A stretch of DNA of 32,692 bases from a virus: IMG/VR virus record IMGVR_UViG_3300048589_000139, positions 1 through 32,692 of that record; one strand, written 5' to 3'. A program made the translations under genes and the position numbers. Below, piece by piece: positions 1 through 32,692 of this stretch (within the stretch, counting starts at the first letter, position 1; the number at the start of each line of letters is the position of its first letter). The notes under the pieces are model-generated. The model searched no databases and had not been told where the DNA came from. It saw only the letters and a list, made by a program, of their open reading frames with translations.

Positions 1-335
1 GATTTAAGGTTTGCGGTCTGGTTTCCGCTCGATGTTTGCAAGCCTCTAAATATTATCCGGCTTCCGTTTGAACAGGTGATCTCCGTTTTGGTGATGTCAA
101 ATAGTTCGGCAATACCTAATAGGTTTATCTTTTCTACAAATTCAGGAATGATCGATATATGTGCGGAGGTAAGTGTATAGCGACTGAACAGGATTGTATG
201 GCCAGCCTCCAGCATAAGCCGTACCAGAAAATCAGCAATGGCAAATGATTTACCGCTACCCCTCCCGCCTGTTACCAAGAAGTAACGGGACTGATCGGTG
301 TATAGCGGCTTAAACTTTCTGTTAATCTTTGTCAT
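1..335 (-). CDS. terL: Terminase large subunit, N-terminal part (gene continues across the contig join)
   Basis: This is the 5' part of the packaging ATPase-nuclease gene. Translating from the ATG at 335 gives a protein starting MTKINRKFKPLYTDQSRYFL, with a Walker A motif GGRGSGKS at about residues 23-30. The frame stays open to base 1. Because bases 1-127 repeat at 32566-32692, it continues in frame into the ORF that ends at 31701. The full gene is 1200 bp and encodes 399 aa, with Walker B (TTWVLDEAEE) at about residues 117-126. The ATG overlaps the 3' end of the terS gene by 14 bp, so the pair is probably translationally coupled. The role, ATP-driven DNA packaging and headful or site cutting, is known for the family. 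The contig edge cuts the gene; it is not a biological truncation. Confidence 0.93.
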   Translation of the reverse strand, partial: MTKINRKFKPLYTDQSRYFLVTGGRGSGKSFAIADFLVRLMLEAGHTILFSRYTLTSAHISIIPEFVEKINLLGIAELFDITKTEITCSNGSRIIFRGLQTSSGNQTANLK

Positions 336-660
336 TCGCCCACTTTATAGGAGGTATGTTGATTTCGCCTGAATGCTGTAATTTCTCGGTTAGTTTGCCA
401 TAGCCCGAATCCATCAACTCTTTAAACGCCATTACATCACCTTTTAATGCTTTGCCGATTAACGATAAAACAATTTGATCGGCAACCGGTAACTGCTCCA
501 ATTCACCAGTTATTGGGTTTCGTGCCTCTTTAATAGCTTCGAGCCAATATTTTACAATGGTTGATCTTGACCTTGAACCTACTGGCCTACCGTGCGGATT
601 CCTCCGTTCACCCTTAACAGGTGGTATTAAATTTTCCGGTGTGCCTCCCTTTCGTGCCAT
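322..660 (-). CDS. terS: Terminase small subunit candidate (DUF5681-like N-terminus)
   Basis: This 112-aa basic protein sits directly upstream of, and overlaps, the large terminase gene. Its N-terminus has the GERRNPHGRPVGSRSR stretch typical of small phage proteins annotated as DUF5681 or terminase small subunit (a 'NP-GRP-GS' motif). The middle (about residues 36-90) is predicted helical. The small subunit normally recognises the packaging start site on phage DNA and hands it to TerL. The call rests on position plus the N-terminal motif; I see no classical HTH. It follows the ParB-methyltransferase gene by 17 bp, in the same late transcript. Confidence 0.7.
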   Translation of the reverse strand: MARKGGTPENLIPPVKGERRNPHGRPVGSRSRSTIVKYWLEAIKEARNPITGELEQLPVADQIVLSLIGKALKGDVMAFKELMDSGYGKLTEKLQHSGEINIPPIKWANDKD

Positions 661-677
661 TGTTAGTTAATTCAAAG

Positions 678-1763
678 TTAAATTGTTGTTTGCTTATGCA
701 TTATTTCCCCGTTACGTTTTACAACAAGATTAGGATCAAGTTTTTGCATCCGGTCAATGATTACCTGACAGTATTTTGGGTCTAACTCCATTGCGTAACA
801 TTTGCGGTTTAGTTGGTGAGCGGCGACCATTGTTGAGCCTGAACCGAGAAATGGGTCAAATATAATACTGCTATCAACATATCCTAAGCACCACGCCATT
901 ACAGTAACAGGTTTCATTGTTGGATGTAATTTTGTTTCACCACTCCAATGATGTGATATTAATCTTGTATTTACATTTGCATTTGTATAAGCTAATTCAA
1001 ATTCTCCAAAATCCAACCCATTTGTTTTCTTGTACCAACAAAGCCAATTTTTTGATATTGGCAATTTATCTGCAAAATAATTTCCTCCCCATATAATTAT
1101 TTTTTCAAACATAGGAATTAAATAGAAAAAATCAGGTATTGATTTATCCCATTGTTTTTTTTCAAATTTTTCAGGTTTTCCTTTCCTCCTTCCCATATTC
1201 ATGTTTATATCAATTCCATACGGTGGGTCTGTAACCATATCCGCCTTCTCCCCATTCATTAACTTTGCAACACTATCGCTGTCAGTGCTATCTCCACAAA
1301 GTAACCTATGCTCGCCAATCTCAAACAAATCCCCAAGAACAATATCCGTTTGAATAGTGTCCGGGATTTCGTAATCATCTTCTGTTGCTTCATGTCCGAT
1401 TACCGGCCATTCAATCTCCAGCCCCCAATCTTCCAACTCCTGCCGATCCCAGTTTGCGCTCAAATCGTCCACATCCCACTCTCCACCGCTCACGTTATCC
1501 GCAATAATGAATCTGCGCTGTTCATCCTCTGTAAGGTCTGCCGCACGTTTCACCCACTCATCAGGTATATCTTTGAACCGCAAATGTTGCAAAGCCTTTA
1601 AACGCATATTGCCACCGAGTACCATGCCATCCTCATCAACCACAATCGGTCGTAGTGCCATCATCTTCGGGAACTCCTCAATAGACTTGACAAGCTTCTT
1701 GAAGTTGTCATCCTTAATGATGCGCGGATTGTTTGGATTAGGTTTGATTTCAGATAACTTCAT
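678..1763 (-). CDS. ParB-like domain fused to a beta-class DNA (adenine-N6/cytosine-N4) methyltransferase
   Basis: The protein has 361 aa and two parts. Residues 1 to about 115 form a ParB/Sulfiredoxin-like domain (NPNNPRIIKDDNF, then the GGNMR box at 50-54). Residues about 140-345 form an SAM-dependent methyltransferase. Motif IV is DPPY at 179-182, HPTMKP lies at 280-285, and the SAM-binding motif DPFLGSGST is at 303-311. With the catalytic motif before the SAM motif, it is beta class. Known members methylate adenine N6 or cytosine N4 in specific sites, often to protect phage DNA from host restriction. It is the first gene after the late promoter at 1782-1812 and sits just before terS, so the modification may be made as packaging begins (inference). 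All catalytic motifs look intact. Confidence 0.9.
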   Translation of the reverse strand: MKLSEIKPNPNNPRIIKDDNFKKLVKSIEEFPKMMALRPIVVDEDGMVLGGNMRLKALQHLRFKDIPDEWVKRAADLTEDEQRRFIIADNVSGGEWDVDDLSANWDRQELEDWGLEIEWPVIGHEATEDDYEIPDTIQTDIVLGDLFEIGEHRLLCGDSTDSDSVAKLMNGEKADMVTDPPYGIDINMNMGRRKGKPEKFEKKQWDKSIPDFFYLIPMFEKIIIWGGNYFADKLPISKNWLCWYKKTNGLDFGEFELAYTNANVNTRLISHHWSGETKLHPTMKPVTVMAWCLGYVDSSIIFDPFLGSGSTMVAAHQLNRKCYAMELDPKYCQVIIDRMQKLDPNLVVKRNGEIMHKQTTI

Positions 1764-1781
1764 AGTTCAACATTAAACCGC

Positions 1782-1812
1782 CAAATATACGATATTAATT
1801 TAAGTTTGTCAA
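1782..1812 (-). promoter_or_regulatory. Promoter P1 of the late operon (Bacteroidota type)
   Basis: Read on the minus strand this is TTG (1812-1810), a 20-bp spacer, then TATATTTG (1789-1782). It matches the Bacteroidota -33 TTG / -7 TAnnTTTG consensus exactly. It lies 19 bp upstream of the ParB-methyltransferase start. The sequence TCG just before the -7 box is shared with P3, P4 and P5. Unlike the early promoters, it has no A+T-rich upstream element. It should drive terS, terL and, across the contig join, the structural and lysis genes to the terminator at 13794-13823. Confidence 0.75.
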
Positions 1813-1821
1813 GTGTTATTT

Positions 1822-2061
1822 TCACAGCACCACAATCGGGTGCTTATTCCGTTTATATTCACGCCCTTCTAAGTAGGTGTATCGCTTCATAACGGTTACC
1901 AAGCGGTAATCCTTAAATACAAATTTAATCTTATTTTGCAGAATTATACAATCACCACCGAAAAATTCAACACAATTAACGATTTCAGGAGTTATTTTCG
2001 GGTGTGAACCGAACCGCTCGTAATACCTCTTGCGGGCGTGTGTGGTGATATAGATTTTCAT
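1822..2061 (-). CDS. Small hypothetical protein, possibly DUF4258/RelE-like
   Basis: This 79-aa basic protein begins MKIYITTHARKRYYERFG. The 'H-A-x-x-R-x-x-E-R' start followed by short beta-rich segments (KIKFVFKDYRLVTVMKRY) resembles DUF4258-type proteins, which have a RelE-like toxin fold. The resemblance is weak and no toxicity can be claimed. Its start overlaps the stop of the upstream gene by 4 bp (ATGA). It is the last gene before the late promoter, and no antitoxin-like partner is obvious. It could equally be an unrelated phage accessory protein. Confidence 0.65.
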   Translation of the reverse strand: MKIYITTHARKRYYERFGSHPKITPEIVNCVEFFGGDCIILQNKIKFVFKDYRLVTVMKRYTYLEGREYKRNKHPIVVL

Positions 2062-2246
2062 GGCTCAATGGTTCTGTAAGTGAATAGAATCGTCAAATTA
2101 AGCCCAAGCCTCTTTTGGTAAACCTGCCTGATTCGCTTCCGGTAACGTTCAAAATCCTCATCTTTAACCTTTACGTCGCAATTAATAACCTTCAATGGAG
2201 GGTAGTTCTTACCGTTCTGAAATTCTACTCGTGTTATATTATACAT
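2058..2246 (-). CDS. Small hypothetical protein (62 aa)
   Basis: I do not recognise this 62-aa, strongly basic protein (YRKRIRQVYQKRLGLN in the middle). It is joined to both neighbours: an 8-bp overlap with the HTH gene upstream and an ATGA overlap with the 79-aa gene downstream. That packing is the main support for it being real. It has no membrane segment or metal-binding cluster. Confidence 0.6.
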   Translation of the reverse strand: MYNITRVEFQNGKNYPPLKVINCDVKVKDEDFERYRKRIRQVYQKRLGLNLTILFTYRTIEP

Positions 2247-2835
2247 GTCTGAAGTTTGAAAACTCGTTAATAATGTTATGAACTGTAACCTGGCTTATTC
2301 CGAACTTACGCGCGATTTCAACTTGTGTCTGATCTGGATTGCTGTACCATGAATCATAAATCTCCTTTCGCTTCTCTGGTAATATTTGACGCGGATTGAA
2401 TCGTTTTTTCTTCCGCCCTGAATGGTAAATTATATTCTTTGCCTGATTATATGTAAGCCCAAACATCTTAGCAGTTTCATCAATATGCTGTTGCGGGGTG
2501 TTAAAATAGCTATCAATCACCCGTTGCCGTAGTTCTTGATCGACCTCTGGCTTAATAGTAACTATCCGAACTATTCCGGTATTCTCGTATAAGAATCCCC
2601 GGTGCTTACATTTGCCGCTTAGCTTGTTTTGTGGGGTGTATTTAGCACATGACCTTCCACACTGGCCAACCTCTCCGACTTCTTTATAGGCTTTGCAGTA
2701 GAAGTAATCTAAATCGTCCACTTTCTTTGCGTGGTAAAGTTTAATTTCGTTTAATCCTTCCTGCCTTGCATCCTCAATATGGGCTGCAAGCGGGTAACAA
2801 ATTTCCTCATTATCTTTAAAGTATAGGGTTGACAT
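2239..2835 (-). CDS. HTH protein with N-terminal cysteine cluster, putative regulator
   Basis: The protein has 198 aa. The first part holds four spaced cysteines, C47-x11-C59-x3-C63-x12-C76, which could bind zinc or an Fe-S cluster. Two helix-turn-helix-like segments follow, at about 115-139 (DETAKMFGLTYNQAKNIIY) and about 167-191 (QVEIARKFGISQVTVHNII). The second is a good HTH match of the kind found in small terminases and regulators. It is the first gene of a three-gene overlapping set immediately before the late operon, so a late-gene activator is a fair guess. An alternative is an additional terminase-small-like DNA-binding protein. The function is inferred only from the motifs and position. 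Confidence 0.7.
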   Translation of the reverse strand: MSTLYFKDNEEICYPLAAHIEDARQEGLNEIKLYHAKKVDDLDYFYCKAYKEVGEVGQCGRSCAKYTPQNKLSGKCKHRGFLYENTGIVRIVTIKPEVDQELRQRVIDSYFNTPQQHIDETAKMFGLTYNQAKNIIYHSGRKKKRFNPRQILPEKRKEIYDSWYSNPDQTQVEIARKFGISQVTVHNIINEFSNFRHV

Positions 2836-2838
2836 GGC

Positions 2839-3117
2839 TCAGTCTGTTACATAGGTTAATGCTCTTTCCTTTGATCTACAACACCATGCCCACACTCCAA
2901 AATTATTAGGGTTGTGTGGGTATGTTTCTTTCTTTTTTCCTGTCGGCTGTTTTGTAGTAAAATCAAAACAATCAACTATTTTCTTTTTAAAAACCTCATA
3001 GTAAATTATTCCTGATACATTCCTTGAATAAATATACCATTTTTCGTTTTCAAATACCTTGGTAAATGTTTCGTTTTTGTTTACAAACTCATCTGGCAAT
3101 ATCTTGATGTTATTCAT
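2839..3117 (-). CDS. Hypothetical protein (92 aa)
   Basis: The 92-aa protein begins MNNIKILPDEFVNKNETF and contains a central KWYIYSRNVSGIIYYEVF segment that looks like a small beta-sheet domain. I do not recognise a family. The frame is open further upstream, with an ATG at 3183 and non-ATG starts reaching inside the SSB-like gene. The 3117 start avoids that overlap and is the most natural; 3183 (start MGNLTRNQ) is the alternative. It lies between the SSB-like gene and the HTH gene. Confidence 0.6.
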   Translation of the reverse strand: MNNIKILPDEFVNKNETFTKVFENEKWYIYSRNVSGIIYYEVFKKKIVDCFDFTTKQPTGKKKETYPHNPNNFGVWAWCCRSKERALTYVTD

Positions 3118-3235
3118 AGTGTTTTTTATGTTTCGGTTGTTGTTAATTTTGAACTTTATTTGATTTCTCGTAAGATTACCCATATCGCCACCAAACAGCC
3201 TTAAAACGGCTGTAAAGTGGCTTATGGTTGGTTGG

Positions 3236-3589
3236 TTAAAATGGGAGCCCGTCTGCACTTGGTTGTGATGTGTTCGGGGCTTGTTCTTTTGGGGTGTTAG
3301 TTGTCCCGTCCGTTGTGATCCGCCATGCCTCAAGATTAGTAAAGTAGTTTGTTTTACCATCTTTCTCATATTTTCGGCCGCGCAGATTAAATGATACAGT
3401 AACAAACTGCATAAGTTTTAGCGGTGTTAGTAAGTCGCATTTATCCTGAGTTACCTGAAATTTAATTAGTTCCGGCCATTCTGGCTTTGTGGTGTCCTCA
3501 ATAACAAATTCACGCTTTTTGAACTTTTCCGTGATCTGTTGTTCTGCTCCGATTTCTACAATCGTTCCTTTTGCTTCGTAATTCATCAT
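3236..3589 (-). CDS. DUF3127-type single-stranded DNA-binding protein (OB fold)
   Basis: The 117-aa protein shows the DUF3127 signature: GTIVEIGAEQQITEKFKKRE at the N-terminus, DKCDLLTPLKLMQFVTVSFN in the middle, and LRGRKYEKDGKTNYFTNLEA. DUF3127 proteins are Bacteroidota OB-fold proteins related to SSB. A flexible Pro/Gln/Ser-rich tail ends in SADGLPF, which resembles the acidic, Phe-terminal tip SSB uses to recruit replication partners. It lies downstream of the helicase and the VRR-like nuclease, so it probably coats ssDNA in phage replication. The start is MMNYEAKG; the second Met could also serve. Confidence 0.85.
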   Translation of the reverse strand: MMNYEAKGTIVEIGAEQQITEKFKKREFVIEDTTKPEWPELIKFQVTQDKCDLLTPLKLMQFVTVSFNLRGRKYEKDGKTNYFTNLEAWRITTDGTTNTPKEQAPNTSQPSADGLPF

Positions 3590-3590
3590 T

Positions 3591-4079
3591 TTATTTATTA
3601 AAGGTTAGTAAAAAATTATCAAACCATTGGAAAAAATCCTCAAGTGTCTTAATGATGATGTAAATCCCTCCCGCTCGTTCAACGTCGGATTGGTAGTCAA
3701 GTTGCGCCTGGCTCTGTCTGTCCCTGCCTATTTTGATTTCAATTTTAACGGAGCGGCCTTGGATTGTTGCGCTTATGTCTGCACTTCCTTTTGTCCCGGT
3801 TCCGGGAATCCATGTTAGGCTCCCAACCGTCCTGCGAATACCGACCACATCGGTAAACTCCTTGCGGTTATCAATCTGCCTCCCGGTCGTGTTGATTCGC
3901 TCGGCCTGATACCCAGTGCACCGAATCACAGCAATCACCGCCTGTGTCAATCCGTTGGCTTTGGTAACTTCGTAGTGCTTTATCGGCATTGTTAAATCAC
4001 GTCTATGATTAGGATGCTTGCGCCATGCCTCATCGGTTAGTATCTGATTCAATCGTTTCTTTGCTTCGCGTGGTGTCAT
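3591..4079 (-). CDS. PD-(D/E)XK nuclease, VRR-NUC-like
   Basis: The protein has 162 aa. The nuclease core is in the C-terminal half: GTKGSAD (D101), then KIEIKIGRDRQSQAQ with E114, K116 and Q124, then a short helix and ERAGGIYII. This G-x-x-D ... E-x-K ... Q-x-x-x-Q order is the PD-(D/E)XK pattern of VRR-NUC domains, which cut structured or flap DNA. The N-terminal about 90 residues are basic and not recognised. It overlaps the upstream gene by ATGA and ends 1 bp before the SSB-like gene. A Holliday-junction or replication-intermediate nuclease role is inferred. Confidence 0.78.
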   Translation of the reverse strand: MTPREAKKRLNQILTDEAWRKHPNHRRDLTMPIKHYEVTKANGLTQAVIAVIRCTGYQAERINTTGRQIDNRKEFTDVVGIRRTVGSLTWIPGTGTKGSADISATIQGRSVKIEIKIGRDRQSQAQLDYQSDVERAGGIYIIIKTLEDFFQWFDNFLLTFNK

Positions 4080-4285
4080 ATCGTTGTTGTTTTAAAAAAG
4101 TGAAATAATCCTTGATCTGTAAAGTCTTTGTATTCTCCCTTTTCATTTTTAAGTGTGTAAATCGTATCAATGCACCTCCCGTTTTCGATGACCGATTGAA
4201 CACCGACAATCTGGTAGGTTTTACCATCTTTGGTTTGGGTTAACCCATCAGGGTAATGCAGTCCGGTTTTGCTTGTGAGGATCAT
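4076..4285 (-). CDS. Small hypothetical protein (69 aa)
   Basis: The 69-aa protein begins MILTSKTGLHYPDGLTQTKD and contains the beta-rich YQIVGVQSVIENGRCIDTIY. It may be a small SH3-like or beta-sheet domain, but I do not recognise a family. It is coupled on both sides by ATGA overlaps, with the 60-aa gene and with the nuclease gene. This supports translation in this frame rather than the competing frame at 4030-4227. Confidence 0.62.
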   Translation of the reverse strand: MILTSKTGLHYPDGLTQTKDGKTYQIVGVQSVIENGRCIDTIYTLKNEKGEYKDFTDQGLFHFFKTTTI

Positions 4286-4464
4286 ATTTTATTAAGTAGC
4301 GATTTTAAGAATTTAATTGATTCACCTGCTGCGTAAATCTCGATTTTGTAAAATTCGCGCTGAGCCCAGTTAAATTTAGAATGGTGCTTCGCCTGTTGTT
4401 CCTTCAAATCCCTCAGATGGTCTAATGATAGTTTTAGCGCTGTCATAGTACGTTGCTTCTTCAT
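4282..4464 (-). CDS. Small helical protein overlapping the 3' end of dnaB
   Basis: This 60-aa basic protein (MKKQRTMTALKLSLDHLRDL) is predicted nearly all helical. Its first about 29 codons lie inside the end of the dnaB-like gene in another frame, an 89-bp overlap. An internal Met (MTALKLS, at 4446) would reduce the overlap only slightly. The stop overlaps the next ATG as ATGA, like most junctions here, and without it 90 bp would be left empty. Function unknown; moderate confidence that it is expressed. Confidence 0.5.
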   Translation of the reverse strand: MKKQRTMTALKLSLDHLRDLKEQQAKHHSKFNWAQREFYKIEIYAAGESIKFLKSLLNKI

Positions 4465-5740
4465 CTTTAAATTTTGTTATGTTCTTAATAAAATTAACCT
4501 TTGTGAGCATTGTCCCACAGTTCCTGCCTTTAGCCATAATCAACTCCGCCATTCCTATGCAACTATTACCGTCCTCAAAAGTTTGCAACCCATATTCCTC
4601 CGGTCTGTAAACAAACAGAACCACGTCTGCTGATTCCTCAATCTGCCCGGAATCCCTAAGCCTGGAAAGTGTCGGCCTTTTATTAGCTCCCTGCTGTGGC
4701 CTATTTAATTGCGATAACACCACAACCGGCTTATTCAATTCCCTTGCAATATCTTTCAATGCGCGGCTTACCTTTCCAACCTCCTCCTCTCTGTTTCGAC
4801 CGTTGCCGGATATTAGTTGCAGGTAGTCAACAATTACAAAATCCAAACTAAACCGGATAAATGCTGATCGTATCAGCGCAATAATGTTATCTATATTACG
4901 GCTGGATGGGTCGGCAATGAATATCCCTGATTCGCTTAATATGTTTTTATAGTGTTCAAATTTAGCAAATTCATCAGGTGTAGCCCATCCCTTAATCACA
5001 TCATTGCGGCTTGTTTCTGACATTGAACAAATCAACCTCATAGCTAACTGTGATTCGGTCATTTCCATGCTTATTATTGCCGCCCGCTTCTGGTCTATAA
5101 GGTACGCATTTTCAGCGATATTAAGGGCAAGTGATGTTTTACCCTGTGATGTTTCCCCTGCTATTATGATAAGGTCGCCATTTTGCAGCCCCTTCATGTG
5201 CCGGTCTATATCTGAAAATCCAGTTTTTACACCTGTCATCCCGCCTTTTCTTATGATTTCAATATCTAAAACAACCTGTTCAACAATTTCGTTTATATTT
5301 CTATACTGGTTCCCGCTCCCCTGTGATAGCTGGAGAAAACCATCAGATATTAACCGCTGCAATTCTTCGGCTGTTTTGTCCTTATTTTGGATTACACCGG
5401 ATGCAATACTTAACAGTGTGTCATGTTTGCTTTGCTCCTCAAGTTCTGTTATTAATTGCTGGATTGGGACGTTGTAATCGCAGTTTATATTAACTTCAAT
5501 GTAATATGATGCTACATTGACGTTTGTATTGCTCAGTATCAGAGCTTCATCAGTAACCTTGTTTTTGGCTATTGAATCTTTAAATATTTTATAAAGTTCT
5601 TTAGCCTGGGTTGAAAAGAATAAGCTTTCATTAATCTGGTCTGCATATTTGAAATAAATACCGTTGTCAGATATTAACCGGCTAATCAAATGACCTTCAT
5701 ACGCCTTTATCAGAATATTTCTATTTTCCATTTTTGGCAT
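4376..5740 (-). CDS. dnaB: Replicative DNA helicase, DnaB family
   Basis: The 454-aa protein is a full-length DnaB-type hexameric helicase. An N-terminal helical domain (about 1-105) is followed by the RecA-like motor. Walker A is GETSQGKTS at 195-203, where GxxGxGKT is usual. SMEMT lies at 224-228, Walker B FVIVDYLQL at 301-309, LSQLNR at 342-347, and LRDSGQIEESAD at 361-372. It unwinds DNA ahead of the fork, loaded by an initiator or loader. Directly upstream (11- or 20-bp overlap, depending on start Met1 or Met4) is the DUF4373 gene that carries the origin-like iterons. No separate helicase loader or primase is visible, so host primase is probably used. Confidence 0.95.
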   Translation of the reverse strand: MPKMENRNILIKAYEGHLISRLISDNGIYFKYADQINESLFFSTQAKELYKIFKDSIAKNKVTDEALILSNTNVNVASYYIEVNINCDYNVPIQQLITELEEQSKHDTLLSIASGVIQNKDKTAEELQRLISDGFLQLSQGSGNQYRNINEIVEQVVLDIEIIRKGGMTGVKTGFSDIDRHMKGLQNGDLIIIAGETSQGKTSLALNIAENAYLIDQKRAAIISMEMTESQLAMRLICSMSETSRNDVIKGWATPDEFAKFEHYKNILSESGIFIADPSSRNIDNIIALIRSAFIRFSLDFVIVDYLQLISGNGRNREEEVGKVSRALKDIARELNKPVVVLSQLNRPQQGANKRPTLSRLRDSGQIEESADVVLFVYRPEEYGLQTFEDGNSCIGMAELIMAKGRNCGTMLTKVNFIKNITKFKDEEATYYDSAKTIIRPSEGFEGTTGEAPF

Positions 5741-6329
5741 AATTTAAGGCATCCTGTTTCCAGTTTGCGGTTAACTTATTTTCGTATTCATTAAAGAAAT
5801 TAATAGGGTTCGAGTTTAGCAGTTTCGCCTCATAGAAATATTTGCGCACCTCCTCAACGGTTGGGGGTACAAATGCCGCAGCATCGCAAGCGGCAATTTG
5901 TGCCTTTTCTTTTTTATTATACTTTACTTTACTTTCCTTTATAGCTAATCGATCGCTTATCGTTCGCTTATCGTTCGTTGATCGATCGCTAATCGAACGC
6001 CTTGCAAGTGATGACTGTCTGGCTTTGTCCGATTTCTCTTGTCTAAGTAAGAGCCTACGGGTAATGCTGTCGGATATTATATATCCTTTTTTTACCTTAA
6101 ATAACTTGAACTCATTTACAACTGCCTTTATTTTTTCGGCATCTGAATTCAACTTAAACGAAATTAATTCATAATCGCATTCAATTTTCCCGTTTTGGTT
6201 ATAAATCATTTCGACAATTCCCCAGTAAATACCATATGATTCTATACCCATTTTTAATATCATTTTGGATATTTTAGGGTCTTGAATTGCGTTGTAATCG
6301 TGCGAAAAATAGAACGTGTCTTTGCTCAT
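5721..6329 (-). CDS. DUF4373 (Lin1244/Lin1753-like) replication initiation protein candidate
   Basis: The 202-aa protein begins MSKDTFYFSHDYNAIQDPKI, the hallmark of the DUF4373 / Lin1244-Lin1753 N-terminal domain (about 1-95, winged-helix-like). These proteins resemble phage initiators of the DnaD/O type and usually sit just before dnaB or dnaC, as here. The middle (about 100-140) is Arg/Ser/Lys-rich and shows a degenerate 11-residue repeat (SISDR, TISDR). That repeat is forced by five 11-bp DNA iterons at 5948-6000. The C-terminus (about 150-202) is helical, like a DnaD tail. The gene is preceded by a structured leader and a leader peptide ending in ATGA with this start. Origin binding is inferred by analogy with lambda O. 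Confidence 0.82.
   Translation of the reverse strand: MSKDTFYFSHDYNAIQDPKISKMILKMGIESYGIYWGIVEMIYNQNGKIECDYELISFKLNSDAEKIKAVVNEFKLFKVKKGYIISDSITRRLLLRQEKSDKARQSSLARRSISDRSTNDKRTISDRLAIKESKVKYNKKEKAQIAACDAAAFVPPTVEEVRKYFYEAKLLNSNPINFFNEYENKLTANWKQDALNYAKNGK
5903..6000 (-). other. Candidate replication origin: five 11-bp iterons plus A+T-rich tract
   Basis: Five copies of ATCGWTCGC-like 9-mers start at 5948, 5959, 5970, 5981 and 5992, exactly 11 bp apart (one helical turn). On the plus strand they read ATCGATCGC, ATCGTTCGC, ATCGTTCGT, ATCGATCGC and ATCGAACGC. Downstream in the gene's reading direction (5903-5947) the DNA is A+T-rich and purine-rich on the minus strand, with four 5-bp repeats (ACTTT three times, then CCTTT) at 5921-5940. 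The period of 11 is not a multiple of 3, so a protein repeat does not explain it. Iterons followed by a melting tract inside an initiator gene next to dnaB is the lambda ori arrangement. Origin function is inferred. Confidence 0.68.
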
Positions 6330-6427
6330 GTCAAAAAGAATTTAGCCAATAAAAAAGCACCCGTTTGAACCCTGCCGACCACAGAACGGATGCTATAATT
6401 ATTGGCGATGTAAGAAACTCTTTTCAT
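6326..6427 (-). CDS. Leader peptide (33 aa) upstream of the initiator gene
   Basis: An ATG at 6427 opens a 33-codon frame beginning MKRVSYIANNYSIRSVVGRV and ending ...LLAKFFLT. Its TGA overlaps the ATG of the DUF4373 gene (ATGA, 6326-6329). The bases around the ATG (ACCGACCAATCATGAAAA on the minus strand) are almost identical to the start of the exonuclease gene at 10967, which supports real initiation. The whole frame lies on a region with strong RNA pairing, including a terminator-like hairpin within the coding sequence. Ribosome movement could therefore decide the fold (inference). I do not recognise the peptide. Confidence 0.5.
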   Translation of the reverse strand: MKRVSYIANNYSIRSVVGRVQTGAFLLAKFFLT

Positions 6428-6461
6428 GATTGGTCGGTTTTAGGTGCCGGGGTTCAATCGG
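6345..6461 (-). promoter_or_regulatory. Structured leader RNA with terminator-like hairpin (attenuator candidate)
   Basis: Read as minus-strand RNA, three 5' blocks, CCGATTGAACCC (6461-6450), GGCACC (6448-6443) and CCGACCA (6437-6431), are complementary to three 3' blocks: GGGTTCAAACGG (6372-6361, one mismatch), GGTGC (6361-6357) and TGGTCGG (6381-6375). The 3' blocks can instead join a local hairpin, GCATCCGT (6393-6386) with ACGGGTGC (6364-6357), followed by TTTTTTATT. This is a rho-independent terminator shape. A further outer stem pairs 6345-6352 with 6399-6406. The C-A mismatch on the plus strand is a permitted G-U on the minus strand, so the fold belongs to minus-strand RNA. Mutually exclusive folds suggest attenuation of the replication operon. 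Confidence 0.58.
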
Positions 6462-6472
6462 CTTTAGAACTA

Positions 6473-6533
6473 CAAATATACAAAACATTTGCCAGATTGA
6501 TACTACTCTGACATTAAAATTAGCTTAAAATTT
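6473..6533 (-). promoter_or_regulatory. Promoter P2 for the replication operon, with A+T upstream element
   Basis: The -7 box TATATTTG lies at 6480-6473 on the minus strand. No TTG occurs at the expected -33 position (about 6501-6503), so the core is weaker than the other promoters. Upstream (6513-6531) is an element of two TTAAAATT octamers 11 bp apart (plus-strand TTAAAATT-AGC-TTAAAATT). It is part of a 25-bp stretch (6509-6533) that matches P4 with one mismatch and sits at the same distance from the -33 position. Transcription would start near 6467, a few bases before the structured leader begins. The element overlaps the end of the 70-aa gene. Confidence 0.5.
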
Positions 6534-6737
6534 ATCCTCCGGGTAGAACTCATCAACAATTTTGAACCTGCCGCAGTCCAAACATTTAGCGTGTCCGTAT
6601 GTGTAATTGTTGCCCGTGCAAGTGCATGGCTGCCTGGCGAAGTCATCCAGTAGTTGGGTTAACTCCTGATGGGTAAGTAAGTAGAATTGCCCGTATTGTT
6701 TTGGATCTGATTTGGTGATAAAGTCATCTGCTGTCAT
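6525..6737 (-). CDS. Small cysteine-rich hypothetical protein (70 aa)
   Basis: The 70-aa protein contains CTCTGNNYTYGHAKCLDCGRF (residues about 38-58 with C38, C40, C52 and C55, and H49). This is a plausible zinc-ribbon or zinc-knuckle. The family is not recognised. It overlaps the upstream gene by ATGA, and its 3' end overlaps the A+T-rich element of promoter P2. A small nucleic-acid-binding or host-interaction protein is possible. Confidence 0.62.
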   Translation of the reverse strand: MTADDFITKSDPKQYGQFYLLTHQELTQLLDDFARQPCTCTGNNYTYGHAKCLDCGRFKIVDEFYPEDKF

Positions 6738-6955
6738 TGCTTATATTCATTTAAAAACGTTAATACTTTGTCATCATTTAACACGCCTTGAATCCAGTGT
6801 AATGGTTCGATCGTTCCAGTATGCTTCCACTTTGCTTTTAATAAATCATTATGGTGTTTTGCTGCTTGTTTAAAATGTAAAACTTTACATTTCCCATTTT
6901 TGGAATAGATAAAAAACGGGCAGAAGTCTTTTTCATTAAGTAAATCTATTTCCAT
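6734..6955 (-). CDS. Small hypothetical protein (73 aa)
   Basis: The 73-aa protein begins MEIDLLNEKDFCPFFIYSKN and has a basic, helical middle (FKQAAKHHNDLLKAKWKH) and an amphipathic C-terminus. I do not recognise it. It is coupled to the 70-aa gene by an ATGA overlap. The 97 bp upstream, before the lipoprotein stop, hold only a 16-codon frame. Confidence 0.58.
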   Translation of the reverse strand: MEIDLLNEKDFCPFFIYSKNGKCKVLHFKQAAKHHNDLLKAKWKHTGTIEPLHWIQGVLNDDKVLTFLNEYKQ

Positions 6956-7052
6956 TGTTTCGTTATTTTAGAATTTTTAGACAACCATTTCGCAAAGCAT
7001 TATCTTTATTGCTGTTTTATTATCCATCGTGGTTTAATTTAGTGTTTTAATT

Positions 7053-7202
7053 TTAATAAACACGATTAGGTAGGTAATACCACCGAATCGTATCGTTTGC
7101 TTTGTTAATGTACGCCCGCTCTTTACTGTCATAGTGATAGCGGGTAGGGCTGCATGATGCGAAGGCAATCAGCGCGAATAAAATTAGGATTAGTTTTTTC
7201 AT
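7053..7202 (-). CDS. Short phage lipoprotein (49 aa)
   Basis: The ATG at 7202 opens a 49-codon frame starting MKKLILILFALIAFASCSPT. This is a clean lipoprotein signal: two lysines, a hydrophobic core, then the lipobox AFASC with the acylated Cys at residue 17. The mature part is only about 33 residues, polar and Tyr-rich (RYHYDSKERAYINKAND). Phage lipoproteins this small often block superinfecting phage or alter the host envelope, but nothing here proves that. It lies outside the lysis cassette, which has its own lipoprotein. It is the gene after the cassette-like 69-aa gene, separated by 45 bp. Confidence 0.7.
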   Translation of the reverse strand: MKKLILILFALIAFASCSPTRYHYDSKERAYINKANDTIRWYYLPNRVY

Positions 7203-7247
7203 GTTAATTTGTTTTTAAGTGTTTGTAAAAGGTGTACATATCAGCCG

Positions 7248-7457
7248 TTATGCACAAGTGGCTACATCCGTTTCCTTCTTCAATTTTAGTCCTAATTCAT
7301 CAGGATCTAAGTAAAAAACAGGTCCTCTAAATCCACAAGCACACCATACACCATACACATCTTGGTAACCTTCGGGTCCGTGTAATTCATGTCCGATTTC
7401 TTTTTCTAAGTGTGAATAAGGGCATTCATATTTACTGTAATCTGCTTTGTCTTTCAT
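7248..7457 (-). CDS. Small zinc-ribbon-like protein, distant similarity to Lar-type restriction alleviation proteins
   Basis: The 69-aa protein contains ECPYSH (C12) near the N-terminus and GVWCACGFRGPVFYLD (C39, C41) in the second half. The spacing and the C-x-CG-x-x-GP motif recall the short Lar-like or eaa-like phage proteins. The link is weak and based on pattern only. Its stop codon lies inside GTGCATAACG, the same sequence that ends the methyltransferase gene upstream. Upstream is the inverted repeat at 7486-7617. The layout of one short gene ending in a TAAC box looks like a gene cassette (see findings). Confidence 0.62.
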   Translation of the reverse strand: MKDKADYSKYECPYSHLEKEIGHELHGPEGYQDVYGVWCACGFRGPVFYLDPDELGLKLKKETDVATCA

Positions 7458-7485
7458 ATTATCGTTTTTAAACCCGCCACCAGAT

Positions 7486-7617
7486 GCATAACAGCACCTA
7501 TAAAAAATAGCGAGGTTGTTGTTAATATTTAAGTTTGTGTTTCAATTTTACTTCGTTTTTAATTCGATAGTCTGTGCTTTGTAATCCGCTACTTTTCATA
7601 GCTGCAACACGTTATGC
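7486..7617 (-). repeat. attC-like inverted repeat B (132 bp)
   Basis: On the minus strand GCATAAC (7617-7611) and GTTATGC (7492-7486) are perfect complements. Just inside, CTATGAAAAGTAGCG pairs with CGCTATTTTTTATAG over 15 positions with two G-T wobbles, and a GCA/TGC step lies between. The outer box contains the stop codon of the methyltransferase-like gene. The geometry is paired R''/R'-like ends with a TAAC...GTTA core and a long variable loop, as in integron attC sites (57-141 bp). The core GTTATGC deviates from the canonical GTTRRRY at one position. It occupies the gap between genes 7612-8193 and 7248-7457; no promoter is evident. Confidence 0.55.
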
Positions 7618-8193
7618 ACAAATGCTACGTTTCGTCTCCGTTTGAATATTTCCCCATTGATTCGCCATAGCTTGTGCGATTCCTTCAAATGTTCGGCTTC
7701 TTTCCTTCCAGCGATTTTCTCCAGGAGGCATTTTCCAAATTCTTTGCTCCCTACCTTCCACAATGTTTGTCGGTTGCAATTTCGGTAAGTTTTGCAGCCA
7801 TAAACAAGTTGCTTTTGTTTCACCGTGTCCGTATTGCCACGGCTGTATTATTTGGTCAGGCTTTCGGATATGGCTGCTAATTATGCTTATCGGGTTTTCA
7901 AGTGCTATCTTTTCAATAGGTGCATTCAGAAGCAACCGAACAAACTCCAACGCTTCCGCCTGCTCCAATTTCTTATCCTTGAACCATCTCGCACCACTTA
8001 CAGCCAAATGTGTACAAGGTGGGTGCGCTATCATCATATCCCAGCCATCGCCAAGAATTTCCCGAACATCACACTGTAAGTGGTTGCCAGGTATTTCCGT
8101 TTCCAAAATGTCGCAGCTCCAAGCATCGTGTCCCAATTTGGAAAATGCCTCTCGAACTGTTCCGCTGTATTCACAAGCTATTAGTATTTTCAT
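7612..8193 (-). CDS. DNA methyltransferase-like protein with HPPC motif (cytosine-C5-like)
   Basis: The 193-aa protein begins MKILIACEYSGTVREAFSKL, a motif-I-like SAM site. It then has the motif-IV-like AHPPCTHLAVSGARWF with the cysteine at residue 60, and ENP at 99-101, which resembles motif VI. This fits a short family of phage and bacterial proteins usually named DNA cytosine methyltransferases. At 193 aa it lacks the large target-recognition domain of classical C5 enzymes. QPWQYGHGETKATCLWL (about 117-133) is another conserved family stretch. The role in DNA modification is likely but not certain. The gene lies between two attC-like repeats, so it looks like a cassette. Its stop is inside the repeat's GCATAAC box. 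Confidence 0.75.
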   Translation of the reverse strand: MKILIACEYSGTVREAFSKLGHDAWSCDILETEIPGNHLQCDVREILGDGWDMMIAHPPCTHLAVSGARWFKDKKLEQAEALEFVRLLLNAPIEKIALENPISIISSHIRKPDQIIQPWQYGHGETKATCLWLQNLPKLQPTNIVEGREQRIWKMPPGENRWKERSRTFEGIAQAMANQWGNIQTETKRSICA

Positions 8194-8210
8194 TCTATTA
8201 AAGTTTGTAG

Positions 8211-8233
8211 TTAATAATCCGCATCAGTGCATA
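8211..8233. repeat. 23-bp direct repeat, copy 1 (matches 12071-12093)
   Basis: Bases 8211-8233 match 12071-12093 at 22 of 23 positions. The second copy is exactly the last codons and stop of the XRE-type gene (CADADY then TAA). Here the same bases stand in a non-coding gap, immediately beside the GTTATGC end of repeat C. They look like the 3' remnant of a paralogous repressor gene. Confidence 0.7.
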
Positions 8234-8298
8234 ACAGCAGCTATACGCAACCTTGCCGCAGGCGCAACACAAACCTGCTCATAGCACCATACGTTAGC
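8229..8298 (-). repeat. attC-like inverted repeat C (70 bp)
   Basis: On the minus strand it runs from GCTAACG (8298-8292, containing the stop codon of the 121-aa gene) to GTTATGC (8235-8229). Inside, GCTATgaGCA pairs with TGCgtATAGC, and a central TTGCGCC-TGC-GGCAA forms a small terminal hairpin. The length of 70 nt, the TAAC...GTTA ends, two internal stem blocks with mismatches and a central hairpin all resemble an integron attC site. It separates the 121-aa gene from the methyltransferase-like gene. Confidence 0.5.
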
Positions 8299-8659
8299 AA
8301 ACATTTTCCAACGCACGCTCAATCTCTCCGGCAATAAGTTTTACCCACTCGAAGAAATCATTATCTAAATAAAGTCTTTGAGAACGCTCATTGAAGTATA
8401 AGTATTTACAAGTTCTACCTTCATTGTTTCGCTCCCAAGTCATTTCCCAACATAGCTTTGTCAGGCTGATAGTGTATTCCGGTTCTTTGCACCAATCAGT
8501 AATTCGCTGGCTGAAGTGCTTTTTATCGGCTTCACTTTCTGCACCCCAAAGAAATACCCGTCTTTCCAACGCTCTTAAACGTTTGCTAACATCAGGTATA
8601 GTGCATGCCTGCTGTTCGGGTAATTCAAAAAGTTTAGATTCTTTATTTTGTTCCTGCAT
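8294..8659 (-). CDS. Hypothetical protein (121 aa) in cassette-like context
   Basis: The 121-aa protein has a charged, helical N-terminal half (SKRLRALERRVFLWG) and a middle with WCKEPEYTISLTKLCWEMTW. I recognise no family. The start ATG sits in AATTATGCAG, close to the GTTATGC box seen in the nearby repeats. The stop lies in the TTTGCTAACG end of repeat C. One ORF exactly filling the space between two such boxes is the arrangement of a gene cassette. Confidence 0.6.
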   Translation of the reverse strand: MQEQNKESKLFELPEQQACTIPDVSKRLRALERRVFLWGAESEADKKHFSQRITDWCKEPEYTISLTKLCWEMTWERNNEGRTCKYLYFNERSQRLYLDNDFFEWVKLIAGEIERALENVC

Positions 8660-8719
8660 AATTGATATTTTAGTTCATTTTACACGGCACGACACCATAC
8701 CTGCGGCCGTTGTTGGGCA

Positions 8720-9016
8720 TTAAAACGGCGTCCCATCGTTTTTGATAGGATTGAAAAATAGTTTTATTCTGTAAGGATATTGGCGGTATATTTTGCGCCA
8801 AAGATTCATTTTAAGGTAGTACCAAATTTTTACAAAGAATATTTGAAATTTAGCATACCAATTAAATGTAAATTGTTCATACTTACAAGCGAAACAAGAC
8901 CCACTATAACTGCCTTCGATAACAGTAAATTGTAATCCTGTTTCTTTTGGGAAAAATCTTGGTTTTATGATACATGGTTTATTATCCCATGCTTTGTGAA
9001 TAGCCTTAATTTTCAT
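8720..9016 (-). CDS. Hypothetical protein (98 aa), basic and aromatic
   Basis: The 98-aa protein begins MKIKAIHKAWDNKPCIIKPR. It has a Cys pair (GSCFACKYEQF) and a very aromatic, basic C-terminal half (FFVKIWYYLKMNLWRKIYRQ). It is not clearly transmembrane. The family is unknown. Its stop is followed at once by GCCCAAC (8718-8712 on the minus strand), which fits the RYYYAAC consensus of an attC R'' box, but no clear complementary partner follows. Confidence 0.58.
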   Translation of the reverse strand: MKIKAIHKAWDNKPCIIKPRFFPKETGLQFTVIEGSYSGSCFACKYEQFTFNWYAKFQIFFVKIWYYLKMNLWRKIYRQYPYRIKLFFNPIKNDGTPF

Positions 9017-9108
9017 AATCTTTTTGAATTAAATTAATAAAAACCGTTTGGTAACCCCAATTCAAATTCATCGGCATTGTTTAGGTTTGTTTCTACTTTG
9101 AGCATTGC

Positions 9109-9330
9109 TTACAGTTTGTTTAGTTCTGATTTCACCTGATTGTAATATTCTGTGATTTTATTCTCAATATAAGCATCAACTTCTACAAGTTCCGGCATAT
9201 TTAAGATATTTTCAACAGAAATTAAAGCGCATTGCTTGGCTATTTCAAAATCCATCCCTCCGTAATCCTTCAACGATTCAATGTTCTGGTATTTCATTAG
9301 CAGTTCGGCTGCTTGTTGTTTTGCTTCCAT
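9109..9330 (-). CDS. Small helical phage protein (73 aa)
   Basis: The 73-aa protein MEAKQQAAELLMKYQN...AKQCALISVENIL...YYNQVKSELNKL follows a pattern common in Bacteroidota phages. That pattern is an N-terminal amphipathic helix, then AKQCALI-V-EIL, then a Tyr-rich helix ending in K-E-L. Such proteins are usually annotated as hypothetical and no function is known to me. It ends close to a possible 23-codon frame at 9034-9105. The 181-bp gap upstream (9331-9511) holds no convincing gene. Confidence 0.7.
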   Translation of the reverse strand: MEAKQQAAELLMKYQNIESLKDYGGMDFEIAKQCALISVENILNMPELVEVDAYIENKITEYYNQVKSELNKL

Positions 9331-9511
9331 AGGTACTGTTTTTTAAAAATTAGCCTCAGTTATTGTCTTAACCATTGGTTTAACTTCACGCTTAACTATT
9401 TCAACCGGATAGGTCGGTACATTTTAATCCCAAACTTGCCATATACTTAACGTTGTGGTGCATTAAAACGTACGCTTCACTTCGTGCCTCTGCCTGCCGT
9501 GGGTTGGTAGT
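9331..9511. other. Gap without a convincing gene; decayed coding remnant and repeat-like bases
   Basis: On the minus strand a frame of about 26 codons ending in VKREVKPMVKTITEANF is open between about 9435 and 9360 but lacks a proper start codon near its 5' end. It may be a relic. Further upstream, GTTTTAATGCACCACAACG (9472-9454) resembles the end of the 98-aa gene, GTTTTAATGCCCAACAACG (8726-8708). This hints that the same type of boundary sequence occurs here. No terminator or promoter is clear. Confidence 0.3.
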
Positions 9512-9781
9512 TCATACTACTTCAATAATCTCATGATTGAAGTAGGCGTTATATTGCATCTTTTCATCAAGGGTACGAACGTAATTTCCGCTAATCCCAA
9601 CAATGGTTACAACTTTAACGCTGTTTTCTGTTCGGACAAAAACACGGTCGTTTAGTTTAAGGCTTTTTATCATCAGCTTGTGTGCTTTTCGTTCTGATCT
9701 GTTGAACGTAAAGAATTTAGCCGCAAAATAAAGGAGGTTAATTGTAGCAATTGAGGCGATTATGTAAAGAAAAGTTTTCAT
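9512..9781 (-). CDS. Membrane-anchored protein with small beta-barrel-like domain (89 aa)
   Basis: The 89-aa protein has one N-terminal membrane segment (MKTFLYIIASIATINLLYFA), then a basic linker. The C-terminal part, LKLNDRVFVRTENSVKVVTI...GNYVRTLD, looks like a KOW/SH3-type barrel. The orientation would place the soluble part in the cytoplasm if the positive-inside rule holds. Three bases upstream ends a 51-aa gene with the same kind of GDIVRI...YVRV barrel and no membrane segment. The function is unknown. Confidence 0.62.
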   Translation of the reverse strand: MKTFLYIIASIATINLLYFAAKFFTFNRSERKAHKLMIKSLKLNDRVFVRTENSVKVVTIVGISGNYVRTLDEKMQYNAYFNHEIIEVV

Positions 9782-9784
9782 GGT

Positions 9785-9940
9785 TTAGAATTTAAAGATT
9801 TTACTTTTGTGGATTGTGATGTCATTATTGCCATCCTGTACTCTCACATATACACTTGCATGGAAAACAAGCAGCACCTTCACTGCTCGTTTGTCTTTTC
9901 CTATCCGGACTATATCTCCGACTTCTGGTGTTCGTTTCAT
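9785..9940 (-). CDS. Small KOW/SH3-like protein (51 aa)
   Basis: The ATG at 9940 opens a 51-codon frame starting MKRTPEVGDIVRIGKDKRAV, ending FKF-TAA at 9785. The sequence alternates short strands and resembles a small SH3-like barrel, similar in kind to the C-terminal half of the next gene. Support comes from its codon-like composition, a good start and the 3-bp spacing to the next ATG at 9781. The function is unknown. Confidence 0.55.
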   Translation of the reverse strand: MKRTPEVGDIVRIGKDKRAVKVLLVFHASVYVRVQDGNNDITIHKSKIFKF

Positions 9941-9965
9941 GGTTGTTTTGGTTTTTAAAGGTTTG

Positions 9966-10253
9966 TTATCCCCCTACATATTCGTTAATACCGTTTGCTT
10001 CAGCAAATCTTATCGCACTTTCAATTGCTTTGAAAGGAACAAACAAGTAACCATTGCCGTCAGTTACGCAAGCTGAACAGGCAACATAAATGAACTTATC
10101 ATTGTGTTGCATTTTATAAGCCCGGCCACTTTTTGAGATTTCAAAAAATTCAGTATAAAAACCATCTACATAAATACCAGTTTCTTTTTGCTTAGCAATC
10201 ACAATCTCTCTTGTTGCTTCGTAGCTTTTGTCTAATTCGTCTTGTTTTTTCAT
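9966..10253 (-). CDS. Hypothetical protein (95 aa)
   Basis: This 95-aa protein begins MKKQDELDKSYEATREIVIA and has a beta-rich middle (GIYVDGFYTEFFEISKSGRA) and an Ala/Ile-rich helix near the end (FKAIESAIRFAEANGINE). No family is recognised. It is the first gene after promoter P3 (10296-10326), so it is expressed early if that promoter is real. Confidence 0.62.
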   Translation of the reverse strand: MKKQDELDKSYEATREIVIAKQKETGIYVDGFYTEFFEISKSGRAYKMQHNDKFIYVACSACVTDGNGYLFVPFKAIESAIRFAEANGINEYVGG

Positions 10254-10295
10254 TTTCTTGTTTATTAAGTTTCAGCTTCATTGCCTTTGATGCTA

Positions 10296-10357
10296 CAAAG
10301 ATACGACATATCGTAACACAAGTCAAGTGTTTTATGTAATTTTAAGGTAAATTTAAT
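10296..10357 (-). promoter_or_regulatory. Promoter P3 with spacer palindrome and A+T upstream element
   Basis: On the minus strand TTG (10326-10324), a 20-bp spacer and TATCTTTG (10303-10296) match the Bacteroidota consensus. The spacer and the edge of the -7 box contain the inverted repeat TACGA-TATG-TCGTA (10315-10302), a likely operator or promoter-specific signal. It is repeated identically in P4. Starting 14 bp upstream of the first -33 base, 10338-10357 hold a 20-bp A+T element identical to the one at P5 (13768-13787). It drives the 95-aa gene and probably the genes after it. Confidence 0.75.
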
Positions 10358-10358
10358 A

Positions 10359-10967
10359 TCAGATATACTGATTAGTCATTTCGGCTAACTTTGCCTCAAC
10401 TTTGGCAATCTCTGCCCGGCCTTTATCAATATCGGCTTCGAACATTTCATGCGTAAGGATCAGAACAACCAGCGGCCTTTCAAACCGTTCCGGGCAGTAC
10501 GAAACAAAATGAACCTCCTTAACGTCATCCGAAACTGCAAAGTAATTTTTGACCTGTGGCAGATGTTCGGTGTCCACTCCCTCAAAAAATCGCTTCAGGT
10601 GTTTTGCCCCGTTACGGGTGGATTTTATCTCCAATACAATCCCCTGTTCAATGTTAACTCCGTCCGGGCTGGCTAAATGTATCGGGCTAAAGTCGGATAG
10701 AATCGCCCCAACCTCGGCAAACTCAATGCCGGATTGTTTGGCGTAAAGTTCTCTGGCTATTGGCTCGTTGTCAATACCGAATTGCATATCATCACTTACA
10801 AACTCGTCCTCCTGATCCATCCATGGGCTTAGTTGTTCATTAAGCAGGTCGTAAATTAGTGCATTCTTACGCCCGCTGATTACCTGCCCGAATCGGGTGC
10901 CTCCAATTTTGCCGCGTTTGAGTTCGTGCCATTCAGGTGAGCGTTGGATTGTGTGGGATATTTTCAT
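10359..10967 (-). CDS. YqaJ / lambda-Exo type recombination exonuclease
   Basis: The 202-aa protein starts MKISHTIQRSPEWHELKRGK, followed by GGTRFG, MQFGIDNEPIARELY (61-75), SPDG with D102, LEIKS with E113 and K115, and HLPQVKNYF with Q138. This is the YqaJ viral recombinase pattern (PD-(D/E)XK, 5'-3' exonuclease of the Red type). It is coupled by ATGA to the annealing-protein gene upstream. The two together form a Red-like recombination pair, as lambda Exo/Beta do. The end of the protein (about 170-200) is a charged helix. The catalytic residues appear complete. Confidence 0.9.
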   Translation of the reverse strand: MKISHTIQRSPEWHELKRGKIGGTRFGQVISGRKNALIYDLLNEQLSPWMDQEDEFVSDDMQFGIDNEPIARELYAKQSGIEFAEVGAILSDFSPIHLASPDGVNIEQGIVLEIKSTRNGAKHLKRFFEGVDTEHLPQVKNYFAVSDDVKEVHFVSYCPERFERPLVVLILTHEMFEADIDKGRAEIAKVEAKLAEMTNQYI

Positions 10968-11647
10968 GATTGGTTGGTTTTAAGATATTCAATAATTGAG
11001 TTTAATTTACTTACCCCTGCCGTGTCAATCGTCTTGATTAAAGATTGCTTTATTGAAGCACCAATATTTGCCGTTTGCAGCAATTCTTTAGCCTCAATCA
11101 ACATCGCATCAATACCCTCTACTTGCTCACTGATCGGGTTATAATCTGCCACATCATCACGATTAAGGTTACGGCCAAAGATAGCTCCCAAACTTTGGGC
11201 TGCATTTCGGAGCGCCTGGGCTTTCGCAGCCGGGGCGTTCTTACGGATGGCATCTGATTTTATGGTGCTAAAACTCATTTCCTTTTCGCCCTTGTTTAAC
11301 TGGATGGGTATCGCCCCAATTCCTGACCTACGGATCATCATTTTAGCAACCGGATGCACAACTTTGAGTGTCAAAGTGCATACAACGGAGTTGGCTATCA
11401 CCTCAACGGTAAGTCCATCAATCGACCAAAGTCCGGCGTACATTTCGTCCAGTCGTTGTTCAATAACTGCAATAGGGATATAAAGGCTATTCCCTGCATA
11501 AGGATTCGTTTTGATTTCCCGTTTATCCGGGGCTTTATTTAGGAATTTCTGAAACTCCTCAATAGATTTATACTCTGATTTCTGTAACTGGCTATCCTTT
11601 TCGGGCGGCCTCGTTGCTACTTGGTAGGTGGCGTTGGTTTCTGACAT
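10964..11647 (-). CDS. Rad52/Sak-like single-strand annealing protein
   Basis: The 227-aa protein has a core (about 45-165) with YIPIAVIEQRLDEMYAGLWS, strands typical of Rad52-like folds, MIRRSGIGAIPIQ, and the helix KSDAIRKNAPAAKAQALRNA followed by AQSLGAIFGRNL. The 'A..ALR.AA..LG..FGR.L' helix resembles the Rad52/Sak family end. The assignment to Sak rather than RecT or ERF is by pattern. It anneals complementary ssDNA during phage recombination, in concert with the exonuclease coded next. The C-terminal about 50 residues are helical and probably a partner-binding region. Confidence 0.82.
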   Translation of the reverse strand: MSETNATYQVATRPPEKDSQLQKSEYKSIEEFQKFLNKAPDKREIKTNPYAGNSLYIPIAVIEQRLDEMYAGLWSIDGLTVEVIANSVVCTLTLKVVHPVAKMMIRRSGIGAIPIQLNKGEKEMSFSTIKSDAIRKNAPAAKAQALRNAAQSLGAIFGRNLNRDDVADYNPISEQVEGIDAMLIEAKELLQTANIGASIKQSLIKTIDTAGVSKLNSIIEYLKTNQS

Positions 11648-11653
11648 GGTGGT

Positions 11654-11845
11654 TTAAATTAATGTTATTATTACTGGTTCTTTTCTTAGCGGGCATTTGG
11701 CCGGGGCTGGTTTAAGTGCTGGCTCTTCATCGTCGTAAAACGTTTGGCCTTCATCGGTCAGGCTGCACCCGTAAAACGTGGATGCTTTTGATCGTTTCAT
11801 CCTTGCCAGCGGGCAGGATTCGCAGTTAAAAACGTTCTGATTCAT
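11654..11845 (-). CDS. Small cysteine-rich protein (63 aa)
   Basis: The 63-aa protein has CESCPLA (C8, C11) near the start, YGCSLT (C27) in the middle and AKCPLR (C51) near the end. The four-cysteine layout may bind zinc or an Fe-S cluster. I do not recognise a family. It overlaps the preceding small gene by ATGA and lies just before the annealing-protein gene, in the transcript from P4. Confidence 0.6.
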   Translation of the reverse strand: MNQNVFNCESCPLARMKRSKASTFYGCSLTDEGQTFYDDEEPALKPAPAKCPLRKEPVIITLI

Positions 11846-11976
11846 TCCGCATCCTCCCGTTCGTCAAGTTCTCGCTGGTTGGCTTCGTCTGCTGCATCTG
11901 CCAGGGCATCGTGTATCTCTTCGCTGTTGTCGTTTTCGTATTCGTTTCTTAAATACTCGTCATAAGTTTCGTACAT
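11842..11976 (-). CDS. Small acidic protein (44 aa)
   Basis: The likely start is the ATG at 11976, giving a 44-aa very acidic protein (MYETYDEYLRNEYENDNSEE, ending NQRELDEREDAE). A longer frame from 12033 would run through the -7 box of promoter P4, so the short start is preferred. Small acidic phage proteins can mimic DNA and inhibit host restriction or recombination enzymes. That is only a possibility suggested by charge. It is the first gene downstream of P4. Confidence 0.55.
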   Translation of the reverse strand: MYETYDEYLRNEYENDNSEEIHDALADAADEANQRELDEREDAE

Positions 11977-12007
11977 GGTGTGTGGGGTTTTATGTTGTTT
12001 TATGCTA

Positions 12008-12068
12008 CAAAGATACGACATATCGTAACACAAGTCAAGTAAATGACATTAAAATTACCTTAAAATTT
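12008..12068 (-). promoter_or_regulatory. Promoter P4 with spacer palindrome and A+T upstream element
   Basis: On the minus strand TTG (12038-12036), 20 bp and TATCTTTG (12015-12008) form a consensus promoter. TACGA-TATG-TCGTA (12027-12014) overlaps the spacer exactly as in P3. From 12044 to 12068 there is an element with TTAAAATT repeated at an 11-bp interval, nearly identical (24 of 25) to that of P2 at 6509-6533. It drives the small acidic gene, the Cys-rich gene and the recombination pair. It lies just behind the XRE gene. Confidence 0.75.
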
Positions 12069-12070
12069 CA

Positions 12071-12093
12071 TTAATAATCCGCATCAGCGCATA
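12071..12093. repeat. 23-bp direct repeat, copy 2 (matches 8211-8233)
   Basis: These are the last seven codons and stop of the XRE-type gene. They differ at one of 23 positions from 8211-8233, where no such gene is present. Confidence 0.7.
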
Positions 12094-12265
12094 TTACTCT
12101 ATCCAGATAGTTGATCGCCTCCTCATATTTGTCCGCATTCCACGGGCGTTTGCCGGTTAAGTAATCGCTGATTGTTGCCGGTCTAATATTCAGTTGCCTC
12201 GCAAGTTGTGCCTGAGTAATTCCGGCCAACTTCATTTTCCCTTTTAGTTGTTCTCTTAGATTCAT
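12071..12265 (-). CDS. XRE/Cro-type HTH transcriptional regulator (64 aa)
   Basis: The 64-aa protein is a single HTH_3 domain: GITQAQLARQLNIRPATISD (about 15-34) with the recognition helix followed by YLTGKRPWNADKYEEAINYL. It probably represses an early promoter as a dimer. A perfect 16-bp palindrome lies 12-27 bp upstream of its start, and the TACGA/TCGTA inverted repeat lies in P4 right behind it. Either could be its operator (inference). Its last 23 bases are repeated at 8211-8233. No C-terminal peptidase domain is present, so it is not a LexA-cleavable CI. Confidence 0.85.
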   Translation of the reverse strand: MNLREQLKGKMKLAGITQAQLARQLNIRPATISDYLTGKRPWNADKYEEAINYLDRVICADADY

Positions 12266-12276
12266 TTTTTAGTTGT

Positions 12277-12292
12277 TTTTAAACGTTTAAAA
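12277..12292. promoter_or_regulatory. 16-bp perfect palindrome, candidate operator
   Basis: TTTTAAACGTTTAAAA is its own reverse complement and lies 12-27 bp upstream of the XRE gene start. A perfect 16-bp palindrome directly before a Cro-type gene suggests an autoregulatory operator. No good -7 box is seen between it and the methyltransferase gene. Confidence 0.5.
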
Positions 12293-12329
12293 GTGCAAGT
12301 TTGTAGGTTTATATACGAGTTATAAGCAA

Positions 12330-13337
12330 TCAAAACAACCCGCTTTGAATAGCATCACAACGTTTATTTGACATTTCTACATACACAGGATTAATGTCGA
12401 ACCCGATAAAATTTCGTTTTTCTTTTTTTGCCATTGCACACTCAGTTCCCGAACCTGCAAACGGAACTAAAACCAAATCATTTTCACGGCTGCAAGTTAA
12501 AATTAAAGCCCTTGTTAATGTTTCAGGTTTCTGCGTTTCGTGGTCATAATTCTTTGTTATGTGTGCTTCTTGGTCAAATTTCATAACATCAAATAATTTC
12601 ATAAAGTTGTTAAATGGTCGCCTTAATTGTTCGTATTCCTGCCTTAATTGTTCGTATGTATAATTGAAATTACCAATATTATTATACATTTCTTCGCTCA
12701 AAAAATCAAATCTTGTAGCATGCTTTCCTGTTTTATAACTTGCTAATACTTTTGCACTTTCTATATTTTTTGCAATTTTTAAATCTAAAAAGCATTTTAT
12801 AAAATCTTCAATTTTGGCAGTTTCATTTATTTTTGAAATCAAACTACTAAATAAATCTTTATGTATTACAGTGCATTCGTTTACCTTTTCTTCATTGCTA
12901 TACATTAAACATCTTTCAGTTACCGGAGCAAAACATCTGAAATTTTCAACACCTTTTTTTGTTTGTCGATTAAATTCAATACAAAGGTTATTTTCCAAAT
13001 TAAAATACTTATCAAAAATAACCTGTTTATATGCTATTTTTTTAGCGTGTCCGTAAACAAATAAAGTTCCGTTATCTTTTAGCAGTCTTTTAAATTCCTT
13101 CGCACACAGCTCAACCCACGCCAAAAATTCTTCAAAACTATTCCAGATAAAATCAAAGTCGCCTTTTACTTCAAAATACGGAAAGTCTGCAATAATCAAA
13201 TTTACACTTTTATCGGGTAAATCATTTTTGAGAAAATCGCAATGATGAACCCGATTAGAAAAATGCTTATAACATATAATACCCGATAATTGCGGGTTTT
13301 GGTGCAAATTTGATACTTGGTTACTATTTATATTCAT
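12330..13337 (-). CDS. Beta-class DNA methyltransferase with variant DFPY motif
   Basis: The 335-aa protein has motif IV as IIADFPYF (DFPY at 51-54), KETQKP-like HETQKP at 266-271, the SAM motif PFAGSGT at 292-298 and GFDINP at 312-317. The order of catalytic then SAM motif is beta class. Family members normally read DPPY. Here the first proline is Phe, which may change or weaken activity. About residues 130-265 form a long insertion, a possible target-recognition region. It includes YEQLRQEYEQLRR, encoded by a 17-bp direct repeat (12620-12636 and 12641-12657, period 21). The gene looks more A+T-rich than its surroundings, hinting at separate acquisition. It is transcribed from P5 with the 64-aa gene. 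Confidence 0.85.
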   Translation of the reverse strand: MNINSNQVSNLHQNPQLSGIICYKHFSNRVHHCDFLKNDLPDKSVNLIIADFPYFEVKGDFDFIWNSFEEFLAWVELCAKEFKRLLKDNGTLFVYGHAKKIAYKQVIFDKYFNLENNLCIEFNRQTKKGVENFRCFAPVTERCLMYSNEEKVNECTVIHKDLFSSLISKINETAKIEDFIKCFLDLKIAKNIESAKVLASYKTGKHATRFDFLSEEMYNNIGNFNYTYEQLRQEYEQLRRPFNNFMKLFDVMKFDQEAHITKNYDHETQKPETLTRALILTCSRENDLVLVPFAGSGTECAMAKKEKRNFIGFDINPVYVEMSNKRCDAIQSGLF

Positions 13338-13367
13338 TTGTGCTAATTGATACGTTTATACTGTTTA

Positions 13368-13392
13368 AACCCGCAACTACGGGTATTTTTTT
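13368..13392 (+). terminator. Small rho-independent terminator facing the plus strand
   Basis: On the plus strand ACCCG-CAACTA-CGGGT (13369-13384) is followed after one base by seven T (13386-13392). The stem is only 5 bp. On the minus strand the hairpin is followed by TTTAAAC, a weaker tail. Since no plus-strand gene is present, it may stop antisense transcription or act weakly in both directions. Confidence 0.4.
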
Positions 13393-13393
13393 C

Positions 13394-13630
13394 GTTGGCA
13401 GCAATATTAAAACTACCGCCTATCACGAGTGAATGAAGTTACCCTTTTGGAATAAGTGCCTTTGACAACATTCCAATGACCATACAATTCAGCCCTAAGT
13501 TTATCCGACTTTCTTAAATCGGCAGGACTGACAATTTCAGATGATTGAATTTTAGCATCAATCTCTGCAAGTTCTTTGACTTTTAAGTCTATTTCTTCTT
13601 TTGTCATAATTCAAAAATACTGCTGCCAAC
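13394..13630. repeat. 10-bp inverted repeat bracketing the 64-aa gene
   Basis: GTTGGCAGCA at 13394-13403 and TGCTGCCAAC at 13621-13630 are perfect reverse complements. They enclose gene 13413-13607 with 9 and 13 bp to spare. Together with the hairpin at 13634-13709 they give this gene a cassette-like frame, similar in spirit to the repeats at 7486-8298. Confidence 0.55.
13413..13607 (-). CDS. Small charged helical protein (64 aa)
   Basis: The 64-aa protein (MTKEEIDLKVKELAEIDAKI...) is a charged helix in the first 50 residues and has a basic tail (KRVTSFTRDRR). No family is recognised. It is the first gene after promoter P5 and its upstream leader contains a strong hairpin. It is bracketed by a perfect 10-bp inverted repeat. 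A longer reading frame across the leader (13558-13749) is a shadow. Confidence 0.55.
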   Translation of the reverse strand: MTKEEIDLKVKELAEIDAKIQSSEIVSPADLRKSDKLRAELYGHWNVVKGTYSKRVTSFTRDRR

Positions 13631-13633
13631 AAT

Positions 13634-13709
13634 GTGTAACCGACAATAGGCACAGGCAGCGTTTGTGCTTTAGTCGGGGGTTTGTCAAGTGTGCCTACTG
13701 CGGTTACAC
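13634..13709. repeat. Long imperfect hairpin in the leader of the 64-aa gene (attC-like)
   Basis: GTGTAACCG (13634-13642) pairs with CGGTTACAC (13701-13709), and TAGGCACA (13647-13654) with TGTGCCTA (13690-13697). The two blocks are separated by 4- and 3-base internal loops, and the terminal loop is 35 bases. The ends read TAAC and GTTA, as in the attC-like repeats B and C. It begins about 10-15 bases after the start expected for P5, so it also forms the 5' end of that transcript. Confidence 0.6.
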
Positions 13710-13725
13710 TCAACGTTACAAAGCA

Positions 13726-13787
13726 CAAAGATACGATATATAAGAACATAAGTCAATAGGTAAACGCAATTTTAAGGTAAATTTAAT
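13726..13787 (-). promoter_or_regulatory. Promoter P5 with A+T upstream element
   Basis: On the minus strand TTG (13756-13754), 20 bp and TATCTTTG (13733-13726) match the Bacteroidota consensus. TCG precedes the -7 box as in P1, P3 and P4. The 20-bp A+T element at 13768-13787 is identical to that of P3 and lies at the same distance (14 bp). It sits directly behind the late-operon terminator, so it starts a new transcription unit with the 64-aa gene and the DFPY methyltransferase. Confidence 0.75.
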
Positions 13788-13793
13788 ACGCAT

Positions 13794-13823
13794 AAAAAAA
13801 GCCGGGGAAACCACGCCCCGGCT
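13794..13823 (-). terminator. Strong rho-independent terminator ending the late operon
   Basis: On the minus strand AGCCGGGG (13823-13816) pairs perfectly with CCCCGGCT (13807-13800) around an 8-base loop and is followed by a run of T to 13794. This 8-bp G+C-rich stem plus T-tract follows the last lysis gene by 20 bp. It separates the late operon from promoter P5. Confidence 0.9.
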
Positions 13824-13843
13824 AAACCACACACACCAGAAAA

Positions 13844-14347
13844 TTACTTAAATATAGCCACCAACCGAAGTATATAATAAACTATAAACAGCCCGGCAAT
13901 GATAGATAAGATTTTGTAAAACAACGGGACTTTGTTAGTCGTTACAACTGTCTGTTGTTGCTCTTTATAATATCGTTCAGCCCGCTCCCACGTGATCCGT
14001 ATTGCATCTTTGACCTCGAAGCCTATCAATGTATCGTTTTGACTTAATTCGTGGTACAATCGCCCCCGTTCAACCCACGCCCATGATTGAGCGAATGAAG
14101 TGGTAATGTGGTTCTTACGTGATTGAATTATGCCGTCTTTGATAATGACCGTATCGGTTGAATATTGAACCACGCCCGGGATATGAATATAAACGGTCGT
14201 ATCTCTGTACACCGTTTCAGTGGTTCGGATTATGCTATCCGTTCTGATCGTAACTATTTCTGGTGAAAATTTACGGATGCATCTTTCTTGAGTTACGCAA
14301 CCGGATAGCAGCGTAATCGACAAAATGAGTAAGATTAGGTTTTTCAT
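13844..14347 (-). CDS. Unimolecular-spanin-like lipoprotein
   Basis: The 167-aa protein starts MKNLILLILSITLLSGCVTQ, a lipoprotein signal with lipobox LLSGC (Cys17). A beta-rich ectodomain (about 20-100) and a charged helix (KDAIRITWERAERYYKEQQQ) follow. It ends in one membrane helix (FYKILSIIAGLFIVYYILRL) close to the C-terminus. An N-terminal lipid anchor plus a C-terminal inner-membrane segment is the u-spanin layout, which joins and fuses inner and outer membranes in the last lysis step. It overlaps the endolysin gene by ATGA and is last in the lysis cassette. Spanin function is inferred from topology and location. Confidence 0.72.
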   Translation of the reverse strand: MKNLILLILSITLLSGCVTQERCIRKFSPEIVTIRTDSIIRTTETVYRDTTVYIHIPGVVQYSTDTVIIKDGIIQSRKNHITTSFAQSWAWVERGRLYHELSQNDTLIGFEVKDAIRITWERAERYYKEQQQTVVTTNKVPLFYKILSIIAGLFIVYYILRLVAIFK

Positions 14348-14781
14348 AACTTGATATATTTCGTTTTACCGTTTACTTTCGTAGCCTTTAAAACCTGCCT
14401 GCGATTGCTTGCTATACTATAACTCACGTGCACCCATGCAGGCTCTTTATCATTCCCGAACTCCCATATAAGTTGGTCAAATGGTAGATTTTCGCGTATG
14501 TAATTAAACATTTCAACATTTCGCCCCTTGCACCTTATATCAACCGCCTCACCTCTTGTGTGCTGAGAATTAAACGCACCACCAACGGCACTATTGACCG
14601 CCTGCGATCTAAAGAATGAATTTATATAAATAGGTTCGTTGATAAACAACCTCAACGGCTCAAATACCCGCTCTGCAAGTTGAATCATTGCGCACTTCTG
14701 CTCATAATTCGGCACGTTTGGCAGGTGAACACTGGATCGTGTCGCCTCTTTAAAAGTAATATGTTCACTAATTTTGTCCAT
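14344..14781 (-). CDS. Endolysin, M15-family D,D-carboxypeptidase/endopeptidase-like
   Basis: The 145-aa protein shows the Peptidase_M15_3 pattern: a helical N-terminus (HITFKEATRSSVH), INSFFRSQAVNSAVGG (53-68), the zinc ligands H74-x6-D81 in SQHTRGEAVDI, and WVHVSY with H118. It cleaves peptidoglycan peptides. It has no signal peptide, so it depends on a holin. The holin-like gene is 2 bp upstream and the spanin-like gene overlaps its end by ATGA. Confidence 0.92.
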   Translation of the reverse strand: MDKISEHITFKEATRSSVHLPNVPNYEQKCAMIQLAERVFEPLRLFINEPIYINSFFRSQAVNSAVGGAFNSQHTRGEAVDIRCKGRNVEMFNYIRENLPFDQLIWEFGNDKEPAWVHVSYSIASNRRQVLKATKVNGKTKYIKL

Positions 14782-14783
14782 TT

Positions 14784-15341
14784 TTAAGAATTATTATCGT
14801 TGCCGTAACTGTTAATTTTGTCATTTACCTTTTTGGTGAAAATCCTGATGATCGTATCATAAACAGGGTTCTTTGTAATCTTTGAAAGGTTGGAAAGGAT
14901 GCTGGTCAATTCAACTGAGCAGATCAGCAAAACTGAAATATTTGCAATTGAAAAGTAATTGAGTGATCCACTTTCGAGAGGGGTAATTTGCAGTATGATT
15001 GTATCAAAAAAGAAACAAACGATTATACCCGTTATATATGCAACCAGCTTCTCAAAGGTTATCCGTAAGCGGCTGGATTCTATTGTCAGTAGCAAAGTTT
15101 TTATCCGCGATTGTGAAATATGACTAACCTTTTTGCACTGCTTTAACTGCATATGGTTTTGCCGGTACTGGTAATAAATAGATGTGATCAGATCAACAAC
15201 AAGCAAAAGAATAAGAAAATGAATGTACATTTTTAACGGTGCCAACATAGCAAGCCCGGCAACTGATAATTTTATAATCCAGTTCTGTTCCGAAATCATC
15301 AGAATTGTTTTATTTATTATTGCATTCAGGCTATTCAGCAT
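14784..15341 (-). CDS. Holin-family membrane protein
   Basis: The 185-aa protein has several hydrophobic segments: about 22-35, 38-58 (MYIHFLILLLVVDLITSIYY), 102-122 (ITGIIVCFFFDTIIL) and 130-148 (IANISVLLICSVELTSIL). A basic loop (about 58-95) with SSRLRITFEKL lies between. The pattern of Asp-containing second helix, S-S-x-x-R loop and S-V-E-L-x-S-I-L end resembles the phage holin_4 family of Bacteroidota phages. It should make the inner-membrane lesion that frees the endolysin coded next. Confidence 0.75.
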   Translation of the reverse strand: MLNSLNAIINKTILMISEQNWIIKLSVAGLAMLAPLKMYIHFLILLLVVDLITSIYYQYRQNHMQLKQCKKVSHISQSRIKTLLLTIESSRLRITFEKLVAYITGIIVCFFFDTIILQITPLESGSLNYFSIANISVLLICSVELTSILSNLSKITKNPVYDTIIRIFTKKVNDKINSYGNDNNS

Positions 15342-15353
15342 CTTCCCAATCCT

Positions 15354-15566
15354 TTAAAAATAGTTAGTAATTTGTCCCGTAAACAGCTCCCCATCCAGCG
15401 TAAGCGCAAGGATAAGGAGCGAAACCAATACGAGCATAATAACAGGCGACCATTTTAAAAACTTGTTGATTGACTTAGTGTTGCCTGTCGCAATCCCTTT
15501 AACTGCCACCCCCATAAAGTAGGTAACAACTGCAAGCGTGATTAATACAAATATGGTCGTGTACAT
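15354..15566 (-). CDS. Two-segment membrane protein, lysis-associated (70 aa)
   Basis: The 70-aa protein has two membrane helices, TIFVLITLAVVTYFMGVAV (about 4-22) and VIMLVLVSLLILALTL (about 42-57), separated by a short basic loop. It lies 12 bp before the holin-family gene. Size and topology fit a class II holin or an antiholin, but it could also be an unrelated membrane protein. Confidence 0.65.
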   Translation of the reverse strand: MYTTIFVLITLAVVTYFMGVAVKGIATGNTKSINKFLKWSPVIMLVLVSLLILALTLDGELFTGQITNYF

Positions 15567-15590
15567 CGTTCTAATTGTTTAAGAGGTGAA

Positions 15591-17237
15591 CTATTTTAAC
15601 AACTCATATAATTCTGATATTGTTACAATATCAATACCTATTGATTGAGCGTAGTCTATAATAGATGCCATTTGAGTAACTGATATAGTACCATCTAAAG
15701 CACCTCCCGCACCCGAATCTAAAATATTATGATAGCAAAGTACAAGTGCTTGTTTTTTTGATTTTGCAGTATCCATATATCCCTTTAGAATATTTAGAGT
15801 ATCCTCGTCAATATTACCAATCACCTTACGTGGAATCTGATATAATCCTGTACCCGTATCTGTAAATACAGTTGAACCGCCTAATGCCACAACGGCTGTT
15901 TTTCTTAATCCACTCGTTTTAATATAATCCTTTGTGGTTTGATTAAAGACAGCCTCAGGATAGGCAAAATGAACAGGGGTTGGTATTCCAATAGATGCGA
16001 ACTTATTATTTACGTTAGTAAATTCGGTAATTATTTCGTCTTCTGTTAATGTAGAAAATAAGGCATGTGTAAAGCTATGGCATTGCATATCCATACCATC
16101 ATTGTACATTTCTAATGCCTGTGCAGATGTAATAAATCCAGGTGTATCTATTGAATTTGAGTATAGATAAAAAGTACCTTTAACACCCTTAGCCTTGAAT
16201 AAGGGTAATCCATAGGCATAGACACCTGATTTACCATCGTCAGATGTTATTACAAGTTTGCCTTTGTTTAGTGGAGCATTCTTTTTATATAGATAATCTG
16301 TCACTATGGCATTATTAGATACACTTTCAGCAATATTCCTAACTATTAAATCTTTTAATTTAATATTTGAAAAACTTGAATTTTGAGCAAATAAACTACC
16401 AAGTGTTAAAGATGCCATATTCCCAGTTATACTGCCTGTATAAACAGTGCCATTGTTTATTTGAAACCAACTATTAGCACCATTCAAACAGAATTTTAAT
16501 ACCCCCCACGTATTGATGGACAAGTCAGTATTATTAATAGTACCACCCGCCTGTAACCTTGGCGTTGTGCCAACTTGCCATATATTTTTACCTACTTCAT
16601 TGTCATAAGCTAATACTATATCATATATTGTCCATGATATTTGTTTAAAATATAAATAAAATGTAACAGGACTATTAAAAGGCATTTCCGCACATTGTAG
16701 TGAATGTCCCGCCCCTGAAAAACTTATTCCATCTTCATTCCATATTGGTTGTTGAACTCCAACAGCTTGAAGTAGGTCATATAACTCACCCACTGTATTA
16801 GGGAATGTAACAATATTTCCATATTCGTTATTAAGCGGTTCTGGTTCTAATTGAGCATGATCGTAAAAAGCAACTGTATTGCCATCACTCAAAATAGTAG
16901 GTGCGTTGGTTCTTAAAGTTGCTATATTAGTAGATTCTGATTCAGCTCCACCCTTATAAGCAACAACCTTAAAATAGTAACGGGTGTAGGGTGTTAATCC
17001 TGTGGCGTTATAAGTAGCTGTTAAACCCAATACAGTTCCTTTTTCGGTAAACGTAATATTGTCCGTTGAAATATAAATTCTATGCCCTGTTTGAGCCGTA
17101 CCGTTAACAGTCCATGCAAGGTTAATCTGAACATCAGAAGCAACAGTTAATTCAAGTAAAGTTGGTGCTACTAAAACGTTCAACTCTGAGCCAATTGAAA
17201 CACCACCCTGAAAATACCCATATCCGTAACCAGCCAT
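15591..17237 (-). CDS. Tail/receptor protein with FN3, LamG-like and polysaccharide deacetylase (NodB/CE4) domains
   Basis: The 548-aa protein starts with a short Gly/Tyr-rich tip (MAGYGYGYFQGG). A fibronectin type III domain (about 24-110) follows, then a concanavalin/LamG-like beta-sandwich (about 115-310). The C-terminal part is a NodB-type deacetylase (about 325-548). Metal-site motifs are visible: TSDDGK (D333, D334), HSFTH (H387, H391), the AYPEA segment at 425-429, and the late LCYHN with H503. CE4 enzymes remove acetyl groups from chitin-, peptidoglycan- or capsule-type sugars. It lies between the capsid block and lysis genes and lacks a signal peptide, so a virion fibre or spike that trims the host surface polysaccharide is likely (inference). 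Confidence 0.82.
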   Translation of the reverse strand: MAGYGYGYFQGGVSIGSELNVLVAPTLLELTVASDVQINLAWTVNGTAQTGHRIYISTDNITFTEKGTVLGLTATYNATGLTPYTRYYFKVVAYKGGAESESTNIATLRTNAPTILSDGNTVAFYDHAQLEPEPLNNEYGNIVTFPNTVGELYDLLQAVGVQQPIWNEDGISFSGAGHSLQCAEMPFNSPVTFYLYFKQISWTIYDIVLAYDNEVGKNIWQVGTTPRLQAGGTINNTDLSINTWGVLKFCLNGANSWFQINNGTVYTGSITGNMASLTLGSLFAQNSSFSNIKLKDLIVRNIAESVSNNAIVTDYLYKKNAPLNKGKLVITSDDGKSGVYAYGLPLFKAKGVKGTFYLYSNSIDTPGFITSAQALEMYNDGMDMQCHSFTHALFSTLTEDEIITEFTNVNNKFASIGIPTPVHFAYPEAVFNQTTKDYIKTSGLRKTAVVALGGSTVFTDTGTGLYQIPRKVIGNIDEDTLNILKGYMDTAKSKKQALVLCYHNILDSGAGGALDGTISVTQMASIIDYAQSIGIDIVTISELYELLK

Positions 17238-17241
17238 ATTA

Positions 17242-17511
17242 CTACCCTTTTATCAGTGTGATTGTACCTGAAGTCAGGGTAATTGATGTTATCCGTTGAT
17301 CGCCTGCAAATGGGACGGTAATCAACGCCCCCGCTGGAACAGAGGCAGAACCAAAGGCAGTCGCCACCACAACAGGTTCACCATCCACCTGAGCCGCTGC
17401 GATAACAGCATCGGCATTTACGTAAAACCCGGCAAATGATCCGGTAACGGCCGATGTTCCATCGTTTATCAAAGTGCCGTAGGATGCGGCTATAAAATCC
17501 AAAGTTGTCAT
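17242..17511 (-). CDS. Small phage structural protein candidate (89 aa)
   Basis: The 89-aa protein is rich in Ala, Gly, Thr and Val (MTTLDFIAASYGTLINDGTS...TSGTITLIKG) and predicted all-beta. This is typical of small virion decoration or fibre-adaptor proteins. It lies between the capsid gene's terminator and the deacetylase tail gene, 4 bp before the latter. No specific family is recognised. Confidence 0.62.
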   Translation of the reverse strand: MTTLDFIAASYGTLINDGTSAVTGSFAGFYVNADAVIAAAQVDGEPVVVATAFGSASVPAGALITVPFAGDQRITSITLTSGTITLIKG

Positions 17512-17525
17512 ATTGTTTGTTTTTA

Positions 17526-17560
17526 CAAAGTTATAAAAAAGGCGGGCAATTATACCCGCC
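17526..17560 (-). terminator. Terminator after the major capsid gene, with possible restart promoter
   Basis: On the minus strand GGCGGG (17560-17555) pairs with CCCGCC (17546-17541) around an 8-base loop, followed by TTTTTT (17540-17535). It lies 26 bp after the capsid stop. Immediately after, TAACTTTG (17533-17526) fits the -7 consensus TAnnTTTG, but I find no TTG at the right distance. Partial termination would lower expression of the downstream tail and lysis genes relative to capsid. Confidence 0.75.
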
Positions 17561-17585
17561 CTTTAGCATTTAATTTATTAAACGA

Positions 17586-18497
17586 TTAAGCTCCCTGAAT
17601 AATAGGCACAACACCCATTTTGTCAGTTCTGCGATATTTACCACCGGCCATAATGGTCGATTCATAAGTACCACCGAAATAACCAGTTGCGGCCTCATTG
17701 ATCTGAGTATAGATATCAGTCATTGCCATTGATGTCATATTTTTGTTGACAAGCAGCGCAACGGCTTTATCAGTTGTAGTTCCAGCATCACCATAAGCAC
17801 GAACAACTCCGGCTGTGGTTGCGTAAACAACTGATGGAAGCATGATAATATTAACACCAAATAGGGTGTTGGTTGTTCCGGCTGTCAAGCCCGGTAAGTC
17901 AGCGCGGTAAGTTGAATAACCTAAATCGGTCATCAACTGCCAGTACATAACAGAGTCAATAATCAGGTGGCGATCTGTTACAGGTACTTTGTACTTGTCA
18001 AAGATACCCAACGCAGCTCTGAGGTCAGCACCAGTAAATGATTTACGTGTGGATGTTCCTCCAGGTGCGTGTGCAGGTGCATCTGCTCCGGTAGTTGCAC
18101 GATAGAGTCCAGATGTGTAATGATACTGACTGATAAGAATCTCGGAAGCAACACGCTCGCCAAGTCCCATCGTAGCATCCTTCAAAATACTTTCTGTTTG
18201 CTCGTATGAGTTCAGCGCACCATCTTTAATCTGAACCACAACCGGGCCAACTTCAAAGTTAGTCAATGAATACGAGTTATCGCTGTCAGTGCGCTTGGTA
18301 ACGGCTACCGGATATGTGTCGTTTCCTTTAGTAATCGTTGCGGCTGTACCAGCGTTAGGGATGTGAACGGTCGATACACCGCCACCAGTGTAAACAAACG
18401 CGCTATCATCTTTGATTGCGGTCTGAATCTGTTGTAATGTTGGTGTGAACAAGTTGTCTTCCACAATGTTCAACCAAACTTCTCTTGCTAATGCCAT
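17586..18497 (-). CDS. Major capsid protein
   Basis: The 303-aa protein begins MALAREVWLNIVEDNLFTPT and contains an N-terminal arm, an ITKGNDTYPV...VTKRTDSDNS region, a central helix (LKDATMGLGERVASEILISQ), and a late IDSVMYWQLMTDLG...LFGVNIIMLPSVV section typical of HK97-fold capsids in Bacteroidota phages. It follows the protease/scaffold and the decoration-like gene. A terminator directly after it fits high expression. Assignment to the HK97 fold is by pattern and context. Confidence 0.85.
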   Translation of the reverse strand: MALAREVWLNIVEDNLFTPTLQQIQTAIKDDSAFVYTGGGVSTVHIPNAGTAATITKGNDTYPVAVTKRTDSDNSYSLTNFEVGPVVVQIKDGALNSYEQTESILKDATMGLGERVASEILISQYHYTSGLYRATTGADAPAHAPGGTSTRKSFTGADLRAALGIFDKYKVPVTDRHLIIDSVMYWQLMTDLGYSTYRADLPGLTAGTTNTLFGVNIIMLPSVVYATTAGVVRAYGDAGTTTDKAVALLVNKNMTSMAMTDIYTQINEAATGYFGGTYESTIMAGGKYRRTDKMGVVPIIQGA

Positions 18498-18536
18498 TTT
18501 TGTTTGATTTTAGTGTTATTAATAATTGGTTGAAAA

Positions 18537-19076
18537 TTAGGACATAAATGCCCACTCGATTATTATTCTTCCCGTTGCCTTCATCCCGGCATCAATTCCA
18601 GCCCATTCATCTGCAATGTTCAGATATATTGTATGATCTCCTGCGGTTGCGATTGCCAGTGTTGTGGCTACTGAAGCCTGCTGAACAACACCAGCGCAAG
18701 CGGCTGACCATGTTTGTCCGGTCATGATGTTCTCAAATCCGGCAGTGCCACCCAAAACAGCGACAGTACCTGTACCAACCGTAGTACCAAGCCCGACATC
18801 TGGAGTATCTGCTGCGTTTAGCGCAGCCGTTCCGGTAATGCCCAGCGCGATAGTTGCCCGTTTGATTATTACGTTACCGGCTGGCAGGGTGTACAACAGC
18901 TTACCATCCGCCTTATTAGCGTTAGTTGTAACGATTAAGGCAAGGTCGGCAATATCAATAGTCGTAACCATTGCAGAATCAACGCCTGTTTCATTAACAG
19001 TCAGCGTTCCGGTTGCTGGAGTTGCTGCTGTACCTTTGCCGGCATATTCCCCAAAAGGTGTTAAAATTTTTGTCAT
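18537..19076 (-). CDS. Head decoration-like protein
   Basis: The 179-aa protein is Ala/Thr/Gly-rich and largely beta (MTKILTPFGEYAGKGTAATP...IYLNIADEWAGIDAGMKATG). It is 39 bp upstream of the capsid gene and directly after the protease, the usual place for a decoration or stabilising head protein. No clear sequence family is recognised. Confidence 0.68.
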   Translation of the reverse strand: MTKILTPFGEYAGKGTAATPATGTLTVNETGVDSAMVTTIDIADLALIVTTNANKADGKLLYTLPAGNVIIKRATIALGITGTAALNAADTPDVGLGTTVGTGTVAVLGGTAGFENIMTGQTWSAACAGVVQQASVATTLAIATAGDHTIYLNIADEWAGIDAGMKATGRIIIEWAFMS

Positions 19077-19077
19077 C

Positions 19078-20067
19078 TTATTTTGATTTTAAAAGGTTCA
19101 TTACCTTAGTGTATTCCTCCGGGTTCTCGTCAAACCAACGCTGTAAAGACTTTTTACTGTTGCGTATTTTCAACGCATCGGCCTTTGTCATTTCAACAGG
19201 TTCGGGATCATTGACCTCAATATGGTTTTTCAGCGGTGCAGGTTTTGCAGCTTCAATCACCATCTTAACGGCTTCAAAGTCCGTTTTAGCAAGGATAATG
19301 TAACTTTCTTTCACCTCATCTGTTATCTTGCCATCCGTAACAGCGGCCTCAATAAAGTTGGTGATCTCTTTTTCAAGTTCTTCCTCCTTTTTTGCTTCCG
19401 TTTCCTGTACCGATTCTTTCAGGCTTTCGTTTTCGGATTTCAGTTCAGCGATTGCGCCCTCGATGGCCTCATCGGAATCAACGCCCAGGAGTTCTTTTAT
19501 TTTAGTTGTGTCCATTTCTGCTTGATTTAATATTGGATTTTGTTTAGTTTTCATTACTTTATCAACGAACCCCCAGTTTATAGCCTCATCAGGTGTTAGC
19601 CATTTGTCCTCTTTCATAAGGTTCTGGAGTTGTGCCTTACGTTTGCCGGTACGCTTTTGGTAGATATTCAACAACCTGTTGTCAAAATCTTCCAACATAT
19701 CAGCGGCCTTCCCAATCTCATCAATATTACCGGCTGCAATGGTAGAGGCGCGGTGTATTAGGAAACGGGCGTTATCTGCCATATTTACAACATCCCCGCC
19801 CATAGCAATAATAGTCCCTGCCGATGCCGTTGCGCCAACGATGTTGACTGTCACCCGGGCAGGATTTCGTTTTAGTTCGTCATAGATTGCAAACGCCTCG
19901 TTACCATCGCCACCGTTTGACTTGATTTCAACATCAATATTAGAAAAATCACCATTGATCTGCTCTTTGAAGCTATCGAAGGTAAACCCCTCGCCCCAAA
20001 ATGAAGCCCCAATATCGCCCGATATTAAAACCTTCGCAGTATCAACAGAATTAGTTATCTCAATCAT
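19078..20067 (-). CDS. ClpP-like prohead protease fused to scaffold-like region
   Basis: The 329-aa protein has a ClpP/S14-type protease in residues 1 to about 185: ATASAGTIIAMGG with the nucleophile S82, FLIHRAS with H105, and a DMLEDFDNR helix with the likely acid at about 126. The rest (about 195-329) is highly charged with a coiled coil (AELKSENESLKESVQETEAK) and a Lys/Asn-rich end. This resembles a scaffold. An internal Met at 185 (MDTTKIKELLG) could yield a separate scaffold. The protease would mature the prohead. It overlaps the upstream connector-like gene by ATGA. Confidence 0.88.
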   Translation of the reverse strand: MIEITNSVDTAKVLISGDIGASFWGEGFTFDSFKEQINGDFSNIDVEIKSNGGDGNEAFAIYDELKRNPARVTVNIVGATASAGTIIAMGGDVVNMADNARFLIHRASTIAAGNIDEIGKAADMLEDFDNRLLNIYQKRTGKRKAQLQNLMKEDKWLTPDEAINWGFVDKVMKTKQNPILNQAEMDTTKIKELLGVDSDEAIEGAIAELKSENESLKESVQETEAKKEEELEKEITNFIEAAVTDGKITDEVKESYIILAKTDFEAVKMVIEAAKPAPLKNHIEVNDPEPVEMTKADALKIRNSKKSLQRWFDENPEEYTKVMNLLKSK

Positions 20068-20540
20068 AATGCGTTTACTCGTTTTGTACCTTGTGAATAG
20101 TATGTAATTTCCTTATATTGGTAATCAATATCAGAATCAAACAGATCAGGGTAGTTCTCATCAGCGTAATCAATCATTGCCCCAATTGCTGAACTTAGCC
20201 GCTGCCTGATTTCAAACAGTGTGGCGGTCTTGTCTGTATCCGGTGCGGTTGTTATGCCCTCACCCGTGAACCTGTTAACGCCCCTATCCGTTACCTCAAC
20301 TCCTAACCTGTTCCATACGTTCGACAAAGTACCATATGCCAATACAGGCAATATGTATGTAGAAATAAACGAAGCATAAGAAGCAGAATCAGCAACCACC
20401 GCAGAATATAACTCCAGCCCCAACGCGTCTAACACGTAATCACGCTCAGCGATATTGATTTCTGCCGGTAAGAAGTGGCCAGCATCAATATTACGTGTGC
20501 TTACTGTTGTAATAATTTGAGCTGCGGTTGCAAGAGCCAT
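20064..20540 (-). CDS. Head-tail connector/adaptor candidate (DUF6712-like)
   Basis: The 158-aa protein begins MALATAAQIITTVSTRNIDA. It has a helical body (ISTYILPVLAYGTLSNVWNR) and a C-terminal helix ending DYQYKEITYYSQGTK. It resembles Bacteroidota phage proteins grouped as DUF6712, found next to capsid genes, and likely acts as a head completion or adaptor protein. The family name is from memory of the pattern and should be tested. Confidence 0.6.
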   Translation of the reverse strand: MALATAAQIITTVSTRNIDAGHFLPAEINIAERDYVLDALGLELYSAVVADSASYASFISTYILPVLAYGTLSNVWNRLGVEVTDRGVNRFTGEGITTAPDTDKTATLFEIRQRLSSAIGAMIDYADENYPDLFDSDIDYQYKEITYYSQGTKRVNAL

Positions 20541-20740
20541 TACTTATCTCCTTTTACAGTTGCTGTTACGGCTGGATGCCCGATGTTGATAAGGTATTGC
20601 ATTACCTTTTTATCCATGTTTTTCTCAATCACATAGTCATATCCCCGCTGGTTTTCAAATATCCCATCAATAGACGGGTAGATTGAAACCACCGAACCGA
20701 TAAAAGCCTGATTGACCTCGTATGTTTTTGTTTCTGCCAT
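20540..20740 (-). CDS. Small structural-region hypothetical protein (66 aa)
   Basis: The 66-aa protein (MAETKTYEVNQAFIGSVVSI...) is mixed alpha/beta. It shares one base with the next gene's start (TAATG-type junction). It lies between the tail-tube candidate and the connector candidate, so a head-tail joining role is possible. No family is recognised. Confidence 0.6.
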   Translation of the reverse strand: MAETKTYEVNQAFIGSVVSIYPSIDGIFENQRGYDYVIEKNMDKKVMQYLINIGHPAVTATVKGDK

Positions 20741-20746
20741 GATCTT

Positions 20747-21322
20747 TTAAGTTGCCCAGTTAATCCATGCTGCTGTACCTCCTACGATTGCAGCGTTAGT
20801 TGACGAATCAAATGCGTATTCAGGTGCTGCCCCGGTGCGTTCCAAAACAAGTTCCGGTTGTGCTGCATCTTCCTCAGTTGGCCCAACACCTGAATCAAAA
20901 TTAATAGTTGCTTTCTGGTATGGCCTCAACAGACCTTCAACTGCTGCCGGTGAAACACCGCTAATCCATGCCTGCCCGTTACCGTCAACCCTGATAGCTG
21001 CCATTCCGCAAACAATCTGGTTAGCGATTCCATCAGTTCCATAGAACCATGTAGCCAGTGTTGAGGTTGCCTTGTCAAAACGCATGGTAAGTGTTTGCGT
21101 TTCGCTGAAGTTGTTACCAACATTCGCTGCCTTCACCATTCTCACCTGGTCAAGTTTCCCCTGAACACGTTGGAATAATGCGCCCCCGTTCATTGTAACC
21201 GCTGAAACCTCGTTTGTGGTCAATGTTATGGATGTTAGGCTGGCAATAGGAGCCAGATAAACCTGATATTGGTTGCCTGGTGTGTTTCGTACACAGGTCT
21301 TTAGATAGGATGTAAATGCCAT
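20747..21322 (-). CDS. Major tail tube protein candidate
   Basis: The 191-aa protein is predicted beta-rich with a tail-tube feel: APIASLTSITLTTNEVSAVT near the start, QVRMVKAANVGNNFSETQTL in the middle, and a C-terminal ATINFDSGVG part. It is the first gene after promoter P6 and follows the TMP block. Siphovirus tail tube proteins have this size. The alternative is a head or connector structural protein. Confidence 0.6.
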   Translation of the reverse strand: MAFTSYLKTCVRNTPGNQYQVYLAPIASLTSITLTTNEVSAVTMNGGALFQRVQGKLDQVRMVKAANVGNNFSETQTLTMRFDKATSTLATWFYGTDGIANQIVCGMAAIRVDGNGQAWISGVSPAAVEGLLRPYQKATINFDSGVGPTEEDAAQPELVLERTGAAPEYAFDSSTNAAIVGGTAAWINWAT

Positions 21323-21340
21323 GTCTTTAATATTTTGGTG

Positions 21341-21371
21341 TAAATTTACAATCTCAAAGCCGACAAGTCAA
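21341..21371 (-). promoter_or_regulatory. Promoter P6 in front of the tail tube/capsid block
   Basis: On the minus strand TTTGAC with TTG at 21371-21369, a 20-bp spacer, and TAAATTTA (21348-21341) match the consensus at all but the last base. It lies between the 69-aa HTH gene and the tail-tube candidate. No A+T upstream element is present, as in P1. It would boost tube, protease and capsid genes independently of the 1.8-kb promoter. Confidence 0.55.
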
Positions 21372-21398
21372 ACGTTACTACCATCATGTCAGTAATAT

Positions 21399-21608
21399 TT
21401 ATAACCGTTTGTCAAGCTTTTTATTTGAACGGATGTTCATATCTTCTGTTATTGTGTCAGTTGTTTTAATTACCCGGTATATAGTTCGCTCCGAAATAAA
21501 CAGTTCCGAACTGATCTCATGCACCACCTTAACGATAGAATCGGAGTTATTGATCTTATCCAGTATATACCTATTTCGTGCTTCCAAAAGTGTTTCGTCT
21601 TTTTTCAT
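21399..21608 (-). CDS. Small HTH protein inside the structural operon (69 aa)
   Basis: The 69-aa protein has a helix-turn-helix-like centre, VHEISSELFISERTIYRVIK (about 29-48), with basic ends (NIRSNKKLDKRL). It is coupled to the TMP gene by an ATGA overlap. Its position between TMP and tube is where a tail assembly chaperone often sits, yet the motif looks like DNA binding. Promoter P6 follows it by 27 bp, so local regulation is possible. Confidence 0.6.
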   Translation of the reverse strand: MKKDETLLEARNRYILDKINNSDSIVKVVHEISSELFISERTIYRVIKTTDTITEDMNIRSNKKLDKRL

Positions 21609-23908
21609 AGTGAACCGATTACGTTAACTTTTCTTTTCAAACTCGATTTACTTTCAATCTCATTAAGGCTTACCTCAACCGGGATGCTCCCGATCTGGCT
21701 GACCATTGCCCGGATAAGTGCCTCCTGATTACCGCTGCCAATATTCTGATTAGGCTGGAATATCCCCCCTGTTGCAAAGTAACTCCCAGCCGGCTGTCCG
21801 TAGAATGACCGGCCATGCCTGCTGTTAATGTCGGATAGTTGCCTCAGTCGTGGGGTGTCGTGTTTATTAACTACCGCAATATATTCGCCCTGCTCAGCTT
21901 CAAACGCTGATCCGTCCGAACCGACAAACTTAGTACCCCCTTGTGAGTGCGGGCGACCTCCGGCAATTAGACCGCCTTCAGCAAATTTAATCCCCTTTAG
22001 GTTACTAATAATACCAACAGCCTGCGCAGCGAATCCAATCAATGCCGGTATGTTTTGAGGGAAACCTATCTTTGCGGTATTCGCAGCCCCAACTCCTAAT
22101 GCTGATAATGATCTTGCCATATCTGCTGTAAGTTGAGCAATCGCCATAGTTCTGTTAAGGTTTGCCTGCTGCTTTTGTAGTTTTTCAGATTCCTTTTGAT
22201 ATTCGCGTTCAGTTATTGAGCCGTTCTCTAACGATTCTTTGAGTGCCTCCTCCCGTTGGCTAAACGCATCCGCCCAGATACTTGAATAGCTGGCCGCTGC
22301 GCTTTGAGTTGCTTTTGTTTGTATGTCATACTGCGCAGCAACCGCTTCTGTATTAAACGGATCATCTACATTTTCCTCCTCATCAACAGTAATCCATCCC
22401 CTCCGGCTATTGGCCAGAGCTTCCGCTGATTGCTGTTGTGTGTTTCCGGTCATACCAGATGCCAATAAGTCTTTGATGTTTGAGCTTGCGTTCTTTTCAA
22501 GTTGCGCCCCAATATCCTGTAACAACTTTAATTCCGCTGCCAATGCTTTTTGCGCTGCTGCTGATGCAAGCATCCCCAGCCGCTTTTGTTCTAATGCTGC
22601 TAACTTTTCGGCCTCGGCTCTGTTTTTCTTCCGCTGCTCCAATTCCTTAATTTGGGCGTTAATCTTTTGCCAACCTAAATCCAACGCCTCGATACGTTCC
22701 TTATTTGATGCCCCTATTTCCTCCTTCCGTTGCTCCGCTATTTTGTTTTTGATATCCAACTCAGCACGCAAAGACGGGATCAATAAAGACATCCACTTCT
22801 GCCACGTAGGAATTACATCACTGTTAAGCGTGTTATTTAGGGTGTATAATTCATCGGTAAGGCTGCGAAAAAACCCGCTTGTATTGGTTGATATAAGTTC
22901 ACCCAATATTTCTTTGAAGTCGCCCCACGCGTTAGTTGCTTGAGTGATAGAACCAGACCCAACCAACGCTGCTGCCTCGGCTTGCCCTGCCATCAACTTA
23001 TTAACTAAATCAATCGCTTTCCCGGCTTTCATTTCCTCGGCTGTTAATCCTCGCAATGCAGGGACTGCCTCCCCAAGTTCACCGGATAATCCACTATAAG
23101 TCTTTGCAAGGTTTTTTACTGAAGCCTGTAAGTCCATCCCGGTTACTGTGCTGAGGTTCAACGCTGCCGGGATTAGTTTCTCAATCTGCCCGCGCGTCAA
23201 CCCCATTGCTGCGGCATAGGATTGGACTTGAATTATCTGCTCATCACCGAACAGGGTTTTCCTTTGTAATTCACCGGCTTGCTTTATTAAATCCTGTTGT
23301 ACATCCTTACGCCCTTTTGCTGCTGTAAGTAGTGCTGTTTCTGCTTTAATCTGATCGTCAAATGCCCTTATAAGCTCACGCGTTCCGGCAATGGCCGCCC
23401 CTGCTGATAGTGTTACACCTAACGCACCACCTAATCCGCTGAGTGCATCCCGGTAATTACCTATACTGGATTTAAAGTTTCCTGCTGACTTATCGGCCTG
23501 CTGGATTTTAGTGTTAACGTCCCTGAGTTCATTCGCAAGCCGTTTAAATTCCTTGCTCCCAATTTGCGGGCCGGATTCCAACTCCTTCCCCAACTGCCTT
23601 GCTTTGATCCGCAAGTCCTGCAATGTGTTTGATACAGCCTTATGTGCTGTTTTCTGATCCTTTAACGCCTGCTGTTCCTTCCGGTAAAGTTGCTGTTTTA
23701 TTTGCCCCTCTACTTTAAGTTGCTCCATCCTTGCCTTTTGTTCCTTATTCAGGTCAAGATCATTGGCACGTAGTACCTTCTGAGCATCGGCAAGCAATTT
23801 CGTTTCGCCACGTATGGCAAGCAGTTCATCCCCTATCTTAGTCAGGTTATCAACTTGCTCCTGCGCCCCTTCAAACTCAATCCGATATAATACTTGTTTT
23901 GTAGCCAT
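21605..23908 (-). CDS. Tape measure protein
   Basis: The 767-aa protein has the TMP layout. Long coiled coils (about 15-150, 390-480, 565-600) flank a hydrophobic Gly/Ala segment (LGGALGVTLSAGAAIAGTRE, about 158-178). The C-terminal part is Gly-rich (FAEGGLIAGGRPHSQGGTKF). It sets tail length and is ejected with DNA. The length suggests a tail of roughly 110-120 nm by the usual 0.15 nm-per-residue rule (estimate). It lies 1 bp after the 694-aa tail gene and overlaps the small HTH gene. Confidence 0.9.
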   Translation of the reverse strand: MATKQVLYRIEFEGAQEQVDNLTKIGDELLAIRGETKLLADAQKVLRANDLDLNKEQKARMEQLKVEGQIKQQLYRKEQQALKDQKTAHKAVSNTLQDLRIKARQLGKELESGPQIGSKEFKRLANELRDVNTKIQQADKSAGNFKSSIGNYRDALSGLGGALGVTLSAGAAIAGTRELIRAFDDQIKAETALLTAAKGRKDVQQDLIKQAGELQRKTLFGDEQIIQVQSYAAAMGLTRGQIEKLIPAALNLSTVTGMDLQASVKNLAKTYSGLSGELGEAVPALRGLTAEEMKAGKAIDLVNKLMAGQAEAAALVGSGSITQATNAWGDFKEILGELISTNTSGFFRSLTDELYTLNNTLNSDVIPTWQKWMSLLIPSLRAELDIKNKIAEQRKEEIGASNKERIEALDLGWQKINAQIKELEQRKKNRAEAEKLAALEQKRLGMLASAAAQKALAAELKLLQDIGAQLEKNASSNIKDLLASGMTGNTQQQSAEALANSRRGWITVDEEENVDDPFNTEAVAAQYDIQTKATQSAAASYSSIWADAFSQREEALKESLENGSITEREYQKESEKLQKQQANLNRTMAIAQLTADMARSLSALGVGAANTAKIGFPQNIPALIGFAAQAVGIISNLKGIKFAEGGLIAGGRPHSQGGTKFVGSDGSAFEAEQGEYIAVVNKHDTPRLRQLSDINSRHGRSFYGQPAGSYFATGGIFQPNQNIGSGNQEALIRAMVSQIGSIPVEVSLNEIESKSSLKRKVNVIGSL

Positions 23909-23909
23909 T

Positions 23910-25994
23910 TTATTCCTCGTTTCTAATTAGCGTAAATTGAGTAATTGTTCCGGTTGTGGTAACCTTTTGAACGGTGTAATATCCAACAAACGGCTCAAAG
24001 TTAAGGTAAATTGGGGTGCAAAGGTTGTTATCAGCATCACAGTTTATCAGGTCGTTCAGGTAGTTTACATCAACTTTACCCTGAATTGTGAGCGTAATCC
24101 CGTTGTTAACCCGGTCAATATATGCCTTGTGAAGTAACGAGTGAAGTCCATAAACCCCGGAACGGTCTGCAAACTCAATGTTATTGGTATCGGTATAAGG
24201 TTTAAAAACGTAATAATTAACATCCGCAACCGTTCGGCCAGTCCCGGCCACATGATAGCCTAACTTATATTGGCCGGATTGAACGCCATCATAAACCATG
24301 ATCCGGTAGTTGAACGTTGTTTTCCAATCAGGGGTGTTTTCTTCTAAAAATCTATCCTTTCCGGTACCTTTAGGAATTGAACTCAACATCGTAGGCACCA
24401 GTACACGGTCAGCATCCAGCCGATAAACGGCCTGCATTATGGTGTTTGAAAAATCCGACTGTAATACAGTCAACACCTTCCGCCCATTGTTGGCCTTATA
24501 GTTGCCGGTCTGGTCAGGGTTCTTTATAAACCAATCTTCAGCATAAGCATCGGATGTGTCGGGTTTGAAGTTTAGTTCGTAATTGTACGCCTCGCCATAA
24601 TCCACGCCCGCAGTTGTCGGGTCAAGTGAATAACTAAGATCATACCCCGATGTCTTGCGCTCGAATACATCCAGTCGTACAATATTCGTTTCAAACGAAT
24701 ATTGCGGGGTAACGGCAAAATGAAAGAACAGCATCTTTAAGAACTCATTAACCGTAATATCTGGCAGTACCTCCGATGGCTTAACCGTTGAACCGTAGCC
24801 GTACCAACGGGAGATATTATTTGATAATGTCATACTTATATTAGATTGATAAGTCCAATTAACACCAAGTGTTGGGGGTGTAACTCTGGATGAGTAGGCG
24901 GAATGAATTGAAACCTTATCACCTATCTGAAGTTCTAAATAGTCAGTATCAATGGTTGTGGGTGATATTGTGAAACCTCCATTATCACTCCCATCGGCAT
25001 CTATAAAATAAACATAGGCTGCAATGTATGTATTGTTTATTTTTATCCACACCTCAAATTGTGAGTATTCAACATTCCCCGAAGGTGGATTGCTAAACTC
25101 GTTCAGGATATAAGCTGCCCCACTAAACGATAAAGTAAATCTATATGTCCCTGTTTCGGGTACTAAATACCACCCATTCACAGCATCCCAATTTGAGCCA
25201 TTGTCATACTCGTCTGTGCCGGTAAATACAACCCCAAAATAATCACCCAATATATTTATATTTTGAGTGCTGGAAAACATATTAACCGTTTCAAGTTGAG
25301 ACATAGTTCCATGCCCGGACATCAGTGCAGTTTCTTTCCAGTCGTCTGTGTTTCTGATTTCATTATTCCACGTAAACAACATATAAAGCTGGGTGAACCA
25401 TGATTCAGCAATAAAGTTTGAAACAACGTCATAGCCTTTGAAAATTACCCTTAGCATTTCGGCCAGGTTGAATGCCGGGTAACGCTCGATCAGGTTTATC
25501 TTATCGGTGTCAATATACCTGCCCCGGTCGGTAAGGTCATAAACAATCAAGTCATTCAGCGTTCCTGCCTCGGATGCCTGTACGTTGGTAATATTGAGCA
25601 GGTGTTCATATGCTGACCAGTCCAAGTCCCGGAGTGAAGTATCGCCAAAGTCCAGCCACAACAACGCATTGCCCGACATGAAGTAGCCGGTCAATATGTT
25701 TGTCCTATTTTGGTACGTTTGTCCCGTTATAACAATAGAGCCACCTAAACTGATAGCATCATTCTGATACGTTGCGTTCTCAATGATTCGTGTCTTGTTG
25801 CTCCCGTCTGCATCAAACAGGCTGCCAAGTATCGCCCGGTTGTTGGGCGTTTCCGGGATGGATAACTCACCGGACTTAAACGGCTTACCAGCCTCGAAGT
25901 TGGCATAGTCTACCGCCTGAAACGTAATCTCTGCATCCTGCTCTATTATATCCAGAACGCTGCCAAATGTCGGTTGATCGTAGTAGTCTGCCAT
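23910..25994 (-). CDS. Large tail protein (694 aa), tail tip/baseplate candidate
   Basis: The 694-aa protein begins MADYYDQPTFGSVLDIIEQD and contains a domain (about 60-180) typical of tail-tip proteins in Bacteroidota phages. A beta-sandwich insertion (about 240-390; GTYRFTLSFSGAAYIL, FEVWIKINNTYIAAYV) could be carbohydrate-binding. The C-terminal half (about 420-694) ends NLCTPIYLNFEPFVGYYTVQ. The place directly before TMP in transcription order and the mosaic composition support a tail-tip, hub or Dit/Tal role. No enzymatic motif is seen. Confidence 0.65.
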   Translation of the reverse strand: MADYYDQPTFGSVLDIIEQDAEITFQAVDYANFEAGKPFKSGELSIPETPNNRAILGSLFDADGSNKTRIIENATYQNDAISLGGSIVITGQTYQNRTNILTGYFMSGNALLWLDFGDTSLRDLDWSAYEHLLNITNVQASEAGTLNDLIVYDLTDRGRYIDTDKINLIERYPAFNLAEMLRVIFKGYDVVSNFIAESWFTQLYMLFTWNNEIRNTDDWKETALMSGHGTMSQLETVNMFSSTQNINILGDYFGVVFTGTDEYDNGSNWDAVNGWYLVPETGTYRFTLSFSGAAYILNEFSNPPSGNVEYSQFEVWIKINNTYIAAYVYFIDADGSDNGGFTISPTTIDTDYLELQIGDKVSIHSAYSSRVTPPTLGVNWTYQSNISMTLSNNISRWYGYGSTVKPSEVLPDITVNEFLKMLFFHFAVTPQYSFETNIVRLDVFERKTSGYDLSYSLDPTTAGVDYGEAYNYELNFKPDTSDAYAEDWFIKNPDQTGNYKANNGRKVLTVLQSDFSNTIMQAVYRLDADRVLVPTMLSSIPKGTGKDRFLEENTPDWKTTFNYRIMVYDGVQSGQYKLGYHVAGTGRTVADVNYYVFKPYTDTNNIEFADRSGVYGLHSLLHKAYIDRVNNGITLTIQGKVDVNYLNDLINCDADNNLCTPIYLNFEPFVGYYTVQKVTTTGTITQFTLIRNEE

Positions 25995-25996
25995 TG

Positions 25997-27409
25997 TTAA
26001 ACCGTTACAATTGTTACTGTATTGTTAGCTTGTAAGTATTGAATATCCCCATCAGGATTACCACCGTTGCAGGTCATTAAGGCGGATGGGATTGTGAGGG
26101 TGATTGTTTGGCCTGTGATACTATTAAATACTTGATTGTCTAATACAGACGTTCCTAAATTTGTCAAAACTGGCATATTTAATTCCATTGCTCCGCTGCA
26201 ATATGAAAAACAATTATCTCCAACCGTTAAAAGTGATGGGAAAGAAAGTGGAGTTGATGCCAAATTTATACACCCATCAAAACAAAAGTCTCCTGCGGAT
26301 AATAATGATGTAAAAGACGGATTTACTAAATTAATACAATCTGTAAAACCTCCAACATCTATTGTTAATGTATAGTTAAAAGATGGATTAGTTAATCCGT
26401 CGCATCTTCTAAAAGATTGTATTCCTATTGCATCAACGCAGCCATTGTCAACAACATTTAGTAAATTATTATTACTTACGAATAAATAATCCTTAATTGT
26501 TATCCCACTCCCTCCAATAAGCCGAACCATATCTCCAACAACCTCAACAGAAGTAAATGAACTGCCATTAGTAGGTAAATCAAAGAATGTATTCCAATCA
26601 CTTACACTCGAAGCATCAGCAACCGGAACGTTGGCAATATCATCGAATGTTAATTCAAGTGCCGGGCAAGCTTCCCCGGTAGGTTGTGCCATAGGTACAT
26701 TTGACCAATCGTTGTCATAAGGACAACATCCAGCGGTTTCAAGGTTCGCCCATTCAATATTTGAAAAACTATGCAAGTCATCACATTCATTAAAAGGAAT
26801 GTAATTACCGTTGCGGAATTGTGTTTCGCAACTATTTGCGGCAGTCCAAACTTGTGTGCCAATTTTAACGGTAGGGTAGATTTTACCATCATTGCCAACG
26901 TAAGGTGTGCAAGCCGTACCGTCATCAAGTAGTTGTTCTGCTTCTGTGGCGGGACGGACAAGGCGAATAGTCGCACCAATAGTTTTACTTGCAACCCCAA
27001 CAGATAAACTATCATTTGTATTAGATAGGGATTCAATGTAAGTTTGTATAGAGGTATAATTTTGGGTTGTTAAAAAAAAGCAATTAAGGCCTTGCCCGAT
27101 GTATAGTGTTGTCCGGCTTCCAGAACCTCTACCATAAAAGCCTACTTCATTAGTAGCACCTGTATTTGGGCTTGCGAAATAAGTAAACCCCATTTCTTTC
27201 AACTTGCCCCCAGCTACTCCTATGCCTCCGATGTTATTAGCTAAAGTTATCCAATTTGCATAGCTTGGAACAACAAAATCCCCCGCACTCGTAAACCCCC
27301 TCGCATCCGTAGCCGCATACCAATTATACAGCAAGCCATACTTAACCGGGTAGTAATCCGGCACAATCTCCACCGGAGCGGGCGGGTTCTTAACATATAT
27401 TCTCAACAT
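25997..27409 (-). CDS. Receptor-binding protein candidate: FISUMP domain plus BspA-like leucine-rich repeats
   Basis: The 470-aa protein has YGLLYNWYAATDARGF...VPSYANWITLANNIGG...GGKLKE (about 29-93), the later half of a Fib_succ_major (FISUMP) domain. VGNDGKIYPTVKIGTQVWTA...FRNGNYIPF (about 170-203) follows, ending CCPYDNDWSNV; this is normally the first half. The C-terminal 200 residues contain BspA-type LRR units (ISIQSFRRCDGLTNPSF-like, DFCFDGCINLASTPLSFPSL, DNCFSYCSGAMELNMPVL). FISUMP and BspA LRR are surface-protein modules of Bacteroidota. In a tail operon they point to a tail fibre tip contacting host glycans or proteins. Confidence 0.72.
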   Translation of the reverse strand: MLRIYVKNPPAPVEIVPDYYPVKYGLLYNWYAATDARGFTSAGDFVVPSYANWITLANNIGGIGVAGGKLKEMGFTYFASPNTGATNEVGFYGRGSGSRTTLYIGQGLNCFFLTTQNYTSIQTYIESLSNTNDSLSVGVASKTIGATIRLVRPATEAEQLLDDGTACTPYVGNDGKIYPTVKIGTQVWTAANSCETQFRNGNYIPFNECDDLHSFSNIEWANLETAGCCPYDNDWSNVPMAQPTGEACPALELTFDDIANVPVADASSVSDWNTFFDLPTNGSSFTSVEVVGDMVRLIGGSGITIKDYLFVSNNNLLNVVDNGCVDAIGIQSFRRCDGLTNPSFNYTLTIDVGGFTDCINLVNPSFTSLLSAGDFCFDGCINLASTPLSFPSLLTVGDNCFSYCSGAMELNMPVLTNLGTSVLDNQVFNSITGQTITLTIPSALMTCNGGNPDGDIQYLQANNTVTIVTV

Positions 27410-28695
27410 ATCACCACCCCCCTATCGACTAATATAGTTACTTCCGGGGTAACATTATCCCGGCTCGTCTGCATGAACTCAGTTGATAGCAACTTCACAC
27501 GGTTGCCATCGGAGTTATAAATCTCCTGAGAGGTAAACAAGTCCCTCAAATACAGATTACTTTCCGCTGGCTCTGGCCGGCCAATCAAACGCAACGTTTT
27601 CCAATCTTCAGTACTAAAGTCCTTATCAACAAGCGAACCCATAGCATATTCAAACCCTCGCAGGTCAGTCCGGTTGCCAGTGTGTGTTACCTCGATGGCT
27701 TCGGCAAACTCGTAAACATCATATCCACCGTAACGATTCAACCAATATAAGGCATAACATTTAGTGGCGCATCCCGGCAATACGGTTATATTTATCTTTT
27801 CACTTATGCGGTCATCTGCTGAATTTCTTACGTACATGGATACATCAGTGGAGTTAGCGACCGGGGTAAACACAAAGTTACCCTTATAGTTGTCCTCCGT
27901 GAAGTCTGTATCTACCGGGTAAGACGTGCCGCCTACGGTGTAGGTTGTATAAGCCGAAACATCGGACAAGCCAGTAAGCATCGACATGATTACCTTCGTG
28001 CCAGCGTGTACTTTGTATGACGTTGTTCCGTTCAATAGCTTATTGTAACTGTCATTCTCCAATATCCGGCCTTCAATTGAAGTGGACCGGACGGCGTACC
28101 ATGTTACCCCTTCGCTATCAATCGGGGTGCGAGCGTATTCCGCTGTAAGTGCCGCCTCATATATGGCTGTTTCAATCAGATAAAAGCATTTATTTAGCTC
28201 CGAAGTCCACCCATCGGTAAGGCTAAACACGCTTTGAAATATACCGCTAACCGCCCGGCTTGCATCCTTTAACCCAATCCCGGAAAGGAATGGCACGTAA
28301 TGCGTAGATATAGCGGTGTCATCCCCATCAATGTCATATTGATGATCCACACCCATTGAGAACTTCTCCAGTTGGATGGTTGCCACCCCAGGCGTTCCGG
28401 TTGAGGCCGCCACGTATGTAAGATTGATGGTTATTGTTCCCGTTCCAACTGCAAGCACGTTATGCCTCCCGTTCAAATATGCGTAGTCGGTTGTCCCGCC
28501 CGTAATCAATAGCATATTGTTAATCTCACACCCGGTTGATGCCGCAACTGTCAACTGTACATTGCCCGCATTGTCGGCTATTCCCGTAATGGTGTAGGCC
28601 GTTTCCTCCAGATCAGTCGAAGCCCTGAACCACACCGGGGCGGATGCTGCCACAAAGGATTCCTCTACTGGTTGCGTTATTATCGTTATGCTCAT
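27403..28695 (-). CDS. Tail structural protein (430 aa)
   Basis: The 430-aa protein begins MSITIITQPVEESFVAASAP, then an Ig-like beta segment (about 15-110). FSLTDGWTSELNKCFYLIET follows, and a C-terminal region with CYALYWLNRYGGYDVYEFAE ends in TILVDRGVVIC. It starts within ATGA of the 159-aa gene and overlaps the FISUMP gene by 7 bp. A distal tail or baseplate subunit is likely from position. The YWLNRYGGYD segment recurs in Bacteroidota tail proteins. Confidence 0.62.
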   Translation of the reverse strand: MSITIITQPVEESFVAASAPVWFRASTDLEETAYTITGIADNAGNVQLTVAASTGCEINNMLLITGGTTDYAYLNGRHNVLAVGTGTITINLTYVAASTGTPGVATIQLEKFSMGVDHQYDIDGDDTAISTHYVPFLSGIGLKDASRAVSGIFQSVFSLTDGWTSELNKCFYLIETAIYEAALTAEYARTPIDSEGVTWYAVRSTSIEGRILENDSYNKLLNGTTSYKVHAGTKVIMSMLTGLSDVSAYTTYTVGGTSYPVDTDFTEDNYKGNFVFTPVANSTDVSMYVRNSADDRISEKINITVLPGCATKCYALYWLNRYGGYDVYEFAEAIEVTHTGNRTDLRGFEYAMGSLVDKDFSTEDWKTLRLIGRPEPAESNLYLRDLFTSQEIYNSDGNRVKLLSTEFMQTSRDNVTPEVTILVDRGVVIC

Positions 28696-29171
28696 CTTCC
28701 TGTTATGTTTACGGCCTTGTTAATTATTGTTATAAACTCATTAAAAATAATCTGCTGAATTTCCTCGTCTGCCTGCTCAATTGCATCGTCAATCATATCG
28801 GTTCGCTTGCCATTCTTACTGTACCTGTAACTGCCTTGCGTTGGCATCCCCTCCCGTGCGTGTTTCGTAGCGATTGCAAACGCTATTGATCTGCCTGTTT
28901 TCTCATCAACACCCATCCTGAACTGTGCGAACTTAGTTAGGCCGTCAATCCTTGCCCGTGCGTACGGGTATTTGATTTCGCTGGACTTAACGCCTAAATT
29001 TAAGTAAATGCCGTAAGTATTCCCCACCCCGGATACGCCCTTCTCATCGGTAAGCACCTCCAAGCTTTGTTCAAACGCCCCGGTCATGGTGTGCCCTTGC
29101 GCTTCCATCTGCTTAACAATGTTAGCGTTTACGGCCTCCCCAATATTACGGTATGCAGTTGATGTACTCAT
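28692..29171 (-). CDS. Tail completion/HK97-gp10-like protein (159 aa)
   Basis: The start at 29171 (MSTSTAYRNIGEAVNANIVK) gives 159 aa and an ATGA overlap with the previous gene. A longer frame to 29252 would overlap it by 85 bp. The sequence has an N-terminal helix, LNLGVKSSEIKYPYARARID, and a C-terminal amphipathic helix (IDDAIEQADEEIQQIIFNEF). This arrangement recalls HK97 gp10-like tail completion proteins. The function is inferred. Confidence 0.6.
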   Translation of the reverse strand: MSTSTAYRNIGEAVNANIVKQMEAQGHTMTGAFEQSLEVLTDEKGVSGVGNTYGIYLNLGVKSSEIKYPYARARIDGLTKFAQFRMGVDEKTGRSIAFAIATKHAREGMPTQGSYRYSKNGKRTDMIDDAIEQADEEIQQIIFNEFITIINKAVNITGR

Positions 29172-29674
29172 GGCGTTGGCGTTGGGATTGGATAAACGGG
29201 CGGAATCGTAACTGTACCAAAGGCGGTCAGGTTGATAGAGAATTGCCCCCATGCCTGCCAGTTGGTTGATTGTCCTTCAGGAGCATCGTATAAGGTCATC
29301 AGATCACCATCACCGTCGAACTCTCCATTTATACGGATGGATGTTGATTTACTTATGGCTAGCGTTAATACATTCGCAACCATTACCAAAGTGTCGCGCA
29401 CATCAATCTCATTGAACGGTGGATATTCAAACGTGCCGCCCGTTGCCGGCTTAATATCCTGTCGCAGCCCTATCCATACTTTTGTCTCAAAGGTAGATTC
29501 ACAGGTATTGCGGTAATTCATTGGCCATTGTCGTGGCGGCTCAATGATTATAACATTGTCTTTGATCGAATTCACCGTGTTATACTGATCCTTATACATC
29601 CCGTACATGGTAAACTCAGGCAATGCTGTTGTGATTATTGTCTGGAGTGCCTGATATGTTGCCTTGATTGTCAT
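29168..29674 (-). CDS. Tail/connector structural protein (168 aa)
   Basis: The 168-aa protein begins MTIKATYQALQTIITTALPE. It has a beta-rich centre (FETKVWIGLRQDIKPATGGT), NEIDVRDTLVMVANVLTLAI, and a Pro-rich end (PPVYPIPTPTP). Size and fold resemble tail terminator proteins (lambda gpU-like or HK97 gp9-type). The N-terminal helix and ends of about 130 residues fit, but this is by pattern only. It overlaps both neighbours by ATGA. Confidence 0.58.
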   Translation of the reverse strand: MTIKATYQALQTIITTALPEFTMYGMYKDQYNTVNSIKDNVIIIEPPRQWPMNYRNTCESTFETKVWIGLRQDIKPATGGTFEYPPFNEIDVRDTLVMVANVLTLAISKSTSIRINGEFDGDGDLMTLYDAPEGQSTNWQAWGQFSINLTAFGTVTIPPVYPIPTPTP

Positions 29675-30497
29675 CGTTTCATCATTTCATCGTTAAACTT
29701 ATCCTTGCTGCTTAGATAACCAAGTATGTCGATAAAGTCATATAGGGGCATCTTCTTCACCGTTTCCACTACCCCGCTGATCTGGCTCTCCGCAACCTTG
29801 TAAAGCCATACGGAATAACGCCTGCGATCCAGCCCCGAACTCTTAACCGCATCCTTAACCTTCTGGCTTGTCTTGTTGTAAATCTCAGGATATTGGTTGT
29901 AAATAAAATCGTGTGCCGCTGTATGCAAAAAAAAACTTCCCAGGCTACCGACATCGGTAATTGATTAAACGCCTTAGCCCGTTCGTGTACTAACTTTTCA
30001 TTGAATGCATCGCCTTCAGGACGGCAATAGCAGGCAATAAACAAGGGTAGGTGTTTGATACCTTCCTGCTTCATGTCGGCAATTACCGACAGGATGTTAC
30101 TCGATTCGATAAAGTCAACCGCTTTAGCTGAGTGCAATGTCATTATATCTGATTCAACTACCAATGATTCAGGGAGCTTATATTTTACCCGTTCAAGTTC
30201 AAAATGTTTTATCCCAATTGGTTGATAACTCGATGGCGTCTGGCTGTGCAGGTCGATCACCATTTGCAGGTGATACTTAACGAAGTACATCATTATATCA
30301 GCCGCGTTGGTGTGCTGAATGTCATCAGTATCAAACGTGCTTAGTATCTCAAATACTTTAGCCGCGTACTTATATCCGTCCGTACCAACGTACCAAAGTG
30401 CGGTGTCTGTTATATCCGCCTGTACCGATTCAGGTAACTCAACAGCCATCACATTAACCGCCTGAAGTATGGTCATCTCATCCCAATCAGTGGCCAT
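29671..30497 (-). CDS. Structural-operon protein requiring a -1 frameshift (tail-assembly-chaperone-like arrangement)
   Basis: Frame 0 starts at 30497 (MATDWDEMTILQAVNVMAVE), preceded by GAAAGG; an upstream ATG at 30533 is possible. It runs through FNQLPMSVAWEVFF to nine T (29945-29937). If frame 0 continues, it ends at 29769 with an Arg-rich tail that does not look like a real protein. A -1 shift at T-TTT-TTT gives VAWEVFFLHTAAHDFIYNQY and runs to 29671. There the stop overlaps the next ATG (ATGA), as at other junctions here, for a 275-aa product. Two products from one slippery site is typical of tail assembly chaperones (G/GT), although the location just after portal is unusual. A sequencing error cannot be excluded. 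Confidence 0.6.
29937..29945 (-). other. Poly-T slippery site (nine T on the coding strand)
   Basis: The coding strand reads GAA GTT TTT TTT TGC in frame 0, containing the canonical X-XXY-YYZ heptamer T-TTT-TTT. A -1 shift joins two frames into one 275-aa protein. The same run could also vary in length between phage particles. Confidence 0.6.
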
Positions 30498-30510
30498 TGT
30501 GCCTTTCTTT

Positions 30511-31704
30511 TTATTTATCTTCAAGTGGATCATTGGTTGGTGTAGTTTGTTTTATTGCTTCAGTAGGTATGCCGTATTTCTCTGCCAGATATTCAGGTGT
30601 AAAGTTAAGCCCTAAACTTTGCAACTGCAAATCTTTTGTAATTTCTTTGCTTTCTGAATCGTTATTGTCGTTATCAAACTCAAACCTTCCGTTTGTGGGC
30701 TTGCCCCACAGCTCCAGTTTATCAGCAAAATCATAATTCAAAACATCCAAAACATACTGAATGTCCGATTGGAATACCTTACCCATAGTGCGCTCGTGTA
30801 CTTCGGCCTGCGATAGTGAGCCACCATCCTCGATTCCCATCGTGCTGCCAAGTAGTAACTTACTTAGCTCTTTATTCAGTAGGTCGTGAATGCCTGTAAA
30901 TAGTTGGTTTTGTTGGGTGCTGCTCTGGTTCTCGATCTCCCGCTCAACTTGTCCGGGAAGTTTCAAATAACCGGATGTTGATTTATTCTTCTCAGCCTCG
31001 TTAATCTGGTTGGCAATACGAGGGTCATTTGAACTATCTTTATAAACGGTGAAGTTGTTACCGGCCAGTTCCACATAGTTCATCATGTCGCCCGTCATGT
31101 TACGGATGTGAATCGCTATCGGTGTGGCGTTCTTTAGCAACCCAAGGTCAGTTACTTCGCCAACGGCCATCACGTACTTTTTGCGCTCAGCGGTGTTGTA
31201 TGGCATCGGACCCGATCCAGTCTGATCCCTATACACCACCGCCCTGATAGGGTCAACGTGTTTTCGGCTTACCAAGTCATACCCAAACCAATCTTTTTTA
31301 GCATCGGTGAAGTCAAACAGACTAAACCCCCAGAACCTTGTGTCAAGTATATCCTTTACAAATTGTTTAAATGCCGGTGATTGTAACCATACTTCCATTT
31401 GCTCATCGGCCTTATCGTTGATGGTGTAGCGGATGTTTTTATTCAGGATGTTTAGGTATCTGAGTTCCAATAACGCCCGTAGGTGAGGCACGTAATCAAT
31501 GGATTCCTGATACATGTCATAAAGCCGATAACGCAAAGGATTGCGCGTTGATTCCGCAACCTGCAAAGCCTTGACAAATTCGCCAATGTCAACAGTCCTG
31601 CGGGGTGAGGCTTGCCGGGTGTAGGTGAATTTACCTATCTTCTCGGTTTGTGGTGATTCAATCTTATTTTTAATCGGTGTGATGTTCAATCCAAGGATTT
31701 TCAT
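30511..31704 (-). CDS. Portal protein, DUF935 / Mu gp29-like
   Basis: The 397-aa protein lies directly after terL (ATGA overlap). It has an N-terminal SPRRTVDIGEFVKALQVAES, a wing with LLELRYLNILNKNIRYTIND, and the DUF935 hallmark LLGSTMGIEDGGSLSQAEVH (about 291-310), followed by HERTMGKVFQSDIQYVLDVL. Portals form the dodecameric DNA channel at one capsid vertex and dock the terminase. DUF935 portals are best known from Mu-like phages. No Mu transposase or Mu-type head genes are present, so only the portal type is shared. The C-terminal tail is acidic. Confidence 0.88.
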   Translation of the reverse strand: MKILGLNITPIKNKIESPQTEKIGKFTYTRQASPRRTVDIGEFVKALQVAESTRNPLRYRLYDMYQESIDYVPHLRALLELRYLNILNKNIRYTINDKADEQMEVWLQSPAFKQFVKDILDTRFWGFSLFDFTDAKKDWFGYDLVSRKHVDPIRAVVYRDQTGSGPMPYNTAERKKYVMAVGEVTDLGLLKNATPIAIHIRNMTGDMMNYVELAGNNFTVYKDSSNDPRIANQINEAEKNKSTSGYLKLPGQVEREIENQSSTQQNQLFTGIHDLLNKELSKLLLGSTMGIEDGGSLSQAEVHERTMGKVFQSDIQYVLDVLNYDFADKLELWGKPTNGRFEFDNDNNDSESKEITKDLQLQSLGLNFTPEYLAEKYGIPTEAIKQTTPTNDPLEDK

Positions 31705-32692
31705 AATCGTGCTGTTCTTGTTGTTGGCATAAGTTGTCGGTCAATAGGCCGCGTAAAATATTGAAACGCATATCTCAAAGGATCAATAAGGTGGTTATAA
31801 TCGTCAATGACTAATTTGCTACCCTTGTCAATCCAAATGTAATTTCTTAACTCTTTCTTCAGGTTGTACGATTCCGGGTGTACCACCAATTCCCAATCCT
31901 GTAAACCTAACAGCCCCGCACTAACTGACCCCTGCCCTTTTTCCGCTGGCTCAATGTTCAGCCCGGCACGCCTTAGCTCCTCAATCAAACGCGGCTCTGC
32001 TGAATCCCCTATAATTTTAGACGATCCGGCATAGGTTCTGTTAATCTCTTTTATCTGGTCGGTTGTCAGTCCTGCCATGTAGCAAAGTTCCTGCAAATAT
32101 ATCTTTTTATTTGCTTTATCAAACGCGCACCGGATTAAAGTTGTCGGGTCAATGCTAAAACCGTAATCCTGTCCGAATATTACGGGCAGGTCAATGTCAG
32201 GCTGCTTGCCTTCCAACCATTCGGGAAACACAACCCCTTCGGCTGATTCAAGCCATTGACCCATGAACCTGTGCTGATAGCGTTCAGGATGTGATGCTCT
32301 CAACCCTTCTGCCTTATCAATGTAGGATTGCGAAAGGTTCTCTATGTTATCCAGATATGTCGTGTGTATGTAGGTTGTATCTGCACGTTGGCCGTTCTCA
32401 ATGAAACGTTTGTAAATCCAATGGTTTGATGTTACCGGGTTTAGTATCAACATTACCCTGTTTTGCAATGACTTCGCCCGTATTGATTCATCTATTTTAT
32501 CGAACGTGGCCTCATCTGTCAATTCCTCCGCCTCGTCAAGTACCCATGTAGTAACGCCCTGAATAGATTTAAGGTTTGCGGTCTGGTTTCCGCTCGATGT
32601 TTGCAAGCCTCTAAATATTATCCGGCTTCCGTTTGAACAGGTGATCTCCGTTTTGGTGATGTCAAATAGTTCGGCAATACCTAATAGGTTTA
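31701..32692 (-). CDS. terL: Terminase large subunit, C-terminal part (continues from base 335 across the join)
   Basis: This part encodes the Walker B motif and coupling motif (TTWVLDEAEELTDEATFDKI) and the RNase-H-like nuclease domain: VIFGQDYGFSIDPTTLIRCA with the first catalytic Asp, KIIGDSAEPRLIEELRRAGL, and the late DDYNHLIDPLRYAFQYF with acidic residues. This is the Terminase_3 / 3C pattern. The frame is open to the end of the window. Bases 32566-32692 repeat 1-127, so the true start is the ATG at 335 after circular joining (399 aa). The TTG at 32606 is not the real start. Confidence 0.95.
   Translation of the reverse strand, partial: NLLGIAELFDITKTEITCSNGSRIIFRGLQTSSGNQTANLKSIQGVTTWVLDEAEELTDEATFDKIDESIRAKSLQNRVMLILNPVTSNHWIYKRFIENGQRADTTYIHTTYLDNIENLSQSYIDKAEGLRASHPERYQHRFMGQWLESAEGVVFPEWLEGKQPDIDLPVIFGQDYGFSIDPTTLIRCAFDKANKKIYLQELCYMAGLTTDQIKEINRTYAGSSKIIGDSAEPRLIEELRRAGLNIEPAEKGQGSVSAGLLGLQDWELVVHPESYNLKKELRNYIWIDKGSKLVIDDYNHLIDPLRYAFQYFTRPIDRQLMPTTRTARL
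32566..32692. repeat. 127-bp terminal redundancy (identical to 1-127)
   Basis: The final 127 bases equal the first 127 bases. Removing one copy leaves a 32,565-bp circle and restores the terL reading frame exactly. The length equals a common maximum assembly k-mer (127), so it is most likely an assembly mark of a circular or circularly permuted genome, not a biological terminal repeat. Confidence 0.95.

Follow-up and report, generated by a model that had tools for sequence, protein, structure and literature searches.

Can a run of 11-bp repeats inside the putative replication initiator gene of a phage be its origin of replication, and how widely is such a plan used in the family to which the initiator belongs? 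Origins that lie within the gene of their own binding protein have been described in several systems. In lambda, ori-lambda lies in the middle of the initiator gene O, where iterons in the form of ~19-bp inverted repeats are followed by an A+T-rich tract, and the helicase-loading gene adjoins (PMC7466680). Similarly, SPP1 oriL, in gene 38, combines direct repeats with an A+T-rich unwinding element in the gene of the origin-binding protein (PMC6316719), while TP901-1 ORF13 and Tuc2009 Rep bind repeats in their own genes, and these repeats act as origin (PMC8965321). DUF4373 (Lin1244_N) proteins are common phage genes almost without a literature. The open-access papers that we searched contain only two incidental mentions of them, none with an origin. 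An earlier reading, made from the sequence alone, knew of no described origin of this kind for DUF4373 phages.

Here we analyze a single stretch of DNA (the window) of 32,692 bp. It is the whole of an IMG/VR virus record, a linear sequence and probably a fragment. Judging from its sequence features, we consider it very probable (roughly 0.86) that a repeat array and the adjoining purine-rich tract serve this phage as its replication origin, and that this origin is contained in the initiator gene, where the linker is encoded. This layout is of a known kind, with precedents in lambda, SPP1 oriL and Tuc2009. However, its wide presence in DUF4373 initiators, with a fixed spacing and a freely changing sequence, appears to be undescribed in the open-access papers searched.

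The initiator gene and its neighborhood

The genes of the window, nearly all of which are on the minus strand, include those for terminase, portal, major head and tape-measure proteins, DnaB, SSB and a YqaJ-recombinase. The candidate initiator had been assigned to DUF4373 and placed beside dnaB by the sequence-only reading, and profile searches bear this out: the protein matches Lin1244_N (PF14297; E 9.2e-13; 49.2 bits, above the Pfam cut-off of 25) and PHROG 2562, 'replication initiation protein' (E 7.9e-15), and dnaB overlaps the 3' end of its gene (Table 1). In Pfam it has no match to HTH_36, DnaB_2 or Phg_2220_C. In the AlphaFold2 model, a confident N-domain (pLDDT about 90 over aa 20-110) that contains helix and wing elements is followed by a linker predicted to be disordered (aa 120-151) and small C-terminal helices; the array corresponds to about aa 110-128. 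A fold search of the PDB with this model recovered only weak winged-helix regulators, with nothing below E 0.08, and a solved structure of the family was found neither by sequence search nor, at significance, by fold in the PDB. In the direction of the gene the order is the N-domain part, the five-unit array, a box with the sequence GCTATAAAGGAAAG, the purine tract and the C-terminal part.

Table 1. Features of the replication module and the candidate origin in the window
Feature	Coordinates	Strand	Basis or remark
Initiator gene, DUF4373/Lin1244_N protein, 202 aa, contains array	5721..6329	-	PF14297 + phrog_2562
Lin1244_N domain, N-terminal, aa 7-89, predicted helical/wing DNA-binding	6063..6311	-	Pfam coordinates, AlphaFold2
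Iteron 1 (gene direction) GCGTTCGATTA	5990..6000	-	
Iteron 2 (gene direction) GCGATCGATCA	5979..5989	-	
Iteron 3 (gene direction) ACGAACGATAA	5968..5978	-	
Iteron 4 (gene direction) GCGAACGATAA	5957..5967	-	
Iteron 5 (gene direction) GCGATCGATTA	5946..5956	-	
Conserved junction box GCTATAAAGGAAAG, sixth, half-unit position	5932..5945	-	Identical in >100 viral loci
A+T tract rich in purines, carrying 5-bp repeats (GGAAA/GTAAA); putative DNA unwinding element	5903..5940	-	
dnaB-type replicative helicase gene	4376..5740	-	DnaB_C E 3.6e-73, phrog_19 E 3e-81
Single-strand DNA binding protein, DUF3127, phrog_4932, same replication module	3236..3589	-	Profile matches

An 11-bp period beyond protein constraint

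Read on the plus strand, the five units begin where they had been claimed to begin, namely ATCGATCGCTT at 5948, ATCGTTCGCTT at 5959, ATCGTTCGTTG at 5970, ATCGATCGCTA at 5981 and ATCGAACGCCT at 5992, at a spacing of exactly 11 bp, and their CGATCG, CGTTCG and CGAACG cores are as described. Tandem Repeats Finder reports a period of 11 with 5.2 copies at 5944-6000. The array has a lag-11 identity of 36 in 44 positions. Among 5000 synonymous recodings of the initiator protein, drawn with the phage's own codon usage, the mean was 20.3 and the maximum 31, such that none reached 36; order-1 Markov windows (n=300) did not exceed 28. Because a step of 11 bp is not divisible by 3, the reading frame shifts from each unit to the next, in keeping with the earlier remark that the spacing is not codon-phased. 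Together with the recoding result, this means that the period cannot come from the protein: the array, though inside the initiator gene, exceeds what protein constraint accounts for. No other site in the window comes within 6 matches of this lag-11 score, that is, there is no second comparable array, and matches to the iterons outside the array with two mismatches are near chance (36 versus 27 expected).

GCTATAAAGGAAAGTAAAGTAAAG comes after the array in the gene direction. The A+T-rich stretch that had been noted past the array is indeed present: the 43-bp piece at 5903-5945 is 77% A+T, has 5-bp repeats, and ranks in the least stable ~1.2% of the window's 43-bp pieces. It is also 81% purines on the gene strand, and only 0.12% of the pieces of the window are as one-sided. 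The box occurs in the window as a single copy.

Conservation in close relatives

A protein search with the initiator recovered 47 viral relatives or loci. Most close relatives have three units with the consensus GCGAACGCAAT, ending at a box GCTATAAAGG, which the window has as well, and this box is followed by a GGAAA/GTAAA tract. The linker peptide differs (SISDRSTNDKRTISDRLAIKES in the window versus TDANAMRTQCDSNAIKER in the relatives), while the DNA plan is kept. In the 16 non-redundant protein-found genes with an xIKE motif, the box codons GCT/ACT, ATA, AAG and GAA are used in 16/16 each, against background frequencies of 0.31-0.35, 0.40, 0.27 and 0.81, respectively. The three box-proximal units of these 16 genes lie in three different frames and share one consensus. 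Hence, the check that the sequence-only reading had proposed, namely whether the 11-bp period outlasts change of the protein, has a positive outcome, with differing linker peptides and fixed box codons. This outcome supports the interpretation of the locus as a putative origin.

Scanning DNA with the pattern GCTATAAAGGAAAGNAAAG recovered at least 119 viral stretches, nearly all of them DUF4373 genes with such arrays. Of the 27 genome matches, nine have arrays, all in Bacteroidota (Dysgonamonadaceae, Sphingobacterium, Pontibacter and uncultured members); the others are apparent chance matches in other genes. The order of array, box and purine tract is seen in more than 100 viral loci and nine Bacteroidota genome loci. 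Since the loci found by DNA pattern (groups B and C) were chosen by the box pattern, they were left out as independent evidence for the box.

In one lineage (L005, L258, L259) all units and the box are altered together, from TGCGAACGCAT and GCTATA to TACGAACGTAT and ACTATA, with the unit arms changing from TGCG..CGCA to TACG..CGTA. Such a joint change is what recognition of every copy by a single protein would predict. Pairs with N-domains at least 50% alike share units regardless of how related their C-domains are, and those with N-domains less than 35% alike rarely have units in common, even when their C-domains are related. This is consistent with a link between iteron sequence and N-domain, a relationship confounded by the adjacency of the two.

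Separately, the C-terminal parts of the initiators are often unrelated (DnaB_2, DUF7833-like and others; L001-L047 and phage references) despite a similar N-domain and array, and the array thereby marks a joint of module exchange. An identification of the window iterons as Dam or PvuI sites (GATC/CGATCG) was ruled out, GATC being absent from the units of relatives.

Comparison with known intragenic origins

The window shares with the replisome organizers of Tuc2009, TP901-1 and r1t the placement of repeats within the initiator gene, and with Tuc2009 and r1t also short units set 11 bp apart that lead into a purine tract. In Tuc2009 rep, whose record carries the note 'contains origin of replication', CAACCA recurs at relative positions 2, 13, 24 and 35 and is followed by ATAGGATAGGAGAGG; r1t ORF11 has GGAACC four times at exactly 11 bp, followed by a TAGATAAGAAT tract. 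The iteron sequences themselves differ from those of the window, and so do the proteins, with TP901-1 having HTH_36 and DnaB_2, r1t only Phg_2220_C and the window Lin1244_N. The same period test recovered the annotated iteron spacings of lambda O (20, 23 and 24); in TP901-1, with its known intragenic origin, period 11 was absent.

As to its overall plan, the likeness to lambda O that had been proposed for this locus holds. As in lambda (and Stx phages), iterons and then an A+T tract lie inside an initiator gene that adjoins a helicase-related gene. Where the likeness fails is in iteron length and spacing: lambda has ~19-bp inverted iterons spaced 20, 24 and 23 bp, in contrast to the one-turn 11-bp units of the window, which makes Tuc2009 and r1t the closer match. 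Further, lambda relies on the loader P and host DnaB, whereas the window carries its own dnaB. SPP1 oriL, by its published description, is similar in having repeats and an A+T-rich element in the initiator gene and a DnaB-type helicase of its own. However, some 13 kb from oriL SPP1 has another origin, oriR, and the window lacks a second array.

A putative intragenic origin and the alternatives

The array that is not driven by the protein, the conserved box, the low-stability tract, the neighboring dnaB and the Tuc2009 and r1t controls together argue for an intragenic origin. Under such a scheme, the N-terminal domain of the initiator would bind the iterons, one molecule per helical turn, on a single face of the DNA. 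The resulting nucleoprotein complex would melt the adjoining purine-rich tract, and the C-terminal part of the initiator might then hand the phage-encoded DnaB helicase onto the opened strand, the loading of which would start theta replication. With the site placed inside the gene of its binder, initiator and origin would travel together when replication modules recombine. GC skew lends the origin no support: it has no switch at the array locus in the window, and of three complete phages, two have the site at 0.17-0.2 of a half-genome from the skew minimum, whereas in the third the two are far apart.

An alternative function for the array, which we regard as improbable, is that of an operator through which the initiator or another phage regulator controls transcription of the replication genes, with the origin being elsewhere. 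Short tandem half-palindromes are typical of operators too, and the site precedes dnaB, which runs in the same direction. Nevertheless, the array is deep in coding sequence, away from a promoter, the low-stability purine tract next to it is kept, this same layout is on record as the origin in Tuc2009, and no comparable second array is present in the window. Iteron arrays also serve in partition and some pac sites are intragenic, and these parallels would favor a packaging (pac), recombination or partition site over a replication origin. We hold this to be less probable still, given that the array is tied to the initiator gene, near helicase or loader genes, across unrelated phages, and is not linked to terminase or par genes. 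Least credible of all is that the repeats are a by-product, devoid of DNA function, of a low-complexity charged linker: the predicted disorder of aa 120-151 and the richness of the linker in Lys, Glu, Arg and Ser would fit, but the codon test largely refutes it, as synonymous recoding destroys the period, the units occupy different frames, the box codons are invariant and 110 control ORFs are without such a period.

The plan across the DUF4373 family

We surveyed periods in 118 non-redundant genes against the 110 control ORFs, using synonymous-codon shuffles and down-weighting A and G. With all letters, 10- and 11-bp signals were mixed owing to a 5/10-bp repeat within the purine tract itself, a problem that the down-weighting removed. 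In five groups (window-like, pattern-found, reference, Vibrio and gut) no period had a higher mean than 11. In the genome-sampled PF14297 group, period 11 tied with period 7 for the top mean, though the signal was weak. It did not stand out at all in the small EF62phi group, and the control ORFs had no period-11 signal. Thus, an 11-bp array with a purine tract in linker-coding DNA is present in the window and most groups, though not universally: it is lacking in L193, and the Porphyromonas phage relative has no clear array. Sampling of PF14297 in 200 Pseudomonadota genomes yielded zero matches.

In phages of Vibrio, Pantoea and E. coli (mEp515) and in gut phages, the DUF4373 gene has repeats of unrelated sequence in the same place, mostly 11 bp apart, for example GTCATGANNNN in mEp515 (L199) and TCGCCACCCAA, and a gene from a Bacteroidota genome has the unit GTTCAACCACA. 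The natural variety of units thus spans GCGAACGCAAT, TACGAACGTAT, GCGAWCGATWA, GTCATGANNNN, TCGCCACCCAA and GTTCAACCACA, each beside its cognate N-domain. The gene after the initiator is dnaB in the window, Vibrio phage 1.236.O and BS5, that of a DnaC-like loader in EF62phi (where Lin1244_N is joined to DnaB_2 in the protein) and the Porphyromonas phage, and that of replication protein P in PdC23. Overall, a dnaB, DnaC-like loader or lambda-P-like gene follows the initiator in 30/108 cases by single-sequence search, which has limited sensitivity.

On this sequence evidence, the intragenic 11-bp plan seems to be spread through much of the family rather than being special to the window phage. 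We give odds a little better than even to a single rule, whereby the origin always lies in linker-coding DNA, with helical-turn (11-bp) iterons leading into a purine tract, the spacing being fixed and the iteron sequence drifting freely with the N-domain, in phages of Bacteroidota, Bacillota and Pseudomonadota. If true, sequence alone would suffice to predict origins, and to derive a recognition code, in hundreds of uncultured phages. The finding gives DUF4373 proteins a concrete job, and offers a predicted origin with binding sites for many Bacteroidota phages lacking replication data. The units beside their cognate N-domains are a data set from which a recognition code could be worked out, and they offer short DNA for autonomously replicating vectors in Bacteroidota.

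Several loci depart from the common form. In L076 and L128 many GCAATGCAGNNN units at a codon-phased 12-bp spacing, an exception to the 11-bp rule, precede the box GCTATAAAGG (at 4778-4796 on the minus strand in L076). Apart from the initiator array, the window has an A+T-rich 11-bp repeat, AAATTACATTA, in 3.1 copies (12041-12074), where a small gene for an HTH regulator ends (12071-12265, minus strand). In L082 and L186 (Lachnospiraceae MAG), a box GCTATAAAGGAAAGTAAAG occurs in a protein missed by the DUF4373 profile, with differing upstream repeats (GAATTACCAAGAAGGAAATACC); this protein is possibly a remote relative with the same plan. L056 and L116 have an HNH endonuclease domain (PF01844; E 3e-10 and 7e-12) fused into the initiator linker at residues about 148-192. 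This insert, seen also in the truncated L100, lies between the N-domain and a diverged array, with the box GCTATAAAGG still present after it, and possibly reflects homing into the origin. Finally, L013:6001-7026 has a linker insert (IFYVLRF...FLKCGITSESISRRYSGK) resembling a GIY-YIG nuclease, a resemblance that Pfam does not confirm, and its close relative L014 has a normal array in place of the insert.

Follow-up and report, generated by a model that had tools for sequence, protein, structure and literature searches.

The RepY-RepZ leader of IncI-type plasmids such as ColIb-P9, attributed to work by Asano and Mizobuchi in 1998, is said to contain a leader ORF that abuts the initiator start and a 5' hairpin whose loop pairs with a downstream hairpin, thereby controlling the initiator; the contact reportedly activates translation, and an antisense RNA competes with it. 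The countertranscript attenuators of pT181 and pIP501, reportedly set out by Novick in 1989, prematurely terminate the leader transcript of a replication initiator, with a 5' preemptor that pairs with a strand of the terminator stem and an antisense RNA that decides the outcome. A source that cites both papers places the plasmid initiators of ColIb-P9, R1 and pT181 under the control of leader ORFs, pseudoknots and attenuation (PMC10724649). As for phages, the CI RNA of P4 is described as a processed RNA acting in trans in the lysogen, with RNA-RNA pairing in the leader leading to premature termination of the replication genes (PMC4825925). In the case of IsrK of prophage Gifsy-1, a terminated leader acts on its own mRNA (PMC4825925).

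The locus described here lies in a 32.7 kb virus record (hereafter the window, meaning the whole stretch of DNA that was analysed) of a Bacteroidetes-type phage with most genes on the minus strand. We consider it probable that this stretch is the 5' leader RNA of the replication operon and acts in cis as a kissing-loop transcription attenuator, and that it probably represents a self-contained on/off control of phage replication. It resembles the RepY-RepZ leader in its ORF abutting the initiator start and in its 5' hairpin loop, which can pair with a downstream hairpin, but here the downstream hairpin is a predicted terminator. Antisense copies of TANNTTTG, which we take to be the Bacteroidetes -7 consensus, were absent from 22 of 23 leaders of this kind and from the first 150 nt of the genes, in a search that covered this promoter type only. 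Like the pT181/pIP501 attenuators, this locus would terminate transcription prematurely in a leader that precedes a replication initiator. Nevertheless, pairing with a stem strand is not what we find, as the 3' block lies mainly in the loop and, in the window, only its end extends into the 3' arm. Unlike the trans-acting RNA of P4, the loop of the intrinsic terminator itself carries the partner. IsrK has a terminated leader sRNA, a read-through mRNA, an upstream ORF coupled to the next gene and long-range pairing, as is proposed for the locus, but it serves no replication operon, and its pairing involves an ORF beyond the terminator rather than the terminator loop. Relative to known attenuators, the apparently new features are a 5' block whose partner is the terminator's own loop, a hypervariable sequence, and a cassette common to unrelated initiators. 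No description of the element was found in the literature searched, which was open-access only and hence gives weak evidence of novelty.

Layout and folding of the leader in the window

Read along the minus strand from 6480 to 6326, the element consists of TATATTTG, H1, CCGACCA, the leader ATG, a T-tailed hairpin and the initiator ATG (Table 1). An earlier note made from the letters of this DNA had described a structured minus-strand leader RNA with a promoter box, an attenuator-like terminator and a leader ORF ahead of the replication operon, and the present comparisons support that description. The three pairings between 5' and 3' blocks that it listed (12 bp with one mismatch, 7 bp and 5 bp) are all present on the minus strand, as are the -7 box, the T-run hairpin and the 33-codon ORF running through it, the TGA of which shares bases with the initiator's ATG (ATGA, 6329-6326). 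The leader promoter showed no clear -33 element. Pfam names could be given to Lin1244_N, DnaB and YqaJ genes in the window; terminase, portal and tail-type genes are predicted from the ORF list. Other promoter-like sites of the form TTGAC...TANNTTTG occur on the minus strand around 12008, 10296, 13726 and 1782, and the two that end at 12008 and at 10296 share an identical stretch of more than 30 nt, making a repeated promoter.

Table 1. Features of the leader region and of the first operon genes in the window
Feature	Positions	Strand	Remark
-7 box TATATTTG, Bacteroidetes-type promoter	6473-6480	-	start expected a few nt downstream
5' hairpin H1, GCCG[ATTGAACCC]CGGC	6446-6462	-	RNA fold
5' block CCGATTGAACCC, 12 nt	6461-6450	-	partner GGGTTCAAACGG, 6372-6361
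Core 5' block TTGAACCC in H1 loop	6450-6457	-	pairs with GGGTTCAA, 6365-6372, 8 bp
5' block GCACC	6447-6443	-	partner GGTGC, 6361-6357
Second 5' block CCGACCA	6431-6437	-	pairs with 6375-6381; leader ATG 3 nt on
3' blocks TGGTCGG and GGGTTCAA	6381-6375 and 6372-6365	-	both within terminator loop
3' block GGGTTCAAACGG	6372-6361	-	11 of 12 pair with CCGATTGAACCC, one A.A mismatch
Terminator hairpin	6356-6394	-	stem AGCATCCGTT 6394-6385 / AACGGGTGCT 6365-6356; 19-nt loop 6384-6366
U-tract of predicted intrinsic terminator, six T	6351-6356	-	
Outer stem GCCAATAA / TTATTGGC	6406-6399 / 6352-6345	-	flanks T-run, extends terminator stem
Leader ORF, 33 codons, MKRVSYIANNYSIRSVVGRVQTGAFLLAKFFLT	6326-6427	-	spans terminator; stop abuts initiator as ATGA
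Lin1244_N (PF14297, DUF4373) replication initiator	5721-6329	-	first gene after leader; Pfam
DnaB-type replicative helicase (PF03796)	4376-5740	-	next operon gene; Pfam

The 62-nt terminator hairpin (-26.8 kcal/mol and z -6.1 as RNA, with no shuffle equally good) is far beyond chance. As the earlier note had pointed out, its stem has a single imperfect pair, which reads U.G on the minus strand but A.C on the plus; the inner hairpin reaches -16.7 kcal/mol on the former against -10.8 on the latter. In dinucleotide shuffling of the 5' part, 61 of 5000 shuffles (approximately 1 in 80) matched the -28.1 kcal/mol of the long-range duplex and 210 of 5000 reached 8 contiguous bp; the length of the leader ORF was attained by 16% of shuffles. 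The pairing and the ORF of the window appear convincing only once relatives are added.

The 8 bp core and the 7 bp block contact the 19-nt terminator loop. Contact with the 3' arm is limited to the 5 bp block and the ends of the 12 bp block, so that the two folds compete only partly; GCACC/GGTGC would make a pseudoknot. The outer stem GCCAATAA/TTATTGGC can form only once the T-run is transcribed, and in a nested folding model of the window the long-range fold is preferred until this stem is complete, i.e. with the polymerase on the T-run. Of the either/or switch proposed in the earlier note, the part that stands is that the pairing reaches the 3' arm of the terminator in the window. In most families, however, the 3' block sits in the apical loop, and as a loop-borne block permits kissing with the terminator intact, a strict switch is not supported. 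Folding of the full-length RNA of the window also indicates that the start of the leader ORF can pair with a U-rich stretch before the initiator ATG. This might possibly serve as a second lock, although A/U helices are easily fortuitous.

Plan, pairing and covariation in related leaders

Relatives were sought among loci with related initiators from viral contigs and genomes, and the kissing-terminator leaders of Bacteroidetes-type phage replication operons are a class defined in this analysis. The leaders of many other such phages share a common plan and almost no common sequence: TANNTTTG, a 5' hairpin or block within about 10 nt (slightly more in some), a T-tailed hairpin with a loop complementary to that hairpin or block, and an ATG within about 25 nt. 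In nearly all relatives TANNTTTG is found shortly upstream of the 5' hairpin. The 5' block/loop pairs are diverse, e.g. GTCGGAT/ATCCGAC (L022), GTAGGAT/ATCCTAC (L017), GTAAGAG/CTCTTAC (L021), ATAGCAG/CTGCTAT (L034), GTAGTAG/CTACTAC (L125), TATCGAC/GTCGATA (L157), TCAACGACCA/TGGTCGTTGA (L128) and ACAGCGTAACT/AGTTACGCTGT (L137), and in L132 the block extends to 14 bp, including one G.U. The window displays the same elements, with H1 shortly after TATATTTG and contacts of 8 bp (TTGAACCC/GGGTTCAA) and 7 bp (CCGACCA/TGGTCGG) between 5' blocks and loop; no close relative of its own leader was returned, and its class membership rests on architecture.

As RNAduplex energies discriminate poorly against simple shuffles because long interior loops inflate the null, contiguous complementarity in matched and mismatched pairs was used instead. 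All leaders with a -7 box were clustered into 23 groups, and each 5' region was compared with the 3' regions of its own and of the other groups. Complementarity of at least 7 bp was found in 19 of 23 matched clusters as opposed to 11% of mismatched pairs (0 of 100,000 permutations), the clusters being not fully independent since some belong to one larger family, and the L008 match being in a coding region and probably due to chance. Across clusters, 73% of the 3' block is unpaired in the fold of the tail, compared with 45% expected by position. A scan of 2623 -7 boxes over 3.4 Mb, both strands and overlapping loci included, gave 156 hits, of which 74 are distinct and some are evident chance matches in coding DNA, against 14 hits once the 45 nt immediately following each box had been shuffled. 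A sigma-70 plus short-loop terminator scan proved unsuited, the terminator loop here being 19 nt. No such leader was present in the DNA examined for several DUF4373 loci (e.g. L003, L014, L018), and a DNA similarity search against isolated phages gave nothing useful; in Flavobacterium phage 1/32 and Porphyromonas phage005b, the DUF4373-type gene is closely preceded by another gene.

Covariation, which had been suggested as a check, was found in the L192-L247 family, whose initiators are 78-100% identical to the query. It was counted on an equal-length subset (alignment A4), since MAFFT misplaces the H1 loop where its length differs by 2 nt (alignment A3). In A4, 97.8% of cells are paired, and the covariation score of 0.323 exceeds both that of shuffles (0.145) and that of the slid controls, which collapse to at most 0.083. 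H1, the kissing helix and the terminator stem each have pairs changed on both sides; in the kissing helix, pair 27-83 occurs as A-U, G-C and C-G, and pair 28-82 as G-C and A-U. Five kissing helices are found across the family and its near neighbours, and loop pairs differ among phages whose initiators are 93-97% identical. Compensatory changes also distinguish L015/L016 (TTTGACAC/GTGTCAAA) from L060 (TTTGACCA/TGGTCAAA), where ACAC/GTGT becomes ACCA/TGGT in otherwise very similar leaders, and L036 (AGTCGAG/CTCGACT) from L045 (CTGCGAAC/GTTCGCAG), which have the same HNH gene downstream. At the level of sequence comparison, RNA structure and pairing between the 5' block and the terminator loop are thus established as conserved features of the class.

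The same leader is found in front of different first genes. A pattern search for the L192-type leader yielded 50 loci, where it precedes Lin1244_N (e.g. L309), DUF6291 (L303) or DnaD-like loader (L314) genes; for the DUF6291 genes, PHROG also hints at primosomal proteins. Leaders of the L015 type precede Lin1244_N, an O-like gene (L191) or an unknown gene (L189). Elsewhere the leader is one gene upstream and the initiator comes next, the intervening gene being either small (L065, L133, L135, L139) or an HNH gene identified by eye (L036 and L045). From its distribution, the leader belongs to the head of the replication operon, independently of initiator identity.

The data point to a widespread attenuator that Rfam lacks; the probable reason is that its sequence evolves too quickly to be captured by families built on sequence, only the plan being kept. 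As the cassette has moved between unrelated initiators, it would make up a natural set of orthogonal attenuators. Bacteroidota phages are abundant and, to our knowledge, little seems to be known of their replication timing; the leader cassette would offer a model in which control of phage replication at the RNA level can be tested.

Variants were noted among the relatives. Upstream of the DUF4373 genes of L126, L127, L144 and L177 there is another type of leader, GGTTGCTCAGGCATGGGCGTAAAAGG..CACGTT..T-run..AACGTG..AACGTG-ATG, with a short ORF (MGVKGFHVTFP) and a hairpin loop that could pair with either downstream AACGTG copy, the second of which touches the start codon. L021, L030-L032 and L034 have a junction inside the terminator hairpin, GCCC-GAA-GA.../...GA-GGGC, possibly a kink-turn between the base of the terminator and the kissing hairpin. 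Finally, L006 carries a kissing-terminator leader (4035-4150, GTGGACG/CGTCCAC) before an HNH/NUMOD-like gene and apart from its DUF4373 gene, so that the device may extend beyond replication operons.

Alternative readings of the leader

The terminated leader might work in trans as an sRNA, H1 or the terminator loop binding the nascent leader of another genome copy of the same loop type, which would give copy-number or superinfection control like plasmid antisense RNAs or P4 CI RNA. Loop pairs that differ despite nearly identical initiators and leaders swapped between initiators are both expected of an incompatibility-type determinant, and P4 CI RNA and IsrK provide precedents (PMC4825925). On the other hand, the intramolecular contact should beat the intermolecular one, and no second copy of the blocks is seen in the window except the partial repeat at 10962-10984. 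Among related records, which may be fragments, the integrase domain PF00589 was absent in 18, PF00239 in 16, and no ParA or other partition marker was present in 16-18; with no integrase, resolvase or ParA, lysogenic immunity of the P4 CI type is unlikely. We therefore regard control in trans as an unlikely reading of the leader, and it is with similar reserve that one may think of the loop types as RNA-based incompatibility or superinfection groups, set by the released leader whatever initiator lies downstream. As for a ligand-binding riboswitch, the 5' position, the terminator, the kissing loops and the kink-turn-like junction of L021 and L034 would fit, but families share no conserved sequence core and their loops are hypervariable. 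The window and 18 relatives gave no Rfam match at the gathering threshold and nothing credible in E-value searches. The 'riboswitch-type' label of the earlier note, with neither aptamer core nor Rfam match behind it, is thus not retained, and a riboswitch seems very improbable.

The position of the element directly before the initiator gene of the window would suit an operator for the initiator protein, in translational or transcriptional autoregulation. Nevertheless, near-identical leaders precede Lin1244_N, DUF6291 and DnaD-like genes, and an O-like gene is found behind a leader of the L015 type; the maintenance of the operon-head position with unrelated initiators argues against autoregulation, to which we give hardly any weight, although a common phage or host RNA-binding protein might bind the leader. 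Initiator genes often adjoin origins, and inverted repeats covary in DNA as well, as a cruciform or origin hairpin devoid of any RNA role would have them do. Against such a DNA-level element, G.U pairs occur on one strand only, in the window as well as in A4 (pair 73-90, 15 of 20 sequences), the T-run is on the gene strand only, and the structure begins a few nt after the -7 box and ends before the ATG, which makes this reading more improbable still. Least credible of all is an ordinary terminator of the upstream gene combined with chance pairing: the pairing of the window alone, at p of about 0.01, would leave room for it, but a -7 box separates leader and upstream gene in nearly all families, and the matched/mismatched test and the covariation contradict it.

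Proposed mechanism and leader ORF

For the cis-acting attenuator that we favour, transcription would start just after 6473. The 5' hairpin would form first, followed about 90 nt later by the terminator hairpin and U-tract, directly ahead of the initiator gene. Some of the transcripts would stop there and yield a leader RNA some 115-120 nt long, the remainder reaching the initiator and helicase genes, and the contact between 5' block and terminator loop, as a kissing complex or a pseudoknot, would set terminator efficiency. Promoter use and termination are inferred, and so are the direction in which the contact acts, the coupling to ribosomes and the trigger. In the L192 type, with 8-nt loops, kissing over 7-8 bp is compatible with a closed terminator; since it leaves the terminator intact, the contact may stabilise, slow or merely hold it. 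The pairing of the window reaches the 3' arm and is preferred until the outer stem is complete, so that the contact could delay the terminator there and hold or stabilise it elsewhere.

In the window, L128, L132, L137 and L169, and more loosely in L015, the 5' block would also be located at the ribosome entry site of the leader ORF: it ends 0-4 nt before the leader ATG, or 17 nt before it in L015. Where measured, the ORF has its stop no more than about 25 nt away from the start of the initiator (offsets of +4 in the window, -1 in L015, +8 in L020, +4 in L128, +23 in L132 and -4 in L137). This arrangement fits translation of the ORF as an opposing arm that promotes read-through. A ribosome at the leader ORF would keep the 5' block unpaired and open the terminator, and at ATGA it would re-initiate translation of the initiator gene; if the terminator loop captured the entry site, the OFF state would be favoured. 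An attenuator combined with a translationally coupled leader ORF is our best reading of the window. Such coupling is not general, as the compact leaders L192, L021 and L034 lack a long leader ORF. MKRVSYIANNYSIRSVVGRVQTGAFLLAKFFLT has no run of regulatory codons, unlike amino-acid leader-peptide attenuators of the trp type. Among leaders of the L015 type, a Val codon (GTG) becomes a Trp codon (TGG) through the kissing change, which implies that pairing outranks the peptide; judging from sequence, we treat the ORF as a translation device rather than as a protein.

Of note, the start region of the leader ORF (6422-6444, minus strand) has a 23-nt near-repeat at the start of the YqaJ exonuclease gene (10962-10984, minus strand), C[C/T]TAAAACC[G/A]ACCAATCATGAAA, with 21 of 23 positions identical and none such expected by chance. 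The two copies might serve both genes as a common translational operator, or they might stem from a duplication that took place recently.

Follow-up and report, generated by a model that had tools for sequence, protein, structure and literature searches.

A probable short array of mobile, integron-like cassettes without an integrase in a phage genome

The window analyzed here (the whole stretch of DNA under study) is an IMG/VR virus record of 32,692 bp, which was searched at full length. It codes for a DnaB-like helicase, a RecE-like exonuclease, an endolysin, a major head protein, a head protease, and a portal, and based on this gene set, we conclude that it derives from a tailed phage. The window also contains a short run of genes interspersed with attC-like sites (Table 1). 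All three sites matched by our covariance model R1 lie on the + strand with E below 0.01, and the next-best match in the window has an E of 0.24. The window crossovers are at G^TT on the + strand (7247/7248, 7611/7612, 8293/8294, and 8709/8710); because the crossover G^TT is on this strand, the genes are antiparallel to the sites. For cassette 3, we found no relative in the phage collection. For cassette 4, its own site gave no R1 match in an unfiltered search of the whole window; its right junction, CG^TTGTGGTGCATTAAAACG, is inside a 38 bp stretch that is 92% identical to L055, an array-bearing phage contig of 265 kb.

Table 1. Features of the cassette array, with positions in the window
Feature	Positions	Strand	Basis
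Left border of array (G^TTA junction), possibly a remnant attI or a secondary site of insertion	7247..7250	+	Left end of DNA common to window and L009
Cassette 1: 69-aa gene (7248-7457, − strand) and its own site	7248..7611	+	L009 match
attC-like site 1, long form	7478..7624	+	R1 55.5 bits, E 4.6e-13; outside training set
Cassette 2: 193-aa DNA methyltransferase gene (7612-8193, − strand) and its own site	7612..8293	+	L014 match
attC-like site 2, short form	8221..8306	+	R1 57.7 bits, E 1.1e-13; member of training set
Cassette 3: 121-aa gene (8294-8659, − strand), start codon within its own site	8294..8709	+	Sites 2 and 3 as bounds
attC-like site 3, degenerate	8576..8722	+	R1 19.9 bits, E 0.0037; outside training set
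Probable cassette 4: ORFs 8720-9016 and 9109-9330 (both − strand)	8710..9452	+	Right junction in stretch common to L055

The initial annotation, made from the sequence alone, had proposed an array of attC-like repeats in which TAAC-type boxes are paired with complementary arms. The boxes and arms are present where they had been placed, and the array claim held in that the window has three hairpin sites in the same orientation. The repeats exceed expectation: GTTATGCAC occurs in 3 copies compared with 0.39 expected, and the left arm GCATAACAGCANCTATA, with exact copies at 7486 and 8229, has 3 matches with up to three mismatches compared with 0.28 expected; in both cases, 0/100 shuffles reached 3. 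It had further described single ORFs on the same strand, which held (all are on the − strand), and the absence of an integrase, which held within the 32.7 kb record. Its reading of captured single-gene cassettes bounded by attC-like sites in a record without an integrase, i.e., a CALIN-like cluster, is thus supported. The crossover is corrected to G^TT on the + strand, with genes antiparallel to the sites and the third gene beginning within its own site. The methyltransferase identity held for the 193-aa gene by tblastn to annotated phage genes (the 15 best matches, all annotated phage DNA methyltransferases, are 60-72% identical), with no Pfam match at E 0.01; a zinc-ribbon identity is unsupported by Pfam at E 0.01. 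Outside the array, the window has a second DNA methylase at 12330-13337 (N6_N4_Mtase, Pfam). An Rfam search of the window returned no family at gathering score.

The sites belong to a family with the + strand layout NNNTAAC-AGCANCTATA-loop-CATAGCTGC-N4-CGTTA, each being an imperfect palindrome of 55-130 nt. The standard attC models HattCI and attC_4.cm were not applied; the check with HattCI and IntegronFinder proposed in the initial annotation was replaced by R1, a covariance model built from 14 sites of the family itself, one of which is window 8221-8306. Because the training sites of R1 came from pattern scans, its matches are not independent of the search pattern; the comparisons of cassette exchange and attI described below are independent of it. 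A first pattern scan returned 44 contigs, which by a rough estimate is about the chance number for so large a collection, and only contigs with a second arm were carried forward. Among viral contigs, pattern scanning recovered 22 stretches with the long form (~125 nt) and 9 with the short form; in genomes, the yield was 11 stretches, from Uhrbacteria, Bacteroidota, and other metagenome-assembled genomes. One R1 search took in 63 of 98 sources (97 loci and the window), and those omitted were mostly loci without the double-arm pattern or an integrase.

On 31 aligned sites, 86.5% of cells were paired, and we counted 51 double-change cells compared with 16.7 in shuffles, none of which (0/500) matched this number; sliding the partner arms abolished the signal. 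Thus, covariation supports the hairpin. In all 31 curated sites, the bottom strand gave the better predicted DNA fold, and across all sites, predicted folding favored the bottom strand in 209/229, the top strand in 19, and neither in 1. A constant A.C mismatch of the top strand is a G.T wobble of the bottom strand. These predictions are compatible with recombination via the folded bottom strand, which is inferred by analogy with integrons and not backed by an assay.

R1 matched 63/296 Bacteroidota and 18/286 Patescibacteria genomes sampled (phylum names inferred). Chromosomal arrays of the phage-type site family were seen in Bacteroidota genomes L196-L210 (e.g., L199 and L209), and arrays were also seen in Uhrbacteria and other Patescibacteria (L067, L073, L078, L079, L203, and L205). 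In plasmids, the long site was unmatched. The 462 kb phage record LR756500.1 contains part of the long site once; this stretch (L098, 14829-15056) is a remnant of a single long site and includes a leader-like ORF (MEEQNLNNIENPKLGIYDV...), and R1 found no match in 30 kb around it. L068 (PAJP01000009.1, binned as Methylophaga) and L009 (IMG/VR 2806310815_000003) are both 23,567 bp and carry the same cassette; L068 is probably a viral contig inside a Methylophaga bin.

Cassettes pass singly between otherwise unlike phages, with ends at TTA junctions, as sequence comparisons (the only evidence used here) demonstrate. Window 7247-7614 is 88.6% identical to L009 2128-2494 (93% identity for the cassette 1 protein), and no other window DNA is common to L009. 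Similarly, window 7612-8308 is 87.0% identical to L014 3965-4668, the sole DNA common to both. Both shared stretches start and stop at TTA junctions of sites. The ORFs of L014, as read without a family search, include portal and head genes of another phage, and the methyltransferase cassette of the window stands alone in this otherwise different phage. In L014, T rather than G precedes the left TTA of the cassette, and for this reason, the insertion may have used a secondary (attG-like) site. Two further pairs show the same behavior: the only DNA common to L045 and L050 is a 301 bp stretch that is 99-100% identical and has CGTTA at either end, beyond which the two sequences are unlike on both sides; for L047 and L054, the common DNA is a 1,332 bp backbone plus a cassette of ~429 bp, and all three inspected breakpoints fall at GTTA. 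Based on these exchanges, the crossover is assigned to G^TT of the + strand, and a cassette is taken to be a gene followed by its site. The initial annotation had called for precise cassette gain at a G/TTATGC junction in other phages; this was met for cassettes 1 and 2. In the case of the window's own locus, the backbone gave little to compare: megablast of window 1-25000 against phages gave no match, a search with the recombination gene found no backbone relatives, and a portal search returned a single 4.2 kb fragment with an identical portal. Because this fragment is the only backbone relative, no sister phage shows whether cassettes were gained or lost here.

In large phages, the site family occurs in same-orientation arrays beside a compact, Xer-like tyrosine recombinase, with a conserved attI-like sequence between them. 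An HMM for integron integrases matched site-bearing contigs, and in several, the integrase adjoins the sites. Using four phage integrases as queries against viral contigs, we obtained 72 loci, many on contigs of >100 kb (up to 465 kb). R1 gave 163 matches at E ≤0.01 in these loci. Not one of the 163 is on the integrase strand, and 161 are upstream; the two downstream matches are both in L158, where the integrase match is partial. This count includes near-copies (L150/L151, L152/L153, L154/L155, L109/L159, and L140/L141). A site is present in 54/72 loci and at least two sites in 39/72. A full-length integrase match was obtained in 57 loci, and in 50 of them the upstream sequence measures at least 1 kb; there, R1 found a site in 45/50 and none in 5/50. 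The nearest site is a median of 719 bp from the integrase.

Between the integrase and the first site, and read outward from the integrase, lies a conserved attI-like TATATATAATAG^TTA. We compared 21 locus pairs with an identity of 90% or more in the 100 nt preceding G^TTA: the next sequence differs in 16 and is the same in 5; in 15 of the 16 differing pairs, identity is below 60% over the 50 nt after G^TTA. Such variation of the first cassette after TATATATAATAG^TTA is the trace expected from insertion at attI. Based on the linkage and orientation of the sites and on the attI-like sequence with its variable first cassette, we conclude that large phages carry integron-like platforms. In four Bacteroidota (L197, L198, L199, and L209), the integrase is N-terminally extended and on the same strand as the sites; it is still at the attI end.

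These data bear on an alternative in which the sites are terminators or other intergenic hairpins retained through common descent, while ordinary homologous recombination within the repeats turns over the genes. Repeats could indeed seed homologous recombination. However, the shared stretches end sharply at the TTA junction in every pair inspected, attI and the site share, by eye, almost nothing past the TTA, and integrase linkage and orientation are nearly perfect. We therefore give this alternative very little credence.

The R, K, H, R, H, and Y residues have catalytic roles, and their columns are invariant in 40/40 aligned integrases. The phage-platform integrase is compact and Xer-like and lacks the 41-47 residues that mark IntI: from the catalytic Arg to HxLRH, there are 86-88 residues in 21 phage integrases, 91 in two Uhrbacteria, and 91-92 in Bacteroidota (four measurable of six), compared with 95-99 in five Xer proteins and 133 in 25/25 IntI. 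Consistently, a profile of the integrases has 20 positions where IntI4 (2a3v) has 63 chain residues between aligned parts (~43 residues missing) and aligns through XerA without a gap. For all seven integrases tested against NCBIfam, the XerA-type model NF040815 was the best match, its cutoff being passed by L082 alone; all seven missed the cutoff of TIGR02249 (265 bits). The best PDB sequence match was 4a8e. In a Foldseek search with an AlphaFold model (mean pLDDT 85.9, pTM 0.69), 2a3v ranked top (E 9.5e-15, TMq 0.70) and XerA next; because of this ranking, the fold does not separate affinity to IntI from affinity to XerA. A tree of 45 rows unites the phage and Bacteroidota integrases (96/92, a group that also takes in L086) and recovers IntI as one clade (100/100). 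The two Uhrbacteria integrases, which have no IntI insert, are placed with IntI at moderate support (92/82). Of the six Xer-labelled rows, five stand apart, and the sixth, L086, is among the phages.

In pdif modules, genes are flanked by dif-like sites and moved by XerC/XerD; the dif core is 28 bp. An explanation by such modules, i.e., genes flanked by dif-like sites and moved by host XerC/XerD, is supported by the Xer-like length of the integrases and their best matches to XerA-type models. However, the sites are covarying hairpins of 55-130 nt rather than 28 bp cores (no search for a dif core was made), they have one orientation and a dedicated adjoining integrase, and the integrases are separate from five of six Xer-labelled rows in the tree. 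We regard this explanation as highly improbable.

A second alternative is a classical integron CALIN, in which ordinary attC cassettes are moved by a host IntI. In its favor are the attC-like architecture, the G^TT crossover, and the bottom-strand bias. Moreover, phage CALINs have already been published: Qi et al. 2023 (PMC9892861) described integrons and CALINs in phages, including 17 CALINs, methyltransferase cassettes, and phage attC active with IntI1. Against it, the linked integrases have no IntI insert (86-92 residues compared with 133) and fall below the TIGR02249 cutoff, and R1 found no match in 79 kb around 25 IntI genes, though these stretches are short. On balance, we consider a classical CALIN unlikely. 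We instead favor a distinct integron-like system. Compared with the criteria for integrons, (i) a one-orientation array of folded sites is present; (ii) attI lies at the integrase end, in large phages; (iii) cassette gain, loss, and exchange at G^TT is met by sequence comparison; and (iv) membership of the IntI family with its extra domain around patch III (PMC9668308) is not met by the linked integrases. Thus, the system works like an integron but fails IntI membership, and integron-like working is independent of membership in the IntI-domain family; there are no laboratory data on activity.

The window shares the gene orientation of the phage cassettes. From 126 phage intervals, we excluded 6 on account of size and 2 that had no ORF; the other 118 were scored, of which 111 were unique. 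The longest ORF is antiparallel to the site in 106/111, with the start codon inside the site in 32 of these 106. In Bacteroidota chromosomes, the ORF is parallel to the site in 24/29 (38 intervals, 9 dropped for size), and in Patescibacteria in 8/9 (11 intervals, 2 without an ORF). Long sites were seen to provide, on their bottom strand, a leader with its start codon (e.g., MEHENLNNQETAQLGIGAV) that runs in frame into different cassette genes (examples are L081 2157-2474 and 3191-3457, L049, L045, and L047). Judged from the sequence, some cassette genes thereby take their start codon and N-terminal residues from the site; no role for the peptide is established. The pN/pS of the leader was 0.353 in one group of 7 and 1.081 in a group of 6 with an unsound alignment. 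The cause of the reversed gene orientation in phages is inferred only. Regarding cargo, a set of 104 cassette proteins (A5) comprised 102/109 unique phage cassettes of a partial earlier count plus window 8723-9016 and 7251-7457; four sense-parallel cassettes and three others were omitted without a stated rule. Few of the 104 matched Pfam (15 families, including DNA methylases, an RNA ligase, a PARP-like domain, and a radical SAM domain), and PADLOC returned mainly methyltransferase models.

Altogether, our findings make it likely that the window contains three, possibly four, mobile cassettes of this integron-like system, arranged as a short array without an integrase. The array meets the CALIN criterion of at least two attC-like sites (here three) without an integrase nearby. 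No integrase was found in the 32.7 kb of the window or in 18/19 other site-bearing records searched alongside it; the record is possibly a fragment, and therefore, absence from the whole phage is not shown. By direct alignment to attI, the left border of the window is weak (rank 6 with 6 ties among 741 GTT sites) and that of L009 ranks 3 of 203; the main attI matrix fails to pick the window border (rank 4066 of 65330). The attI likeness of this border is possible and at most a lead. By analogy with integrons, we infer that the recombinase would excise and insert cassettes at G^TT, joining double-stranded attI to the folded bottom strand of a cassette site, and that a large phage or a host would be the source of the integrase. 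A phage infecting the same cell or an integrase-making host may have supplied the window phage with its cassettes in trans; the enzyme acting there is unidentified. The window phage would thereby gain and spread useful genes, e.g., the orphan methyltransferase. The weak points are that site 3 is weak, the fourth cassette has no recognizable site, and there is no experiment. A bolder reading, toward which we lean slightly less than away from it, is that large phages harbor a separate integron lineage whose integrases never had the I2/IntI-specific domain yet use folded single-stranded sites, that small phages such as that of the window are passive carriers by which its cassettes spread, and that phages reversed the genes so that the site also gives some start codons.

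Escudero et al. 2016 (PMC4792948) speculated on a viral origin of integrons; if true, the bolder reading would supply the viral Xer-like intermediate that they imagined. Acquisition of the I2 helix is thought to have moved integron integrases from double- to single-strand recombination (PMC7790495), and widespread attC-like hairpins with attI and arrays but without an I2-type domain would make this step testable. Phages would also run their own cassette exchange, which bears on the viral spread of accessory genes, including those for anti-restriction. Surveys that rely on the IntI domain would miss this system: a large integron survey named one complete integron in Bacteroidetes (PMC9024848), in contrast to the frequency of R1 matches in the Bacteroidota genomes sampled here. 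In the open-access literature searched, we found no report of large phages carrying complete attI-bearing arrays together with an integrase that has no IntI domain; this absence proves little, because the search covered open-access papers without preprints.

Compared with known systems, the present one resembles IntI integrons and CALINs (PMC9892861) in its single-gene cassettes, attC-like folded sites in one orientation, attI by the integrase, G^TT crossover, methyltransferase cargo, and integrase-less clusters in phages. It differs in that the integrase lacks the IntI-specific domain, complete platforms are in large phages, and phage genes are antiparallel to the sites, with ~3 in 10 starting within the site. 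Like XerA, XerC, and XerD (4a8e, 5hxy, and 1a0p), the integrases are compact without the IntI insert and have their best NCBIfam (NF040815) and PDB (4a8e) matches among these proteins; unlike them, they are linked to arrays of hairpin sites and attI and separate from five Xer rows in the tree. VchIntIA/IntI4 (2a3v) is the top Foldseek match, and its catalytic regions align with those of the phage integrase, from which ~43 of its residues are absent. Finally, CTXphi-type integration (PMC4792948) also uses a single-stranded hairpin as the phage recombination site and an Xer-like enzyme; however, CTXphi borrows host XerCD, whereas the system described here combines a phage-encoded integrase with a cassette array.
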